This document shows positions 1 to 64,000 of a stretch of 64,000 nt of DNA, in pieces. Under the pieces are notes generated by a model. It saw nothing but the letters and a program-made list of their open reading frames with translations. It ran no database searches and was not told where the DNA came from. Source of the stretch: an uncultured Lachnospiraceae bacterium. Its GTDB lineage: Bacteria; Bacillota; Clostridia; Lachnospirales; Lachnospiraceae. A program made the translations under genes and the position numbers. The stretch lies in the NCBI GenBank assembly GCA_947631685.1, contig CANRMI010000009.1, positions 41,462 through 105,461 on the forward strand. The letters run 5' to 3'. How positions within the stretch are numbered: position 1 is the stretch's first letter; each line of letters begins with the position of its first letter.

Positions 1-574
1 CCGTCAGGCTGGGCGCCTGCAGGGCCCTGTCTATCTGCTCCTTGTCAAATTCCGTTCCCAGCGCAAAGCCTTCCGGCGGCCTTCTGCCGGCGGCTTCGTC
101 GGGCCTTATCGTCTGGTCCCAGAGATAGAGGATCCTGGTGCTGCCGTCCCTTTCCCGAAAATGCCTGTTGCTGTAGTCGATTCCCGAATCCAGGATTGCC
201 ACCAGCACGCCCCGCCCACTCAAGTAAGGATCCCGGAAAGTCACCTGCGGAATGCAGGAAGCGTCCTTTCCGTCCTGAGCAAAAAAGAGTCTTTTGGGCT
301 TTTCCACGTACTCGATCTGCGGCAGGGACGCTATCCGCTCCACCAGCTCCTGGGGCGCCGTCAAGATCGCATAGCCGGCGATCAGCTCCTCCACTGTCAC
401 GCCCTGTTCCCGCAATCCCGACAAGTCGCCGTTATACTTCACGATCAGCTCCCACCTGCCTCCCTCCTCATACCCCACATTCAGGTTCAGGGATTTTTCC
501 CTCGTATCTTCCGGTACCTCCAGGGCCAGGTTGAGCAGATTTTCTATCTTTTGATTGTTTCCGCGGTATTCCAT
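1..574 (-). CDS. S8 family (subtilisin-like) serine peptidase, N-terminal part; gene runs off the left edge
   Basis: Reverse-strand frame from ATG at 574 is open to the window edge: MEYRGNNQKIENLLNLALEVPEDTREKSLNLNVGYEEGGRWELIVKYNG...GRGVLVAILDSGIDYSNRHFR; the DSGIDY motif is the catalytic Asp region of subtilases. Absent from the ORF track because it is incomplete. Confidence 0.85.
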   Translation of the reverse strand, partial: MEYRGNNQKIENLLNLALEVPEDTREKSLNLNVGYEEGGRWELIVKYNGDLSGLREQGVTVEELIAGYAILTAPQELVERIASLPQIEYVEKPKRLFFAQDGKDASCIPQVTFRDPYLSGRGVLVAILDSGIDYSNRHFRERDGSTRILYLWDQTIRPDEAAGRRPPEGFALGTEFDKEQIDRALQAPSLT

Positions 575-720
575 ATTTTCCCCCGGCTTTTTCTTTTATC
601 ATATTCCGGCGTCGGCCTTTTGGTTTGCACCCGGCCTTTTTTCCCATTTCCATAAAAACGATTTTATATTATACTTAAAAGTAACTAAGGGATTGTGTTG
701 GGGATTTTAAGGGGGATTTT

Positions 721-1707
721 ATGCATTACGATATCTATACGCCGCAGGACGGCTCACAGATACCGGAAGATATTGCGGCGGACTTAGAACGCAGCCGCCA
801 CATTCAGTATACGCCCGTTCCGGTGGAAAACTTTGATTTTCCGGTGGGCGCTCATTTTTTAGATCTGGCCAATATGTCCATGCGCTTTATCCGCTGGCAC
901 TGGCATGAAGAGGTAGAATTTATCATTATTCACAGCGGGGACGCCCTGTTAAAGCTGCCGGATAAGGACATTCCCCTTTCTCCGGGGGACGGTATCTTCA
1001 TCAACCAGAACCGCCTGCATTCCATTCATTCCGCAGGCAGTACCAGCTGTACTTTATACACTTTGAAATTTGATCCTGCTTTTCTGTTTGGCTATGGGGA
1101 AACTGTTTTTTCTTCCAAGTACCTGACACCCATTCTTTCTTCCACGGATTTTCATTACCTGGTACTGCGCAGGGACGACCGCTCCCTGTTTGAGATGCTC
1201 TCCTTAGCCAGGAGAGTTTATGACAGCTGCCAGAAAAAAGCCAGAGGGTACGAGATCAAGGCCAAAGGGTATCTCTGCCTGTTGTGGGAGCGGCTGCTGC
1301 CTTTCTGCAATCCCGATTCCGCGCGGATCTCACCCCTCTCCTCTCATTCCATCATGGATTCCAACCGCATCAAAGAGGCGATCCGTTTTATCGAAAAGTC
1401 CTATATGGAGCCGCTGACTTTAGACGACATTGCCAATTCCATCCACGTCAGCAAGAGCGAATGCTGCCGCTGTTTTAAACGCGCCCTCGGCCTGACGCCT
1501 TTTGAATATCTGATGAAATACCGGATCTTTGAATCCACTAAGAAAATCATAAGTGGAGACGCGGACGCTTCCTCCATCTCCACTCTGGCTGCCTCCGTAG
1601 GCTTCAACAGCTCCAGCTATTACAATAAGCTGTTCCGAAAATATTTAAAATGCACGCCGACGGAATATATTCACTCTCTTTCCGCTCAAAACCTTCAGCC
1701 CTCATAG
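721..1707 (+). CDS. AraC family transcriptional regulator with N-terminal cupin-like sensor domain
   Basis: 328 aa; C-terminal double HTH (IKEAIRFIEKSYMEPLTLDDIANSIHVSKSECCRCFKRALGLTPFEYLMKYRI...VGFNSSSYYNKLFRKYLKCTPTEY). Confidence 0.92.
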   Translation: MHYDIYTPQDGSQIPEDIAADLERSRHIQYTPVPVENFDFPVGAHFLDLANMSMRFIRWHWHEEVEFIIIHSGDALLKLPDKDIPLSPGDGIFINQNRLHSIHSAGSTSCTLYTLKFDPAFLFGYGETVFSSKYLTPILSSTDFHYLVLRRDDRSLFEMLSLARRVYDSCQKKARGYEIKAKGYLCLLWERLLPFCNPDSARISPLSSHSIMDSNRIKEAIRFIEKSYMEPLTLDDIANSIHVSKSECCRCFKRALGLTPFEYLMKYRIFESTKKIISGDADASSISTLAASVGFNSSSYYNKLFRKYLKCTPTEYIHSLSAQNLQPS

Positions 1708-2969
1708 AATACCCGAAACAGCCGGACCGCATAGTCCGTATCCTTTGCCCCGGCCGTTTCCACTGCGGAATGCATGGCAAGCTGCGGCAGGCCGATGTCC
1801 ACGGAAGGCACGGAAACGTGCCTGACGGAAATATTTCCCAGAGTAGAACCTCCGGCCATATCCGAACGATTGGTGTAAGTCTGCAGCGGCACCTGTGCCC
1901 TGCCGCAAAGGAGCTTTAACTGAGCCGCGGTTACAGCATCCGTAGTATATTTCTGGCCTCCATGGTATTTTAACACAATGCCTCCGTTCAGGCAGGGACG
2001 GTTAGCAGGATCCGATTTTTCCGGATGCGCGGGGTGCACTCCATGGGCGTTGTCAGCAGAGATCAGCAGACTGCCGGCAATCCTTTGACGCAGCCATGCA
2101 TCTGTCTGTCCCAGTCCTTCCCGGATCCGGACCAGTACATCTTCCAGAAAAGTAGAATCCGCTCCCTGTCTCGTGCCGCTTCCTACTTCTTCATTGTCAA
2201 ATACCGCGCACAGATTGATATAGGACGCCGGATCACTTTCCGCCATAGCGGTCATAGCCGCAAAAGCACACTGCAGATCGTCCAGTCTGGGCGAGAGGAT
2301 ATATTCTCCGTTTCCGCCGATCCGTTTTCCCTTTTCCCGCACATACAGAAAAAGATCCCAGGCCAGGAGCGCCTCCTTTTCTATCCCTGCCGCCTCCGCC
2401 ACGCAGTCCTGGAAAGCATTTTTCCCTCCTTCTTCCCCATAGAGCGGAAGCAGGTCCGTCTGAATGTTATATTCCTGCTCTTTTCCTGCCATATGAATAG
2501 CCAGGTTGGGGATCACTAAAAGATCCCTGTCTATATTGACCAATTTGGTCATCACATTTCCTTCCCGCAGATAAGCCGCCCTTCCGGCTGCGGAGAGAGC
2601 CCTGTCCAGCCATGTCTGAACCAGCGGGCCGCCGTATTTTTCCACATTGAGGCGCACATATTTCTCCGATACCACTTCCGGTTTTTCTTTTATTTTAAAA
2701 GAGGGAGAATCACTGTGGGCCGCCGCGATATGAAATCCTCTGATCAAAGCATTTTCCAGTTCCGGCAGAGCAAAAGCGATAATGGAAGAGTCATTGCGTG
2801 TCACATAATAACGGCCTCCCGGGCATATCTCCCAGTCTTCCTCCTCCCGTAACCTCCGATACTCTCTTTTTTCAAGCATTTCCTCCAGATTTGCCGCCGC
2901 GTGAAAAGCACTGGGGCTTTTGTCAATAAACTCCAGCAGTTCTTCGCCGCGCCTTTCCCAGTTTTCCAT
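1695..2969 (-). CDS. M18 family aminopeptidase
   Basis: 424 aa; AAHSDSPSFKIKEKP, FDNEEVGSGTRQGADS, ISADNAHGVHPAHPEKSD motifs of M18 aspartyl/aminopeptidase I family. Confidence 0.93.
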   Translation of the reverse strand: MENWERRGEELLEFIDKSPSAFHAAANLEEMLEKREYRRLREEEDWEICPGGRYYVTRNDSSIIAFALPELENALIRGFHIAAAHSDSPSFKIKEKPEVVSEKYVRLNVEKYGGPLVQTWLDRALSAAGRAAYLREGNVMTKLVNIDRDLLVIPNLAIHMAGKEQEYNIQTDLLPLYGEEGGKNAFQDCVAEAAGIEKEALLAWDLFLYVREKGKRIGGNGEYILSPRLDDLQCAFAAMTAMAESDPASYINLCAVFDNEEVGSGTRQGADSTFLEDVLVRIREGLGQTDAWLRQRIAGSLLISADNAHGVHPAHPEKSDPANRPCLNGGIVLKYHGGQKYTTDAVTAAQLKLLCGRAQVPLQTYTNRSDMAGGSTLGNISVRHVSVPSVDIGLPQLAMHSAVETAGAKDTDYAVRLFRVFYEG

Positions 2970-2971
2970 AT

Positions 2972-3877
2972 TCAGACCTTCCTTTCCCTGAACACACTTT
3001 TTTTCTGAAGAGGTATGTTTAGAAGCACAATGGCTAAGAAAATAAGCAGGATCCCGGCAGCGTTCCGCAGCCGCAGCTTCTCATGAAAAACCCCTATCCC
3101 CGTAACCGCAGCCACCATGGGCTCCGCGAACGCCAACACGGAAGCTTTTCCTGCCTCCACCTCCTTTAGTCCGGCGGTGTAGCAGATATAAGGCATAAAG
3201 GTGGATACCAGGCCCAGTCCCAGGGCTGTCGCCACGGTTCTGGCATCCGCCGTTACAACTGCCGTCATTTCTCTTATACCCACAAAAGGGAGCAGACATA
3301 CGGAAGCCACAGCAAAGGTATAGAAGATCAGGGTAAAAGTATGGTATTTTTTCAGGGCCGCCTTGCTGAAAATACTGTAAGTGGCGTAGCCTATACCGGA
3401 GCCTATCCCCGCCAGGAATCCAAAGGGGCTGATGCCTCCCTCTGCCAGACCGCTGACCAGTACAGAACCGGCAAAGGCCAATACCAGCGCCGCCAGCTTC
3501 TGCGCCGTGATCTTCTCCTTAAAAAATATCGCCGACATAAACATGACAAAACAGGGCGCCGTATACAGCAGGATGGAAGCGGCCGCCAGTGTTGTAATGC
3601 GGATAGTGGTAAAGTAGCATACGTTGAAAAAAACAATGCTGATCAATCCCGTCCCCAAAAACATCCAAAGATCCCGCAGATGGATCAAAAAGAGCCGGCG
3701 GTCCCTGCAAAGCAGGAAAATCCCCATACCAGCCAAAACTATGACACTTCGCACAAAGGTGATCTGCAGCGCCGTCAGTCCTGACGCCGCAAGAGGTCTG
3801 GAAAATAACCCGATCAGTCCCCAGCCCGCCGCGGCAGTCAGTATCATCATCACCGAAAAGACTTTTTTCTCTTTCAT
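2972..3877 (-). CDS. EamA/DMT family transporter
   Basis: About 300 aa from MKEKKVFSVMM; multiple TM helices and two EamA-type repeats. The upstream ORF extension to 3982 is unlikely to be translated. Confidence 0.88.
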   Translation of the reverse strand: MKEKKVFSVMMILTAAAGWGLIGLFSRPLAASGLTALQITFVRSVIVLAGMGIFLLCRDRRLFLIHLRDLWMFLGTGLISIVFFNVCYFTTIRITTLAAASILLYTAPCFVMFMSAIFFKEKITAQKLAALVLAFAGSVLVSGLAEGGISPFGFLAGIGSGIGYATYSIFSKAALKKYHTFTLIFYTFAVASVCLLPFVGIREMTAVVTADARTVATALGLGLVSTFMPYICYTAGLKEVEAGKASVLAFAEPMVAAVTGIGVFHEKLRLRNAAGILLIFLAIVLLNIPLQKKSVFRERKV

Positions 3878-3972
3878 CTCCGCCTCGCTTTCTTCGCTCA
3901 ATATTGTAATGTCTCCTGCTCTTCCTGTCAATCCTCCCCGCCCGCGCGTCTCCCGCCGGCTGATACCCTGCC

Positions 3973-4001
3973 TTGAAATCACACAGAAAATATGTTATAG
4001 T
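3973..4001 (+). promoter_or_regulatory. sigma-A type promoter for ABC transporter operon
   Basis: TTGAAA-N17-TATAGT, about 32 bp upstream of the ATG at 4033. Confidence 0.65.
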
Positions 4002-4032
4002 ACCAGCAAACAACTGTGGATGGGAGACCGAT

Positions 4033-4923
4033 ATGGATTATATTGTAGAAACAAACGCTCTTACAAAAAAATACGGATCCAGAGCCGTGGTAAACGGTAT
4101 CTCCATTCATGTGAAAAAGGGCGATATTTACGGCCTGATCGGAAAAAACGGCGCTGGGAAGACCAGCCTGATGAAGCTGCTTTTGGGACTGACTCTGCCG
4201 GATTCCGGCAGCATCTCTTTCTTTGGCGGTTTAAATTTAAACGATGCCAGAGCGAAGACCGGCTCCCTGATCGAAGCGCCTGCCCTATATAAAAACGAAA
4301 CTGCCTATGAAAACTTAAAGCGCCTGTCTCTGCTTTCCGGCTCTTGCGAAGAGGAGATCAGCCGGCTTTTGGAGCTGACAGGCCTAAGCGATACCGGCCA
4401 AAAAAAGGTCAAAGCCTTTTCCCTGGGAATGCGTCAGCGGCTGGGGATCGCTCTTGCCCTGTCCGGCCATCCCCAGCTCCTGATACTGGATGAACCTGTC
4501 AACGGATTGGATCCTGCCGGTATCAAGGAAATCCGGGATCTGATCCTGGAATTGAACCGCCAGGGCGTTACTTTTATCATAGCCAGCCACTTACTGGACG
4601 AATTAGGCAAAGTGGCTACCCATTACGGGATCATCGCAAACGGGATCCTGGTTGAGGAGCTGACCGCGGCTTCCCTTGCGGAAAGGTGCCGTACCACAGT
4701 GAACATAACCGTTCAGGACGCCCCCAAAGCCGCCTCCCTTCTCACTTCCCTGCACAAGGACATGAAACTGGAATATGCGGACAATGTCCTCCGCATCCTT
4801 TCTTCCGTTCAGGACACTTCCGTCATAGTCGAAGAACTGGTCCAAAACGGAGTCAGGGTATACGAGCTGAAAAGGGAAGGAAAGGGATTGGAAGACTTCT
4901 TTATTGAAAGGCTGGAGGGATAA
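4033..4923 (+). CDS. ABC transporter ATP-binding protein (bacitracin/lantibiotic-export type)
   Basis: MDYIVETNALTKKYGSRAVVNG..GLIGKNGAGKTSLMKLLLG (Walker A), FSLGMRQRLGIALAL, LLILDEPVNGLDP. Confidence 0.95.
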   Translation: MDYIVETNALTKKYGSRAVVNGISIHVKKGDIYGLIGKNGAGKTSLMKLLLGLTLPDSGSISFFGGLNLNDARAKTGSLIEAPALYKNETAYENLKRLSLLSGSCEEEISRLLELTGLSDTGQKKVKAFSLGMRQRLGIALALSGHPQLLILDEPVNGLDPAGIKEIRDLILELNRQGVTFIIASHLLDELGKVATHYGIIANGILVEELTAASLAERCRTTVNITVQDAPKAASLLTSLHKDMKLEYADNVLRILSSVQDTSVIVEELVQNGVRVYELKREGKGLEDFFIERLEG

Positions 4924-4924
4924 C

Positions 4925-5689
4925 ATGAAAAATCTGCTGAAATTGGAATATAGAAAACTGCGAAAGCAGAAGAGCTTTTATATCTGCATGAGCATCATGG
5001 CACTCCTGCTGTTTTTGTCCGCTCTGGCAACCAGACTGCTGCTGGATCTTGCCGCTTCCCTTTCGGAAGAGTTTGCCCAGATCACCGTTCTGCCCACGGA
5101 TTTTCTGCTCGACACTCCCGCGGACAGCTCCTTTATCCTGATCATCAGCATTTTTACGGTCCTCACCGTATGCGATGATTTCGAACAGCAGACCGTTAAG
5201 AATATTTACGCCAGGGGCTATTCCCGGCCCAGTGTATATATGGCTAAGCTGATCTCCCTTTTTACCAGCGCCAGCTTCATGTTTTTCGTCATGGAAATAC
5301 TGTCTCTTTGTTTCAGCATCCTGTTTTTCGGTACCCAGGAGTTGAATACCCCCAGACTGCTCCCTATTCTGGCAGTGCAGTATTTTACCATCATAGCGGA
5401 GGTATCCCTGTTCTCTGCGGTCAGCTTCCTGTTTCGCAGGATCGGTGTTTCCATAGCCATAGTCATTATCGGCCCCATGCTCATCGACGCAGGACTTGCC
5501 GCCATGGACTTTCTGATACGGTCGGATTCCTTTTCCCTGGAAAATATCTGGCTCTCCTCTTTTCTTTCCGATCTTTCCATTTTAACGGTGGATACGGAAA
5601 GGCTTCTTCTCTGCCTTGCGGCTTCGCTCCTCTATACTGCCGTATTTATCGGAGCCGGCTTCCTCTTCAGCAGGAAGGTGGAAGTGTAG
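4925..5689 (+). CDS. ABC-2 type transporter permease
   Basis: MKNLLKLEYRKLRKQKSFYICM...; about 6 TM helices; directly downstream of the ATPase gene. Confidence 0.88.
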   Translation: MKNLLKLEYRKLRKQKSFYICMSIMALLLFLSALATRLLLDLAASLSEEFAQITVLPTDFLLDTPADSSFILIISIFTVLTVCDDFEQQTVKNIYARGYSRPSVYMAKLISLFTSASFMFFVMEILSLCFSILFFGTQELNTPRLLPILAVQYFTIIAEVSLFSAVSFLFRRIGVSIAIVIIGPMLIDAGLAAMDFLIRSDSFSLENIWLSSFLSDLSILTVDTERLLLCLAASLLYTAVFIGAGFLFSRKVEV

Positions 5690-5740
5690 AACTGTTGGCG
5701 AAAGTAAGCCCGCTTCCCGTAAGACACGGGCACCTTTCCG

Positions 5741-7294
5741 CTAACGCAGATTCTCCTTTACTTCCCTGAGGGACATTCCGGTCTCTTCCGCGATCTTTTT
5801 TATATCTTCATACTCCGGTTTCTCTCTGGTGATTCCGAACCCTTCCGATACCTTTACGCGGACTGACATCCCGGATGCTGAAGTTCCGAACTCTGATGTC
5901 CTAGGCACTGACGCTCCGGATATCGGAGTTCCGGGCCCTGATGTCCACGCTTCTGCCCTTACCGCCAGCACCTCCGTCCGTTCGGTACGGTTCAGTACAC
6001 TCCGTTCACAGAGATGTTCTCTGATCCCTATGGTAGAGGTATGTTTAAAAAGCAGCCTTATAAATTTCTCTTTTTCTTCTGGTTTACATAACACTGTCAG
6101 TAGGATGCCCATTCGGGACTTTTTCATCCCCACCGCTGTGGTGAATACTTCCAGCGCTCCTTCCCGCCAAAGCACTTCCTGGGCATATCCCAGCTCTTCC
6201 GGCGTCATATCGTCCAGATTGCAGTTTAACTCTACTACCTGCTGCCTGCTGCCAGGCTCCTCTCTCTCACTAATGCCCCATACCGCCCGCAGGCAGTTGG
6301 CTGCGGCAAAGTCCTTCTTTCCCATGCCGTAACCGGTTTTTTCAATCCGCATCAGAGGCATCTGTCCGCCTGCGCTTTCTCCGGAGGGATCTCCGTATCT
6401 GGAAACAAAATAGCGCAGCAGCGCCGCACCCGTAGGGGTACAGAGTTCTCCTTCCGTATTTCCGCCGTAGCAGGGCATCCCCTCCAGCAAAACGGCCGTA
6501 GCAGGCGCCGGTACCGGCAATATTCCGTGCGCGCAGCGAACCTGTCCGAAGCCAGTATTGACGGGAGATACTGCCACCCGTTCTACGCCCAGCTCATGCA
6601 TTAGCATCACGCAGCCCGTAATATCCGCCACCGCGTCAGCCGTGCCTACTTCATGGAAATGGATCTCCTCCACTGTTCTGCCGTGTACCTTTGCTTCCGC
6701 TTCCGCAATGCTGCGGTAAATATTTCTGATGTCCTCTTTTTCCTCTTCCGACAGCTTCAGTTTCTCTATGATGCCGTAAATATCTCCCAGTCCCGCATGC
6801 GTATGTGTATGCTCATGGTTATGGTCGTGGTCGTGCTCATAGTTATGCTCATAGTCATGGCTGTGCTCGTAGTCATGGTTATGTTCGTGCTCATGGTCGT
6901 GTTCATGGTCGTGCTCGTAGTTGTGTTCGTGCTCATGGTCATGCTCGTAGTTGTGGTCGTGCTCATGGTCATGCTCGTAGTTGTGGTCATGCTCATGAGC
7001 ATGAGCATATTCCCAGGTCTGCCCGCAATCTAAGTTATGCGCCTGTCTGGAACCGTTCAGGGCAGCATCGCTGCTCTCTTCCTCCTGCCCATGGACAAGT
7101 ACCCTGGCATGGGTACCAGTAATGCCGCATTTCACCGACGGCTCCCACAAAACCGTTACCCCCGGTATTCCCACGGCGTTTAACCGGGCAAAGAACGCCT
7201 CTTTGTCATCGATTAGCTCCGACAACGCCCCCAGCAGCATATCTCCTGCCGCTCCCATATTGCATTCCAAATACAGTGTGCGCAGAGCACCCAT
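5741..7294 (-). CDS. larC: Nickel pincer cofactor biosynthesis protein LarC, with expanded His-rich region
   Basis: 517 aa; LYLECNMGAAGDMLLGALSEL, HFHEVGTADAVADITG, TGYGMGKKDF, NLDDMTPEELGYAQEVL are LarC motifs; His-rich stretch about aa 95-170. Confidence 0.95.
   Translation of the reverse strand: MGALRTLYLECNMGAAGDMLLGALSELIDDKEAFFARLNAVGIPGVTVLWEPSVKCGITGTHARVLVHGQEEESSDAALNGSRQAHNLDCGQTWEYAHAHEHDHNYEHDHEHDHNYEHDHEHEHNYEHDHEHDHEHEHNHDYEHSHDYEHNYEHDHDHNHEHTHTHAGLGDIYGIIEKLKLSEEEKEDIRNIYRSIAEAEAKVHGRTVEEIHFHEVGTADAVADITGCVMLMHELGVERVAVSPVNTGFGQVRCAHGILPVPAPATAVLLEGMPCYGGNTEGELCTPTGAALLRYFVSRYGDPSGESAGGQMPLMRIEKTGYGMGKKDFAAANCLRAVWGISEREEPGSRQQVVELNCNLDDMTPEELGYAQEVLWREGALEVFTTAVGMKKSRMGILLTVLCKPEEKEKFIRLLFKHTSTIGIREHLCERSVLNRTERTEVLAVRAEAWTSGPGTPISGASVPRTSEFGTSASGMSVRVKVSEGFGITREKPEYEDIKKIAEETGMSLREVKENLR
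5856..5945 (-). repeat. 45-bp imperfect tandem duplication inside larC
   Basis: Minus strand: GGACATCAGGGCCCGGAACTCCGATATCCGGAGCGTCAGTGCCTA followed by GGACATCAGAGTTCGGAACTTCAGCATCCGGGATGTCAGTCCGCG; same frame and gap-free. Confidence 0.75.
6798..7010 (-). repeat. His-codon-rich tandem repeat region in larC, including 30-bp units
   Basis: Encodes HAHEHDHNYEHDHEHDHNYEHDHEHEHNYEHDHEHDHEHEHNHDYEHSHDYEHNYEHDHDHNHEHTHTH (29 His by hand count); near-identical 30-bp units start at 6914, 6944 and 6974. Confidence 0.9.
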
Positions 7295-8050
7295 TTATTT
7301 TCCCTCCATATGGTTGATCATGCTGGCCAGATAACCGGCTCCGAATCCGTTGTCTATATTTACGACACTGACGCCGCTGGCGCAGGAATTCAGCATGGAC
7401 AGAAGAGCCGAAAGCCCGCCGAAATTGGCGCCGTATCCCACGCTGGTAGGCACCGCTATCACGGGGCAGTCCACCAGCCCGCCCAGTACGCTGGCCAGCG
7501 CTCCCTCCATACCGGCCACCGCCACGATCACTCTTGCGCTCATGATCTCATCCAGATGATCCATAAGCCTGTGCAGTCCGGCCACTCCCACGTCGTAGAG
7601 TCTCACTACCTCGTTTCCGTACACTTCCGCGGTCCTGGCCGCTTCCTCCGCTACGGGCAGATCGCTGGTGCCGCCGGTTGCCACTACGATCTTTCCGATA
7701 CCGTCCTTAGGGGGCAATTCTCCCACCATACCGATCTTGGAAAGTTTGTCATAGGAAAGGGACAGCTTCTCTCCGATAAAAGCGGCGGCCTCCGGGGACA
7801 GGCGGGTAATGAGAACCGTCTTTTCCTCCTCTTCCCGCATGGCTTTCGCAATTTCCAGGATCTGTTCCGCAGTCTTTCCCGCTCCGTAAATGACCTCCGC
7901 CATACCCTGACGGATTCCCCGGTGCGTATCTACCTTCGCAAACCCCAGATCCCGGTAGGGCTGAACGCGGAGCCGCAGAAGAGCCTCCTTCGGCTCCACT
8001 TCGCCTGCCGCTACCTGTTCCAGTAATCTCTCCAGTTCCCTTTTATCCAT
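7295..8050 (-). CDS. larB: Nickel pincer cofactor biosynthesis protein LarB (AIR carboxylase-like)
   Basis: MDKRELERLLEQVAAGEVEPKEALLRLRVQPYRDLGFAKVDTHRGIRQGMAEVIYGAGKT...; immediately upstream of larC. Confidence 0.95.
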   Translation of the reverse strand: MDKRELERLLEQVAAGEVEPKEALLRLRVQPYRDLGFAKVDTHRGIRQGMAEVIYGAGKTAEQILEIAKAMREEEEKTVLITRLSPEAAAFIGEKLSLSYDKLSKIGMVGELPPKDGIGKIVVATGGTSDLPVAEEAARTAEVYGNEVVRLYDVGVAGLHRLMDHLDEIMSARVIVAVAGMEGALASVLGGLVDCPVIAVPTSVGYGANFGGLSALLSMLNSCASGVSVVNIDNGFGAGYLASMINHMEGK

Positions 8051-8121
8051 TTCAAGCCTCCGTTTCACGCATCGGGCCAGAGCCCGGCTGCCGGCTTTGG
8101 AACCGCGCTCCCCACTATAAG

Positions 8122-8589
8122 CTACAAGATAACTTCCATGCCTATTTTCTGGGGTTTCAGCCCGCACGCCTCATAAAATTTCATAGCGCTCTCATTGCAG
8201 GTCCATACATTTAACGTCACATTGTAGCATCCCCGGGATTTCGCGAATCCCAGCACATATTCATAAAGGCTTTTTCCTACATGTCTGCCCCGCAGACTTT
8301 CATCCACGCACAGATCATCTATGTAGAGCGTGGTAATATCCGTAAAGGCATGGCTGTCCGTATGCCTTTCAAACACGCAAAAGGCATAACCTTCTACCTG
8401 CCCCTGCTCCTCAGCCACAAAAACCGGCCTTTCGTCGTCCCTGAGGATCTCCTTCAATTCTTCATCCGTATATTTCTTAGCTCCGGCCACGAACAGATCC
8501 GGTCTGCCCTCGTGATGTACCATGCAGACTTGCAGGAGCAGTCTGTCTATGGCTTCCAAGTCCTTCTCCTGTGCTCTTCTGATCTCCAT
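8122..8589 (-). CDS. GNAT family N-acetyltransferase
   Basis: 155 aa; LYIDDLCVDESLRGRHVGKSLYEYVLGFAKSRGCYNVTLNVWTCNESAMKFYEACGLKPQKIGMEVIL. Confidence 0.93.
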   Translation of the reverse strand: MEIRRAQEKDLEAIDRLLLQVCMVHHEGRPDLFVAGAKKYTDEELKEILRDDERPVFVAEEQGQVEGYAFCVFERHTDSHAFTDITTLYIDDLCVDESLRGRHVGKSLYEYVLGFAKSRGCYNVTLNVWTCNESAMKFYEACGLKPQKIGMEVIL

Positions 8590-8613
8590 ATATCCTCCTT
8601 AAACGCACATCCT

Positions 8614-9690
8614 TTACGCGCTCTCGTTCATTTTACTCAGTTTCGCGGCCTGATCCGCCGCTATGCAGGCGTCTATGATCTCCTGAATATCGCCGTTCAT
8701 CACTTTATCCAGCTTATAGAGGGTAAGTCCTATGCGGTGATCCGTCACCCTTCCCTGGGGGAAATTATAAGTACGGATCTTTTCGGAACGGTCCCCCGTT
8801 CCCACCTGGCTGCGGCGCAGTTCCGCTTCCGCGTCATGTGCCTTCTGCTGTTCCAGATCATAGAGTTTGGCCCGAAGCAGCGCAAATGCCTTGGCCTTAT
8901 TCTGCAGCTGGGATTTCTCCGTCTGGCTGTAAATGACAATTCCCGTGGGATAGTGCGTCAGCCGCACCGCGGAGTCCGTCGTATTGACACACTGTCCGCC
9001 GTTACCGGAAGCGCGCATTACATCGATACGAATATCTTTCTCGTCTATCACCACGTCCACATCCTCCGCCTCAGGCATCACTGCCACCGTAATGGTAGAG
9101 GTATGGATCCGTCCGCCGGATTCCGTTTCCGGCACTCTCTGTACCCGGTGTACGCCGCTCTCGTATTTTAACTTGGAATAGGCCCCCTGTCCGCTCACCA
9201 TAAAAGTGACTTCTTTCATACCGCCTATCCCGATTTCGTCCACACTGACCGTTTCCACTTTCCAGTTCTGGCTTTCCGCGTAGTGGACATACATACGGTA
9301 TATTTCCGCCGCAAAGAGAGCGGACTCGTCCCCGCCTGCGCCTGCCCGGATCTCCACCACCACATTCTTGTCGTCGTTGGGATCCTTCGGAAGCAGCAGG
9401 ATCTTTAACTGCTGCTCCAGTTCCTCGATCCGCTTCTTGGCCGCCGCCAGTTCATCCTTGAGCATTTCCCGCATTTCCCCGTCATTTTCCTCATCCAGCA
9501 TGACCAGGGAATCTTCCTCGTCCTGTTTACATTTTTTGTATTCGGTATAGGCGTCTACCAAAGGCATCAGATCGCTCTGTTCCTTCATCAGGCTGCGGAA
9601 CCGGTTCTGGTCGTTTACCACGTCCGGCTCGTGCAGTTCGTTTACGATTTCCTCATAGCGTCTCAACAGATCATCCAACTTATCAAACAT
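8614..9690 (-). CDS. prfA: Peptide chain release factor 1
   Basis: [19 protein letters not shown]...; GGQ motif in [28 protein letters not shown]. Confidence 0.97.
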
Positions 9691-9694
9691 TTTC

Positions 9695-10549
9695 CTACCT
9701 CTGTCTTTTCTTTCCAAGGACAACCCTGTCCAGTCCGGCGTAGTCCTTTACGATCTCCGTCTCTGTAAATCCCGTGTCCTCCAGCATACACTTAACGGCC
9801 ATTCCCTGCTTCTCTCCGATCTCCAGAAGCAGCCAGCCGTCCGGTTTTAAAAAGGGAGCTCCCTCTTGTACGATCCTTCGATAAAATCCCAGCCCGTCCC
9901 CGCCGCCGTCCAGCGCGCTCTTTGGCTCATAGAGAGCCACTTCCGGCATCAGAGCTTCTATGTCTTCGCAGGGGATATAGGGAGGATTGGATACTATCAT
10001 ATCAAAGCCTTCCACGCCTGCGGGCAGGGCCTGAAACAGATCTCCCTGATACCAGTGGGGCCGCCTCTCCTCCAGCAGCAGCCGGAGGCCGTTTTCTTCC
10101 GCCACCTGTATGGCCTGCGGAGAGATGTCCGCTCCTGTTCCCCATACGCCTGTTGTCATAGCCAGCAGACTGATCAAAACGCATCCTGAACCTGTACACA
10201 TGTCCAAAAGCCGCATCCCGGACTTCAGCCGCTTTGCTGCCTCCTCTACCAGGATCTCCGTATCCTGTCTCGGGATCAGCACATGTTCGTTTACGCGAAA
10301 AGTAAGGCCGCAGAACTCCTGCTCGCCTGTCAGGTACTGCAGAGGGATCCTCAGGCATCGTTTCGCGAGCAATGCCTCATACGCCGCTCTCTCCTTCTCC
10401 GATACCGCCCTGTCCGGGTGGGCCAGCAGCGTATTCCAGTCCGTATCACAGACAAATTCCAAAAGCAGCCTGGCGTCCGTCTCAAAATCCGGTACCCCCG
10501 CAGTTTTCAGACCGGCGCATCCGTTTTCATAACATGCCCGATACTCCAT
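9695..10549 (-). CDS. prmC: Peptide chain release factor N(5)-glutamine methyltransferase
   Basis: 284 aa; [38 protein letters not shown] (NPPY motif); adjacent to prfA. Confidence 0.96.
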
Positions 10550-10553
10550 GCTT

Positions 10554-11564
10554 TCATTCCTTTTCCTGGGTATCAGCCGGCGCCGTTTCCTCTTCTTCGT
10601 TCAGCACAGGGCTGTCCACCACATAAGCGAACTCGTCCTTTAAATATTTTTTCCAGTCAAACACTGCCTCCACGGAAGCGATCGCCACCTCCACCATATC
10701 TTTGGTGGGTTCTTTGGTGGTCAGGCGCTGGATCAGCATACCCGGCGCGGACAATATCCGGACCGGCAGACTGTTGCTTCTTCCCGCCAGCCTGATCAGC
10801 TCATAGGAAATTCCCGCCACTACCGGGATCAATAAAATCCTCAGCAGCACTCTGAGGGCAGGGTTCTGCACCCTGATAAAGAAAAACAACACAATGCTGA
10901 CAAACATCACAAAGAATAAAAAGCTGGTACCGCAGCGCTTATGCAGCCTGGAGCTGCGCATTACGTTGCGGACGGTGAGGGGCTTGCCCCTCTCTACGCA
11001 GTTGATGCATTTGTGCTCCGCCCCATGGTACATATAAAGCCGTTTAATGTCTTTCATGGAAGCGATCGCTATCACATACAGCAGAAAGATCGCGATCCGC
11101 AGGACTCCCTCTATGATGGCCATCAGCGCCTCGCTGCGGATATATTCCCGGAAAAACGAAGTGATAAAATAGGGCAGCAGAATAAAGATCCCTACCGCCA
11201 GCACAACCGAGAATATAGTGACCAATACGGTCAATATCTTTTCCCCGTTGCCGCCGCTGACCTTGTTCAGCGCTTTGTCCGCCGCGGTTTCCTTCGCGTC
11301 TTCCTCTTCATAAAAGCCCGCGGAATAATTTAAGCACTTAGTGCCCAAAATCAGGGAATCCGCGAAATTGAAGATTCCTCTGACAAAGGGGATTTTTCTG
11401 AAAACGCTGGTGTGCGCCACGCCTTGGTAATTTTCCAGTTCCACTTCAATCCCGCCGTCGGGCTTTCTGACCGCGACCGCGTACTTTTCACCGTTTTTCA
11501 TCATAACGCCTTCCAGTACCGCCTGCCCGCCGATACCGGAATAATGACCCGTTCTTTTCGCCAT
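10554..11564 (-). CDS. DUF1385 domain-containing membrane protein
   Basis: MAKRTGHYSGIGGQAVLEGVMMKNGEKYAVAVRKPDG...YHGAEHKCINCVE, characteristic of DUF1385. Confidence 0.93.
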   Translation of the reverse strand: MAKRTGHYSGIGGQAVLEGVMMKNGEKYAVAVRKPDGGIEVELENYQGVAHTSVFRKIPFVRGIFNFADSLILGTKCLNYSAGFYEEEDAKETAADKALNKVSGGNGEKILTVLVTIFSVVLAVGIFILLPYFITSFFREYIRSEALMAIIEGVLRIAIFLLYVIAIASMKDIKRLYMYHGAEHKCINCVERGKPLTVRNVMRSSRLHKRCGTSFLFFVMFVSIVLFFFIRVQNPALRVLLRILLIPVVAGISYELIRLAGRSNSLPVRILSAPGMLIQRLTTKEPTKDMVEVAIASVEAVFDWKKYLKDEFAYVVDSPVLNEEEETAPADTQEKE

Positions 11565-11627
11565 AGTCTTTCCTTTCACCAAAACACAACAGGACATGCA
11601 CGTCCTGAATAAGGTCTTGTAATCACA

Positions 11628-11655
11628 AAAGGTTGAGATATGCACCTCAACCTTT
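11628..11655 (-). terminator. Hairpin downstream of rpmE
   Basis: AAAGGTTGAG/CTCAACCTTT 10-bp perfect stem with 8-nt loop between rpmE and the DUF1385 gene. Confidence 0.6.
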
Positions 11656-11678
11656 CAGAAATCTTATTTAGAAAAAAC

Positions 11679-11885
11679 CTACTTGTTCTCCACGCCATAT
11701 TTCTTATTGAACTTATCAATACGGCCGTCGGCTCTTGCGGTTTTCTGCTGGCCGGTATAGAATGAATGGCACTTGGAGCAGACTTCTACGTGGATTTCAG
11801 GTTTGGTGGAACCGGTTACGAATGTGTTGCCGCAGTTACAGGTAACGGTTGCCTGATAGTACTCGGGATGGATTCCTTCTTTCAT
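11679..11885 (-). CDS. rpmE: 50S ribosomal protein L31
   Basis: [48 protein letters not shown]; Cys-containing (zinc-type) form. Confidence 0.97.
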
Positions 11886-11963
11886 CTTTTTCACCTCTCT
11901 ATATTCATATCGACTTATTCTGTTCTCATCCGCACTGTTTATGCAACCACAAACAGCGTTGTT

Positions 11964-11992
11964 ATTGTACCATGCGAAACAGGATAATGCAA
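11964..11992 (-). promoter_or_regulatory. sigma-A type promoter for rpmE
   Basis: Minus strand TTGCAT-N17-TACAAT, about 80 nt upstream of the start codon; the leader contains a CTGTTT..AAACAG hairpin. Confidence 0.65.
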
Positions 11993-11999
11993 GGGTTTT

Positions 12000-13574
12000 T
12001 TAAATAAACTTCATTTTTTTGACGGTATTGACAAATTCCACATTGCTGCGGGTTCTGGAAAACATGTCCAAGATCCGGTCCGCCGCCTCGTCCGCCTTCA
12101 TACCGTTTAACGCCTTACGCATGATATTGATGGCTTCCAGCTCCTCCTCGTTGAGCAGCAGATCCTCTCTCCTGGTGCCGGATTTCTGCAGATCGATAGC
12201 GGGGAATATCCTCTTTTCGGACAGCTTGCGGTCCAATACCATTTCCATATTGCCCGTCCCCTTAAATTCCTCGTATACCACATCATCCATTTTGGAGCCG
12301 GTATCCACTAACGCCGTTGCCAGGATCGTCAGACTGCCGCCGTTGCGCAGATTGCGGGCCGCGCCAAAGAAGCGTTTGGGCATATGCAGGGCCGCCGGAT
12401 CCAGACCGCCGGAAAGAGTCCTGCCGCTGGGCGGTACCACCTGATTGTAGGCTCTTGTCAGCCTGGTAATACTGTCCAATAAGATCACCACATCCATACC
12501 GTGTTCTACCAGCCGCTTTGCCCGCTCTATCACCATTTCCGAAACTCTCTTATGATGCTCGGGCAATTCGTCAAAGGTAGAATAGATCACTTCCACATTG
12601 GGACCTTCGATCGCTTCCCGGATGTCGGTCACTTCCTCGGGACGCTCGTCTATCAGAAGAATGAGCATATGCATATTGGGCTCGTTACGCAATACAGACT
12701 TGGCTACCTGCTTTAACAGGGTGGTTTTGCCGGCCTTGGGAGGCGACACGATCATTCCCCTCTGCCCCTTGCCGATAGGACTGACCAGATCCATCACACG
12801 CATGGCGATGCTGGAACCGGGGCCCTCCAGTTTGATCCTTTCATCGGGGAAGATGGGCGTCATATCCTCAAAATTCCGCCTTTTGGAAGCCTCCTCCATC
12901 GTATAGCCGTTAATGCTTTTAATGTATAAGAGCGCGCTGAACTTCTCCTGCTGGGTTTTGGTCCGCTTGTTGCCCGTGAGCACATCCCCCGTCTTCAAGC
13001 CGAAACGCCGGATCTGACTGGGTGCCACATATACGTCGTTCTCGCCGGGCATATAATTGGCGCAGCGGATAAATCCGTAACCGTCCGGCATCACTTCCAG
13101 AATACCGTTAGCCTCTTCTCCGCTGTCCAGCTCAGCCGGAAAGCTGTTCATATCGTACACCGCGTTTCTGTCATACGGCGTACCGGCAGTTCTGTTCTCT
13201 CCGCCGGTCCTGACCGGAACCTGTCTTTTCTCATCCGCGCCCCTGTGCGTTTCCCCCTGCCTGTGTTCCTCTGCGGTCCTGCGTTCCGGCGCAGGTCTTT
13301 TCTCGTCAGGATTTGGCTGTTCTTCCACAGGGCTTCTTTTCTCCTGAGGCCTACGCTCTTCCACGGCGCTTTTCTTCTCCCGGGCTCTGTGTTCTTCCGC
13401 AGGGGTTTTCTCTTCCCCGCCTTTCTTGTCCTTTTCCCGCTTCTCCTGCTCGTCCAGCGCCAGCATAGCCTCGATCACATCTGCCTTTTTCATGGCAGAA
13501 ACGCCCTTGATCCCTCTGATTTTGGCTATTTCCTTTAAATCCACAAGCGCCAGTGATTCATATTTTTCTCTCAT
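12000..13574 (-). CDS. rho: Transcription termination factor Rho
   Basis: 524 aa; GYGFIRCANYMPGENDVYVAPSQIRRFGLKTGD, GQRGMIVSPPKAGKTTLLK, LLIDERPEEVTDI; charged N-terminal linker. Confidence 0.97.
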   Translation of the reverse strand: MREKYESLALVDLKEIAKIRGIKGVSAMKKADVIEAMLALDEQEKREKDKKGGEEKTPAEEHRAREKKSAVEERRPQEKRSPVEEQPNPDEKRPAPERRTAEEHRQGETHRGADEKRQVPVRTGGENRTAGTPYDRNAVYDMNSFPAELDSGEEANGILEVMPDGYGFIRCANYMPGENDVYVAPSQIRRFGLKTGDVLTGNKRTKTQQEKFSALLYIKSINGYTMEEASKRRNFEDMTPIFPDERIKLEGPGSSIAMRVMDLVSPIGKGQRGMIVSPPKAGKTTLLKQVAKSVLRNEPNMHMLILLIDERPEEVTDIREAIEGPNVEVIYSTFDELPEHHKRVSEMVIERAKRLVEHGMDVVILLDSITRLTRAYNQVVPPSGRTLSGGLDPAALHMPKRFFGAARNLRNGGSLTILATALVDTGSKMDDVVYEEFKGTGNMEMVLDRKLSEKRIFPAIDLQKSGTRREDLLLNEEELEAINIMRKALNGMKADEAADRILDMFSRTRSNVEFVNTVKKMKFI

Positions 13575-13686
13575 TAATCTTAAAACCTCTCCTGATTTTT
13601 ATCTTTTTTGCGGGGTAAAGCTTCCCATGTGGGAAAACAGATTTGTCAATGAATGATGCATAACATACAGTTATTATATTACATTT

Positions 13687-15231
13687 TTACAAATTGTCAA
13701 ATAAAAATGCGTCGGTTCTCAGGCAGCCGCCTCTGCCCTCTTCTTCATGAACGGCAAACAGTCCCGCTTTGACGCCCACCCAGCGTCCGGCAACAGCCTC
13801 CACGGCCTCTCCCACAGGAATAAAGTTTTCTCCGTCGTCACTGTAACAGAAAGAGATCTCCTCCGCGTTTCTTACCAGCATTCGCAGATACACTACTTCT
13901 GTGCTTATTCCGGTCAAAGGCTTCCTACTTTCTCCCTGGCCGCTCCACTCTCCCGTACACTGCACCAGTTTACATCCTTCCGCGTCTTTCTGCAGAGCCA
14001 GCGCCGTATAGATACCGCCCAATGAAACCATACCGGCCAGATCTCCCTCTTCCAGCTCTGCCGTATACAGACGGCAGGTGATCTGAAATTCAGGCGCCGG
14101 CCATTTCTGCAAAAGCAGATTGCTCACATCGCACAGACGGGTATCAGACTCCTTGGGCTGCGCGTACAGCCTCAGACCGCCCTCTCCCAGACTGTACCAG
14201 TTCTTCCGGTAATTGGCGTTCCACTGCCACTGCAGGCCCAGGCGGTCTTCCGTAAAGCAGTCGGAATCTTCGGGAGAACAGACAGGAAAGCTGCCTCCCA
14301 CATTCGGCTTTCGGTAACGCTCCACCGGCTCTCCGCAGCCGTTTTCATCCACATTGATACCCATTACCGGCCAGTCGTTCTCCCAGTGCATGGGCTGCAG
14401 ATGAATGATCCTGCCCGCGCTCCCCACGTCCTGGAAATGGATAAACCAGTCCTCACCGGTGGGCGTGTCCACCCATGCGCCCTGGTGGGGGCCGTTGACC
14501 GCGCTTTTTCCCTGATGCAGCACGATTTTTTCTTCATAGGGGCCCCAGATATTTTTAGAGCGGAGCACTGTCTGCCAGCCGGGCTTTACGCCGCCCGCCG
14601 GCGCGAAAATATAATAATAGCCGTTTCTCTTATAAAGCTTGGGCCCCTCAATGGTGGGCTGGCTTACGCTGCCGTCAAAAATATGGTGTCCGTCATCCAA
14701 TACCCCCGTACAGTCCGGCTCTATGGGAGAAAGGTGCAAGATACTTTTAAAACCGATCCTGCTTCTGGCAAAAGCCGTTACCATATAGGCCTTTCCGTCG
14801 TCGTCCCAAAAAGGACAGGGATCTATCCAGCCCGTCACTTTCCGTACACATACCGGCGCTTCCCAGCCCGCAAAGGGATCGCGGGTTCTGACCATAAAGA
14901 TGCCCTCGTCGGGCATGGGGATCAGAATGTAATAGACGCCGTCGTGAAACCGGATAGCCGGCGCCCAGGCGCCGCAGCCGTGCATAGGTTTGTCATAATA
15001 ATCAAAAGGCAGCTGCTCCATGGCGTAGCTGATCACCTTCCAGTTGACCAGATCCCTAGAATGCAGTACCGGTACCGACGGCGTGTTGCAGAAAGAAGAG
15101 GCCACCATAAAGTAGTCCTCCCCCACCCGGATCACATCGGGATCCGAATAGTCCGTATATAAAATGGGATTGGAATAGGTGCCGTCTCCATTGTCCCCGT
15201 TCCACATGCTTTTTCCGATCTTCCGTTCCAT
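13687..15231 (-). CDS. Glycoside hydrolase family 43 protein (beta-xylosidase/arabinofuranosidase-like)
   Basis: 514 aa; NPILYTDYSDPDVIRVGEDYFMVASSFCNTPSVPVLHSRDLVNW..., WIDPCPFWDDDGKAYMV, TIEGPKLYKRNGYYYIFAPAGG. Confidence 0.92.
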   Translation of the reverse strand: MERKIGKSMWNGDNGDGTYSNPILYTDYSDPDVIRVGEDYFMVASSFCNTPSVPVLHSRDLVNWKVISYAMEQLPFDYYDKPMHGCGAWAPAIRFHDGVYYILIPMPDEGIFMVRTRDPFAGWEAPVCVRKVTGWIDPCPFWDDDGKAYMVTAFARSRIGFKSILHLSPIEPDCTGVLDDGHHIFDGSVSQPTIEGPKLYKRNGYYYIFAPAGGVKPGWQTVLRSKNIWGPYEEKIVLHQGKSAVNGPHQGAWVDTPTGEDWFIHFQDVGSAGRIIHLQPMHWENDWPVMGINVDENGCGEPVERYRKPNVGGSFPVCSPEDSDCFTEDRLGLQWQWNANYRKNWYSLGEGGLRLYAQPKESDTRLCDVSNLLLQKWPAPEFQITCRLYTAELEEGDLAGMVSLGGIYTALALQKDAEGCKLVQCTGEWSGQGESRKPLTGISTEVVYLRMLVRNAEEISFCYSDDGENFIPVGEAVEAVAGRWVGVKAGLFAVHEEEGRGGCLRTDAFLFDNL

Positions 15232-15242
15232 CTCGCTCTCCT

Positions 15243-16376
15243 TTACAGTCTCCTGATCTCGGTATAGGCCAGCAGAAAAGGCCCCACACCCTTAGCGTCA
15301 TCTTCCACAATAGGCTCCGACATGTAGTAGGCAAAGGAACCGTCCCTGCGGAGATTGTCCGCGGGCCCCAGGCCCGCCACCAGGCAGATGCCACCCAGAT
15401 GCAGCTCTCCGTCCGTAGTCTTCATATATTTTTCCCGGATGCCGTCAAAGGCTTTGATCCCATATTCCCTATAGGATTCCGGCAGATAACCCAGGCGCAC
15501 GCCCCGCAGGATAGCGAAAGAAAGGATCGCGCTGCCGCTGGTTTCCAGATAATTGGGCTCCTTTCCTCCCAAAGCGGGAAGCTGATACCACATACCGCTC
15601 TCGTCCTGGTACTTTAACAGGGAATCCACCAGATCCTTAAATACCGCCTTTAACTCTTCGTACTCTTTTTCATAGCCTTCCGGCTCCGTTTTGGCTAGAG
15701 TATCCAAAAGCGCCATGGAATACCAGCCCAGGGCCCTCAGCCAGAAATTGGAAGAAAGTCCCGTTTCTTTATCGCACCAGAAAATGGATTTGGACGCGTC
15801 GTAACCGTGGTAGTAAAGCCCCGTCTTTTCATCCCGCATATATTTTACTACATTGGCAAACTGCCTGAAAATATCCGGATAATTCTTTTTATTGTTAAAT
15901 CTGGTCTCATATTCCATGTAAAACGGCTGCCCCATGTAAAGACCGTCCAGCCAGACCTGATTGGGGTAGATCTTCTTATGCCAGAAATTTCCCTCCGCCG
16001 TCCTGGGCTGGTTCTGGATCTGGCTGTAGATCAGATCTATGGCTTTTCTGTACTTTTCCTTACCGGTAATGTCATAGAGCTGGAACAGTGTCTTGCCCGC
16101 GTTCACATTGTCGATATTGAATTCCTCCACGGAGTAGCCGTCGATACTGCCGTCTTCCTTTACCCTATGATCGATAAAAGCATCCGCGAAATCCAGATAT
16201 TTTTTCTCGTGTGTGGTATGATAGGTTTCCAACAGGGCCAGTATCATGCACCCGTCTATGTAGTTCCAGCCGGCTTTCAGTCCATGCTTTGCCTTTTCAA
16301 TGTTCCAAACCGGCACATCCAGTGTACTTTTCTCAATCAATTCATCAATATACTGCTCTATTACAGGTAATCTCAT
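15243..16376 (-). CDS. Glycoside hydrolase family 105 (unsaturated rhamnogalacturonyl hydrolase-like)
   Basis: 377 aa; WNIEKAKHGLKAGWNYIDGCMILALLE, KKIYPNQVWLDGLYMGQPFYMEY, WLRALGWYSMALLDTL. Confidence 0.92.
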   Translation of the reverse strand: MRLPVIEQYIDELIEKSTLDVPVWNIEKAKHGLKAGWNYIDGCMILALLETYHTTHEKKYLDFADAFIDHRVKEDGSIDGYSVEEFNIDNVNAGKTLFQLYDITGKEKYRKAIDLIYSQIQNQPRTAEGNFWHKKIYPNQVWLDGLYMGQPFYMEYETRFNNKKNYPDIFRQFANVVKYMRDEKTGLYYHGYDASKSIFWCDKETGLSSNFWLRALGWYSMALLDTLAKTEPEGYEKEYEELKAVFKDLVDSLLKYQDESGMWYQLPALGGKEPNYLETSGSAILSFAILRGVRLGYLPESYREYGIKAFDGIREKYMKTTDGELHLGGICLVAGLGPADNLRRDGSFAYYMSEPIVEDDAKGVGPFLLAYTEIRRL

Positions 16377-16408
16377 AGGCCGCCTCCTTGGGAATGATAT
16401 ATCAATAT

Positions 16409-16443
16409 GCCTTTATTTTACCGATAAAGGCGGCCGTCGTCAA
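16409..16443 (-). promoter_or_regulatory. Promoter for GH105-GH43 operon with an overlapping inverted repeat
   Basis: Minus strand TTGACG-N17-TAAAAT; GCCTTTAT-N7-ATAAAGGC perfect 8-bp inverted repeat covers the -10 region. Confidence 0.6.
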
Positions 16444-16461
16444 TCTTATTGGGAAGAGATT

Positions 16462-16490
16462 TTGCAATTTTATCCATATGGTGATACAAT
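16462..16490 (+). promoter_or_regulatory. sigma-A type promoter for glycosyltransferase gene
   Basis: TTGCAA-N17-TACAAT, 57 bp before the ATG at 16548. Confidence 0.65.
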
Positions 16491-16547
16491 AGGGGAGTAT
16501 ACAAAAGCACTGAACCATAACACTGTTAAGGAAAAAGGTCCCTGAAC

Positions 16548-17675
16548 ATGAAAGTACTGATTCTTTCTTCCGCCACGGGCGGCGGACACAACGCGGCGGG
16601 AGCCGCCATAAAAGAGGCTCTTCTGCAAAACGGATGTGAGGTTGATTTTCTGGATATGTTTTCTCTCTCCAGCGAGCGTACCGCCCGTCTGGTAGGCCAG
16701 GCCTATATCAAGTTAGCAAGCAGACTGCCCAGGGCTTTCGGCCTGCTGTACAAGGCGGGAAGCGTTATCAGCTCTTCCAGATACAAGTCCCCGGTCTATT
16801 TTGCCAACGGACTCATGGCCCGCAAGCTGAACAGGCATCTGCTGGAACATGACTATGACGCCGTGATCATGCCCCATTTGTTTCCGGCGGAGACTCTTAC
16901 CTACATGAAGCGGCACCATATGAAGGTTCCCATGACGATAGCCGTTTCCACGGATTATACCTGTATTCCTTTCTGGGAAGAGACCAACTGCGATTACTAT
17001 GTGATTCCCCACGAGGACCTGACCGCGGAATACATTGAAAGAGGGATCCCGGGCGAAAAGCTCCTTCCCCTTGGAATCCCCGTAAAAGCCGCTTTTTTAA
17101 ACCGTACGAAGCAGGACGACGCCAGAAAAGCCCTCAACCTCCCCTGCGGCATCCCCATGTATCTGATCATGAGCGGCAGCATGGGCTTCGGCAAGATCCA
17201 TCTGTTTGCCTATGAACTGTCCCGCCGGTTACGAAACGGCGAGCAGATCGTCATTATCTGCGGCAACAATACCAAATTGCGAAACACCCTGCAGAGGGAG
17301 TTTTCCCATAATCCCAATGTACACGTATTGGGATACACCGAACAGGTGGCGGAGTATATGGCGGCCTGCGATGTGATCTATACCAAACCGGGGGGATTAA
17401 CCACCACGGAGGCTTTGCAGATGAACATCCCCATTGTCCACACGGCGCCCATTCCCGGCTGTGAGACCAAAAACAGGGAATTCTTCACTGCCAGGGGCAT
17501 GTCCATTGGCGCCCAGCACATCCGCTCCCAGATCAGGCAGGGGATGCTGCTGGTAGAAAATGAAGCGGTCCGCCTGGGTATGCAGTCCGCCCAGCGCAGC
17601 CATACGCCGTCTGATCCGGCGGGCGCTATCTTTACATTTTTAAACAATACCATCGAGAAAAGGAGCGCGTTATGA
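16548..17675 (+). CDS. MGDG synthase/UgtP-like glycosyltransferase (processive diacylglycerol glycosyltransferase family)
   Basis: 375 aa; MKVLILSSATGGGHNAAGAAIKEAL, MPHLFPAETLTYMKR, KPGGLTTTEALQMNIPIVHTAPIPGCETKNREFF. Confidence 0.9.
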   Translation: MKVLILSSATGGGHNAAGAAIKEALLQNGCEVDFLDMFSLSSERTARLVGQAYIKLASRLPRAFGLLYKAGSVISSSRYKSPVYFANGLMARKLNRHLLEHDYDAVIMPHLFPAETLTYMKRHHMKVPMTIAVSTDYTCIPFWEETNCDYYVIPHEDLTAEYIERGIPGEKLLPLGIPVKAAFLNRTKQDDARKALNLPCGIPMYLIMSGSMGFGKIHLFAYELSRRLRNGEQIVIICGNNTKLRNTLQREFSHNPNVHVLGYTEQVAEYMAACDVIYTKPGGLTTTEALQMNIPIVHTAPIPGCETKNREFFTARGMSIGAQHIRSQIRQGMLLVENEAVRLGMQSAQRSHTPSDPAGAIFTFLNNTIEKRSAL

Positions 17676-18295
17676 ATATGATAATGCCCTATCTTGTCTA
17701 CATTTTCATAGGCTACTGCTCCGGCAGCGTACTCTACGCCTATCTGCTGCCCATGCTCTTGAAGCATATCGATGTCAGGGAGCTTTCCCCTGATGGAAAT
17801 CCTGGCAGCGCCAACGCGTTTTTGTACGCCGGGATCCCCGTAGGTATATTGAGTATTCTCTGCGAGCTTTTAAAGGGCGCTCTTCCCGTCTGGGCGGCCG
17901 CAAAAAGCCTGGAGATCTCCCACTGGCTCTTTGCCTTTGTCATGGCCGCGCCCGTAGCCGGACACGCCTTTCCCCTGTTTGATAAAAAACACAAAGGAGG
18001 CAAGGCTATTGCCGTGTCCTTTGGCGTCCTGCTGGGGCTCTACCCCTATCTGATGCCTGTCCTGACACTGGCTTTCCTCTACCTCCTGTTTTCTCTGGTC
18101 GTTGTGATCACGCCCCACTTTTTCCGCTCGGTGGTGACGTTTTTACTCTTTTCCCTCTGCTGCCTTCTGGGCGGCAGACAGCCCGCCTCCGTCACTCTGG
18201 GCTGCTTTCTGCTCTCTTTTCTGGTAGTCAGCCGGCACTTTGCCCGCTACCAGGGAGAAAAACCCGCTCTGCAGCTGCTGCACCGCCGGACTTAA
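17672..18295 (+). CDS. PlsY-like glycerol-3-phosphate acyltransferase family protein
   Basis: 207 aa; GYCSGSVLYAYLL, SPDGNPGSANAF and HKGGKAIAVSFGVLLG match PlsY motifs; overlaps the upstream stop by 4 nt (ATGA). Confidence 0.82.
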   Translation: MNMIMPYLVYIFIGYCSGSVLYAYLLPMLLKHIDVRELSPDGNPGSANAFLYAGIPVGILSILCELLKGALPVWAAAKSLEISHWLFAFVMAAPVAGHAFPLFDKKHKGGKAIAVSFGVLLGLYPYLMPVLTLAFLYLLFSLVVVITPHFFRSVVTFLLFSLCCLLGGRQPASVTLGCFLLSFLVVSRHFARYQGEKPALQLLHRRT

Positions 18296-18340
18296 CGGGC
18301 TTCTTCTCAGGCTCAGACCGGCCCGCGGGCATCTGCGCTC

Positions 18341-19021
18341 TTATCCCACTTTATACCCGCTGCCCCACACTACTTTCAGATACCGGGGCTGCCTGGGATC
18401 TTCTTCTATCTTTTCCCGGATGTGCCTGATATGCACCGCGATGGTATTGTCCGCCCCAATGGCTTTCATATGCCAGATGGATTCATAAATATCCTCTATG
18501 GAAAATACCTTTCCCCTCTGCTGCACCAGAAGACGCAGTATCTTATATTCAATGGGCGTCAGACGCACTTCCCTGCCCTCTACGGACACACTTCTCCTCT
18601 CATCATCCACCACCAGGCCGTTGACGCGGTAAATATGCTCGATATTGGCAGACAGATTGGAAAACTGAGTATAGCGCCGCAGCTGGGACTTGATCCTGGC
18701 CAGCAATTCCAGGGGATTGCAGGGATATGTCACATAGTCGTCCGCTCCCGCTTCCAGCGCTTGTATTTTAGCCAGTTCCCCATCCTCTGTGGAAAGTATG
18801 ATAATGGGCAGGCTGTTGACAGTCCTGATCTTCCTTAACAGCTCCGTTCCACCCGCGAAAACCACGTCCGCTACAAGGAGCTGTATCTGCTCATCTTCCA
18901 TATATTTCCAGAACTGCTTCGCGCTTTGGGCCTCTAAGATCTCGTGCCCCTCCCCTGCCAGCAGCGGCCGCATCATTTTTATGATCCCTGCGTCAGAATG
19001 ATAAAACAAAATACTGCTCAT
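18341..19021 (-). CDS. OmpR/PhoB-family response regulator with degenerate receiver domain
   Basis: 226 aa; C-terminal winged helix VSVEGREVRLTPIEYKILRLLVQQRGKVFSIEDIYESIWHMKAIGADNTIAVHIRHIREKIEEDPRQPRYLKVVWGSGYKVG; receiver begins ILFYHSDAG. Confidence 0.9.
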   Translation of the reverse strand: MSSILFYHSDAGIIKMMRPLLAGEGHEILEAQSAKQFWKYMEDEQIQLLVADVVFAGGTELLRKIRTVNSLPIIILSTEDGELAKIQALEAGADDYVTYPCNPLELLARIKSQLRRYTQFSNLSANIEHIYRVNGLVVDDERRSVSVEGREVRLTPIEYKILRLLVQQRGKVFSIEDIYESIWHMKAIGADNTIAVHIRHIREKIEEDPRQPRYLKVVWGSGYKVG

Positions 19022-19113
19022 AGGCCTTCCACTCCTTTTCCCATATCTTAAAGCGGCGTTTTTTCATAGCTGTATCCGAAATGTAACAAATTTGTATCCT
19101 CATCCATTTTTCT

Positions 19114-19848
19114 TTACAGATAGACCGTCAGATCCATACTTTCCAGCAGCGCTTCCGTTTCCTCTTCACCAAAGCCGCTGAAATCCAGTATCAGCTCATA
19201 ATCCCCTACGGCCACAGCGGCATGGATTTCCCCGCCCTCCACCGAATCCACCAGCTTATAGGTAAAGCCCTGGTCCGTGGTATAGAGCCGCTCGTTTTCC
19301 ACTCCACCCGCGTAGCTGATTGCGAAGGCATGGCCTTCGGTCCCGCTGTAGTCATACTGATGAAACAGGATGCGCTTCTCCCCCGCTTCCAGCCGGGTAA
19401 GGATCTCCTGCTCCCCCAGGGACTGGTATTCCTTCAGTGTCCATCCGCCCACTAGAGAGGCATCCGGCTCCGTCAGCGGACACAATACCTCTTCAGACCG
19501 CTTGTTCTCAGACTGCTTTTCCTCACTTTGCTCTGCCGCTTCGGCTTGGGCTCCGTCAAACGCCGCCTCTTCCGTTCCGCCTTGTGTCAGCGCGTTTCTC
19601 ATGTCTATGGTCTGAAATCCATTCTCATCCGTTCGAATGATGCTCTTTGCATAACCTGTCGCTGCCACCCCCCCTAGGGCGCAAATGACGAACATGCCTC
19701 CCGCAACGGCCGCTGCGGCTACATTTCGCTTTCCACGGCCGTCAAAACCGCCGATTTTCTGTTTCCGACCGGCCGCTTCCCGCATCACAAACTCCGGAAC
19801 GGGGATAGCGTCTACAGCCTTCCTATAGCTTTCCCTAAAATTCTTCAA
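19114..19848 (-). CDS. Putative anti-sigma factor / single-TM extracytoplasmic protein paired with ECF sigma
   Basis: 244 aa; cytoplasmic N-term, TM at VAAAAVAGGMFVICALGGVAATGYA, extracytoplasmic domain; overlaps the sigma gene stop. Confidence 0.65.
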   Translation of the reverse strand: MKNFRESYRKAVDAIPVPEFVMREAAGRKQKIGGFDGRGKRNVAAAAVAGGMFVICALGGVAATGYAKSIIRTDENGFQTIDMRNALTQGGTEEAAFDGAQAEAAEQSEEKQSENKRSEEVLCPLTEPDASLVGGWTLKEYQSLGEQEILTRLEAGEKRILFHQYDYSGTEGHAFAISYAGGVENERLYTTDQGFTYKLVDSVEGGEIHAAVAVGDYELILDFSGFGEEETEALLESMDLTVYL

Positions 19849-20386
19849 AGCAATATTCCTCCTGCAGTTTCCGTTTCAGGATCCTTCTTCCTCTCGTCAA
19901 AAGAGAGGTCACGGTGGACTCCTGCTTTTCCAGGATCTCCGCGATTTCCTTTACGGCCAATTCCTCATAGTAAAAAAGATGGATGACTTCCCTATATTTA
20001 TCCGGCAGCTCCAGAACCGCCTGCAGCAGCTCCCTGCTCTGCTCATCCTTCAGGTAAGAGGACTCCGCCGTCTCCCCACAAACGTCTCCCGCCCTTTCTT
20101 CTCCTTCCGGCAGCGTCACCCGGCGCTTTACCCAGGGGGACCTCCAGAGCTTTCTGCAGCAATTCAGGGTAACTTTAATAAACCAGGCTTTCTCATGCTC
20201 CCTGCTCTCAAACTCCATACCGGATTTCATATAGCGGAAAAAGACCTCCTGCACAATGTCCTCCGCATCGGCAGTATTTTTCATTTGCAGAAACGCGATC
20301 CGATAAAGTGTGGGGAAATAGGTTTCTATGGTATGCTGCAGCGACTCCCTGTTTCGTCCGCCTTCCTCTTTCGCTAAATCACTCAT
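19835..20386 (-). CDS. RNA polymerase ECF-type sigma factor
   Basis: MSDLAKEEGG...LYRIAFLQMKNTADAEDIVQEVFFRYMKS...LPDKYREVIHLFYYEELAVKEIAEILEKQESTVTSLLTRGRRILKRKL. Confidence 0.93.
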   Translation of the reverse strand: MSDLAKEEGGRNRESLQHTIETYFPTLYRIAFLQMKNTADAEDIVQEVFFRYMKSGMEFESREHEKAWFIKVTLNCCRKLWRSPWVKRRVTLPEGEERAGDVCGETAESSYLKDEQSRELLQAVLELPDKYREVIHLFYYEELAVKEIAEILEKQESTVTSLLTRGRRILKRKLQEEYCFEEF

Positions 20387-20433
20387 TTTGGTCCTCTTAT
20401 CGTACATTTACATCTTTAATATCCCTCTGCCCA

Positions 20434-20475
20434 TAAAAAAACTGCAAAAATCCTTGTCTTTTTTTGCAGTTTTTG
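20434..20475 (-). terminator. Intrinsic terminator downstream of the VanZ-family gene
   Basis: AACTGCAAAAA/TTTTTGCAGTT stem followed on the minus strand by a T-run. Confidence 0.75.
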
Positions 20476-20479
20476 TTCT

Positions 20480-20959
20480 CTATTCAGTTGGATGTTTCCC
20501 GGCGAAAAAAACGCTCAGTATTTTGAAAAAAAGCCATCCGATCCATACGCCCAGGCCGTTCAATAAAATGTCGTCCACATCAAAACAGCCGAAATTGCTC
20601 CAAAGCTGGAACAGTTCGATGGCAAGCACCACGAGCAGTCCCGCCCCTAAGCACCAGAAGCATTTTTTTAAGCGCCTGCCCAACAGCGGCAGCATACAGC
20701 CTAAGGGAACAAAGACCAGCACATTTCCCACCAGATTCCCAAAACTGTAGATGCCCAGATGGTTCCAATGCTTCACATAGAGCCTGATGGTTTTAAACAA
20801 GACCAGATTCGCCTGATTCTTCCCCTGCCAGAATACATCATCCCTCCAGTTTTCCGCGATCCTTTTGAGCATTGGCAGCGGATATTTAAATATGATCACC
20901 CTGATCAGGATCAACAGGTACAGCACAAACAGTACCCATATATATTTCTTTTTTACCAT
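20480..20959 (-). CDS. VanZ family protein
   Basis: 159 aa, about 4 TM; NLVLFKTIRLYVKHWNHLGIYSFGNLVGNVLVFVPLGCMLPLL...ELFQLWSNFGCFDVDDILLNGLGVWIGWL. Confidence 0.92.
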   Translation of the reverse strand: MVKKKYIWVLFVLYLLILIRVIIFKYPLPMLKRIAENWRDDVFWQGKNQANLVLFKTIRLYVKHWNHLGIYSFGNLVGNVLVFVPLGCMLPLLGRRLKKCFWCLGAGLLVVLAIELFQLWSNFGCFDVDDILLNGLGVWIGWLFFKILSVFFAGKHPTE

Positions 20960-20975
20960 AACAGCCTTTCCGTTA

Positions 20976-21713
20976 TCAATATCTTACTTCCATCAATGTC
21001 AGTCCCTGGGCCGGAGCCAGAGCTCCCGCCAATTCTCTCTTTTTAGAGGCAAGGATTTCCGTCATCTCCTCCGGACGTCTCTGCCCCAGTCCTGTCTCTA
21101 TCAGTGTCCCCATTAGTATACGTACCATATGAAAAAGAAAACCGTCTCCACTGAAATAAAAATCAATTTTATCTCCATGGGGTTCGATCCGAAGCTCCTC
21201 AAGCGTCCTTACCGTGGATTTTCTGCTTTTTTTAGCAGAGGTAAACGCCGCGAAATCATGGGTGCCGCAGAGCAGTTCTGCCGCCCTTTTCATGGCCTCC
21301 ACATCCAAAGGTTCCGCAATACTCCAAGTATAGCGGCGTTCCAGTACATGAGGAAGAGGACTGTTGATTACCCGGTAACGGTAGGTCTTTCCTTTGGCGT
21401 TTAAGCGGCTGTGAAAACGCTCGTCCGCCTCCTCCACTTTTATTACGCCAATATCCTCCGGCAGGTAGGCATTCATATATTCCAGAATCTCCCCGGGCGT
21501 TTTGTCCGTTTCCAAATGGGCGTTCGCCACCTGTCCCAGGGCGTGTACGCCCGCGTCCGTCCTGCCGCTGCCCTGTACTTTTACGGGCTGCCCGCACATC
21601 TTGGAAAGCAGTGCCTCCAGCTTGCCCTGAATGGTATTTTCGCTGCTCTCCTGCCGCTGCCAGCCCTGGTAACGGCCGCCCTCGTACTGCAGCGTAAACT
21701 TAAAGTTTCTCAT
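20976..21713 (-). CDS. truA: tRNA pseudouridine(38-40) synthase
   Basis: 245 aa; MRNFKFTLQYEGGRYQGWQRQ, VQGSGRTDAGVHALGQVA, FHMVRILMGTLIETGLG. Confidence 0.96.
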   Translation of the reverse strand: MRNFKFTLQYEGGRYQGWQRQESSENTIQGKLEALLSKMCGQPVKVQGSGRTDAGVHALGQVANAHLETDKTPGEILEYMNAYLPEDIGVIKVEEADERFHSRLNAKGKTYRYRVINSPLPHVLERRYTWSIAEPLDVEAMKRAAELLCGTHDFAAFTSAKKSRKSTVRTLEELRIEPHGDKIDFYFSGDGFLFHMVRILMGTLIETGLGQRRPEEMTEILASKKRELAGALAPAQGLTLMEVRY

Positions 21714-22980
21714 TTTTCTTTTCCTGATGTTTCTTGTTCGTTTCCTTTTTTGTTTCCCTGTTCGTTCCCTTGTTCGTTTCCTTTTTTGCTTCCTCTTCGG
21801 CTTTTTCCTCTTCCTCGACCTCTTTTATTTCCTCTTCGCATTCTTCCTTGTAGGACTCTACGATCTCCATATCTTCCGCGGTCAGCTTCCTAAAACGGTT
21901 TATACCGGCAGCCAGAATGCGGACACTGTTCCTGGTGGTATCAAAGAGCCCCTCTTTATAGAGTGTCCAGAAAATGATCCCCACGGGTACTGCCACGATC
22001 ATACCGAACACGCCCGCGAACTTATAGCCGATAAAAAGCAGAAACAAAGTGGGAATGGGAGGTACTCCTATGGAATCCCCCACGATCTTGGGCTGAATAA
22101 TCTGTCTGACCAGCTGGCTGATGCCCCAGATGGCCAACAGCCCTATGGTCATTTTATAGTCGGCGCTTAAAAATTTTACGATCGCCCAGGGGAGCATGAC
22201 CGTACCGGTTCCGAAAAAGGGGAAGAAGTCCAGTATGGCAATCCCCAGAGCCACCAGCAGGGTATAATTGACTCCCAGCACTACCAGGCCGATGACAAGC
22301 AGCAGATAAATCCAGAGCTCGATCCTTATCTGCGCCTTAAAATAGCCGCCCACGGCCTGAAAAAGACTGCGCCGGATTATGAGGTAACGGTACTGCAGGG
22401 ATTCCGGCAGGAAAGAACTCAGCATCCCGATAAACGAATCCCTTTCCGCCACGAAGAAATAGGCAGAGAGCAGGCACATGATGATACCGATGATCACGGT
22501 GGGAAGCTGTTTCGCGAAATCCCCCACCGCCTCAATGGTCGGAGGCGCGATATTGGCCGCCAGTCCATTGAGATTCTTGCCGATATTGTCCAGATTCTGC
22601 TGTATATCCCTGGGCAGCTTATCATATAAACCGCTTAAGTTTCTGCCTATTTCATTCAGATCCGCCTGCAGGGATCTTAACAGATCCGGCAGATCCTCTA
22701 TAAACCCGGCCAGCTCCCTGAACAGTTTACCCAATACCAGATAGCCCGCAAAGACCACCAGGCCGATAACCAGAATGATCACTACCGCGCTGCTTATCTT
22801 TCGTTTGATCTTTAATTTTTTCTCCAGAAAATGTACGGGCGGCCCCGCGATCAGGGCTATGATCCAGCCGATCACAAAGGGCATAAAAAATACGATCGCC
22901 CGCGGCAGCAGAAAGATCACCGCCAGCAGGATACAGACTGCTATCCATAAATTTAAAAGCGCTTTGGCATATTTTTTCAT
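21700..22980 (-). CDS. AI-2E family transporter / YtvI-like membrane protein
   Basis: 426 aa; PFFGTGTVMLPWAIVKFL, QPKIVGDSIGVPPIPTLFLLFIGYKFAGVFGMIVAVPVGIIF; C-terminal E/K-rich tail. Confidence 0.88.
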   Translation of the reverse strand: MKKYAKALLNLWIAVCILLAVIFLLPRAIVFFMPFVIGWIIALIAGPPVHFLEKKLKIKRKISSAVVIILVIGLVVFAGYLVLGKLFRELAGFIEDLPDLLRSLQADLNEIGRNLSGLYDKLPRDIQQNLDNIGKNLNGLAANIAPPTIEAVGDFAKQLPTVIIGIIMCLLSAYFFVAERDSFIGMLSSFLPESLQYRYLIIRRSLFQAVGGYFKAQIRIELWIYLLLVIGLVVLGVNYTLLVALGIAILDFFPFFGTGTVMLPWAIVKFLSADYKMTIGLLAIWGISQLVRQIIQPKIVGDSIGVPPIPTLFLLFIGYKFAGVFGMIVAVPVGIIFWTLYKEGLFDTTRNSVRILAAGINRFRKLTAEDMEIVESYKEECEEEIKEVEEEEKAEEEAKKETNKGTNRETKKETNKKHQEKKNEKL

Positions 22981-22984
22981 ACCG

Positions 22985-23593
22985 TCAAACCCCTTTGTCC
23001 TCCCGCTCCTTTAAAACCAAGCCATCCAGGAGATCGTAGATCGTTTCCCGTCCCTCTTTGCTCTGGGCCGAAAAAGGAATCAGCCGCACATCCTTTCCCG
23101 CGTGAAGCCCCTCCCGTATCTGCCTAAGCTGCTTTTCCTTCTGGCTCCGCTTGAGCTTATCCGCTTTGGTGGCCACCACTATGGGAGAATGTCCCTGCTC
23201 CACGATCCACCGGTACATGATCCTGTCATTCTCAGAGGGCTCGTGCCGGATGTCTACCAAAAGAAAGACCGCTTTCAGCATTCCGGAGCCGTGGAGATAC
23301 CGCTCTATCATCTTTCCCCACCGCTCCTTTTCTTCCGCGCTGACCTTCGCGTAGCCGTAGCCCGGAAGATCCACAAAGTAGAGCTCTCCGTTTACATTGT
23401 AAAAATTAATAGTCTGCGTCTTTCCGGGCTGAGCGCTGGTTCTCGCTAAGGATTTCCGGTTCATCAGCGCGTTGATGAGGGAGGATTTTCCCACGTTGCT
23501 CTTTCCGGCAAAAGCCACCTCCGGCAATGTATTTTGGGGCAGTTTACTGGTAATACCGCACACCGTTTCCAGACTGACGTTTTTAATGACCAT
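22985..23593 (-). CDS. ysxC: Ribosome biogenesis GTP-binding protein YihA/YsxC
   Basis: 202 aa; [41 protein letters not shown]...[13 protein letters not shown]. Confidence 0.96.
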
Positions 23594-25970
23594 TCTTCCT
23601 CACATTCCGCCCCTTCTTTGCGAAAGACAGCTCTATCACTTCATCCATTTTTTCCACATACAAAATTTCCAGTCCCGCTTTGATCTCGTCGGAAATCTCG
23701 TCCACATCTTTTTTATTTTCTTTCGGCACCAGCACCCGTTTTATACCGGCCATGCCTGCTGCCAAAAGCTTTTCCTTCAGCCCGCCGATAGGCAGAACCC
23801 TGCCCCGCAGCGTAATCTCTCCGGTCATGGCCACATCCGCCCGTACCTTTTCTTCCGTCAAGGCCGAAAGCAGAGCCGTAGCCATGGTAATGCCCGCGGA
23901 AGGCCCGTCCTTGGGCACCGCTCCCTCGGGAATGTGGATGTGGAACTCCGTTTCCTGAAAGATATCAGGAGAGATCCCGTACTTTTCACTGACAGACCGC
24001 ACATAGCTCAACGCCGTCATGGCGGACTCCTTCATAACGTCCCCCATTTGGCCCGTGAGCTGCACTTCTCCCTTTCCTGCCATTTTGCTGACCTCTATCT
24101 GCAGGGTTTCTCCGCCCACACTGGTCCACGCCAGTCCGCGCGCAACCCCCGCTTCATCCGTCTTATTGGCTTTGTCCCTGGTGTAGCGCACCTTTCCCAG
24201 ATATTTCTCCAGATTCTGCACTGTCACCCGTATTTTGGCCTTTTCCCGCTGCGCCGGCTCCTGCTTGATCAGTTCCCTGGCTGCTTTCCTGCATATCTCT
24301 CCCAGCTTTCTCTCTAACCCTCTGACGCCGGCCTCCCTGGTATATCCGGAAATGATCAGCCGGATCACGCCGTCGCTCAATACCAGCTGTCCGTCCCTCA
24401 GGCCGTTTCTTTCGCAGACCTTGGGAATCAGATGCTCCTTGGCAATATGGAATTTCTCGTTGGCGGTATAGCTGCTCACCTCGATTATCTCCAGACGGTC
24501 CAGCAGCGGCCTGGGAATGTCTGCGGTGGAATTGGCCGTAGCCACAAAAAATACCTGGGAGAGATCCAGCGGCAGCTCGATATAATTGTCCCTGAAGCGG
24601 CTGTTCTGCTCACCGTCAAGCACCTCTAAAAGTGCGGCGCCGGTATCTCCCTTGTAATCGCTTCCCACCTTGTCTATCTCATCCAGAAGCATCAGGGGGT
24701 TGCTCACCCCGGCCTGTCTGATGCCCGCCGCGATCCTGCCGGGCATGGCTCCCACATAGGTCCTTCTGTGTCCTCTGATCTCCGCCTCGTCGCGCACGCC
24801 GCCCAGACTGATACGTACATACTCTTTTTTCAGCGCCCTGGCCAGACTTTTGGCGATGGAAGTCTTTCCCGTTCCGGGCGGCCCCACCAGACAGATGATG
24901 GGAGCGCCTCCCGGCAAATTCTTGCCTTTCGTCAGGTTCCGCACCGCCAAAAATTCCAGAATGCGCTCTTTGATCTGCTCCATACCGTAGTGATCCTGAC
25001 GGAGTATCTTCTCCGCCAGTTCCATGTCCGTATTGTCCTTGGAAACCTTATTCCAGGGCATTTCCAGCAGGGTTTCGATATACGTGCGCTCCACCGCGTT
25101 CTCCGAGCTACCGGAAGAAAGATTTTTAAAGCGGGAGATCTCTTTGGCTATTTTCTCCTTGACATCCTTTCCCGCTTTCAGCTTCCTTAAAGCTTCCTCA
25201 TACTGTTCCGCTTCCGAAACAGCGTCCTTTTCCCCCAGTTCTTCCCTGATGGCGCTCAGCTGCTCCCGCAGCAGATAATCCTTCTGGTTTTTCTCCACCT
25301 TTTTCTGAATCTTGCCCGTCAGTTCTTTGCGCACCATGCCTATCTGTATTTCATTTTGTAAAACAGCCGAAAGTTTGTCGTAGCGCTCCTGTAAGGACGC
25401 CGCGTCCAGGATCTCCTGCTTTACCGCTACGGACAGCAGCATCCCGCTGGCGATCGTATCCATTAAAACGGCAGGCTGGGCAATGGTATCCACCCTTCTC
25501 TCCAGCATCTTTCCCCGATTGGGATTCAGGCTGCTGTAGGTATGGAAGAGCTCCCGCAGTTCCCTGTTCACGGCCTCTTTATGTACCTCGTCCATTTCTT
25601 CGTCGTCGGTTTTCACAGGCTCCACCTGGGCCAGCAGGTAGTCTCCCTCCGCGTTTTCCAGATTCCACAGCCGCCCTCTCTCCAGGCTTTCCACCAGCAC
25701 CCGCACAATGCCTCCGGGCAGTCTGCTGATCTGCTTTAAGCCCGCTATCGTACCAGTGGCATACAGATCTTCCTTTCCGGGCTCCTCCGTATTTTCATTT
25801 TTCTGGGATACCAGAAACAGCTTCTGCTCCCCCAGCATGGCTTTTTCCACCGCATGGATGGACTTTTCCCGGCTCAGATCAAAATGGATGATCATACCCG
25901 GCAGAATACAAAGTCCCCGCAGCGCCACTACCGGCATCTGGAGCGCAGCCATCATAATCGTATCTTCCAT
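23583..25970 (-). CDS. lon: ATP-dependent endopeptidase La (Lon)
   Basis: 795 aa; [36 protein letters not shown] (catalytic Ser), [24 protein letters not shown]. Confidence 0.97.
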
Positions 25971-26028
25971 TTTCCATCCTTCTCCTAACTATGATAAAAC
26001 GCCGCACTTAAAAAGCGCGGCGCCTTGC

Positions 26029-27297
26029 TTACTTGGCTTTTTGCATACTCACATCCCGATGTATCGTAAGAGGTTCGCTGGTGCCCTCCACCGCGCCTTT
26101 GGTAACGATAACCGCTTCTATAGTCCCGTCGGAAGGAATTTCATACATAATATCCAGAGTGACGTTTTCCATCACCGAACGCAGGCCTCTCGCACCGGTT
26201 TTCCGCTCCAGCGCCTTCTCCGCGATCGCGTCGATAGCGTCCTCCTCGAAGCTCAGCTTCACATGGTCCATTTCAAAAAGCCGCTGATACTGCTTGATCA
26301 ATGCGTTCTTGGGCTCCGTCAGGATCTTGATCAGAGCCTCCTTATCCAGTCCCGCCAGGGACACATTGATGGGCACACGCCCCACAAACTCCGGGATCAG
26401 TCCGAATTTCACCAAATCCTGGGGTGTCACTTCTCCCAAGATCTCCCCAATTTCCCTTTCCTCTTTTTCAGCGATGACCGCGTTAAAACCGATGGACTTT
26501 CTGTCCAGCCTGGTTTCCACGATCTTGTCCAGGCCGTCAAAAGCGCCTCCGCAGATGAAGAGGATGTTGGAGGTGTTGATCTGTATCAGTTCCTGATGCG
26601 GATGCTTCCTGCCTCCCTGGGGCGGCACACTGGCCACCGTGCCTTCGATGATCTTTAACAGCGCCTGCTGTACCCCTTCACCGGAAACATCCCTGGTGAT
26701 AGATACGTTTTCGCTTTTTTTGGTGATCTTGTCTATCTCGTCAATATAGATAATACCGTACTGGGCACGTTCCACATCATAGTCCGCGGCCTGAATCAGC
26801 TTTAAGAGGATATTCTCCACATCCTCTCCCACATACCCGGCCTCCGTCAGAGTGGTCGCATCCGCGATCGCGAAGGGTACGTTGATGATCCTCGCCAGAG
26901 TCTCCGCCAGGTAGGTCTTGCCGGAACCGGTGGGGCCTATCATAATGACGTTGCTCTTCTGCAGCTCCGCATCCTCCGGCCTCTTGTCCGCCGTCACCCT
27001 CTTATAGTGGTTGTAAACCGCCACGGAAAGGACCTTTTTGGCCTTATCCTGCCCGATGACATAATCGTCCAAAAACTGTTTGATCTCAACGGGTTTTAAT
27101 AGTTTAAAATTGGGTTTCTTCTCGGAATCGGTAAACTCCTCTTCCTCAAATTCTTCTTCTAAAATGTCTCCGCAAATCTGAATGCACTCGTCGCAGATAT
27201 ATACTCCGGCGGGCCCGGCGATCAGCTTTCTCACCTGGTCCTGGGTTTTATTGCAGAACGAGCATCTTATATCGTTGCCGGAATTCTTTCCTGCCAT
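26029..27297 (-). CDS. clpX: ATP-dependent Clp protease ATP-binding subunit ClpX
   Basis: [30 protein letters not shown] zinc-binding domain; [17 protein letters not shown]. Confidence 0.97.
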
Positions 27298-27356
27298 TTT
27301 CCCTCTCATTCCGCCGCGCGAGCCTGCGGCTCCCGCGGCATTTTCATTTCACTGCA

Positions 27357-27953
27357 TTATTTCTCCGGTGTGGTATGGGATGTGATCACCCTGTCGATCA
27401 GCCCGTACTCCAGCGCTTCCTGCGCCGATTTCCAGTTGTCCCTCTCTGTATCCGCCGCGATCACCTCATAATCCTTACCGGTGTTCTCCGCCAGCATTCT
27501 ATTCAGCTTTTCCTTGGTCTGCAGGATATGCTTTGCCGCGATCTCGATCTCGGTAGCCTGGCCCTGCGCCCCGCCCAAAGGCTGGTGGATCATGATCTCC
27601 GCATTGGGAAGCGCCATTCTTTTGCCCTTGGTGCCGCCCGCCAGCAGAAACGCGCCCATGCTGGCAGCCATACCGATACAGATCGTGGACACATCGCATT
27701 TGATATAGCGCATGGTATCATAGATGGCCATACCTGCGGTCACAGAACCACCGGGACTGTTGATATAGAGGTTGATGTCCTTTTCAGGATCCTCCGCCTC
27801 CAGGAATAAAAGCTGCGCCACTACCAGGCTGGCCGTGGTCTCATTGACTTCCTCTCCTAAAAAGATGATCCTTTCTTTTAACAGGCGGGAATAAATATCG
27901 TAAGAACGTTCTCCCCTGCTGGTCTGCTCTATGACATAAGGTACCAAGCTCAT
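27357..27953 (-). CDS. clpP: ATP-dependent Clp protease proteolytic subunit ClpP
   Basis: 198 aa; [66 protein letters not shown]. Confidence 0.97.
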
Positions 27954-28038
27954 TTCTTTTCCTCCAATCAGCTACATAAAAGTCTTGTCTGTTTATCCAT
28001 TTTCTATAATAGACCAAGAAAAAAAGTTTTGCAATCTC

Positions 28039-28074
28039 AAACAGAGGATTTAAGAATTTCTTAATCCTCTGTTT
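28039..28074 (-). terminator. Strong hairpin between tig and clpP
   Basis: AAACAGAGGATT/AATCCTCTGTTT perfect 12-bp stem; the loop is itself partly self-complementary. A TTGCAA-N17-TATTAT promoter-like sequence for clpP follows at once. Confidence 0.6.
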
Positions 28075-28112
28075 AGACTTTTTCTTTAATTTGTACTACG
28101 CTTCCACCGGGA

Positions 28113-29474
28113 TTATTCCTCTGCTCCGGATTCTTTCGCGGGAGCGTCGCCGGCACTCTTTCCGGTCTTGGAAGACTTGGACGCCGCCTTTCCTTCCTTT
28201 GCGTTCTCTACCAAAAACTCTACCGCTTTGTTGACGGCAATGTCCTCCAGTACCTGCTTCTTTCCTCTCTCGCCCAAGGTCTTTGTGATCTGCTCCGGCT
28301 CCATTTGATACTTCTCGGCCATGGACTTTACTTCCTCTTCAAAGTCCTTCTCGTCCGCGGCAAGCCCCTCTGCCTTAGCAACCGCTTCCAACACCAGTCT
28401 GGACTGGATGCGCTGCAGTGCCTGCGGCTTTGTCTGCTCCATAAGCGTCTGGGCAGTCATACCGGCAAACTGCATATACTGCTCCATGGAAAGTCCCTGC
28501 ATCTGCAGTCTCTGGGAAAACTCTTCCACGATCTGGCGCTGCTCGGTCTCGATCATCGCATCGGGAATCTCCATCTGCGCTTCGGCCACTGCCGCCTCGA
28601 TCACGGCTTCCTCTTTCGCTCTCTTTGCCGCGTCGGCTTTCTTCTGCTCCAGACCTTTCTTTACGTCCTCCCTGTACTCCGCTAGGGTTTCAAAGGTAGA
28701 AACTTCGCTTGCGAATTCATCGTCCAGGGCAGGCAGTTCCTTCTCCTGAATGGACTTGATGGTACACTGAAAAACAGCCGCCTTGCCGGCTAAATCCGCC
28801 GCCTGGTAATCCTCAGGGAAAGTAACATTTACCTGAACTTCCTTACCGATCTCGGCTCCTATCAGCTGCTCTTCAAAACCGGGGATGAAAGCGCCGGAAC
28901 CGATGGTCAGGGGGTAGTCCGTCCCTTTGCCGCCGTCAAACGCCTCACCGTCCACAAATCCTTCAAAATCCAGGGTGGTTATATCCCCGTCCTTTACCGG
29001 ACGGTCTTCCACGGTAATGGTCCTGGCACTGTTTTCTCTTTCCTTTTCAATCTGCTCGTCCACTTCTTTATCGGTCACTGTAAGGTCAGCCTTTTCCACC
29101 TTCAGTCCCTTATACTTGCCCAGAGTTACGGGAGGCTTTAACGCCACCTCCGCCGTAAAGATAAAAGGTTTCCCCTCTTCGATCTGCGTCACGTCGATCT
29201 TAGGAGAAGAAACGATTTCTTCTTCGCACTCCTCCAAAGCCTTTTCATAGGCGTCGGGGATCAGCTCATTGGCCGCATCCTCGTAGAAAATTTCCGCGCC
29301 GTAAAGCTTTTCCAGCATCTTACGGGGCGCTTTTCCCTTACGGAAACCGGGAACACTGATCTTATTTTTATTCTTCTGGTAAGCGGATTCCATCGCTTTC
29401 TCCAGTTCATCGGCGCTTACTTCGATCGTCAGTTTCGCCATATTCTTTTCCAGTTTTTCTACCTGTAAACTCAT
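28113..29474 (-). CDS. tig: Trigger factor
   Basis: MSLQVEKLEKNMAKLTIEVSADELEKAMESAYQKNKNKISVPGFRKGKAPRKMLEKLYG; FKBP-type domain GDITTLDFEGFVDGEAFDGGKG. Confidence 0.96.
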   Translation of the reverse strand: MSLQVEKLEKNMAKLTIEVSADELEKAMESAYQKNKNKISVPGFRKGKAPRKMLEKLYGAEIFYEDAANELIPDAYEKALEECEEEIVSSPKIDVTQIEEGKPFIFTAEVALKPPVTLGKYKGLKVEKADLTVTDKEVDEQIEKERENSARTITVEDRPVKDGDITTLDFEGFVDGEAFDGGKGTDYPLTIGSGAFIPGFEEQLIGAEIGKEVQVNVTFPEDYQAADLAGKAAVFQCTIKSIQEKELPALDDEFASEVSTFETLAEYREDVKKGLEQKKADAAKRAKEEAVIEAAVAEAQMEIPDAMIETEQRQIVEEFSQRLQMQGLSMEQYMQFAGMTAQTLMEQTKPQALQRIQSRLVLEAVAKAEGLAADEKDFEEEVKSMAEKYQMEPEQITKTLGERGKKQVLEDIAVNKAVEFLVENAKEGKAASKSSKTGKSAGDAPAKESGAEE

Positions 29475-29569
29475 TATTGCCTCCATACCAAAGCTGTTTT
29501 TTGTAACATTTTAAGATTATAGCATAAAGAATCGAAGTTGTCCACCTTATTTCCTCTTGAGTTTCCTCA

Positions 29570-30976
29570 CTATAAGCTTAAGAGCTCTCCGCCCAGATCA
29601 ACCACGTCTTCCTTTTCATGCGTGGCCGCTATCAACAGCCTTTCTTTTCTGTAGCGTAAAACAACCTCCACGGCCCGCTTCCTGTTGTCAGCGTCCAGCC
29701 CGCCAAAAGGCTCGTCCAAAAGCAGCAGCCCGCTTTCCGCCGCCAGGGCTCTGGCAATACAGACTCTTCTGCGCATACCGCCGCTCAGAAGCTTTACCGG
29801 ACGTTCCAGGTCCTCTCCGGGCAGAAGCTGCCGCAGGATTTCCTCTGCTTTCCGGGTGTCGCCGCAGACCAGCTCCACATTTCGCAAAGAGGCGGCCTCC
29901 TCCACCAGTCTGTCCTCCTGAAATACCATGGAAACGGAAAGACTTCCTTCCTGCAGGGGAACGTTTCCGCCGTCCTTTTCCTGACAGATGATCCGCCCTT
30001 TGTCGGCTTTTATCAGTCCGGCCAGGATCCTGAGCAGTGTGGTTTTTCCGGCACCGGAGGGTGCCATGAGGCAGTAGCTCCTGTCTTTATCCAGCTCCAT
30101 ATTCACGTCGTTTAAGACTGTCCTTTGCTCCTCGTCCCCGTAGCTTTTGAAGATATTTTCCAGTTTCAGGGATAAAGGGCAGGCAGCCGCCTTCCCGGCC
30201 GGTGCCGCGGGATAGGGCATCCAGGCACAAAAACGCCCGAAGCAGAACAACACTGCCCGCTCCAGGCAAAAGCTCAATAGAATGACCACAAACGTCCAGG
30301 CAAATACTCCCGCCGTATCCAGATAGATCTTGGAAAGGTATAACTCTCCTCCGATAGACAGACCGGGCAGTCCTATGATCTCCGCCGCCACGCCCGCCTT
30401 GACGCTCATGCCAACCGCCGTCTTTAAGGCTCCCTCCAAAAAGGGCTTAAGCGCCGGAAGGTATAGATAGAAAAAGCGCGACTTGGCAGGCAGCCTGAAT
30501 ACAGCGGCCATCTCCAAAAGTCCGGCATCCGTATTTGCCAGACCTTCCCGCACATTGACATAGATAATGGGCAGCGCCATCAAAAAGCTGATCGCCGCGG
30601 AGAGCTTCCCCGATCCCCACCAGATCAGGAGGATGACCGCAAAAGACGCCACCGGAACCGCCTTGGCAAGGAGCATGATGGGGGAGAGCACCTCTCCCGC
30701 AAGAGGGTGTCTGTAACTGACAGCTCCCAGCAGGGAACCCAATGCCAGCGCCGCCAAAAAGCCCGCGGAGAGCTTGAGCAGAGTCATGCCTATGGTCTGC
30801 CAGAAAGTGAGGGAAGCAGCCTCCCGCGCCAGTGCCAACAGGGTTTCCCAGGGGCCGGCAGCCAGCAGGGGATTGCCCACCGCCCATGCGGCAAGCTGCC
30901 ATACGCAGAGCCAGAACAGCAGGATACAAGCTTTCTTTATGTGGTTTTTGGGCTTCCCCCGTTCTCTCTTCCCCAT
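29570..30976 (-). CDS. ABC transporter with permease and ATPase fused in one polypeptide (NitT/TauT/SsuBC-like)
   Basis: 468 aa; N-terminal permease TIGMTLLKLSAGFLAALALGSLLGAVSY..EMAAVFRLPAKSRFFYLYLPALKPFLEGALKTAVGMSVKAGVAAEIIGLPG; C-terminal ATPase APSGAGKTTLLRILAGL, LSGGMRRRVCIARALA, LLLLDEPFGGLD. Confidence 0.9.
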   Translation of the reverse strand: MGKRERGKPKNHIKKACILLFWLCVWQLAAWAVGNPLLAAGPWETLLALAREAASLTFWQTIGMTLLKLSAGFLAALALGSLLGAVSYRHPLAGEVLSPIMLLAKAVPVASFAVILLIWWGSGKLSAAISFLMALPIIYVNVREGLANTDAGLLEMAAVFRLPAKSRFFYLYLPALKPFLEGALKTAVGMSVKAGVAAEIIGLPGLSIGGELYLSKIYLDTAGVFAWTFVVILLSFCLERAVLFCFGRFCAWMPYPAAPAGKAAACPLSLKLENIFKSYGDEEQRTVLNDVNMELDKDRSYCLMAPSGAGKTTLLRILAGLIKADKGRIICQEKDGGNVPLQEGSLSVSMVFQEDRLVEEAASLRNVELVCGDTRKAEEILRQLLPGEDLERPVKLLSGGMRRRVCIARALAAESGLLLLDEPFGGLDADNRKRAVEVVLRYRKERLLIAATHEKEDVVDLGGELLSL

Positions 30977-30995
30977 ACCTTTTCCCGCCGGTTTT

Positions 30996-32003
30996 TTAGT
31001 TTATATCCGTTACGTAAAAATCATCTCCCGGCAGCGCACCGCCTACGGATTCCGGATTCAGATCGTAGAGCGCTTCCAAATAGCCGGACAGGGCCTGCTT
31101 CATCTCCTCGCCCGTCATACAAGTGATATTGCAATAGGGCAGTGCCTGCTTTGCCACACCTTCCTTGGCAATGATTTCCGCTTGTACGCACAGTGCCGCC
31201 GTTTCGTCGGGATTGGTTCGCGTATATTCCGTACTTTCTTTATGCTCTTCTACAAACAGCTCTACCGCCTGGGGATTTTCTTCCAGAAATTCTTTTCTCA
31301 CTACCGTAACGCCGGTCACTAAACGGCTGCCGCCTTCCCCCTGCACTCTTTCCCACTCTTCCGTCAGGGAAATGCGGATAGCCAGCGCTTCATTCTGGGC
31401 GCAGGCCACCGTTACGAAAGGCTGAGGCAAAAGCGCGATACCGGACGGATCCTCCGCTAAGAGCGCGGCAACCTCCGTGGGCTCCGAGCGGTACTCCAGG
31501 GTCACTTCATCCGTACCGATACCGTTTGCGCTCAAAAGATACTGCAGCGCGTAGTCCGGCGTGGTCCCCTTTCCCGTCAGATAGATCGTTTTTCCTTTCA
31601 GGTCCTCAAAGCCGGTGATCTCCTCATCTCCGGATACAATATAAAGCACGCCCAGCGTATTGATGTCCACTACGCAGATACCGCCCTGTGTCTTGTTGTA
31701 AAGCACCGCCGCCACATTGGCCGGCACCAGCGCCACGTCCAATTCCCCCTGCACTAACAGAGGAGTCAGTTCATCCGCTCCCACTGCCATGGTCACGGTA
31801 TATGTATTCTGGGTTTCCTGATCTTCTGCCTTTTCCATCAGTCTGAGCAGGCCGATGGTGGTGGGGCCCTTTAGGGCTCCTATCTTTATTTCCGCTCCGG
31901 AGCTGTTTCCACAGCCTCCAAGCAGAAAAATTCCTGCTAACAACAGGCACAGCATTTTTACCTTGGTTCCCATTTTCATGGTTTTCTCCTCCTTGCATCT
32001 CAA
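30996..32003 (-). CDS. ABC transporter substrate-binding lipoprotein (NMT1/SsuA-like)
   Basis: 335 aa; lipobox LAGIFLLGGCGNSS; IGALKGPTTIGLLRLMEKAE..GADELTPLLVQGELDVALVPANVAAVLYNKTQGGICVVDINTLGVLYIV. Confidence 0.9.
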   Translation of the reverse strand: MRCKEEKTMKMGTKVKMLCLLLAGIFLLGGCGNSSGAEIKIGALKGPTTIGLLRLMEKAEDQETQNTYTVTMAVGADELTPLLVQGELDVALVPANVAAVLYNKTQGGICVVDINTLGVLYIVSGDEEITGFEDLKGKTIYLTGKGTTPDYALQYLLSANGIGTDEVTLEYRSEPTEVAALLAEDPSGIALLPQPFVTVACAQNEALAIRISLTEEWERVQGEGGSRLVTGVTVVRKEFLEENPQAVELFVEEHKESTEYTRTNPDETAALCVQAEIIAKEGVAKQALPYCNITCMTGEEMKQALSGYLEALYDLNPESVGGALPGDDFYVTDIN

Positions 32004-32190
32004 ATTTTTCTCTGTTATTTTATCACAACTGTTTCAAAGTTTCCATACGTTCTCACTGCGCAGGAAAATTTTTCAATTCCGGTGTATAAAACCGTTTCAT
32101 ATGTCAATACTAACAGTAACCGAAGACAGAACCCCCTCTTTCTTCGGTCGTATTTACCAAAGATAAATGAATACTTATCCTCTCCTAAAT

Positions 32191-32221
32191 AAAGTTCCCG
32201 ACTCACCGAGCCGGGAACTTT
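32191..32221 (-). terminator. Intrinsic terminator downstream of the YkgJ-family gene
   Basis: AAAGTTCCCG/CGGGAACTTT 10-bp stem flanked by A/T tracts. Confidence 0.7.
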
Positions 32222-32232
32222 TATTTTGATCT

Positions 32233-32742
32233 TCAGTCCGCTGCCGGTCTGCTCATGAGGATTGGAAATCCCTCTTTGTAATCCTTTACCACAAAAGGAT
32301 GCTGCAGGGCATAGCGATAGATCTCCTCCCCCAGTCCCTCTTCCACCAGCTTTTTTAACGCCTCAGAAGGCGTTTTTCCCATTTCGGGGCAGGTGGGCGT
32401 GAGCGCGATCACCAGCTCTTTATTTTCCTTTTTCATGATCCGCAGCGGCCATATCTTACAGTCAAAGGGCTTCTCCTTAACATCCAGCACACATCCCTTT
32501 TCTCCATCCAAGAAATAGCAGGGAACCTCTTCTTCGGGATCTGCAGTCAGATACCTGTCGGAAAGCTTCATCCGTCCGTATTCTCCCCCGCTTTTTTCCC
32601 GCGTAAAACCATAGCCCGCGGCCTCCCATTTTTTCACGGTGTCCATGGGAAACAAAGGTGTCTCCCACAGGCTCTGCCTGCGGAAAGCGCAGCAGAACCT
32701 GCATTTCGCGCAGGCCTCTTTGGACAATACCGAAGACAACAT
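32233..32742 (-). CDS. YkgJ family cysteine cluster protein
   Basis: MLSSVLSKEACAKCRFCCAFRRQSLWETPLFP...CYFLDGEKGCVLDVKEKPFDCKIWPLRIM; start overlaps the end of the upstream gene. Confidence 0.85.
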   Translation of the reverse strand: MLSSVLSKEACAKCRFCCAFRRQSLWETPLFPMDTVKKWEAAGYGFTREKSGGEYGRMKLSDRYLTADPEEEVPCYFLDGEKGCVLDVKEKPFDCKIWPLRIMKKENKELVIALTPTCPEMGKTPSEALKKLVEEGLGEEIYRYALQHPFVVKDYKEGFPILMSRPAAD

Positions 32743-33638
32743 TATACCAGACTCCTTGCACTGTATTTTTCGATCAAAAGCTGAGGATGGTAGGACAGCT
32801 TGGCTTTCCGCAGTCCGTCTATGCCGATGTCCTCTTCCCTGTTGATCCACTGATAACCGGTAAGGCGTTTCGCGTACATCTGATTTATGGCGCTGTAACC
32901 GCCGCTTACCGCATATTCGTCGTTGACCTTTTCATAGTGAATATCACAGACGTCCTTATTAATCCGGGAAGAGATTGTCATGCCCGCCGGCCTGCCCTCC
33001 ACATAGAGCACAGCCCCTTCAAACCCCAGCTCCTCCAGATTCTGCAGAGCTTCTCCAATGGCGTTTCTCTCCGCCATCTGCGAGTAATTGGCATTTTCCT
33101 GGTGAGCATGGTGCCACCTTTCCTCTACCGTCCACGCGTCCTCTTTGTTGTCTCTGGTAATGGGCCGCAGCTCAATGCTTTCGTAGGTACGGTTAAACCG
33201 CAGTACGTGGTTCTTTTTCTTGTGGTAATTCCTGCCCGCGAGCTCGGCCAGATCCTGAGAGCGATATACGTAATCCGTATCGTTCGCGTTCGAGGAAAAC
33301 AGAAACCGTCCCGGATAGAGCTCTTCCAGCGATTCTTTCTGCTCCTTTGTCAAAAGGGTAAAGCACAGGGCTTCTTTCTCTGCCGCCGCATATTCCTCTA
33401 TCGACTCAAGAGCCTCTCTTACATTCCCTTCCCCCACCGGAAAGGTATAACCCGTCCGCCACAGACCGTGGTACCGGCGGATCAGGAAATTTTTGTATCG
33501 GCAGATCTTCGTATCATATTTATTCCGTAACAGGTAGATATTTCCAAATGCCAGATCGCTGCCCCGCCCGTCGGTTAAGGAAACCAGTTCCTCCACCCAG
33601 CCGCAGTCCTCGATTCTTGGCGGCACAAATTCCAACAT
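32742..33638 (-). CDS. DUF2156 domain-containing protein (GNAT-fold, LPG synthase C-terminal-like)
   Basis: 298 aa; FGNIYLLRNKYDTKICRYKNFLIRRYHG, YHKKKNHVLRFNRTYE, INREEDIGIDGLRKAKLSYHPQLLIEKY. Confidence 0.85.
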   Translation of the reverse strand: MLEFVPPRIEDCGWVEELVSLTDGRGSDLAFGNIYLLRNKYDTKICRYKNFLIRRYHGLWRTGYTFPVGEGNVREALESIEEYAAAEKEALCFTLLTKEQKESLEELYPGRFLFSSNANDTDYVYRSQDLAELAGRNYHKKKNHVLRFNRTYESIELRPITRDNKEDAWTVEERWHHAHQENANYSQMAERNAIGEALQNLEELGFEGAVLYVEGRPAGMTISSRINKDVCDIHYEKVNDEYAVSGGYSAINQMYAKRLTGYQWINREEDIGIDGLRKAKLSYHPQLLIEKYSARSLV

Positions 33639-33675
33639 CCTACTTCCTCTTCATATACTATTTATATCCAAAATC

Positions 33676-34551
33676 TTACCAGCAGAGTACCTCGTTTCCC
33701 TCCTCGGTCACCAGTACCATGATCTCCCACTGGGCGGAAGGAAGTCCGTCTTCGGTATAAACCTCCCAGCCGTTTTTATCGTCAATATAAATATCCGCCT
33801 TTCCCATATTGATCATGGGCTCAATCGTAAATATCATGCCGGGAACCATCAGCATCTCTTCTCCCCTGCGGGTATTGTAGCTCACCCAGGGTTCCTCGTG
33901 AAAAGCCAGACCTATCCCGTGGCCGCCGATCTCCCGCACCACCGTATAGCCGTTGGCAAAGGCATGATCGTGTACTGCCTGCCCCATATCTCCCAAAAAG
34001 CCCCAGGGCTTTACTTCCTGCAGGCCCAGCTCCACACACTCCTTTGTCACCCGCACCAGCTTTTCTTTTTCCGGGCTGATCTGCCCGATACAGAACATGC
34101 GGGAAGAGTCCGAAAAATAGCCGTTCAGGACAGTGGAGCAGTCCACATTGACAATGTCTCCCGGCTTTAAGATCAAGTCCTCGGAAGGAAAGCCGTGGCA
34201 GACCTGCTCGTTTACGGAGGTGCAGACGCTGTAAGGGTATCCCTCATAGTGCAGCGGCGCCGGTATGCCCCCCATGTCCGTGGTCATTTCATAGACGATC
34301 TTATCGATTTCGGCCGTACGCATTCCTTCCCGTATATGCGCCTCAATATAATCCAGGACCGCAATATTGATCTTACTGCTCTCCCTGATTCCCGCGATCT
34401 GCTCCGGTGTCTTTAAAAGCTCCCTGTCCGGCACAATGTGACCCGCTCTGGCAAAGCTCAGTATCCTTTCGTCCAATGCCTGATGGCAGACCTTGTACTT
34501 TCTGCCGCTCCCGCACCAGCAGGGATCGTTTCTTCCCAGCTTTTCCGTCAT
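33676..34551 (-). CDS. map: Type I methionyl aminopeptidase with N-terminal SEC-C metal-binding motif
   Basis: 291 aa; MTEKLGRNDPCWCGSGRKYKVCH (SEC-C) then PEQIAGIRESSKINIAVLDYIE...INEQVCHGFP-like and GHGIGLAFHEEPWV. Confidence 0.94.
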   Translation of the reverse strand: MTEKLGRNDPCWCGSGRKYKVCHQALDERILSFARAGHIVPDRELLKTPEQIAGIRESSKINIAVLDYIEAHIREGMRTAEIDKIVYEMTTDMGGIPAPLHYEGYPYSVCTSVNEQVCHGFPSEDLILKPGDIVNVDCSTVLNGYFSDSSRMFCIGQISPEKEKLVRVTKECVELGLQEVKPWGFLGDMGQAVHDHAFANGYTVVREIGGHGIGLAFHEEPWVSYNTRRGEEMLMVPGMIFTIEPMINMGKADIYIDDKNGWEVYTEDGLPSAQWEIMVLVTEEGNEVLCW

Positions 34552-34732
34552 AAAGATTCCTTCTTTCCTGTCCGCTGCATTGCTTACGGCAGTGCCGCGG
34601 ACAGTGTTATTATATAACCATGTTTCGTATTATGCAAATAAAATATCTATAAAAGATAAGCCTGAAAGATTGCCCGCCGCGCCTGTTTGTAGTAAGATAA
34701 AAAGGAATGTTGCGCGCGGAAAGGAGACTCCC

Positions 34733-35656
34733 ATGACAGCCAACCTGGAATACTACAAGGTATTTTATTATGTTGCCAAAACCGGCTCCCTGACACGGGC
34801 CGCGGAAATATTGTCTATTTCCCAGCCGGCGGTGAGCCAGTCCATGCGGCTTTTGGAAGAACAGGTGGGCGCCAGACTCTTTTCCCGCGTTTCCAGAGGG
34901 ATAAAACTGACGGCGGAGGGGGAGCTGCTCTATTCCTACACGGCAGGCGGCTACGAGCAGTTAGAGGCCGGAGAACAGAAGTTAAAGCAGATGCTGAACC
35001 TGGAGTTGGGAGAAGTCCACATCGGTGCCAGCGACATGACACTGCAGTTTTATCTGCTGCCCTATCTGGAGCGTTTTCACGAGCTCTACCCTTCCATCAA
35101 GGTGGTCGTTACCAACGCCCCCACTCCCAAAACCTTACAGAACCTGCGGGGCGGGCAGATCGACTTCGGTATCGTTTCCACTCCCTTTGCGGAAGAGGAG
35201 GGCATATCCGCCATGCCGGTACGAACCATACAGGACACTTTTATCTGCGGCCGGCGCTTTACCGCCTACAAGAATAAAACCCTGGATTTTTCCGAGTTAA
35301 ACCGGCTTCCCATCATCTGCCTGGAAAAAAACACCAGCAGCCGCAGCTATATGGACGATTTTCTTGCCGTAAACGGCGTGGTCCTGCAGCCGGAATTTGA
35401 ACTGGCCACCAGCGACATGGTAGTGCAGTTTGTGCTCCGCAATCTGGGCGTGGGCTGCGTGGTGCGGGATTTTGCCCTGCCCCATCTGCAGTCCGGAAAG
35501 CTGTTTGAACTGCGTTTTAACAAAATGATACCTCCCAGGGAATTTTGCGTGGTAACCGCCGCAAAAGGGCCTTTCAGCGCCGCAGCAGCCAAACTGCTGG
35601 ATGTGATCCGGAAGGGCTTTTCCCCGGAAGAGGAGAAAGGAAAGGATATTTTATGA
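34733..35656 (+). CDS. LysR family transcriptional regulator
   Basis: MTANLEYYKVFYYVAKTGSLTRAAEILSISQPAVSQSMRLLEEQVGARLFSRVSRGIKLTAEGELL. Confidence 0.95.
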   Translation: MTANLEYYKVFYYVAKTGSLTRAAEILSISQPAVSQSMRLLEEQVGARLFSRVSRGIKLTAEGELLYSYTAGGYEQLEAGEQKLKQMLNLELGEVHIGASDMTLQFYLLPYLERFHELYPSIKVVVTNAPTPKTLQNLRGGQIDFGIVSTPFAEEEGISAMPVRTIQDTFICGRRFTAYKNKTLDFSELNRLPIICLEKNTSSRSYMDDFLAVNGVVLQPEFELATSDMVVQFVLRNLGVGCVVRDFALPHLQSGKLFELRFNKMIPPREFCVVTAAKGPFSAAAAKLLDVIRKGFSPEEEKGKDIL

Positions 35657-36276
35657 TAAAGACCGTGATCTTTGATATTGGAAACGTGCTGACCAGATTT
35701 TGCTGGGACGAGTATTTCGCGGATTTTCACTATGACAGGGAAACCCTGAAAAGGCTGGCTGCCGCCACTGTTTTAAGCGAGGACTGGAAGCAGTACGATC
35801 TGGGCAATCTAAGCGACGAAGAGGTCCTTTCACTCTTTATTGAAAACGATCCCACCATTGAACAGGAGCTGCGTGCCTCCCTGCTCTGCGTGAAGGGCAT
35901 TTTAAAAAAATGCGACTATGCCATTCCCTGGATCAAAGAGCTGAAAGGCAGGGGGCTGCAGGTGCTCTATCTGTCCAATTTTTCCAAAAAGGTATTGAAC
36001 GACTGCATGGATGCCATGGATTTTCTGCCCTACACGGACGGCGGTATCTTTTCTTTCAGGGTGCATCAGGCCAAGCCCGACGCCGCTATTTACCGCACCC
36101 TGCTGCAGACCTATTCTCTTTTGGCCGACGAATGCATATTCCTAGACGATACTCCGGAAAATATCAAAGCCGCGGAAGCTTTGGGCTTCCACGGCATTGT
36201 CTTTCAGGATGTCAAACAGGCGCAGGACGAACTGGCCCGTTATTTATCGGATGTTTCCTCCACACCGGAATCCTGA
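35653..36276 (+). CDS. HAD family hydrolase (phosphatase-like)
   Basis: MIKTVIFDIGNVLTRFCWDEYF...VLYLSNFSKKVL...CIFLDDTPENIKAAEALGFHGIVFQD; ATGA overlap with the LysR gene. Confidence 0.93.
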   Translation: MIKTVIFDIGNVLTRFCWDEYFADFHYDRETLKRLAAATVLSEDWKQYDLGNLSDEEVLSLFIENDPTIEQELRASLLCVKGILKKCDYAIPWIKELKGRGLQVLYLSNFSKKVLNDCMDAMDFLPYTDGGIFSFRVHQAKPDAAIYRTLLQTYSLLADECIFLDDTPENIKAAEALGFHGIVFQDVKQAQDELARYLSDVSSTPES

Positions 36277-36530
36277 GGGTTTCGATCCTCCGCATCCTCC
36301 ATCAGGTGCAGGTCCGCAATGGTGTCCTTTCCCGCAAGCTGCCCGTAGATCCAGATAAAAAGCCAGGCAATCAGGGGAACCGTCACCGTACCTATCAGGC
36401 AGATCCGGAAAATGGTGCCCGCAGCGGTGGTATCCAGAGCCGCCGCCAGCAGAGCCGCCAGATACATGCCCGCCAGCAGAACCGCGGCCGTCAGAGCCGC
36501 TATCCGTTTTACTTTCCTTTTCTTTTCCAT
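36240..36530 (-). CDS. Small two-TM membrane protein
   Basis: 96 aa; AALTAAVLLAGMYLAALLAAALDTTAAGTIFRICLIGTVTVPLIAWLFIWIYGQ; downstream of purA on the same strand. Confidence 0.6.
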   Translation of the reverse strand: MEKKRKVKRIAALTAAVLLAGMYLAALLAAALDTTAAGTIFRICLIGTVTVPLIAWLFIWIYGQLAGKDTIADLHLMEDAEDRNPQDSGVEETSDK

Positions 36531-36600
36531 TTTTTATACCCCAGCGTGCTTTCGCACATCCTCTTTTCCGTATTGGAAAACCTGCTTCCTGGCTTCCTCC

Positions 36601-37899
36601 TTAGAGAGCCTGCTTTAAGGGACTGTGCCGGTAGATAATATCTTCCCGGCCGGGTCCGTTGCTCACCATGGTAATGGGGAAGCCTATCTGGCTTTCGATA
36701 AATTCCACATATTTCCGGCAGTTTTCCGGCAAATCCTCATAATTTTTAATTCCCCGGATGTCGCATTTCCAGCCAGGCAGCGCCTTCAATACCGGTTTGG
36801 CCTTCTCCAGCTTTGTGGTAACGGGGAAATCCGTAGTCACTTCCCCGTCTATCTCGTAGCCCACGCAGACAGGGATCTCATCCAGGTAGCCCAAAACGTC
36901 CAGAACCGTAAAAGCCACATCCGTAGCGCCCTGCATACGGCATCCGTATTTGGAAGCCACACAGTCAAACCACCCCATTCTCCTGGGACGTCCCGTAGTG
37001 GCGCCGTACTCTCCGCCGTCGCCGCCCCTTCTGCGCAGTTCATCGGCTTCTTCCCCAAAGATCTCCGAAACAAAGGCTCCGGCTCCCACCGCGGAAGAAT
37101 AAGCCTTGCAGACCGTCACGATCTCCTTGATCTCATAGGGGGGCAGTCCGGCTCCCACCGCGCCATAGGAAGCCAGGGTGGAAGAAGAAGTCACCATGGG
37201 ATAAATACCATGGTCCGTATCCTTTAACGTTCCCAGCTGGCCTTCCAGCAGAATGGTCTTTCCTTCTTTCAGCGCCTTGTAAAGAAAAGCGGAAACATCA
37301 CAGACATAGGGCGCTATCATATCCCGGTATTCATGCAGAGTCCGCAGAAGTTCCTCCGCGTCCAGCGGATCCTTGTGATAAAGGTGCGTCAGCAGGATAT
37401 TCTTTGTCTCCAGCACCCGGTATACCTTTTCCCGCAGTACCTCTTCGTCAAACAGTTCATTGACCTGAAAGCCTATTTTGGCGTATTTATCGGAATAAAA
37501 GGGCGCGATGCCCGATTTGGTGGAGCCAAAGGATTTCTTTCCCAGCCTCTCTTCCTCATACTGGTCAAACAGGATATGATAGGGCATGACGATCTGCGCC
37601 CTGTCGGAAACCAGCAGCTTGGGCATGGGCACGTTTCTGTCCGTAATGGACTTCAACTCCCCGATCAGAATGGGAATGTTCAACGCCACGCCGTTGCCGA
37701 TCACGCTGGTGGTATGTCCGTAAAACACGCCGGAAGGCAGTGTGTGCAGCGCAAACTTTCCATAGTTGTTTACAATGGTGTGTCCCGCGTTGGCGCCTCC
37801 CTGAAATCTGACTACAATGTCCGCGTTCTCCGCCATCATATCCGTAATCTTTCCTTTTCCCTCATCTCCCCAGTTGGCTCCCACAACCGCTTTTACCAT
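36601..37899 (-). CDS. purA: Adenylosuccinate synthase
   Basis: 432 aa; VVGANWGDEGKGKITDMMAENADIVVRFQGGANAGHTIV. Confidence 0.97.
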   Translation of the reverse strand: MVKAVVGANWGDEGKGKITDMMAENADIVVRFQGGANAGHTIVNNYGKFALHTLPSGVFYGHTTSVIGNGVALNIPILIGELKSITDRNVPMPKLLVSDRAQIVMPYHILFDQYEEERLGKKSFGSTKSGIAPFYSDKYAKIGFQVNELFDEEVLREKVYRVLETKNILLTHLYHKDPLDAEELLRTLHEYRDMIAPYVCDVSAFLYKALKEGKTILLEGQLGTLKDTDHGIYPMVTSSSTLASYGAVGAGLPPYEIKEIVTVCKAYSSAVGAGAFVSEIFGEEADELRRRGGDGGEYGATTGRPRRMGWFDCVASKYGCRMQGATDVAFTVLDVLGYLDEIPVCVGYEIDGEVTTDFPVTTKLEKAKPVLKALPGWKCDIRGIKNYEDLPENCRKYVEFIESQIGFPITMVSNGPGREDIIYRHSPLKQAL

Positions 37900-37930
37900 T
37901 TATTTCTCCTCCATTTTACATAATATCATC

Positions 37931-37975
37931 CGCCCTTTCGGGCGTTAAAAGAGGCAGGTGTAAAAACAACCTGCC
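37931..37975 (-). terminator. Two hairpins in the purB-purA intergenic region
   Basis: GGCAGGT/ACCTGCC stem then TCTTTT on the minus strand, then CGCCC-GAAA-GGGCG (GNRA-type tetraloop) just before the purA ribosome-binding site. Confidence 0.55.
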
Positions 37976-38060
37976 CCGTCTTTACTTTATGATTATATCC
38001 GAAAATATTTCATAAGTAAAATCAATATTATTTATATGTATTATAATTTTATCTTATAAT

Positions 38061-39494
38061 TTATACATTGATAACGGCCTTCACGCCCAAAAGCGCTTTG
38101 TTTTCCTCCAATATGGGTGCGATCACGTTCTTTAGGAACACTTCCGTCTGCTCCTTTGCCCGTCCGATATAGCGGGCAGGCTCCATGCTGTTTTGCAGCT
38201 CCTCCAGAGAAAGCTTGAACGCCGGATCCGCCGCTATCAGCTCTAACAGATTATTCTCTTTCCCCTCCTCCTTGACGGTCTTTCCCGCCTCCATGGAGAG
38301 TTCACGGATCCTTTCATGCAGCTCCTGCCTGTCTCCGCCGGCCTTCACCGCGTCCATCATAATGTTCTCGGTAGCCATAAAAGGCAGCTCGCTCAGCATA
38401 TGCTTTTCGATGACTTTCGGATACACTACCAGTCCGTCCGCCACGTTCAGGCACAGATCCAGGATACCGTCCACTGCCAGAAAGCCCTCCGGAATGGAAA
38501 GCCGCTTGTTGGCAGAATCGTCCAGGGTTCTCTCAAACCACTGGGTTGCGGAGGTAATGGCCGGATTGAGGGCATCGATCATCACATAGCGGCTCAAAGA
38601 AGCAATCCTTTCGCTTCTCATGGGGTTGCGCTTATAGGCCATGGCGGAAGAACCTATCTGGCTCTTTTCAAAGGGCTCCTCCACTTCCTTTAAATGCTGC
38701 AGCAGCCGGATGTCGTTGCTCATCTTATGGGCGGACGCCGCAATACCCGCCAATACGTTCATCACTCTGGTATCCACCTTCCTGGAGTAGGTCTGTCCGG
38801 ATACGGGATAGCATTCCTTAAATCCCATTTTCTGCGCGATCATGGGATCGATCTTATCGATCTTCTCCTGGTTCCCGTCAAAGAGCTCCAGAAAAGAAGC
38901 CTGCGTGCCCGTGGTGCCTTTGGAGCCCAGCAGCTTCATGGTAGAGAGCACATAATTTAAGTCCTCCAGATCCAGGGAAAACTCCTGCAGCCAGAGAGTG
39001 GCCCTCTTGCCTACGGTAGTGGGCTGGGCGGGCTGGAAATGAGTGAAAGCCAGCGTAGGCTGGGCCTTGTATTTTTCGGCAAAATCCGCCAGCGCCGCCA
39101 TGACGTTCACCAGTTTTTTCTTTACCAGCTTCAAAGCCTCCGTCATCACGATAATGTCGGTATTGTCGCCCACATAGCAGGAGGTGGCTCCCAGATGGAT
39201 AATGCCCTTGGCTTTCGGGCACTGTACGCCGTAAGCGTAGACATGGCTCATGACATCATGGCGCACTTCCTTTTCCCTGGCCTTTGCCACGTCATAGTTG
39301 ATGTCCTCCGCATGGGCCTTTAACTCCTCGATCTGCTCATCCGTAATGGGCAGCCCAAGCTCTTTTTCCGTTTCCGCCAGCGCGATCCACAGCTTTCTCC
39401 AGGTTCTGAATTTCATGTCCGGTGAAAAAATATACTGCATCTCCTTACTGGCGTAGCGCTCCGATAGAGGACTCTGATATACGTCTGTACTCAT
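38061..39494 (-). CDS. purB: Adenylosuccinate lyase
   Basis: MSTDVYQSPLSERYASKEMQYIFSPDMKFRTWRKLWIALAETEKELGL...; SSAMAYKRNPMRSERI signature. Confidence 0.97.
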   Translation of the reverse strand: MSTDVYQSPLSERYASKEMQYIFSPDMKFRTWRKLWIALAETEKELGLPITDEQIEELKAHAEDINYDVAKAREKEVRHDVMSHVYAYGVQCPKAKGIIHLGATSCYVGDNTDIIVMTEALKLVKKKLVNVMAALADFAEKYKAQPTLAFTHFQPAQPTTVGKRATLWLQEFSLDLEDLNYVLSTMKLLGSKGTTGTQASFLELFDGNQEKIDKIDPMIAQKMGFKECYPVSGQTYSRKVDTRVMNVLAGIAASAHKMSNDIRLLQHLKEVEEPFEKSQIGSSAMAYKRNPMRSERIASLSRYVMIDALNPAITSATQWFERTLDDSANKRLSIPEGFLAVDGILDLCLNVADGLVVYPKVIEKHMLSELPFMATENIMMDAVKAGGDRQELHERIRELSMEAGKTVKEEGKENNLLELIAADPAFKLSLEELQNSMEPARYIGRAKEQTEVFLKNVIAPILEENKALLGVKAVINV

Positions 39495-39537
39495 AAAATA
39501 ACCGTACCTTTCCAATTTTTATTGATCCGTTGATCGA

Positions 39538-40986
39538 TCAGGCTTCAAATTCTCCCCGAATATCTTCCGCGGGCGGCTCCATGGGATATTTCCCCGTAAA
39601 GCATCCCCTGCATATATCCAGGCCGTTTACGATCTCCTGCAGGCGCTCCTGCCGCAGATACGCCAGGCTGTCGGCTCCGATGATCCCGCGGATATCTTCC
39701 ACGCTCCGGTTGTACGCAATTAACTGCTCCCTGGCCGGCACATCCGTTCCAAAGTAGCAGGGCCACAAAAAGGGCGGCGAGCTGACACGCATATGTACTT
39801 CCTTCGCGCCCGCTTCCCGCAGCATCCGTACAATGCGGTCCGAAGTGGTTCCCCTGACAATGGAATCGTCGATCATGATGATCCGCTTTCCTGCCACCGG
39901 TTCCCTGATCGCGTTTAATTTGACCTGCACACTGCTCTCCCGGCTCTTCTGCCCCGGCTTGATAAAGGTTCTGCCCACATAGGCATTTTTTACAAAGGCG
40001 GTACCGTAAGGTATCCCCGACTCCATGGCATAGCCCATGGCGGCGCAGTTGCCGGATTCCGGCACGCCCACTACCATGTCCGCCTCCACAGGGGAATCCA
40101 TAGCCAGATATTTTCCCGCCAGAATACGGGAATGATATACGCTTTCTCCGTCAATATAGCTGTCCGGTCTCGCGAAATAAATATACTCAAACACACAGCG
40201 CGCGGTCTTTTCACCCTTTAAGGCATGGGACATATCGGACTCGATCCCCTTTTCCGGAGAGATCGTTACGATCTCGCCCGGCTGCACGTCCCGTACAAAA
40301 GTGGCGCCAACGGTATCCAGCGCGCAGCTTTCGCTGGCCAACAGATAGGTATTGTCCCTTTTTCCGATGCACAAGGGCCTGAATCCGAAGGGATCCCTCG
40401 CGCCGATCAATTTGCGGGGAGACATAATGACCAGGGAATAGGCGCCTTTGATCTTATGCATGGCCCTCCCCACGGCTTCCTCCACCGTTTTGGAATTTAA
40501 ACGCTCCCTGGCGATATGATAGGCAATGACCTCGGAGTCAATGGTGGTCTGAAAGATAGCGCCGGTATACTCCAGTTCATGCCTAAGCTGCGGCGCATTG
40601 ATGAGATTGCCGTTATGCGCCAGTCCCAGCGTGCCTTTCACATAATTCAGTACCAGCGGCTGGGCATTTTCCCTGGTGGAACTGCCGGCGGTAGAATAGC
40701 GCACATGTCCTACCCCGATATCCCCCTTCAGTTTCCCGATGATCTCCGCGTTAAAAGCCTCGTTTACCAGCCCCATGTCCTTGTGGCTCAACACTTTTCC
40801 CTTGGGGCCCGCCGTGTCGCTGACCGCGATCCCGCAGCTCTCCTGGCCTCTGTGCTGCAAAGCCAGCAGACCGTAATAAATGGTGGAAGCCACGTTTCCG
40901 CCGTCTAAGTCATAGGCACCGAAAACGCCGCACTCCTCCCGCAGTTTGTCCTGATTTTCCGTCTGTATGTAAATTTCTTCTTTCAT
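39538..40986 (-). CDS. purF: Amidophosphoribosyltransferase
   Basis: 482 aa; REECGVFGAYDLDGG, GVPESGNCAAMGYAMESGIPYG, IIMIDDSIVRGTTSDRIVRMLREAGAKEVHMRVSSPP. Confidence 0.97.
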   Translation of the reverse strand: MKEEIYIQTENQDKLREECGVFGAYDLDGGNVASTIYYGLLALQHRGQESCGIAVSDTAGPKGKVLSHKDMGLVNEAFNAEIIGKLKGDIGVGHVRYSTAGSSTRENAQPLVLNYVKGTLGLAHNGNLINAPQLRHELEYTGAIFQTTIDSEVIAYHIARERLNSKTVEEAVGRAMHKIKGAYSLVIMSPRKLIGARDPFGFRPLCIGKRDNTYLLASESCALDTVGATFVRDVQPGEIVTISPEKGIESDMSHALKGEKTARCVFEYIYFARPDSYIDGESVYHSRILAGKYLAMDSPVEADMVVGVPESGNCAAMGYAMESGIPYGTAFVKNAYVGRTFIKPGQKSRESSVQVKLNAIREPVAGKRIIMIDDSIVRGTTSDRIVRMLREAGAKEVHMRVSSPPFLWPCYFGTDVPAREQLIAYNRSVEDIRGIIGADSLAYLRQERLQEIVNGLDICRGCFTGKYPMEPPAEDIRGEFEA

Positions 40987-41001
40987 TTTATGCCAGTCCC
41001 G

Positions 41002-41709
41002 TTATGCCAATCCCAAACGCTTGAACACCTCGTTGTAAGCCTCTTCCACATTTCCCAGATCCCTGCGGAAGCGGTCCTTATCCAGCTTCTCATTGGTATT
41101 TACATCCCACAGCCGGCAGGTGTCAGGAGAGGTCTCATCCGCCAGAATGATCTGTCCATGGTAACGGCCGAACTCGATCTTAAAGTCGATCAGTTTAATG
41201 CCGGCTTGTAAAAAGTAAGCCTTTAATACCTCATTTACCTTAAAGGCATATTTCTTGATGGTTTCGATCTCTTCCCAGGTAGCCAGATTCAGCGCCCTGG
41301 CAAAATAATCGTTGATGAGAGGATCGCCCAGAGCATCGTTTTTGTAGGAAAATTCCACAGTGGGCTCTTCAAAGGGAGTTCCCTCCGGCACGCCCAGACG
41401 CTTGGAAAAGCTGCCTGCCGCGACATTGCGGATGATCACCTCCAAGGGAACGATCTCCACCTTCTTTACCGCGGTCTCCCTGTCGCTTAATTCCTCAATG
41501 AAATGAGTCGGAACACCTTCTTTTTCCAGCAGCTTGAACACATGGTTTGTCATTTTGTTGTTGATAACACCCTTGCCGACGATAGTGCCTTTCTTTTCGC
41601 CGTTAAAAGCGGTAGCGTCATCCTTGTAGTCCACGATCAGCACGTCGGGATCGTCCGTCTTGAATACCTTTTTTGCCTTTCCTTCATAAAGCTGTTCCAG
41701 TTTTTTCAT
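41002..41709 (-). CDS. purC: Phosphoribosylaminoimidazolesuccinocarboxamide synthase
   Basis: 235 aa; [56 protein letters not shown]. Confidence 0.97.
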
Positions 41710-41784
41710 TGTTCTCCTCCATTTTTCTTTTTCCGCCGGCCAGCCGGCAAAGCCTTACCTGTTCTGTTATATCATACACCATAT

Positions 41785-41813
41785 ATCATATACCACGTTT
41801 TTTGTAAAATCAA
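41785..41813 (-). promoter_or_regulatory. sigma-A type promoter for the pur cluster, overlapping the stop codon of the upstream gene
   Basis: Minus strand TTGATT-N17-TATGAT; the TGA stop of the 41810-42994 gene lies within the -35 hexamer. Confidence 0.6.
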
Positions 41814-42994
41814 TACGACTTTTCGTACCGTTCCACCAGGGCGGTGATCTCCGCCGCGTACTGGGGATACTCCGCCACCGCCGCCTTGATCTCCTCTCCC
41901 GCAGTTTCCTCCAGCTTCCGGTTGTAGTCCATCTGTTTGCGCAGAGCCTGCCGTCTGATGATCAATCCATGCCGGATCTCCACCATTTCCCGGCTGTCCA
42001 GAAGTGCCGCCGGCGACGCCGTCCACCTATCCGGATCCTTTACCCGGTACCGTGTCAAAAGCTCCCTGAGCTGTTCCCTGTAGTAGTCCAGCTTGGCGTC
42101 CGCCTCCGCGAACTGCCGCCTTTCTTCCTTTTCCTCCTGATACAGCTCCCACTTGTCCTTCAACGCGGCCGCGCTCTCCACCCCGTACTTCATATACAGG
42201 TAGTCCAGCAGATGGGTATTGTTCACATACCGGATCTTCACCCTGTTCTGCAGCAGGATCAGTTTGTTGACCGAATTAGTCAATCTGTCCAGTTCCCGAT
42301 CCGCATCCGTGTATTTGATGAAAATAACGGTTATGGCAATCGCCGCGGCGGCTACGGAAAGGTAATACCCCACGGCCGTATCCAGGTGAAAGCCAAACTG
42401 CAAAAGCAGCAGCATCAGGATGCAGGCGCCCAGCGCGGTCAGGCAGATAACAGCCATCCCTCTCAGATTGACCAGCATAGTACTCAACTCGCTTCTGCGG
42501 TAAGCGTAAGCATGCCTTTCCCCGTCCAGCCGGTTGAGATCCTGCTTTACCAGCTTTTGATACTTCTCGGCCTCCTGGAGCTTGGCAAGGCCCTCCTCCG
42601 CTTCCCTCTCCACGGAGCGCATCTGCCGGTATTCACTGTCGGTAAGATGCCTTTCCTTATCCAGATAGCGGTTTCGCTCCTGATTGAGTGCCGTCATTTT
42701 CCCTGCCACGGTCTTTACTTCCCGCATCTGCTCCTCCGGCAGGGCCTCGATCTCTTCCATATCCGTCAGATACCCTGTCACCAGGTTGTACTCTCCGCTT
42801 AAAAGCTCCAGCTCCCGCTCGGCCTCCTTGATCTGCTCCAGACAGGTTTCCAGATAACGGTTTCGTTCTTCGGCGTCACGAAAATTGATCCTGTCCCGCT
42901 CGCAGGTAATCTCCTCCCAGTCTTCTTCCGGCTCAGGCGCTTTTCTATTCTTTTTTCTAAAAAGCCAGTTCCAAAATTTATCAGCCATTGACAT
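41810..42994 (-). CDS. Coiled-coil protein with two central TM helices, unknown function
   Basis: 394 aa; heptad-like charged regions flanking LRGMAVICLTALGACILMLLLLQFGFHLDTAVGYYLSVAAAAIAITVIFIKY. Confidence 0.75.
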   Translation of the reverse strand: MSMADKFWNWLFRKKNRKAPEPEEDWEEITCERDRINFRDAEERNRYLETCLEQIKEAERELELLSGEYNLVTGYLTDMEEIEALPEEQMREVKTVAGKMTALNQERNRYLDKERHLTDSEYRQMRSVEREAEEGLAKLQEAEKYQKLVKQDLNRLDGERHAYAYRRSELSTMLVNLRGMAVICLTALGACILMLLLLQFGFHLDTAVGYYLSVAAAAIAITVIFIKYTDADRELDRLTNSVNKLILLQNRVKIRYVNNTHLLDYLYMKYGVESAAALKDKWELYQEEKEERRQFAEADAKLDYYREQLRELLTRYRVKDPDRWTASPAALLDSREMVEIRHGLIIRRQALRKQMDYNRKLEETAGEEIKAAVAEYPQYAAEITALVERYEKSY

Positions 42995-43811
42995 TTTCCC
43001 TATAGCGGTTTTTCAGTTCCCTCACTTTTCTGTCCGTTTCCTCGTAGTAGAGCGGATCTCCTTCTTCCTTCATCCGGCGCCTCTCTTCCAGCCACTGCTT
43101 AGGCTCCGACTCCTCCCATTCCTCCGAAAGAGCTTGTACCCGCCTTTCCAGCTCCAGTGTCATATCATAATGTTCTCCCAGGCCGGAAACAAAGGAAACA
43201 TACTCTCCCTCCGGCATATACATCCGTTTGGCAGCCAGATAAGCGATAAAGCTCTCCTCCCCGCCATCCAGTTCATAGGCCTGCAAAAACCACGCTGCCG
43301 CTTCCTCAAACAAAAACAGGCCGCAGAGGGCGGTTCCCTTGTTATGCAGGATCCCGGCTCTCAGCTTTGTTTCCTTTTCGGGCAGCCGGCTCATCAGCGC
43401 GTCATATTCTATCACAGCCGGTGTGTATTTGCCGCATTCTACCATATGGTCTATCCTGGTTTTTAACTTTTCATAGGCGTTCAGTCCCATGCCCTGCAGG
43501 TAGATCGATTCTGTCCGCTCCACCTCTTCTTCCGCATAGAGGCCCGTATAGGACAATATCACCCTCACAAAAGCTCCCACGGAGGTTCCGTTGTGCAAAA
43601 GGGGCGCCAGCATGGAGGCCAGCTCCTGGAGCCTTAACACCTCGCCGATCCATTTTACCAGCCGCTTATCCAGAATCTCCCTGTCTATTAAAAAGGCATT
43701 TTCCCTCAGCACATAGCAAAGCTCTTCCACGGAATATACCCGTATCCCCAGATTATCGAAACAGTATGGAATTACCGCGCATTCGCCTGTTTGCAGAAGT
43801 ATCCGTCCCAC
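42981..43811 (-). CDS. TPR-like/alpha-helical protein of unknown function
   Basis: 276 aa; NKGTALCGLFLFEEAAAWFLQAYELDGGEESFIAYLAAKRM resembles a TPR unit; GTG start shares one nucleotide with the upstream TAG. Confidence 0.75.
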   Translation of the reverse strand: MGRILLQTGECAVIPYCFDNLGIRVYSVEELCYVLRENAFLIDREILDKRLVKWIGEVLRLQELASMLAPLLHNGTSVGAFVRVILSYTGLYAEEEVERTESIYLQGMGLNAYEKLKTRIDHMVECGKYTPAVIEYDALMSRLPEKETKLRAGILHNKGTALCGLFLFEEAAAWFLQAYELDGGEESFIAYLAAKRMYMPEGEYVSFVSGLGEHYDMTLELERRVQALSEEWEESEPKQWLEERRRMKEEGDPLYYEETDRKVRELKNRYRENVNG

Positions 43812-45085
43812 TATTCCACCTCAAAACTTTCCGTCCAAACCTGATGACTGGCGGGGAAGAGTTCCCCAAAACCCATATCCTCCACGGAGAGCCGCACACA
43901 TTGCACCGCGGTCATCTGCAGCTCCATGTGGAGTCTGGAAAACGCGCCGCTTCTTGCCGGCAGTCCCTCCAATGTCACTTCAGCCAGCTTGATATCCCTG
44001 CCGTTTAAGGGGGTGATCAGCAGGGAAAAACTGTTCCCCTCCTCTAAAAGGAAATCCACGCTGCCCCGCGCCTCGTACCAGCTTGTCCCCGCGTCCAGCA
44101 GCGCGTAATAAGAGTCTTCCCCGCGGCGCTTTAACTTCATACCGATGTTGGCCTTTAATTTATCTTCTCCCAAAAATACATAGTTCTTTCCGAGTTCACT
44201 GGCAGAAAGCCTTTCCGACATACCGTAGCAGGCACCCTTGCTGTAAAGGTTGTTGCCCTGGAAAACACGTCTGCCCCGGCAAAGGAAGCGCAGGGACTCC
44301 TTCAGCCATTCTTCTGAAAAATCCTCCCCGATCAGGTACACGGAGCTAATAAGCCGTCCCTCACAGACCTTCCGCAGAAGCTTCAGAAACCGCCCGTCCA
44401 GCTGTTTATAGAGGCTTTCCCGCAGGGATTCCTCTTCTATTCCTGCCGCCCCTGACAAAAAGGGGTATTCCTCCCTGTTCATAAAAGCTACCACGGGTGT
44501 GGTATGCCGATTGCATTCCATGCAGAAAAAACGCATCCTCTCCCCTGCGTAGTCGCAGACCAATACCTGCTGCTGCCACAGCTCCTGCGGCTGGCGGATG
44601 GTATAATGGAAAAAGCTTTCCAAATGGCTCTGGTAGCTTACCGTCGCCGTTTTCAGCGCCAAACCCGCTGTCACGGCGTCCAGCACCTCCACCATCCTGG
44701 CATCCAGCTCCTCGCAGGTAAACATGAGGGCCGCGATCCTTTCCGGAGAGGAGATCATATTCAACAGGCTGAGGCTCCTCTTTACAAAAAGCGTCAGCAG
44801 CGCCACCGGATCATATTCTTCCCCGTCTAATTCCACCGGCTCCCCGCTCCTTGCAGCCTCCACCAGATTCTTAGCAAGGATCCCTTCCTCCGCGTGTTTT
44901 AAGGCATCTCTGCCATAAAACCACTGGCTTACCCCCTGCCGCTTGCACAGTGCCGTGGGAATGCTGTAAGCCTGCGCGCCCGCTACCGTAGACAGTGTTT
45001 CCGGCTCACTGTTTTCATATGTGCAATAGCTGATCTGGGAAAAAATGTTTCCCAGATCATATCCTATGATCAGCTTTTCTTTCAT
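43811..45085 (-). CDS. Hsp70/actin-fold-like protein of unknown function (possibly the family called DUF5716)
   Basis: 424 aa; N-terminal LIIGYDLGNIFSQISYCTY resembles the phosphate-1 motif; C-terminal VYLIGEDFSEEWLKESLRFLCRGRRVFQGNNLYSKGACYGM resembles the Hsp70 connect-2/adenosine region. Family number recalled, not checked. Confidence 0.7.
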   Translation of the reverse strand: MKEKLIIGYDLGNIFSQISYCTYENSEPETLSTVAGAQAYSIPTALCKRQGVSQWFYGRDALKHAEEGILAKNLVEAARSGEPVELDGEEYDPVALLTLFVKRSLSLLNMISSPERIAALMFTCEELDARMVEVLDAVTAGLALKTATVSYQSHLESFFHYTIRQPQELWQQQVLVCDYAGERMRFFCMECNRHTTPVVAFMNREEYPFLSGAAGIEEESLRESLYKQLDGRFLKLLRKVCEGRLISSVYLIGEDFSEEWLKESLRFLCRGRRVFQGNNLYSKGACYGMSERLSASELGKNYVFLGEDKLKANIGMKLKRRGEDSYYALLDAGTSWYEARGSVDFLLEEGNSFSLLITPLNGRDIKLAEVTLEGLPARSGAFSRLHMELQMTAVQCVRLSVEDMGFGELFPASHQVWTESFEVE

Positions 45086-45100
45086 GAGCCCCTTCCCCCG

Positions 45101-48100
45101 TTACCGCAGTCCGAACAGACCGTTTTTCATGTATTCTGTACGCTCATACTCTTCCAGCAGCTTATCCACCGTATCATAATCCTGCAGCGTGTTGCTGATA
45201 CAGATGTCGTTGATCAGATAAAACTTGCTTTCCAGATTCCAGCCTCCCACATCGCTCTTCTGTATGGAGGCGCTCTCGGTCAGCTGTTCGCTGCCTCCCT
45301 GTTCCTCCACAATATAGTACTGCAGGCTTTCTCCAAAAAACAGTACAAATTCCTTGAAGCACACCCCGCCTATAGTTTCCCGCATTTCCTCCGTCAGATA
45401 CTCCGGCTCTCCGCTTTCCGAAGTCTCTATGCAGTAATGGAGAATGGCTCTTGCTTCCGGATGCGCCCTATATTCCACAATGGTTCTGTCGGAAAGCTGG
45501 TTGATCCTGGAATCCCGCATATCCTTAAACTCGGTAAACATCTTTAAGAAAATGCGCTCCTCCAGCAGTTCCCTGATGAACTGCCGGACGATCTCCCCTC
45601 TCTCCTCCGTCAGCCGGCTCTTATTTTCCGCATAAAATTTCACATAAGCCAGCTTACATACCTGTTTCATTTCACTGCCCTGCCGGCAGCGCTCCGTGAT
45701 CACGTCAAAAGCGTATTCATCCGTTACCCTGTCCTTGACAAAATATTCATAAGAGCACTGGGCCAGAAAAGCCTCCTCTACCTCATCTCCTCCGCCCTCT
45801 TTGACATAGGTGCGGAAAATATCCATCTTTTCACCTACAAAAGAGCCGGTAAAGAGCATCTGTATGAGCAGCCGCTCGCACAGCGTTCTGCAGGGTTCCC
45901 CGAACGCGCAGGCCGCTTTGTAAATATCCCGCATATCCCTGGTAATCCCCTGATAATACATAATGAGGTACTGCAGCCCTTTTTCGTCGTATTTGCCCCG
46001 CTTAAAGGCATACATTACCGCTTCCGTCAGAACGCCGTCTTCCGCGAATTCCCACTCCTGGATCAGCCGGGAGCAAAGTCTTACCAGAATCTTGGGCTCC
46101 ATTCCAAAGGGGCCGTATCTGGTCAGCCATTCCAGAGCTTTTTCCTTCTGTCCCCTGATCACCAGCAGTCTGAACAGCTCTGCCCGTTCCGATACCGGAT
46201 ACCCCTCCGGCTTTATCCGTTCCAGGCATTCATCCAGCTCCTGCAGCCTGTCGTTTTCATAATAGTACTGCAGCAGTTTCCTGCTGATATTCCGTCTCAG
46301 ATCCTCCTGCAGCTCCTTTTCCTCCAGAAGGCTTCCAAAGCGCAGTTCATTTTCTCCGGTGATCTCTGCCGGTTCCTCCCCGCTTAGGCATATGTTGATA
46401 TTTAAGTCCCTGTTGTTGTAAACCATGGGGGCGGTCAGCTTCATCAGCTTTCCGGGAAGGATCAGCTTTTCTATGGTATAGGGAACCCCCGTCATGTAGC
46501 GGTTTTTGGCACCGTCCTCAAAGAGCAGTCTGCTTTCCGGCGAAGGCAGGGACACCAGCACCCGTCCGTCCGTTACGGGATAGCGGGTTTCCCCCGTAAA
46601 TCCCGCCTGACAGACAATGGCGTACCGGATGTCTCCCGCGGATATTTCCACCAGGTTCATGAACAAAAGCCCGCCCAGGGCTTCCGCCATCTGCGGCGTC
46701 ATCATCTGCTCTGTCAGTATATTTTTGTACAGATACGCCAGGTCCCGGTTGATCCGTCCCTTCAGTATCTGTTCTGTGACAAACTCTTCTATCCGTTCCC
46801 GGTAGTTTTCGTAAAGCTCGGGAAATTCCTCTCTATGCCTGTGCACATTGGCATAAAGAAAAGCTGCCAGCTCATAATCCAGGCTGTTCTGATAAGCAAA
46901 ATACATGAGCACCATGCGGGGCAGCGGCTCCTTCGCAGAGGTATCCACGCTCATCATATAGTGTTCGTACAGCCGCGTGATCCGAAGCCCCTCTTCTACT
47001 CCCAGCGCATACCACTGAAAATACCTGCTGCCTGTTTTGCCGCCCTTGATCAGCAGGCTGCAGAGCTCCTGGAGCACACCGGCGTCCGGCTTTGTCTCAT
47101 AGCAGGCCTTCAGTATGCGGTATACGCAGTCCGAGTACTCCCTCTCCCGCTGCACCAGATAGACAAACTGCCGCACTACATCCTCAGACAGGGCCTGGTA
47201 CCGGGCTCCGTAAGTCAGTACCTTTTTTTCAAAGTCTCCCAGTTTGATCAACAGGGCCGGATTCTGCTCCAGCAAAAGCAGGGCCTCTATGTAAAGCACC
47301 GGGCTTCTGCTGCCCCTCCCGTACTGCTCCTCTATAAACATCCACCTTTTGGAAAAGCTCTTGGTATACTCCTCTGACAGATACAGCAACAGCCAGGCTA
47401 TCCTCCACTCTTCCCGGTTGCGTTTGTGCAGATACTCCACCTGACGCGAAATCTCGTCCACATAGTCCTCTTCCCGCCGTATCAGTGTGGTAAGGTAGAG
47501 ATAATAAGCCAGCCAGACCGGCTCCTCTTCCTCCAGTCCGTCCAGAATGTCCGCAATATGATCCAGTATCCAGCGGGCCTCATTGTAGCGCTCTCCCGTG
47601 ATCAGCAGCTGGGCCTGAAACAGTCTGGCCGGTACATTGTTCTCGTCCCAGGCCGTCAGTTTCTCTACCAAAGGGGTACTCTCCCTCTGCCATACGGACG
47701 CGTTGAGCTTCTTCAGCCTAAACTGCCTGTATAACTCCATCAGGCGCAGGATCAATCCTTTCTGGTAAAGGATCTTCCTCACCCCGCTGCTTCCACGCTG
47801 GCTGACGATCACCGGGATCCTCTTCTCCCCGTATCTGTCCCAGAGCCGGACGCTGCCGTAATTATTTCCATCATGCAGGCCGTTTTCCTCCACATAGATG
47901 GACAGCCTGTAGGTATTGCCTAAGAAATCCGCTTCGGTAATGCAGGACTTCTCCACATACAGAAAGCTGCCTTCCGTTTCCACAAACAACCTGGCCGCTC
48001 CCCAGCCGTTGCGCGTTATCCGGACACAGAGTTCCTCCGTTCCCTGCACGTCCCCCAGCCGTAGTTCCTCCGTATCAGTCAGATATTCTATCTTCTGCTT

Positions 48101-48661
48101 CTTGTTGATCCCTATGAGAAATTCTTCTACATTCTGTTCATTGCCGGGTATGGCGGACAGTCCTCTGTAATAGTCATAATACTGTCTGTCCCCACCATTG
48201 AACACACTCCGGAAATCCTTGGAATAAAACAGGACCACAGCCTCCTCCGGATTGGTCTTGGCCAGATTGGCAAAATGGAACAGGTTCCGGATATTTCCCA
48301 GAGAAGAAGTCAATACTCTGTATTCTACATTGACTACGAAAGGCAGATAATACTCTCCCTGATTGCTGATGACCTGAAACTCTCCCTTGACGACTTCGCC
48401 CTCTTCCAGATCTTCTCCGTGGAAGCAGAAGCCGATCTCCTCCCTGCTGCCCAGAAATTCCCCAGTCAGGCATTCCATTCTGCTGTCAGAAGAATATACC
48501 AGGCCCTTAGTCAGCTTCCCCTCTTCTCCCAAGATGGTAAAAGAGCCCTCCAGCATCTCACCGGCGGGAACGGAAAGCTCCAATTTTGAGCATGAAAAAT
48601 CCAAGGCGCCCTTTTCATACTCCAGGTCTCCCTCCAGAATCTTATCAATGACTGTCCGCAA
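45101..48661 (-). CDS. Very large protein with beta-rich N-terminus and helical-repeat body, unknown function (possibly DUF5717)
   Basis: 1186 aa, TTG start; N-terminal repeated beta domains, body of helical hairpins (e.g. ARLFQAQLLITGERYNEARWILDHIADILDGLEEEEPVWLAYYLYLTTL). Family number recalled, not checked. Confidence 0.75.
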   Translation of the reverse strand: MRTVIDKILEGDLEYEKGALDFSCSKLELSVPAGEMLEGSFTILGEEGKLTKGLVYSSDSRMECLTGEFLGSREEIGFCFHGEDLEEGEVVKGEFQVISNQGEYYLPFVVNVEYRVLTSSLGNIRNLFHFANLAKTNPEEAVVLFYSKDFRSVFNGGDRQYYDYYRGLSAIPGNEQNVEEFLIGINKKQKIEYLTDTEELRLGDVQGTEELCVRITRNGWGAARLFVETEGSFLYVEKSCITEADFLGNTYRLSIYVEENGLHDGNNYGSVRLWDRYGEKRIPVIVSQRGSSGVRKILYQKGLILRLMELYRQFRLKKLNASVWQRESTPLVEKLTAWDENNVPARLFQAQLLITGERYNEARWILDHIADILDGLEEEEPVWLAYYLYLTTLIRREEDYVDEISRQVEYLHKRNREEWRIAWLLLYLSEEYTKSFSKRWMFIEEQYGRGSRSPVLYIEALLLLEQNPALLIKLGDFEKKVLTYGARYQALSEDVVRQFVYLVQREREYSDCVYRILKACYETKPDAGVLQELCSLLIKGGKTGSRYFQWYALGVEEGLRITRLYEHYMMSVDTSAKEPLPRMVLMYFAYQNSLDYELAAFLYANVHRHREEFPELYENYRERIEEFVTEQILKGRINRDLAYLYKNILTEQMMTPQMAEALGGLLFMNLVEISAGDIRYAIVCQAGFTGETRYPVTDGRVLVSLPSPESRLLFEDGAKNRYMTGVPYTIEKLILPGKLMKLTAPMVYNNRDLNINICLSGEEPAEITGENELRFGSLLEEKELQEDLRRNISRKLLQYYYENDRLQELDECLERIKPEGYPVSERAELFRLLVIRGQKEKALEWLTRYGPFGMEPKILVRLCSRLIQEWEFAEDGVLTEAVMYAFKRGKYDEKGLQYLIMYYQGITRDMRDIYKAACAFGEPCRTLCERLLIQMLFTGSFVGEKMDIFRTYVKEGGGDEVEEAFLAQCSYEYFVKDRVTDEYAFDVITERCRQGSEMKQVCKLAYVKFYAENKSRLTEERGEIVRQFIRELLEERIFLKMFTEFKDMRDSRINQLSDRTIVEYRAHPEARAILHYCIETSESGEPEYLTEEMRETIGGVCFKEFVLFFGESLQYYIVEEQGGSEQLTESASIQKSDVGGWNLESKFYLINDICISNTLQDYDTVDKLLEEYERTEYMKNGLFGLR

Positions 48662-48699
48662 GCTCTCACCTTCTTTTATCCGATTGTGCCGATATGATG

Positions 48700-48729
48700 A
48701 TTATACCATTTTCCCATACGGTTAGGCAA
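48700..48729 (-). promoter_or_regulatory. Promoter for the four-gene unknown locus
   Basis: Minus strand TTGCCT-N18-TATAAT with extended -10 (TGGTATAAT), about 40 nt upstream of the TTG start. Confidence 0.6.
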
Positions 48730-48829
48730 ACATATTTTACGCTTTTAAAGTTTTTTGGTACGGGATAAAGTTCCGTTTAAAAAACCTCCGCATATACTGT
48801 CTATAAAGCAGATATGCCGAGGTTATTTT

Positions 48830-50095
48830 ATGCCAGAACATTTACATGCCGCCCAGACAGGTGAAAACTCCTACAGCGGCGCCCTGCGTATCAACGTCAC
48901 TTCTTCACTGGGACAGATTCCCATTGAAGGCGCCGTGGTATCCATTTCCCCAAGCGGCGAACCGGACAATGTGGTCCAGCAGCTTTCCACCGATATTTCA
49001 GGCCTCACTCCCACCATCGAACTTCCCGCCCCCGACCTGGAATACAGTCTGGAACCGGAAAGTACCGTACAGCCCTACACCGACTATGATATTTCCATAA
49101 CCGCCCCGGGCTATGAACCCGTCATCATTACCGGCACCGAACTGCTGCCGGAAGTGACCGCCATACAGCCCGTCCGCATGAATCCCCTGGAAATTACGGA
49201 AGAAGACGCCAAGCTGGTAGACATTCCCGCCCACACGCTCTGGGGTACCTATCCCGCCAAAATACCGGAAGCGGAGGTAAAGCCCCTTCCTGACAGCGGG
49301 GAGATCGTCTTAAGCAGAGTCGTCATACCGGAGTACGTGGTGGTCCACAACGGCGCCCCCACAGACAGAAGCGCCACCAATTACTGGGTAAGGTATACCG
49401 ACTACATCAAAAATGTAGCCTCTTCGGAAATTTACGCCACCTGGCCGGAAGCTACTATCTACGCCAATATCCTGGCGATCATGTCCTTTACGCTAAACAG
49501 AGTATATACGGAATTCTACCGGAACCAGGGTTATAATTTTACCATCACCAGCTCCACAGCCTACGACCAGAAATGGATCTACGGCCGCAACACCTATGAA
49601 AACATCGACAGGCTGGTGGATACCATTTTTGTAAACTACCTTTCCCGTCCCGGCGTGCGGCAGCCCATTTTTACTTCCTACTGCGACGGACAGCGGGTGA
49701 CCTGCAACGGCTTAAGTCAATGGGGCTCCAAATATCTGGGGGACAGAGGATACTCCGCCATTGAGATCCTGCGCTATTACTACGGCAGCAGCATGTTTAT
49801 CAATACTGCCGACAGTGTTTCGGGCGTACCCTCTTCCTGGCCCGGCTACAACCTGACCATCGGCTCTTCCGGAGAAAAGGTCCGCCAGCTGCAGCAGCAG
49901 TTAAACCGGATCGCCCAGAACTATCCCGCCATTCCCACTCTCATAGCGGATGGCATATACGGCTCCCGTACCGCCGAGTCCGTCAGGACCTTCCAGCGGA
50001 TCTTCGACCTTCCGCCCAACGGTATCACCGATTTCCCTACATGGTACGCCGTTTCCCGTATTTATGTAGCGGTCAGCAGGATTGCGGAACCTTAA
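48830..50095 (+). CDS. SpoIID-like domain protein with C-terminal peptidoglycan-binding domain
   Basis: MPEHLHAAQTGENSYSGALRINVTSSLGQIPIEGAVVSI...; SYCDGQRVTCNGLSQWGSKYLGDRGYSAIEILRYYYG (SpoIID-like); IGSSGEKVRQLQQQLNRIAQNYPAIPTLIADGIYGSRTAESVRTFQRIFDLPPNGITDFPTW (PG_binding_1). Confidence 0.82.
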   Translation: MPEHLHAAQTGENSYSGALRINVTSSLGQIPIEGAVVSISPSGEPDNVVQQLSTDISGLTPTIELPAPDLEYSLEPESTVQPYTDYDISITAPGYEPVIITGTELLPEVTAIQPVRMNPLEITEEDAKLVDIPAHTLWGTYPAKIPEAEVKPLPDSGEIVLSRVVIPEYVVVHNGAPTDRSATNYWVRYTDYIKNVASSEIYATWPEATIYANILAIMSFTLNRVYTEFYRNQGYNFTITSSTAYDQKWIYGRNTYENIDRLVDTIFVNYLSRPGVRQPIFTSYCDGQRVTCNGLSQWGSKYLGDRGYSAIEILRYYYGSSMFINTADSVSGVPSSWPGYNLTIGSSGEKVRQLQQQLNRIAQNYPAIPTLIADGIYGSRTAESVRTFQRIFDLPPNGITDFPTWYAVSRIYVAVSRIAEP

Positions 50096-50097
50096 AC

Positions 50098-50754
50098 CTA
50101 AAACATTTTCCGTCCGTTAATAACCAGGGAAAATTCCGCGCCCAGTTTCTCCGCCGCCTGTCTGCAGAGCAGCATACGCTCGATGACAAATTCAAAATAA
50201 TCCATGACGCTGCAGCGGTTAGGCTCTGTTTTCACAGTCAGTTTTATGTCACGGCCGCTCATCTCCAAATGGGCATCCGTGGCATAATAATTGGCCTTAT
50301 CGCTTTTGCTGAACATGGCCGGATCCGTCTTTCTGACTCTGTCAGGGCGCAGATCCGCCGCGTCCGCCAGGATCAGGGCCGCCGTAATGTCATTTACCGG
50401 AGAGGCGCCCTCCCCCTCATAATTTTCCACTGCGGTAACGATCATGGCAATGTCCTCGGGATCCGCGTCCATTTTTTCTAACAGCCTGAGCACCACGGCC
50501 GCTCCGTGTTCCTCATGGGCATCTTCCCCGACCATGTACCCGATGTCATGGAGATAGCCCGCAATGGCGCCCAGTTCCTCTTCCCGGATGCTGCTCCCCA
50601 CGCTGTCTAATATCGCCTTCGTCATCTCCGCTACCTGGGTCGCATGCGTCAGCCCGTGTTCCTTACCGCCTTTGGGCAGATGATCCGCATCCGCTTTTAA
50701 AATACATTTCCGCACCAGATCGTTTTGCAGCACATCTTCATATTCAATTCTCAT
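50098..50754 (-). CDS. HD domain-containing phosphohydrolase
   Basis: 218 aa; HGLTHATQVAEMTKAIL...IAGYLHDIGYMVGEDAHEEHGAAVVLRLL. Confidence 0.9.
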   Translation of the reverse strand: MRIEYEDVLQNDLVRKCILKADADHLPKGGKEHGLTHATQVAEMTKAILDSVGSSIREEELGAIAGYLHDIGYMVGEDAHEEHGAAVVLRLLEKMDADPEDIAMIVTAVENYEGEGASPVNDITAALILADAADLRPDRVRKTDPAMFSKSDKANYYATDAHLEMSGRDIKLTVKTEPNRCSVMDYFEFVIERMLLCRQAAEKLGAEFSLVINGRKMF

Positions 50755-50770
50755 ACTCCACCCCTCATTA

Positions 50771-50866
50771 TGCCTTGAATAAGGTCATTATACCATAAAT
50801 GCTTCGCATTTATGGCAATATGGCCATTCGGCCGCTTCCTGCCTTGAATAAGGTCATTATACCATA
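50771..50866. repeat. 27-bp exact direct repeat (two copies, 42-bp spacer) with an internal hairpin
   Basis: TGCCTTGAATAAGGTCATTATACCATA at 50771-50797 and 50840-50866; perfect hairpin CCATAAATGC-TTC-GCATTTATGG at 50793-50815. Confidence 0.85.
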
Positions 50867-50933
50867 TACCCAGTGACGCCCGCCACATAAATTTGCTTCT
50901 TACAAAACATAGTATTAAAAACTACGAAAAGTG

Positions 50934-50962
50934 TTTACATTTAACACAAGATGTATTACAAT
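50934..50962 (+). promoter_or_regulatory. sigma-A type promoter for the degV-family gene
   Basis: TTTACA-N17-TACAAT, 33 bp upstream of the ATG at 50995. Confidence 0.65.
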
Positions 50963-50994
50963 AGGGTAAAACAAATCAGAGAAAGAGGAATTTT

Positions 50995-51903
50995 ATGGAA
51001 TACCAGATTATTTCCGACGGCTCCTGTGACTTACCACCCGAGCTGGCCAAAGAAAAAAATATTTTCGTCGTTCCCTTCTATGTATCCTTTGACGACCATA
51101 CCTATCTCAAGGAAATGGAAGAAATAGGCGTGAGGGATTTTTATGAGGAAATGGTGCGCAACCCCAAGGTCTATCCCAAATCCTCCATGCCCTCCGTACA
51201 GGACTATACCGACGCTTTCCTGCCTTTCGCGAAACAGGGCAAGGCGATCATATGCATCTGCATCACCACCAAATTCAGCGGTTCCATGCAGTCGGCCCTT
51301 ACCGCCAAGGAAATGGTGGAAGAAGAATGTCCCGGCGCCAAAATCACGGTCATAGATGCCACCGTCAACACTGTACTGCAGGGCCTCTACGTCCTGGAGG
51401 CCGCCAGAATGCAGGCTGCCGGCTGGGAATATGACGCTGTGGTGGAGCGGTTAGAAACCATCAAATCCACAGGACGCATTTTCTTTACCGTAGGGGACAT
51501 CGAATATCTCAAACACGGCGGGCGCATCGGCAAGCTTTCCGGCCTGGCCGGCTCCATTTTGGGAATCCGTCCCATGATCACCTTAAAAGAAGGGGAGATT
51601 TTCCCTTCCGGCATCACCAGAAGCAGGAAAAAGTCTCTGGAAAAGATCTTAGAGCTGCTCGCCGGTTATCTGAAAGAAACCGGCAAGGATCTGAGCACTT
51701 ACACCTGCGCGATCGGTTTCGGCTATGACAAAGAAGAGGCGGAAGCCTTTCGGACTACCGCACTCTCTTTCCTCAACGAAACGTATTCCTGCAGCCCCGC
51801 CCTTACGGAGGCGGATCTGCCCCTTTATCAGATAGGCGCCGGGATCAGCGTACACACCGGTCCCTACCCTTTGGGCTTCGGCATTCTCGAAAAAGCTTTC
51901 TAA
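50995..51903 (+). CDS. DegV family fatty-acid-binding protein
   Basis: 302 aa; MEYQIISDGSCDLPPELAKEKNIFVVPFYVSFDD...; SIPYLKHGGRI-like IEYLKHGGRIGKLSGLAGSILGIRPMITLKEG. Confidence 0.95.
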   Translation: MEYQIISDGSCDLPPELAKEKNIFVVPFYVSFDDHTYLKEMEEIGVRDFYEEMVRNPKVYPKSSMPSVQDYTDAFLPFAKQGKAIICICITTKFSGSMQSALTAKEMVEEECPGAKITVIDATVNTVLQGLYVLEAARMQAAGWEYDAVVERLETIKSTGRIFFTVGDIEYLKHGGRIGKLSGLAGSILGIRPMITLKEGEIFPSGITRSRKKSLEKILELLAGYLKETGKDLSTYTCAIGFGYDKEEAEAFRTTALSFLNETYSCSPALTEADLPLYQIGAGISVHTGPYPLGFGILEKAF

Positions 51904-52403
51904 AAGCTTCTCAGCTTATCGGTTCCGTCGTCCACCGTATTTTCTATCCGGATTATCTTTACATCATAGGCAGTACCTTCATTTACCTGTACATGCACGA
52001 CATCCCCCTCCTTATGGCCAAGCAGTGCTTTGCCCAAGGGGGATTCGTTGCTGATCAGCCCTTCCAGGGAATTTCCCCTTACCGTGGTAACGATCTTATA
52101 GACCTCCCTGCTCTTGTCCTCGCAGAATTCCACCGTAACGGTATTGTTCAATCCCACTTCATCTTCAGCGGAAGCATCCGAAATCACCTCCGCGGTCCGG
52201 ATCATACGCTCCAGAAAACGGATACGGCTTTCATTCCGGTTCTTTTCCCGTTTGGCCGCATGGTACTCAAAGTTCTCGCTCAGGTCTCCGTGAGCCCTGG
52301 CCTCTTTTACGGATTCCAGCAGCTTTGGCCGTACCACCAGCTTGCGGTGTTCAATTTCTTCCTCCATGCGCCGGATGTCGCTTTCCGTCAGCTTATCGTG
52401 CAT
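51900..52403 (-). CDS. greA: GreA/GreB family transcription elongation factor
   Basis: 167 aa; VKEARAHGDLSENFEYHAAKREKNRNESRIRFLERMI; ESPLGKALLGHKEGDVVHVQV. Confidence 0.93.
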   Translation of the reverse strand: MHDKLTESDIRRMEEEIEHRKLVVRPKLLESVKEARAHGDLSENFEYHAAKREKNRNESRIRFLERMIRTAEVISDASAEDEVGLNNTVTVEFCEDKSREVYKIVTTVRGNSLEGLISNESPLGKALLGHKEGDVVHVQVNEGTAYDVKIIRIENTVDDGTDKLRSF

Positions 52404-52426
52404 CTTTCTCTCTCCTGCTGTTCTTT

Positions 52427-54517
52427 CTATTTTGCCAAAAGCAGCATGATCTCATTGCTTCTGGCGATAAATTTGGTCATGTCCTCCGAACTTAAAGGCG
52501 CGTGCTGCAGCTTCGCCAGGTCGTAGAGCTGCTCGCATATCATCTGCACATGCTCACCGTCCTGATGCTCCGTTACATACTGTACCAGGGGATGGTTGGC
52601 ATTTAAGATCAGCGTCTCGCCCTCGGAGCCGAAATCTCCCATTCCCATTCCGTTCATAGAGTACATCTTCATCATATCCTGCATCCGGCGGCTTTCCTCA
52701 GAAAGAGTCAGCAGGGAAGAAATTTTCTTATTCTTTAACTTCTCCACTTTCACTTCCAGCTTCTCTTTCTTCAGAGCCTTCTTCATCAGCTTGGCGATCT
52801 CCTCCGCCTGAGCCTGCATCTCCTCGGCCGCCTTCTTGGAGGTTTTGGATCTGAAGGTATCCGTCAGATCCGCGTCGATCCTCTGGAACTTAATGCCCTC
52901 GTTCTTGGACTCCAGCTGGGAAATAAAGGGCTGGTCAATATTGTGAGTCAGGATCACGGCATCCATTTTGGCAGCCCTGAACATGTTGATATACTGGCTC
53001 TGCTGCTGCTCGTCCGTCACGTAATAAATGGTCTTCTCTTTCTTTTCCTCCTGGCCGTCTTCCGCGGTATCTTCCGTGGTATCCTCTCCGGCTTCTTTCT
53101 CTTCGCCGGTCACCACTTCCGCTTCTACCTTGTTGCCGCTCTCATCCACAGCGTTCTCTTCTTCCCCGTCGGTATCCGTCCTGTTGATCTCCAGGCATTC
53201 CGGCAGCGTCATATATACGCCGTCCAGGTTCTTAAAGAGAATATAATCCGTCATCTTCTCGCAGAATTTATCATCCTTTAAGCAGCCGAATTTAATAAAC
53301 GGGCTTATGTCGTCCCAGTATTTCTCGTACTCTTCCTTCTCCGTCTTGCACATTCCGGCCAGCTTGTCCGCCACCTTCTTGCTGATGTAATCAGAGATCT
53401 TCTTTACAAAGCCGTCGTTCTGCAGCGCGCTTCTGGATACATTCAGCGGCAGATCCGGGCAGTCGATGACGCCCTTTAAGAGCATCAGAAATTCCGGGAT
53501 GACTTCCTTGATATTGTCCGCGATAAAGACCTGGTTGTTGTAAAGCTTGATGACGCCCTCTATGGATTCGTATTCCATATTGATCTTGGGGAAATACAGA
53601 ATACCCTTTAAATTAAAGGGATAATCCATGTTCAGATGGATCCAGAAAAGAGGCTCCTTGTAATCCTGGAATACCTTTCTGTAAAACTCTAAATATTCCT
53701 CTTTGGCGCACTCGCTGGGATTCTTCATCCAAAGAGGATGGGTATTGTTTAAAAGCTCGGGGCGCTTTACGATCTTTAATTTTTCCGGATCGCCTTCCTT
53801 TTCAGGCGCGATCGTCTCCACTACGGTGTCGGTATCCAGCTTTTCTTCCGCCTTAATAGTCTGGGTATCCTTAGTGTCCGCCTTGCTTAAATAAATTTCC
53901 GTAGGCATAAAGGAGCAGTACTTTTTGATAACCTCTTCCGCCTTGTACTCATTGCAGAACTCCAGACAGTCGTCCATTAAGTACAAAGTGATGGTGGTGC
54001 CGACTTCCTTCCTGTCTCCGTCCTCCATGGAAAATTCCGTACCGCCGTCGCATTCCCAGTGTACGGGCTTTGCGCCCTCTTTGTAGGAGAGGGTGTCGAT
54101 ATGCACTTCTTCTGCCACCATAAACGCGGAATAAAAGCCCAGTCCAAAATGGCCGATGATCTGATCCGCGTTGCTCTTGTCCTTATATTTCTCCAGGAAA
54201 TCCGCCGCGCCTGAAAAAGCGATCTGATTGATGTACTCCTCCACTTCCTCCGCCGTCATGCCCAGCCCGTTGTCCTGAAACGTCAGGGTTTTCTTTTCCG
54301 GATCCACGATCACGTCTATCCTTGCCTTGTAATCCTCCGGCAGGGTATACTCTCCCATCATATCCAGCTTCTTTAATTTTGTAATGGCGTCGCAGCCATT
54401 GGAGATCAATTCCCTGTAGAAAATATCATGGTCGGAATAGAGCCATTTCTTGATGATCGGGAAAATATTTTCACTGTTGATTGATAAACTGCCTGTTTTT
54501 GCTGCCATAATATCCAC
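52427..54517 (-). CDS. htpG: Molecular chaperone HtpG (Hsp90 family)
   Basis: 696 aa; LYSDHDIFYRELISNGCDAITKLKKL, QDNGLGMTAEEVEEYINQIAFSGAADFLEKY, IIGHFGLGFYSAFMVA; acidic insert before IYYVTD. Confidence 0.97.
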   Translation of the reverse strand: MDIMAAKTGSLSINSENIFPIIKKWLYSDHDIFYRELISNGCDAITKLKKLDMMGEYTLPEDYKARIDVIVDPEKKTLTFQDNGLGMTAEEVEEYINQIAFSGAADFLEKYKDKSNADQIIGHFGLGFYSAFMVAEEVHIDTLSYKEGAKPVHWECDGGTEFSMEDGDRKEVGTTITLYLMDDCLEFCNEYKAEEVIKKYCSFMPTEIYLSKADTKDTQTIKAEEKLDTDTVVETIAPEKEGDPEKLKIVKRPELLNNTHPLWMKNPSECAKEEYLEFYRKVFQDYKEPLFWIHLNMDYPFNLKGILYFPKINMEYESIEGVIKLYNNQVFIADNIKEVIPEFLMLLKGVIDCPDLPLNVSRSALQNDGFVKKISDYISKKVADKLAGMCKTEKEEYEKYWDDISPFIKFGCLKDDKFCEKMTDYILFKNLDGVYMTLPECLEINRTDTDGEEENAVDESGNKVEAEVVTGEEKEAGEDTTEDTAEDGQEEKKEKTIYYVTDEQQQSQYINMFRAAKMDAVILTHNIDQPFISQLESKNEGIKFQRIDADLTDTFRSKTSKKAAEEMQAQAEEIAKLMKKALKKEKLEVKVEKLKNKKISSLLTLSEESRRMQDMMKMYSMNGMGMGDFGSEGETLILNANHPLVQYVTEHQDGEHVQMICEQLYDLAKLQHAPLSSEDMTKFIARSNEIMLLLAK

Positions 54518-54550
54518 TTCCTCTTTCTTGTTTTTCTTTATCTGTGTTTC

Positions 54551-54579
54551 ATTGTAGTGCGTTCCTTTTTAGAAGTCAA
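54551..54579 (-). promoter_or_regulatory. sigma-A type promoter for htpG
   Basis: Minus strand TTGACT-N17-TACAAT. Confidence 0.7.
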
Positions 54580-54586
54580 CAAAAAT

Positions 54587-54613
54587 TTAGCACTCATTTT
54601 GAATGAGTGCTAA
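54587..54613. promoter_or_regulatory. CIRCE element (HrcA operator)
   Basis: TTAGCACTC-ATTTTGAAT-GAGTGCTAA: perfect 9-bp arms and 9-bp spacer, matching the CIRCE consensus. Confidence 0.95.
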
Positions 54614-54646
54614 TAATTTTAAAAGAATCCAGATTTTTCAAGGCTT

Positions 54647-55762
54647 TCACAATTCTAAAATTTTTGTAAAATACTCTTCATATACATCAAAAAAGTTTTT
54701 CGTGGTCACATTTTCATCATGGAGAAACGTCACCTGCTCCCAAAGCTCCTCATTCAGCTGTCTGGTCAGAGATTCCACAAATACGTCGTATTCCTCACTG
54801 AACACTTCTTTTTTGCGTTCTTCCACGATCTTTAATTTATTCTGGTCCGTTTCCTCCCTGTCGAAGGTATTGATGCATTTGATGATATGATAGCCGTATT
54901 CATCTTCTACGATCCCGCTGATCTCGCCGTTTCCCAGATTAAAGGCCGCTTCCTCAAAGGCTTCCGTCATTTCTCCCTTGCGGAAAGAATAGGAAGTCAC
55001 ATTGTCCTCGCTGTAACGTTCCATCAGCTCCTCAAAAGTATAGGTGCCGTCCATGGCATAGGCATAGGCTTCCGCCGCCCTGGCATAGGCCGCTTCCCTC
55101 GCGCTTTCGGAATAAGCTACCCGCTCTCCCCGGCCGTCCACGGTATAGGTCTTGATCAAAATATGCTCCACCGTGATGGTCCTGGCCTCATCATCGCTGA
55201 TCTCCGGGTTGATGTCCTTTATAATATGAGCGTATACCTTTTCAGCCAGGGCATATTCTCCGTAGTACTGCGCGATCATCTCCGGCGTCACGCCTAAAAG
55301 CGTCCTTTCCGTTTCATTGAGCGACGCATAATAGGCATCGGCCGCCTGCCGCGCCCGCTCCAGCTCTTCCTCGTCCAGCTCCACCTCCATGGATTCCGCC
55401 AGCAGGTTCAGGGACTTTATCCGGGCAATCTTGGCCAGTACCATTTCTTTGACGTTTTCTTCCAGCGTCACTCCGTCCAGGCTGGCGTTCCAGATCTCTT
55501 CTCCGTAGACCTCTTCATACTGGTTCTGGAGCGTGGTCAGATACACCATGACCTCCGGCAGCCTGCAGGATTCGTCCTCTATCCGAAACACTTCGTCAGC
55601 GTAAAAGCCTGTTGTGAGCACCACCCTGGTCCCTGCGTTCTTTCCGCCGCAGGCCCCAAAAAAGAGGGAAACGCAGACGCCAAGCAGTACCGCCAGGCAC
55701 CTTGCCGAATGCCTCTTCCCAGAGTGTTTCCTGCCTTTCTTATCTCTTTCCATACTTTTCAT
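54647..55762 (-). CDS. Peptidylprolyl isomerase lipoprotein (parvulin/PrsA/SurA-like)
   Basis: 371 aa; lipobox VCVSLFFGACGGKN; TITVEHILIKTYTVDGRG...FEELMERYSEDNVTSYSFRKGEMTEAFEEAAFNLGNGEISGIVEDEYGYHIIKCI. Confidence 0.9.
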   Translation of the reverse strand: MKSMERDKKGRKHSGKRHSARCLAVLLGVCVSLFFGACGGKNAGTRVVLTTGFYADEVFRIEDESCRLPEVMVYLTTLQNQYEEVYGEEIWNASLDGVTLEENVKEMVLAKIARIKSLNLLAESMEVELDEEELERARQAADAYYASLNETERTLLGVTPEMIAQYYGEYALAEKVYAHIIKDINPEISDDEARTITVEHILIKTYTVDGRGERVAYSESAREAAYARAAEAYAYAMDGTYTFEELMERYSEDNVTSYSFRKGEMTEAFEEAAFNLGNGEISGIVEDEYGYHIIKCINTFDREETDQNKLKIVEERKKEVFSEEYDVFVESLTRQLNEELWEQVTFLHDENVTTKNFFDVYEEYFTKILEL

Positions 55763-55787
55763 AGGATCATCCTGCCGGCTTGCGCGC

Positions 55788-56813
55788 CTAGGCGATCACA
55801 TGGATCCAGCCCTTGGGCGCTTCCAGCCGTCCCATCTGGATGCCTGTGAGCGTATCATAAAGCTTCTTCGTCACAGGGCCCATTTCATTCATACCGCTGG
55901 GCAGGCAGATCTCCGTACCGTGATCCACAATCTTGCCTACGGGAGAAATAACGGCTGCCGTACCGCAGAGACCGCATTCCGCCATATCCTTTAACTCGTC
56001 CTTAAAGACTTCCCGCTCTTCCACTTCCAGTCCCAGATACTCTCTGGCCACATACACCAGAGAACGCCTGGTGATAGAAGGCAGGATACTGTCGGACTTA
56101 GGCGTTACGATCTTACCGTCCTTTGTCACAAAGAGGAAGTTGGCGCCTCCCGTTTCTTCCACTTTCGTTCTGGTAGCGGGATCCAGATACATATTCTCGT
56201 CATAGCCCTCCTTATGCGCCGTTACAATGGCATGAAGGCTCATGGCATAATTCAGGCCCGCTTTGATATTGCCGGTACCATGGGGCGCCGCCCGGTCAAA
56301 ATCACTGACTCTTATAGTCAACGGTTTAACGCCGCCTTTAAAATAGGGGCCCACCGGTGTACAGAAAATGCGGAACTGATACTCGTCAGCGGGCTTTACG
56401 CCAATGACGGGATTGATTCCAAACATGTAAGGTCTGATATAAAGAGTGGCACCGGAGCCGTAAGGCGGCACGTAAGCCGCGTTGGCCTCTACTACCGCGG
56501 ATACCGCTTCCACGAATCTGCCCTTGTCAAATACGGGCATCTCCAGACGCTTTGCGGAGCTTTCCAGCCTTTCCGCGTTCAGGTCCGGTCTGAAAGTCAC
56601 AATATGTCCGTCCTGTGTGGTATATGCTTTCAATCCTTCAAATACCGTCTGGGCGTACTGCAGCACGCCGGCACATTCGCTCATAGTGATATTGGGATTG
56701 TCGATCAGCGCGCCTTCGTCCCACGCGCCGTTTTTATAATTGGACACATATCTCTTGTCGGTCTCCACATAGCCAAACCCCAGATTGGCCCAATCTATGT
56801 TTTTCTTTTCCAT
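55788..56813 (-). CDS. ilvE: Branched-chain amino acid aminotransferase
   Basis: 341 aa; YAQTVFEGLKAYTTQDGHIVTFRPDLNAERL; TGNIKAGLNYAMSLHA; EETGGANFLFV. Confidence 0.96.
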   Translation of the reverse strand: MEKKNIDWANLGFGYVETDKRYVSNYKNGAWDEGALIDNPNITMSECAGVLQYAQTVFEGLKAYTTQDGHIVTFRPDLNAERLESSAKRLEMPVFDKGRFVEAVSAVVEANAAYVPPYGSGATLYIRPYMFGINPVIGVKPADEYQFRIFCTPVGPYFKGGVKPLTIRVSDFDRAAPHGTGNIKAGLNYAMSLHAIVTAHKEGYDENMYLDPATRTKVEETGGANFLFVTKDGKIVTPKSDSILPSITRRSLVYVAREYLGLEVEEREVFKDELKDMAECGLCGTAAVISPVGKIVDHGTEICLPSGMNEMGPVTKKLYDTLTGIQMGRLEAPKGWIHVIA

Positions 56814-56893
56814 ACTCTCCGCTTCCTTTCCCTATAGGTCTTTCTATCCGTTCCGGTACGGTACAGGCCGCCCGTCGGCGTATATTTTTATAC

Positions 56894-56931
56894 ATTATGG
56901 TACTTTTTGAAGCAAAAGTCAACACTTTTGC
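56894..56931 (-). promoter_or_regulatory. ilvE promoter with an inverted repeat overlapping -35
   Basis: Minus strand TTGACT-N17-CATAAT; GCAAAAG-N6-CTTTTGC inverted repeat spans the -35. Confidence 0.55.
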
Positions 56932-56951
56932 GTGGTGAATTGTTAAAGTAA

Positions 56952-57434
56952 TCAGCGCCTGTATTTCCTGAAATAATAGGTGATGTCAAAGTAGGTCTGC
57001 TCCTCGCTTTCCTCCGTCATTTCCCAGCCGTTTTCCTCCAGATTTTCCAGGTACACGTCCGCCGCGTAGGACTGCTCCACCATAGCCACATACGCCGTGT
57101 CGCAGTCCGGGAGCAGCTGCTTGTACACACTGGCTCCGCCGCACACAAATATCTCTTTTCCCTCTATACCGGCCAGCTTTTCCCGCAGTTCTTCCAGACT
57201 GTGCGCCACGGTGGCTCCCTTTACGGCAAAATCCCTCCTGGATGTCAGCACGTAATTTTCCCTGCCGTAAAGAGGCTGCCCCTGGGGCAAAGCCTGGAGA
57301 GTCTTTCTCCCCATTATCACTACGCCGCCCAGCGTAAGCTGCTGCAGATAGCGCCAGACCGCGGGAATCTGCACCAATTGTTTTTCTCCTTTTCCTATGG
57401 CCCAGTTTTGAGCCGCTGTCACAAACAGATTCAT
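56952..57434 (-). CDS. folA: Dihydrofolate reductase
   Basis: MNLFVTAAQNWAIGKGEKQLVQIPAVWRYLQQLTLGGVVIMGRKTLQALPQGQPLYGRENYVLTSR. Confidence 0.95.
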   Translation of the reverse strand: MNLFVTAAQNWAIGKGEKQLVQIPAVWRYLQQLTLGGVVIMGRKTLQALPQGQPLYGRENYVLTSRRDFAVKGATVAHSLEELREKLAGIEGKEIFVCGGASVYKQLLPDCDTAYVAMVEQSYAADVYLENLEENGWEMTEESEEQTYFDITYYFRKYRR

Positions 57435-57477
57435 ATTGCTCTCCATTCCGGATCGTCACACTATTCTCTCCACACTC

Positions 57478-58326
57478 CTATATAGCGATAGGAATATTTT
57501 CCACCTGGGGGCCATACTCATATCCTTCCAGCTTTACATCGTCCCAGGTAAACTGATAAAAATCGTGAATATCCGGATTGAGGCTGAACTTGGGAGCCGG
57601 TTTGGGTTCCCTGGCAATCAGCTCCCTGATGATTGGGATATGCCTGTCATAAATATGGGCGTCCGCGATCACATGTACCAGCTCTCCGGCCTGCATATCG
57701 CAGACCTGAGCCAGCATATGCACCAGCACCGCGTACTGCACCACATTCCAGTTGTTGGCTGCCAGCACATCCTGGGAACGCTGATTTAAAATCGCGTTCA
57801 AGGTCAGTTTCTCTTCTCCCGCTTTCTGCGTCACATTAAACGTCATGCTGTAGGCGCAGGGGTAAAGATTCATCTCGTGCAGATCCTGATGCACGTAGAT
57901 GTTCGTCATGATCCTCCTGGAAAAGGGATTGTTTTTCAGATCGTAGATTACCCTGTCCACCTGGTCCATCATACCCTCTTTATACTGGTGCTTCACACCC
58001 ATCTGATAGCCGTAAGCCTTCCCGATAGAGCCGTCCTCATCCGCCCACTCGTCCCAGATATGGCTGCGCAGGTCATGCACGTTGTTGGATTTTCTCTGCC
58101 ATATCCAGAGCATTTCGTCGGTGGCGCTCTTGAGGGCCGTCCTGCGCAGCGTCAGGATCGGAAATTCTTCCGCCAGATTGTAGCGGTTGACCACCCCGAA
58201 TTTTTTGATCGTATAGGCCGGCGTGCCGTCCTCCCAGCGGGGGCGTACCTTTTCTCCTCTGGTATCGCTCCCATTCTCCAGAATATCCCTGCACATCTCT
58301 ATAAAAATCTTGTCCGCCCTGCTCAT
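57478..58326 (-). CDS. thyA: Thymidylate synthase
   Basis: MSRADKIFIEMCRDILENGSDTRGEKVRPRWEDGTPAYTIKKFGVVNRYNLAEEFPILTLRRTALKSATDEMLWIW; QRSQDVLAANNWNVVQYAVLVHMLAQV. Confidence 0.94.
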   Translation of the reverse strand: MSRADKIFIEMCRDILENGSDTRGEKVRPRWEDGTPAYTIKKFGVVNRYNLAEEFPILTLRRTALKSATDEMLWIWQRKSNNVHDLRSHIWDEWADEDGSIGKAYGYQMGVKHQYKEGMMDQVDRVIYDLKNNPFSRRIMTNIYVHQDLHEMNLYPCAYSMTFNVTQKAGEEKLTLNAILNQRSQDVLAANNWNVVQYAVLVHMLAQVCDMQAGELVHVIADAHIYDRHIPIIRELIAREPKPAPKFSLNPDIHDFYQFTWDDVKLEGYEYGPQVENIPIAI

Positions 58327-58327
58327 A

Positions 58328-59926
58328 CTACGCCTCCCATTTGTCACAGAGAGAAATGATCTGATCTGCAAATTTAGCCAAATCCTTGTTGCTGCCGCCT
58401 TCTTTTTTCTTGATAACAGCCAATAGCCGCTGGCCTGCTGCCAGCAGTCTGGCGTATACACCGTTTGCCTGCGTATCTTTCTTTTTAACAGGAATGGGCT
58501 CCGCTTCATATTCCAGCTTGCCGCTGGCCAGATTGAACACCGTTCCGCTGTAGGGCGCATAAGCTTTGATCCCATGCTCCACCATCAGGCATTCCACAAA
58601 GGAAGCGCAGACACTGTCTTCTCCGTGGACCACAAACACCTTGCGGGGCTTTTCTTTAAAAGCCGTTATCCATTCTATTAGACCGTTCTTATCCGCATGG
58701 CCGCTCAGTCCCGCGATCTTGCAGATCCTTGCCCTGACTTCAATGGGCTCCCCAAACAGCTTGACCTCCTTGGCGCCTTCCACGATCGCGCGTCCCAAGG
58801 TCCCCACAGCCTGATAGCCCACAAACAAAATGCTGCTCTCCGGTCTCCAGAGATTGTGTTTCAAATGATGGCGGATCCGGCCTGCCTCGCACATACCGGA
58901 AGCGGAAATAATGACCTTGGGCGTCTCTTCAAAATTGATCGCCTTGGATTCGTCGCTGGTAATGGACAGCTTCAGCCCCGGGAAAGAAATCGGGTTAATG
59001 CCCTGGTGCACCAGCTGTAAAGCCTCTTCATCAAAACAGCTCCACTCATTTTCCTGGAAAACGGTAGTGGCCTTTACTGCCATGGGGCTGTCCACATATA
59101 CGGGGAAATTGTCATGTCCCTTTATCATATTATCCGCTTTGATCTTACGGATAAAATAGAGGATCTCCTGGGTTCTTCCCACTGCAAAGGAAGGGATCAC
59201 CACATTCCCGCCCCTATCGAAAGTTTCCTGTATCACTTTCGCCAGCTCAGCGACATAGTCCGGCCTCTCCTCTCCGTGAAGCCTGTCGCCGTAGGTATTT
59301 TCCATGATCACGTAGTCGGCTTCCCGCGTAAAGCTGGGATCCTTTAAGAGGGGCTGGTTTTTGTTTCCAATATCTCCGGAAAAGACCAGCTTCTTCTGTA
59401 CGCCGGCCTCGTCCAGCCAGACTTCAATGCTGGCGGAACCCAACAGATGTCCGATGTCCGTAAACCGGATCTGCACCCCTTCGCAAAGCGTGATCTTTGT
59501 CCCGTAGGGACAGGGTACGATATTCTTTAAAAGCCCTTCCGTATCCTCCATGGTGTATTCCGGCACCACTAACGGAGTGCCGGCGCGGCGTCTGGCCTTG
59601 CGGTTTTTCCACTCAGCCTCCATGGCCTGGATATGGGCGCAGTCACGCAGCATGATCTCGCAAAGCTGCGCGGAGGCCTCCGTAGTAAATACCTGCCCCC
59701 GAAAGCCCTTGGCATACAAGAGGGGCAGCATACCCGAATGATCCACATGGGCGTGCGTCAAAAGCACGTAGTCCACACAGCTTTCTTCTACGGGCAGTTT
59801 GGCGTTTTCAAAAACATTGACGCCCTGCTCCATACCGTAATCCACTAAAATAGTCTTCCCGCAGGCTTCAATACAATGACAGCTTCCCGTCACCTCCCGG
59901 GCCGCTCCGATAAACGTCAGCTTCAT
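58328..59926 (-). CDS. MBL-fold metallo-hydrolase with beta-CASP and RMMBL domains (RNase-type)
   Basis: MKLTFIGAAREVTGSCHCIEACGKTILVDYGMEQG; LLTHAHVDHSGMLPLLY; IISASGMCEAGRIRHHLKHNL; SGHADKNGLIEWI. Confidence 0.94.
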   Translation of the reverse strand: MKLTFIGAAREVTGSCHCIEACGKTILVDYGMEQGVNVFENAKLPVEESCVDYVLLTHAHVDHSGMLPLLYAKGFRGQVFTTEASAQLCEIMLRDCAHIQAMEAEWKNRKARRRAGTPLVVPEYTMEDTEGLLKNIVPCPYGTKITLCEGVQIRFTDIGHLLGSASIEVWLDEAGVQKKLVFSGDIGNKNQPLLKDPSFTREADYVIMENTYGDRLHGEERPDYVAELAKVIQETFDRGGNVVIPSFAVGRTQEILYFIRKIKADNMIKGHDNFPVYVDSPMAVKATTVFQENEWSCFDEEALQLVHQGINPISFPGLKLSITSDESKAINFEETPKVIISASGMCEAGRIRHHLKHNLWRPESSILFVGYQAVGTLGRAIVEGAKEVKLFGEPIEVRARICKIAGLSGHADKNGLIEWITAFKEKPRKVFVVHGEDSVCASFVECLMVEHGIKAYAPYSGTVFNLASGKLEYEAEPIPVKKKDTQANGVYARLLAAGQRLLAVIKKKEGGSNKDLAKFADQIISLCDKWEA

Positions 59927-59995
59927 ATCCATTCCTCCGTCTTTGCGATACCGCTTATATATGATTCTCAAAATGCCGCTATACTATTATTATAA

Positions 59996-60403
59996 TGGCT
60001 GGATACCGGAGCGTCAACCTGCCTCTGTATTCTTTCCCCTATCCCGCTTTTCATAGGCGGCTCCACGGAAAAAGAGTTTTTCATGGTCGTCACGCTGACT
60101 GTCACCATGCTTCTGGCAGGAATCGGAGCCGTACTTTTTATCATGGCCGGCGTCCGCTGGGCAAGTATGCAGAAGCTTCTGAAAGAAGGCAGCTACGCGC
60201 GTCGAGCCCAAAGGCAAAACCGTATCAGGGAAACTATCAGCTCAGTCTATTGGCTCACTACAACCGCTGTCTTCCTGGGGTGGAGTTTTTTAACAGCCGA
60301 CTGGGAGATCACCTGGATCGTCTGGCCCATTGCCGGACTGTTATTTGGCGTCATCATGTGTCTTTACAAGCTGCTTGCGGAGAAAGACAGGGGGCAGGGC
60401 TGA
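59996..60403 (+). pseudogene. 5'-truncated remnant of a membrane-anchored HTH-type regulator (C-terminal TM part only)
   Basis: Frame opens just after a TAA at 59993: WLDTGASTCLCILSPIPLFIGGSTEKEFFMVVTLTVTMLLAGIGAVLFIMAGVRWASMQKLLKEG...ISSVYWLTTTAVFLGWSFLTADWEITWIVWPIAGLLFGVIM; the first ATG (60083) is internal and there is no HTH domain. Confidence 0.55.
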
Positions 60404-61031
60404 TACAGCGCCCCCTATCCATCTCATATACGCAGTCGCACAGGAGCGCAATATCTTCCCTATGGTGGCTGGATAACAGAATGGTTTTTCCTTCAGCTTT
60501 CATCTGCAGCAACATTTTTCTGACATCCTCCACGCCCTGATTATCCAGACCGTTCATGGGTTCGTCCAGAATCAGGATATTCGGCTCTTCCATAATGGCC
60601 TGGGCGATGCCGAGGCGCTGTTTCATTCCCAGAGAGTACTTTCCTACTTTTTTCCTGCTGTCCGGATCCAGCCCCGCCTTTATCATGCTCTCCCGGATCT
60701 GCTCCCTGCCGATGACATTGCGAATATCCGCCAGATATTTCAGATTCTGAAAGCCTGTATAACGTCCTAGAAATCCTGGATTCTCTATGATGATGCCTAT
60801 GTTGTCTGCAAAATCCTGATCTTTTCCGATTTCCTTTCCTTCCACCGTCACCCGTCCGCTGGTTGGTCTGAGGTAGCCTATGATATGTTTGAATAACACC
60901 GTCTTTCCGGAACCATTTCTTCCGATAAATCCATAAATCTTTCCTTTCCTCAGACTCAGATTAATATCATCCAATACCGTAACATTTCCAAATTGTTTTG
61001 TCAGGTTTTCAATGCGGATCACTTCTTCCAT
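60354..61031 (-). CDS. ABC transporter ATP-binding protein
   Basis: MEEVIRIENLTKQFGNVTVLDDINLSLRKGKIYGFIGRNGSGKTVLFKHIIG; YSLGMKQRLGIAQAIMEEPNILILDEPMNGLD. Confidence 0.95.
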   Translation of the reverse strand: MEEVIRIENLTKQFGNVTVLDDINLSLRKGKIYGFIGRNGSGKTVLFKHIIGYLRPTSGRVTVEGKEIGKDQDFADNIGIIIENPGFLGRYTGFQNLKYLADIRNVIGREQIRESMIKAGLDPDSRKKVGKYSLGMKQRLGIAQAIMEEPNILILDEPMNGLDNQGVEDVRKMLLQMKAEGKTILLSSHHREDIALLCDCVYEMDRGRCISPAPCLSPQAACKDT

Positions 61032-61065
61032 ACAAAACCATCCTTTCCTAAACTTTCCCCGCGCC

Positions 61066-61701
61066 TTACCTTTCGCCACACCGTTTTAACAGAATCCTGC
61101 CCGCGCCGTAACTGCCTGCCGCCAAGAGTCCCTCCGCTGCCAAAACACCCAGCACCGGCACTCCCGTCTCTCTGTCATACCACGCGCTCTGAAAATACAT
61201 GCCCCATCTGCCGTACATCCATATGGCAAGCCTGCCAAGCAGGATACTCCCCAGGAAGCTGAGCCCCTCCAGCAAAAGCAGCACTCCGGGTGCGGGCCCT
61301 TTCAGCCCCATAAGTTCCAGCAGCATAAAGAGCGATAGTATCGATATCAAATGCCCACACCATAGAAGCAATATTTTCCATATTTCCGGTGAAACTCCGC
61401 CCGGACTCACCCCGTCCGCCGCAGCAGCCACGCAAAACAGGATTGCCCCCGCAGTCATTCCAAACCTGACTCCCCTGAAAAATTTTGCCGTCCACCACCT
61501 TTTTTCCGTCCCGTAACGAAAGCGGGCCAGAAGCTCCATTCTGCTTCTCTTTTCCAGCCAGATTCCTTCCGCCAGCAGACACACGGTAAGGGGCAGAAGC
61601 CACCGGATCAGCCCCAGGAACAATTTGTCATAGTCAATCCCAAAGTCCATGTTCACCTGTACGCCGCCGAAATACCGCAAAACCGTCTCCCATGTCTTCA
61701 T
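61066..61701 (-). CDS. ABC transporter-associated membrane protein (permease-like)
   Basis: From MKTWETVLRYFGGVQVNMDFGIDYDKLFLGLIRWLLPLTVCLLAEGIWLEKRSRMELLARFRYG; about 6 TM. Confidence 0.75.
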   Translation of the reverse strand: MKTWETVLRYFGGVQVNMDFGIDYDKLFLGLIRWLLPLTVCLLAEGIWLEKRSRMELLARFRYGTEKRWWTAKFFRGVRFGMTAGAILFCVAAAADGVSPGGVSPEIWKILLLWCGHLISILSLFMLLELMGLKGPAPGVLLLLEGLSFLGSILLGRLAIWMYGRWGMYFQSAWYDRETGVPVLGVLAAEGLLAAGSYGAGRILLKRCGER

Positions 61702-62519
61702 TGGCTTCCTCCCTGCCTCTCCGAAAATTCCACTTTTGCCACCGCAAAAAACGACACAACCGCCATTAAGAATAACGCCACGCATGTCAAACACGGATAC
61801 CTCCAGAAACGATACGGGCTGCCGGATTCATACACAGGACTCCATGGTATCTGGACCCAGAACGACAGCACGATACTCCCCAAATGGGAAACCGCCACCG
61901 CCAAGAATCCCCAGAAGTTCCCAAACATCAGGCTGCACACATATAGGAGAACCCCCATTAACGCCAGGCCGCAGAACAGATAGACAAAGGCCGCCAAAAA
62001 GGCCTGTGGCACCGTCATCTGTTTCATCATCGTCTCACCCTCGAAAAAAAGATGATATTTCCGGGCCGCAGCGTTCTCCGGAAACTTTGCCAGCAGATAG
62101 ACCGGCCCACTCCAGAGCTTTCCCCAAAAACCAAGGGGCATACTGGCCAGAACGGAGCTTACTGCAAGACATACCGCATACCCTAAACTCTGCATCAGGA
62201 CATAACAGAGCATTCCCAGATTCCAGATACGTCTGCCGCTGCGATACAACTGCAGCTCGGTGCCTTTCCCAATAAAAGGCGCGTCCGCAAGGATAAGCAA
62301 ATAGCCTAACGGCCACAGCCTGCCCGTAAAAGCCTGGCATTGTGTCACCACGAAGCCCTCCAGCAGATTGACGGGCTCTTTCATCGCTTCCGCATACTTC
62401 AAAAAGTCATTGCATCCCAGGCCAAGAAAAGTCAGCCCCAGCAAATACCCCATCCAGACTCTGGGACTTTGCATTGCCCGTCTCCACATCCCTGCCGCCA
62501 GAACAACCGATCTACGCAT
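61698..62519 (-). CDS. ABC transporter-associated membrane protein (permease-like)
   Basis: From MRRSVVLAAGMWRRAMQSPRVWMGYLLGLTFLGLGCNDFLKYAEAM; multiple TM. The annotated ORF start at 62825 lies inside the upstream gene and is unlikely. Confidence 0.78.
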   Translation of the reverse strand: MRRSVVLAAGMWRRAMQSPRVWMGYLLGLTFLGLGCNDFLKYAEAMKEPVNLLEGFVVTQCQAFTGRLWPLGYLLILADAPFIGKGTELQLYRSGRRIWNLGMLCYVLMQSLGYAVCLAVSSVLASMPLGFWGKLWSGPVYLLAKFPENAAARKYHLFFEGETMMKQMTVPQAFLAAFVYLFCGLALMGVLLYVCSLMFGNFWGFLAVAVSHLGSIVLSFWVQIPWSPVYESGSPYRFWRYPCLTCVALFLMAVVSFFAVAKVEFSERQGGSQ

Positions 62520-63261
62520 CCCGACACCTCCGTAAAAATCCCGCCATGGCGGCTCCCGCGGCAAGCAAAATCCAGCCGCACTCCATGACGGCAGAGTACA
62601 GATGCCCGTAATCGTCCCCCCGCACAAGCAGTGACGGAGCAAAAAAGCCTCCCACCGGCAGGACATACAGACACTCATACAGCACAAAGGGGGCGAGCAG
62701 TGCCACATACGGATTGGGCATCCACACAGCAAACGCAAGCCCAACCAATGCCCAGGCCGCACCAAAGAGAAATCCCAGCACAGTCTTGGCGGCCACCACC
62801 ATGCCCGGTCCGTAAGTCTGTGCAACCTGCATGAGCGTCACATTCATATCCACTCTGGCATATGTGGTGTCGGTGATTTCCGGCAGCCCCGTTCCCAGGC
62901 TGGCGAGACAGATAAGCAGCATGGGAATTCCCACGATCAGGCCCCCGGACAGAGCCACGCTGACGATCCGCGTCATGGCATATTCCTTTGCGCTCATCCT
63001 GCTTAAAATAAATCTGTAATAACCGCTCTCATATTCCTGGCAGAACCGGGATGCATACCCCAACACCGGGAATACCGGCGCGAAAACAGTAAAGCCGGAC
63101 GCCGCCATGATGTTGACCACCGCATAATAAAAGCTCCCCGCGCCCACGGATTCCCGAAAGAAATTCCAGGCAAGCAGCGTCCCCAGCCCTGAGATTCCCG
63201 CCGCGAATCCCGGGTTCAAGATGCTTCTCCTTATATCCTGTCCTAAAAATTTCCGGCTCAT
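62512..63261 (-). CDS. ABC transporter-associated membrane protein (permease-like)
   Basis: 249 aa; MSRKFLGQDIRRSILNPGFAAGISGLGTLLAWNFFRES..., multiple TM, overlaps the next gene by 8 nt. Confidence 0.78.
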   Translation of the reverse strand: MSRKFLGQDIRRSILNPGFAAGISGLGTLLAWNFFRESVGAGSFYYAVVNIMAASGFTVFAPVFPVLGYASRFCQEYESGYYRFILSRMSAKEYAMTRIVSVALSGGLIVGIPMLLICLASLGTGLPEITDTTYARVDMNVTLMQVAQTYGPGMVVAAKTVLGFLFGAAWALVGLAFAVWMPNPYVALLAPFVLYECLYVLPVGGFFAPSLLVRGDDYGHLYSAVMECGWILLAAGAAMAGFLRRCRDA

Positions 63262-63266
63262 ATTCT

Positions 63267-64000
63267 TTATTTCACCCTCTCCACTTCACCCGTGACTCCG
63301 TTGATGCAGATATTGTCGACCGCCTCTGGAGATATTCCTTCCAGGCCCGCATACTTCTCCACATAATCCTCCACCGTGATGTAAATATGCCATACCGGAA
63401 CAAGCTCCAGCTGCTCCCGGTATTCCATCTCACCCTGCACCTGCGTATTGGGCAGCGGATAATACTCCAGTTCCACATGGTCAAAGACCATCCTTTCATC
63501 TGTCATGATCAAACCGTTGTCCAGATATTGTTCAAGACACTGCTCGATCTTTTCAAAGGGAAGAACTGTCACAGGCTCCTTTTTCCCAATCCTGGCACAA
63601 AAGTTACTGAGATTCAATTCCGATACGCCGTCCGGCGTAACGCAGGCCCAGCCTATGGGATAGATTTCTCCCAGCGTATATACCACCGTTTCCTTTATCA
63701 TGGAAACTCCTTCCTGGACCGGGGCAAAGAAAAGTTCATAATAGCTGTCTCCGTCCCCTTTACAATAGCGGATCTGCCAAAAGGACACTTCTTTGATTCC
63801 AAGTGGCTCCAGCTTGTCCAACAGGATCCGCTTCGCCTCTCTCAACGGAAACGCTCCCTCCGTATCCGTCTGCGACGGCGGTATCTGCTCGTCGTCATAG
63901 ACAGCCATGCCGATCACACGCTCCCACAGGACCGAATCTTTATAACCCACCGAGGTGTGTCCGGCAAGGGAAGCCTCCCTCTGCCCGGCGGAAAACTGAA
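63267..64000 (-). CDS. Uncharacterised protein, partial; frame continues off the right edge
   Basis: Open frame continues past the GTG at 63950 to the window end (..QFSAGQREASLAGHTSVGYKDSVLWERVIGMAVYDDEQIPPSQTDTEGAFPLREAKRILLDKLEPLGI); linked to the ABC genes downstream. Confidence 0.7.
   Translation of the reverse strand, partial: QFSAGQREASLAGHTSVGYKDSVLWERVIGMAVYDDEQIPPSQTDTEGAFPLREAKRILLDKLEPLGIKEVSFWQIRYCKGDGDSYYELFFAPVQEGVSMIKETVVYTLGEIYPIGWACVTPDGVSELNLSNFCARIGKKEPVTVLPFEKIEQCLEQYLDNGLIMTDERMVFDHVELEYYPLPNTQVQGEMEYREQLELVPVWHIYITVEDYVEKYAGLEGISPEAVDNICINGVTGEVERVK

Follow-up and report, generated by a model that had tools for sequence, protein, structure and literature searches.

A degenerate Hsp70 encoded at a near-universal locus of the Lachnospiraceae and its relationship to an expanded Hsp70/GrpE/vWA operon in sister families

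Four consecutive genes in a 64,000-nucleotide stretch of DNA from an uncultured Lachnospiraceae bacterium (the whole stretch is referred to here as the window) encode proteins that resembled no named pathway when the sequence was read alone. This reading had proposed a membrane-tethered, ATP-dependent assembly or client-handling complex that includes an actin- or Hsp70-like protein. No match to a characterised system was found in the libraries and papers that were searched, and the locus was identified through its expanded form in related families, which includes several Hsp70 genes, a GrpE domain and a von Willebrand factor A (vWA) domain.

Organisation of the locus

The open reading frames of the window confirmed four consecutive genes on the minus strand and the junctions between them, namely a 15-nt gap between genes 1 and 2, a one-base overlap (TAGTG) between genes 2 and 3 and a 14-nt overlap between genes 3 and 4. 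The features are listed below.

Gene 1: 45101-48661, minus strand, 1186 aa, TTG start, DUF5717_N and DUF5717
Gene 2: 43811-45085, minus strand, 424 aa, DUF5716, a likely pseudo-Hsp70 made up of a nucleotide-binding domain (NBD) and a lidless β substrate-binding domain (SBD-β)
Gene 3: 42981-43811, minus strand, 276 aa, GTG start, conserved N-terminal domain and shortened TPR region
Gene 4: 41810-42994, minus strand, 394 aa, coiled coil, two transmembrane (TM) helices, coiled coil
Promoter-like site: 48700-48729, minus strand, TTGCCT-N18-TATAAT with TG before the -10 box, a consensus match only

The sequence AAGGTGAG lies directly ahead of the TTG start of gene 1. Transcription of all four genes from one promoter had been suggested, and the proposed site is present, reading from 48729 to 48700, but a promoter scan alone was not significant (5 sites versus 4.9 expected by chance). 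TTGC-N17/18-TATAAT-like boxes were also found 5′ of gene 1 in several relatives. Inspection for the CIRCE heat-shock operator found none, and heat-shock control was rejected on this basis.

On the downstream side, a valS gene follows in the same orientation in ten loci from the window's family and in three of the expanded loci described below. Upstream, a divergent class I/II aminotransferase gene was found in ten loci of the family and in one expanded locus. The genes beyond gene 3 or gene 4 differ between loci, indicating that the unit ends there. The flanking genes were considered as a clue to function and discounted: valS, the aminotransferase gene and purine genes are seen repeatedly, but the genes past the end of the unit vary. 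In the window, purine genes lie immediately downstream (38061-41709, minus strand; SAICAR synthetase identified using Pfam, purF- and purB-like genes by eye), and similar genes follow the locus in several relatives. The divergent gene at 48755-50095 (plus strand) encodes a protein with a peptidoglycan-binding domain and weak similarity to SpoIID/LytB, and homologues were present in the locus flanks of a few genomes (L049, L068, L075 and L085/L098). An HtpG-like Hsp90 gene (52427-54517, minus strand; Pfam HSP90, E=2e-61) is located approximately 4 kb upstream of the locus. Its proximity was also dropped as a clue, because an HtpG homologue was found near the locus in just one other examined genome (L076).

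Family names and distribution

Searches against Pfam bore out the names DUF5716 and DUF5717 suggested in the sequence-only reading. Gene 1 matched DUF5717_N (E=2e-300) and DUF5717 (E=3e-97) and gene 2 matched DUF5716_C (E=2e-102), all above the curated cut-offs. Only sub-threshold TPR matches were obtained with gene 3, and gene 4 had no match in Pfam or the PDB. NCBIfam contained no family for any of the four genes. The names DUF5716 and DUF5717 carry no function, and no published description of either was found in a literature search limited to open-licence papers.

The predicted spread of the locus through the Lachnospiraceae was also correct. Genes 1 and 2 were each present in 117 of 120 genomes of this family and gene 3 in 116, while gene 4 was found in 53 (44%). 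Hence, the expectation that the four genes would occur together held for genes 1-3, which are near-universal, but not for gene 4. Of the 116 genomes containing both gene 2 and gene 3, 115 have them as same-strand neighbours, and in the single exception they were on different contigs. Genes 1-3 were jointly missing from two genomes (G029 and G091), gene 2 was found without detectable genes 1, 3 or 4 beside it in one 67%-complete genome (L153, G020 C1), and in one family genome gene 1 sits at a contig edge. The Pfam scores for genes 1 and 2 and the conservation of genes 1-3 across the family indicate that the genes are real.

Neither gene 1 nor gene 2 was found in 14 control genomes. In a class-wide scan, the DUF5717 C-terminal model matched only within the window's family, though it is too insensitive to detect the forms found in sister families. 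No gene 1 homologues were found on plasmids. Four unannotated faecal contigs labelled 'Bacteriophage sp.' (GenBank accession numbers MT835486.1, MT835988.1, MT837190.1 and MT835719.1) include gene 1 homologues, and the one that was viewed carries an UNVERIFIED flag. These contigs are probably bacterial chromosome.

Gene 2 as a pseudo-Hsp70

The predicted model of gene 2 (pLDDT 90.8, pTM 0.88) consists of an actin-like NBD followed by an SBD-β. When it was compared with the PDB, the 50 best matches listed were all Hsp70s, with full-length Hsp70s throughout the list and TM-scores of 0.44-0.59 by query length. The best match was the DnaK structure 2v7y (E=1.8e-20), and Ssz1 and Sse1 were also among those listed. 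The gene 2 family profile reached DnaK sequences at 2e-5. A search of a viral fold library returned Hsp70 homologues from giant viruses and plant viruses as top matches, which adds support for the Hsp70 fold only. The earlier description of gene 2 as having actin/Hsp70-like ends was thus right about the fold, but the resemblance to Hsp70 extends across the full length and the protein is not an actin. The alternative raised with it, that gene 2 is an actin/FtsA/MreB-type cytoskeletal or division ATPase with membrane partners, draws on the actin fold of the Hsp70 ATPase domain and on secondary MreB matches of related proteins (below), but it is extremely unlikely and was rejected, given the full SBD-β, the exclusively Hsp70 structural matches listed, the missing ATPase motifs and the absence of gene 4 from over half of the genomes.

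The motifs of gene 2 were compared with those of the canonical DnaK encoded elsewhere in the same genome. In the alignment, the catalytic Lys (Lys70), the GGGT phosphate-2 loop and the catalytic Glu (Glu171) are lost. The phosphate-1 Asp is retained in 97% of sequences and the Gly of the adenosine motif is kept as a G-x-GF remnant. The full set of ATP-hydrolysis motifs (phosphate-1, phosphate-2, Lys70, Glu171 and adenosine) is therefore not present. There is also no α-helical lid (SBD-α), and the protein stops after the SBD-β. In Hsp70s, lobe IIB forms one wall of the nucleotide cleft. The region corresponding to it (DnaK residues ~191-265) had an occupancy of 0-8% across most of the stretch in gene 2, and the spacing from the phosphate-2 to the adenosine motif was 70 residues compared with 142 in DnaK.

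The Hsp70 ancestry of gene 2 is strongly supported, and ancestry together with a pseudo-enzyme state is very likely the correct reading. Judged from its motifs, gene 2 should hydrolyse no ATP, and the ATP dependence proposed for the complex is unlikely in view of the loss of the catalytic Lys, the GGGT loop, the catalytic Glu and lobe IIB. Retention of the phosphate-1 Asp means that nucleotide could still bind. In an alignment read by eye, the residues that arch over the Hsp70 peptide cleft appear unconserved, which suggests that the SBD-β may be occupied by a fixed partner rather than by clients.

Partners encoded by genes 1, 3 and 4

The proposal that gene 1 consists of β domains followed by a helical solenoid was borne out by its predicted model (pLDDT 86.7, pTM 0.57). 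Two N-terminal β domains (~17-124 and 190-288) resembling tandem Ig/ASH/FNIII domains in Foldseek are followed by a TPR/HAT-like superhelix (292-665 and 737-1056) that is interrupted by a β insert, and then by a C-terminal β domain (1060-1134); the Foldseek TM-scores were low and indicate fold class only. PDB sequence searches with the gene 1 and gene 4 profiles returned nothing useful.

Gene 3 has a conserved N-terminal domain of about 115 aa and a TPR region that is shorter than in the sister-family form (380-390 aa), where the orthologue is a clear TPR protein in Pfam. Genes 2 and 3 are fused in frame in two separate lineages, with at least two origins on the gene 1 tree, for which the sister-family sequences were chosen as the root. 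This repeated fusion supports a direct partnership of the two proteins. Gene 4 includes two TM helices within ~170-230, flanked by coiled coils. The suggestion of a membrane tether is consistent with these helices, but tethering would be optional at best, and membrane anchoring was rejected as a core feature because gene 4 was found in only 53 of the 120 genomes.

An expanded operon in sister families

In other families of the Lachnospirales, a longer operon was found in the fixed order g1-A-X-B-C-D-g3-(g4), where g1, g3 and g4 are the counterparts of genes 1, 3 and 4, with median gaps of 2.5-23 nt. Here, g1 is usually split in two (~390 and 900 aa). Counts of adjacent pairs were 50 for B-C, 47 for X-B, 46 for C-D, 44 for A-X and 42 for D-g3, and they include some loci twice where whole-genome and named records overlap and so do not represent independent genomes. 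Among named organisms, the operon occurs for example in Defluviitalea phaphyphila, Defluviitaleaceae MAGs and Petrocella. Paralogue C was found in 56 of 146 genomes of the order. Its carriers span 13 families, and the 15 genomes of the window's family in this sample all lack it. With the order scan as a positive control, it was absent from 243 genomes of the class and 348 of the phylum outside the order.

Matches to Pfam HSP70 were obtained in the sister operon with E-values of 5e-76, 7e-63 and 4.5e-96, the last of these proteins also matching VWA. A, C and D are Hsp70s with catalytic motifs, the key residues being 97-100% kept in 43, 68 and 59 sequences, respectively, and they have secondary Pfam matches to MreB. 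B has lost the catalytic Lys, the GGGT loop and the Glu and kept the phosphate-1 Asp, relative to the DnaK of the same genome. The lid is missing from A, B and C, and in D a vWA domain occupies the lid position, with its metal-site motifs intact in 54 of 55 sequences. X carries a C-terminal GrpE head domain (Pfam GrpE, E=3e-13; PDB 4ani_A, 8.8e-7). All genes between g1 and g3/g4 were accounted for, and none encodes a GTPase, GAP1 or effector. No J-domain was detected by Pfam or motif in the operon proteins of the window or the sister families. With its vWA-fused Hsp70, the sister-family operon appears to be a bacterial Hsp70 system that has not been described before.

Some loci depart from this arrangement. 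In L079 (G122), the sister form nearest to the window's family, D and g3 are each present as two ORFs and X, at 279 aa, is short, reflecting either decay or an assembly error. In some Defluviitaleaceae and related MAGs (L118, L119, L123, L124, L127, L138 and L147), mainly C and D were found, with insertions of unrelated genes among or beside them.

Relationship between the two forms

B matched both DUF5716_C (1.5e-26) and HSP70 (1.4e-17) and so provides a sequence link between gene 2 and Hsp70. Gene 2 also grouped with B in a tree, with L079 as the nearest sister form, and on this sequence evidence gene 2 is the counterpart of B. The order g1-[A-X]-B-[C-D]-g3-(g4) in the sister families thus corresponds to g1-gene 2-g3-(g4) in the window's family, and the valS gene downstream and aminotransferase gene upstream that are common to both forms indicate that they occupy the same site. 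The window's family has the scaffold gene 1, the degenerate Hsp70 gene 2 and the TPR gene 3 at the locus, with gene 4 in under half of the genomes.

Most likely, the window's family has lost A, X, C and D, with parsimony and gene order pointing to loss, not gain. The lobe IIB stretch was kept in B, where the phosphate-2 to adenosine spacing is 143 residues, and is gone from gene 2. As GrpE acts on lobe IIB of the NBD (PMC10825016), its loss from gene 2 fits the loss of X. On balance, the locus is probably the reduced descendant of a dedicated Hsp70 machine that may now serve as an ATP-independent client-binding scaffold.

Possible function and comparison with known systems

Ssz1 of the yeast ribosome-associated complex (RAC) is, like gene 2, a lidless Hsp70 with an SBD-β, and it acts in a complex; it binds but does not hydrolyse ATP and holds substrate with low affinity in its SBD-β (PMC7083937). 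However, Ssz1 pairs with the J-protein Zuo1 at the ribosome, whereas the window locus has no J-domain, the partners of gene 2 are a TPR protein and a giant β/superhelix protein, and gene 2 also lacks lobe IIB. The two presumably arose independently. By analogy, the SBD-β of gene 2 would bind an extended stretch of polypeptide, from a client or a partner, without an ATP cycle, with gene 3 as its direct partner, gene 1 as the platform of the complex and gene 4, where present, holding it at the membrane. That the proteins form a complex we infer from the findings above, and a client-binding scaffold may well be its function, though this assignment is tentative.

Gene 2 could instead still bind ATP or ADP without hydrolysis and act as a nucleotide-sensing switch within the complex. 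The conserved phosphate-1 Asp, the adenosine-motif remnant and the precedent of Ssz1 (PMC7083937) are consistent with such a role, but the missing lobe IIB and the lost phosphate-2 loop and catalytic Lys make it unlikely. In a second alternative, the complex would be a relay co-chaperone that hands clients to the DnaK of the cell, as RAC hands nascent chains to Ssb. A canonical DnaK is available in the same genome, and in RAC, a solved precedent, a lidless Hsp70 that does not hydrolyse ATP feeds an active Hsp70 (PMC7083937). With no J-domain in the operon proteins there is no evident means of stimulating DnaK and no heat-shock operator was seen, and a relay appears quite unlikely.

Among described gene sets, the closest is the HSP70/GrpE theme of the GAP1-N2 GTPase-centred neighbourhoods (Kaur et al. 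2020), in which HSP70 and GrpE occur with another, degenerate HSP70 and with a β-sandwich protein fused to TPR or DnaJ (PMC7159879). The Hsp70, GrpE, vWA, TPR and Ig-like domains of the sister operon recall this theme, and the locus might on this comparison be involved in conflict or immunity, either directly or as a domesticated relative of such a system. However, it has no GTPase, GAP1 or effector, the sister operon has four Hsp70 paralogues with vWA fused to one of them, and the distribution is that of a vertically inherited core-genome locus in one order, near-universal and single-copy with recurrent flanking genes. None of the four window proteins matched a PADLOC family. A defence system was rejected on the PADLOC result and the missing GTPase, and the immunity explanation as a whole is very unlikely.

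Two further Hsp70 systems have some features in common with the operon. Features shared with the DnaK-DnaJ-GrpE machine are the Hsp70 active-site motifs of A, C and D and the GrpE head domain of X, but the sister operon has four paralogues, no J-protein and no lids, and the locus in the window's family is predicted to encode no active ATPase. HscC is a specialised bacterial Hsp70 that is thought to be active at the plasma membrane without GrpE, together with the membrane-anchored DjlB/DjlC (PMC8215388). Unlike gene 2, HscC has a lid, uses J-proteins and has kept most of the residues for binding and hydrolysing ATP.

Significance

The present analysis connects DUF5716/DUF5717 with Hsp70 and with an Hsp70/GrpE/vWA operon. 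DUF5716 and DUF5717 are near-core gene markers of one of the commonest gut families, and their placement gives them an ancestry and a biochemistry that can be tested. It is quite possible that the whole family has exchanged a multi-motor Hsp70 machine for its own pseudo-enzyme, working as a stand-alone, ATP-independent chaperone or assembly complex. If this is true, the sister families keep a version of the machine with four Hsp70s, GrpE and vWA that is itself undescribed. The active form in the sister families and the pseudo-enzyme form in the Lachnospiraceae would then form a natural experiment, in which one can ask what parts of such a machine still matter without the ATPase cycle.
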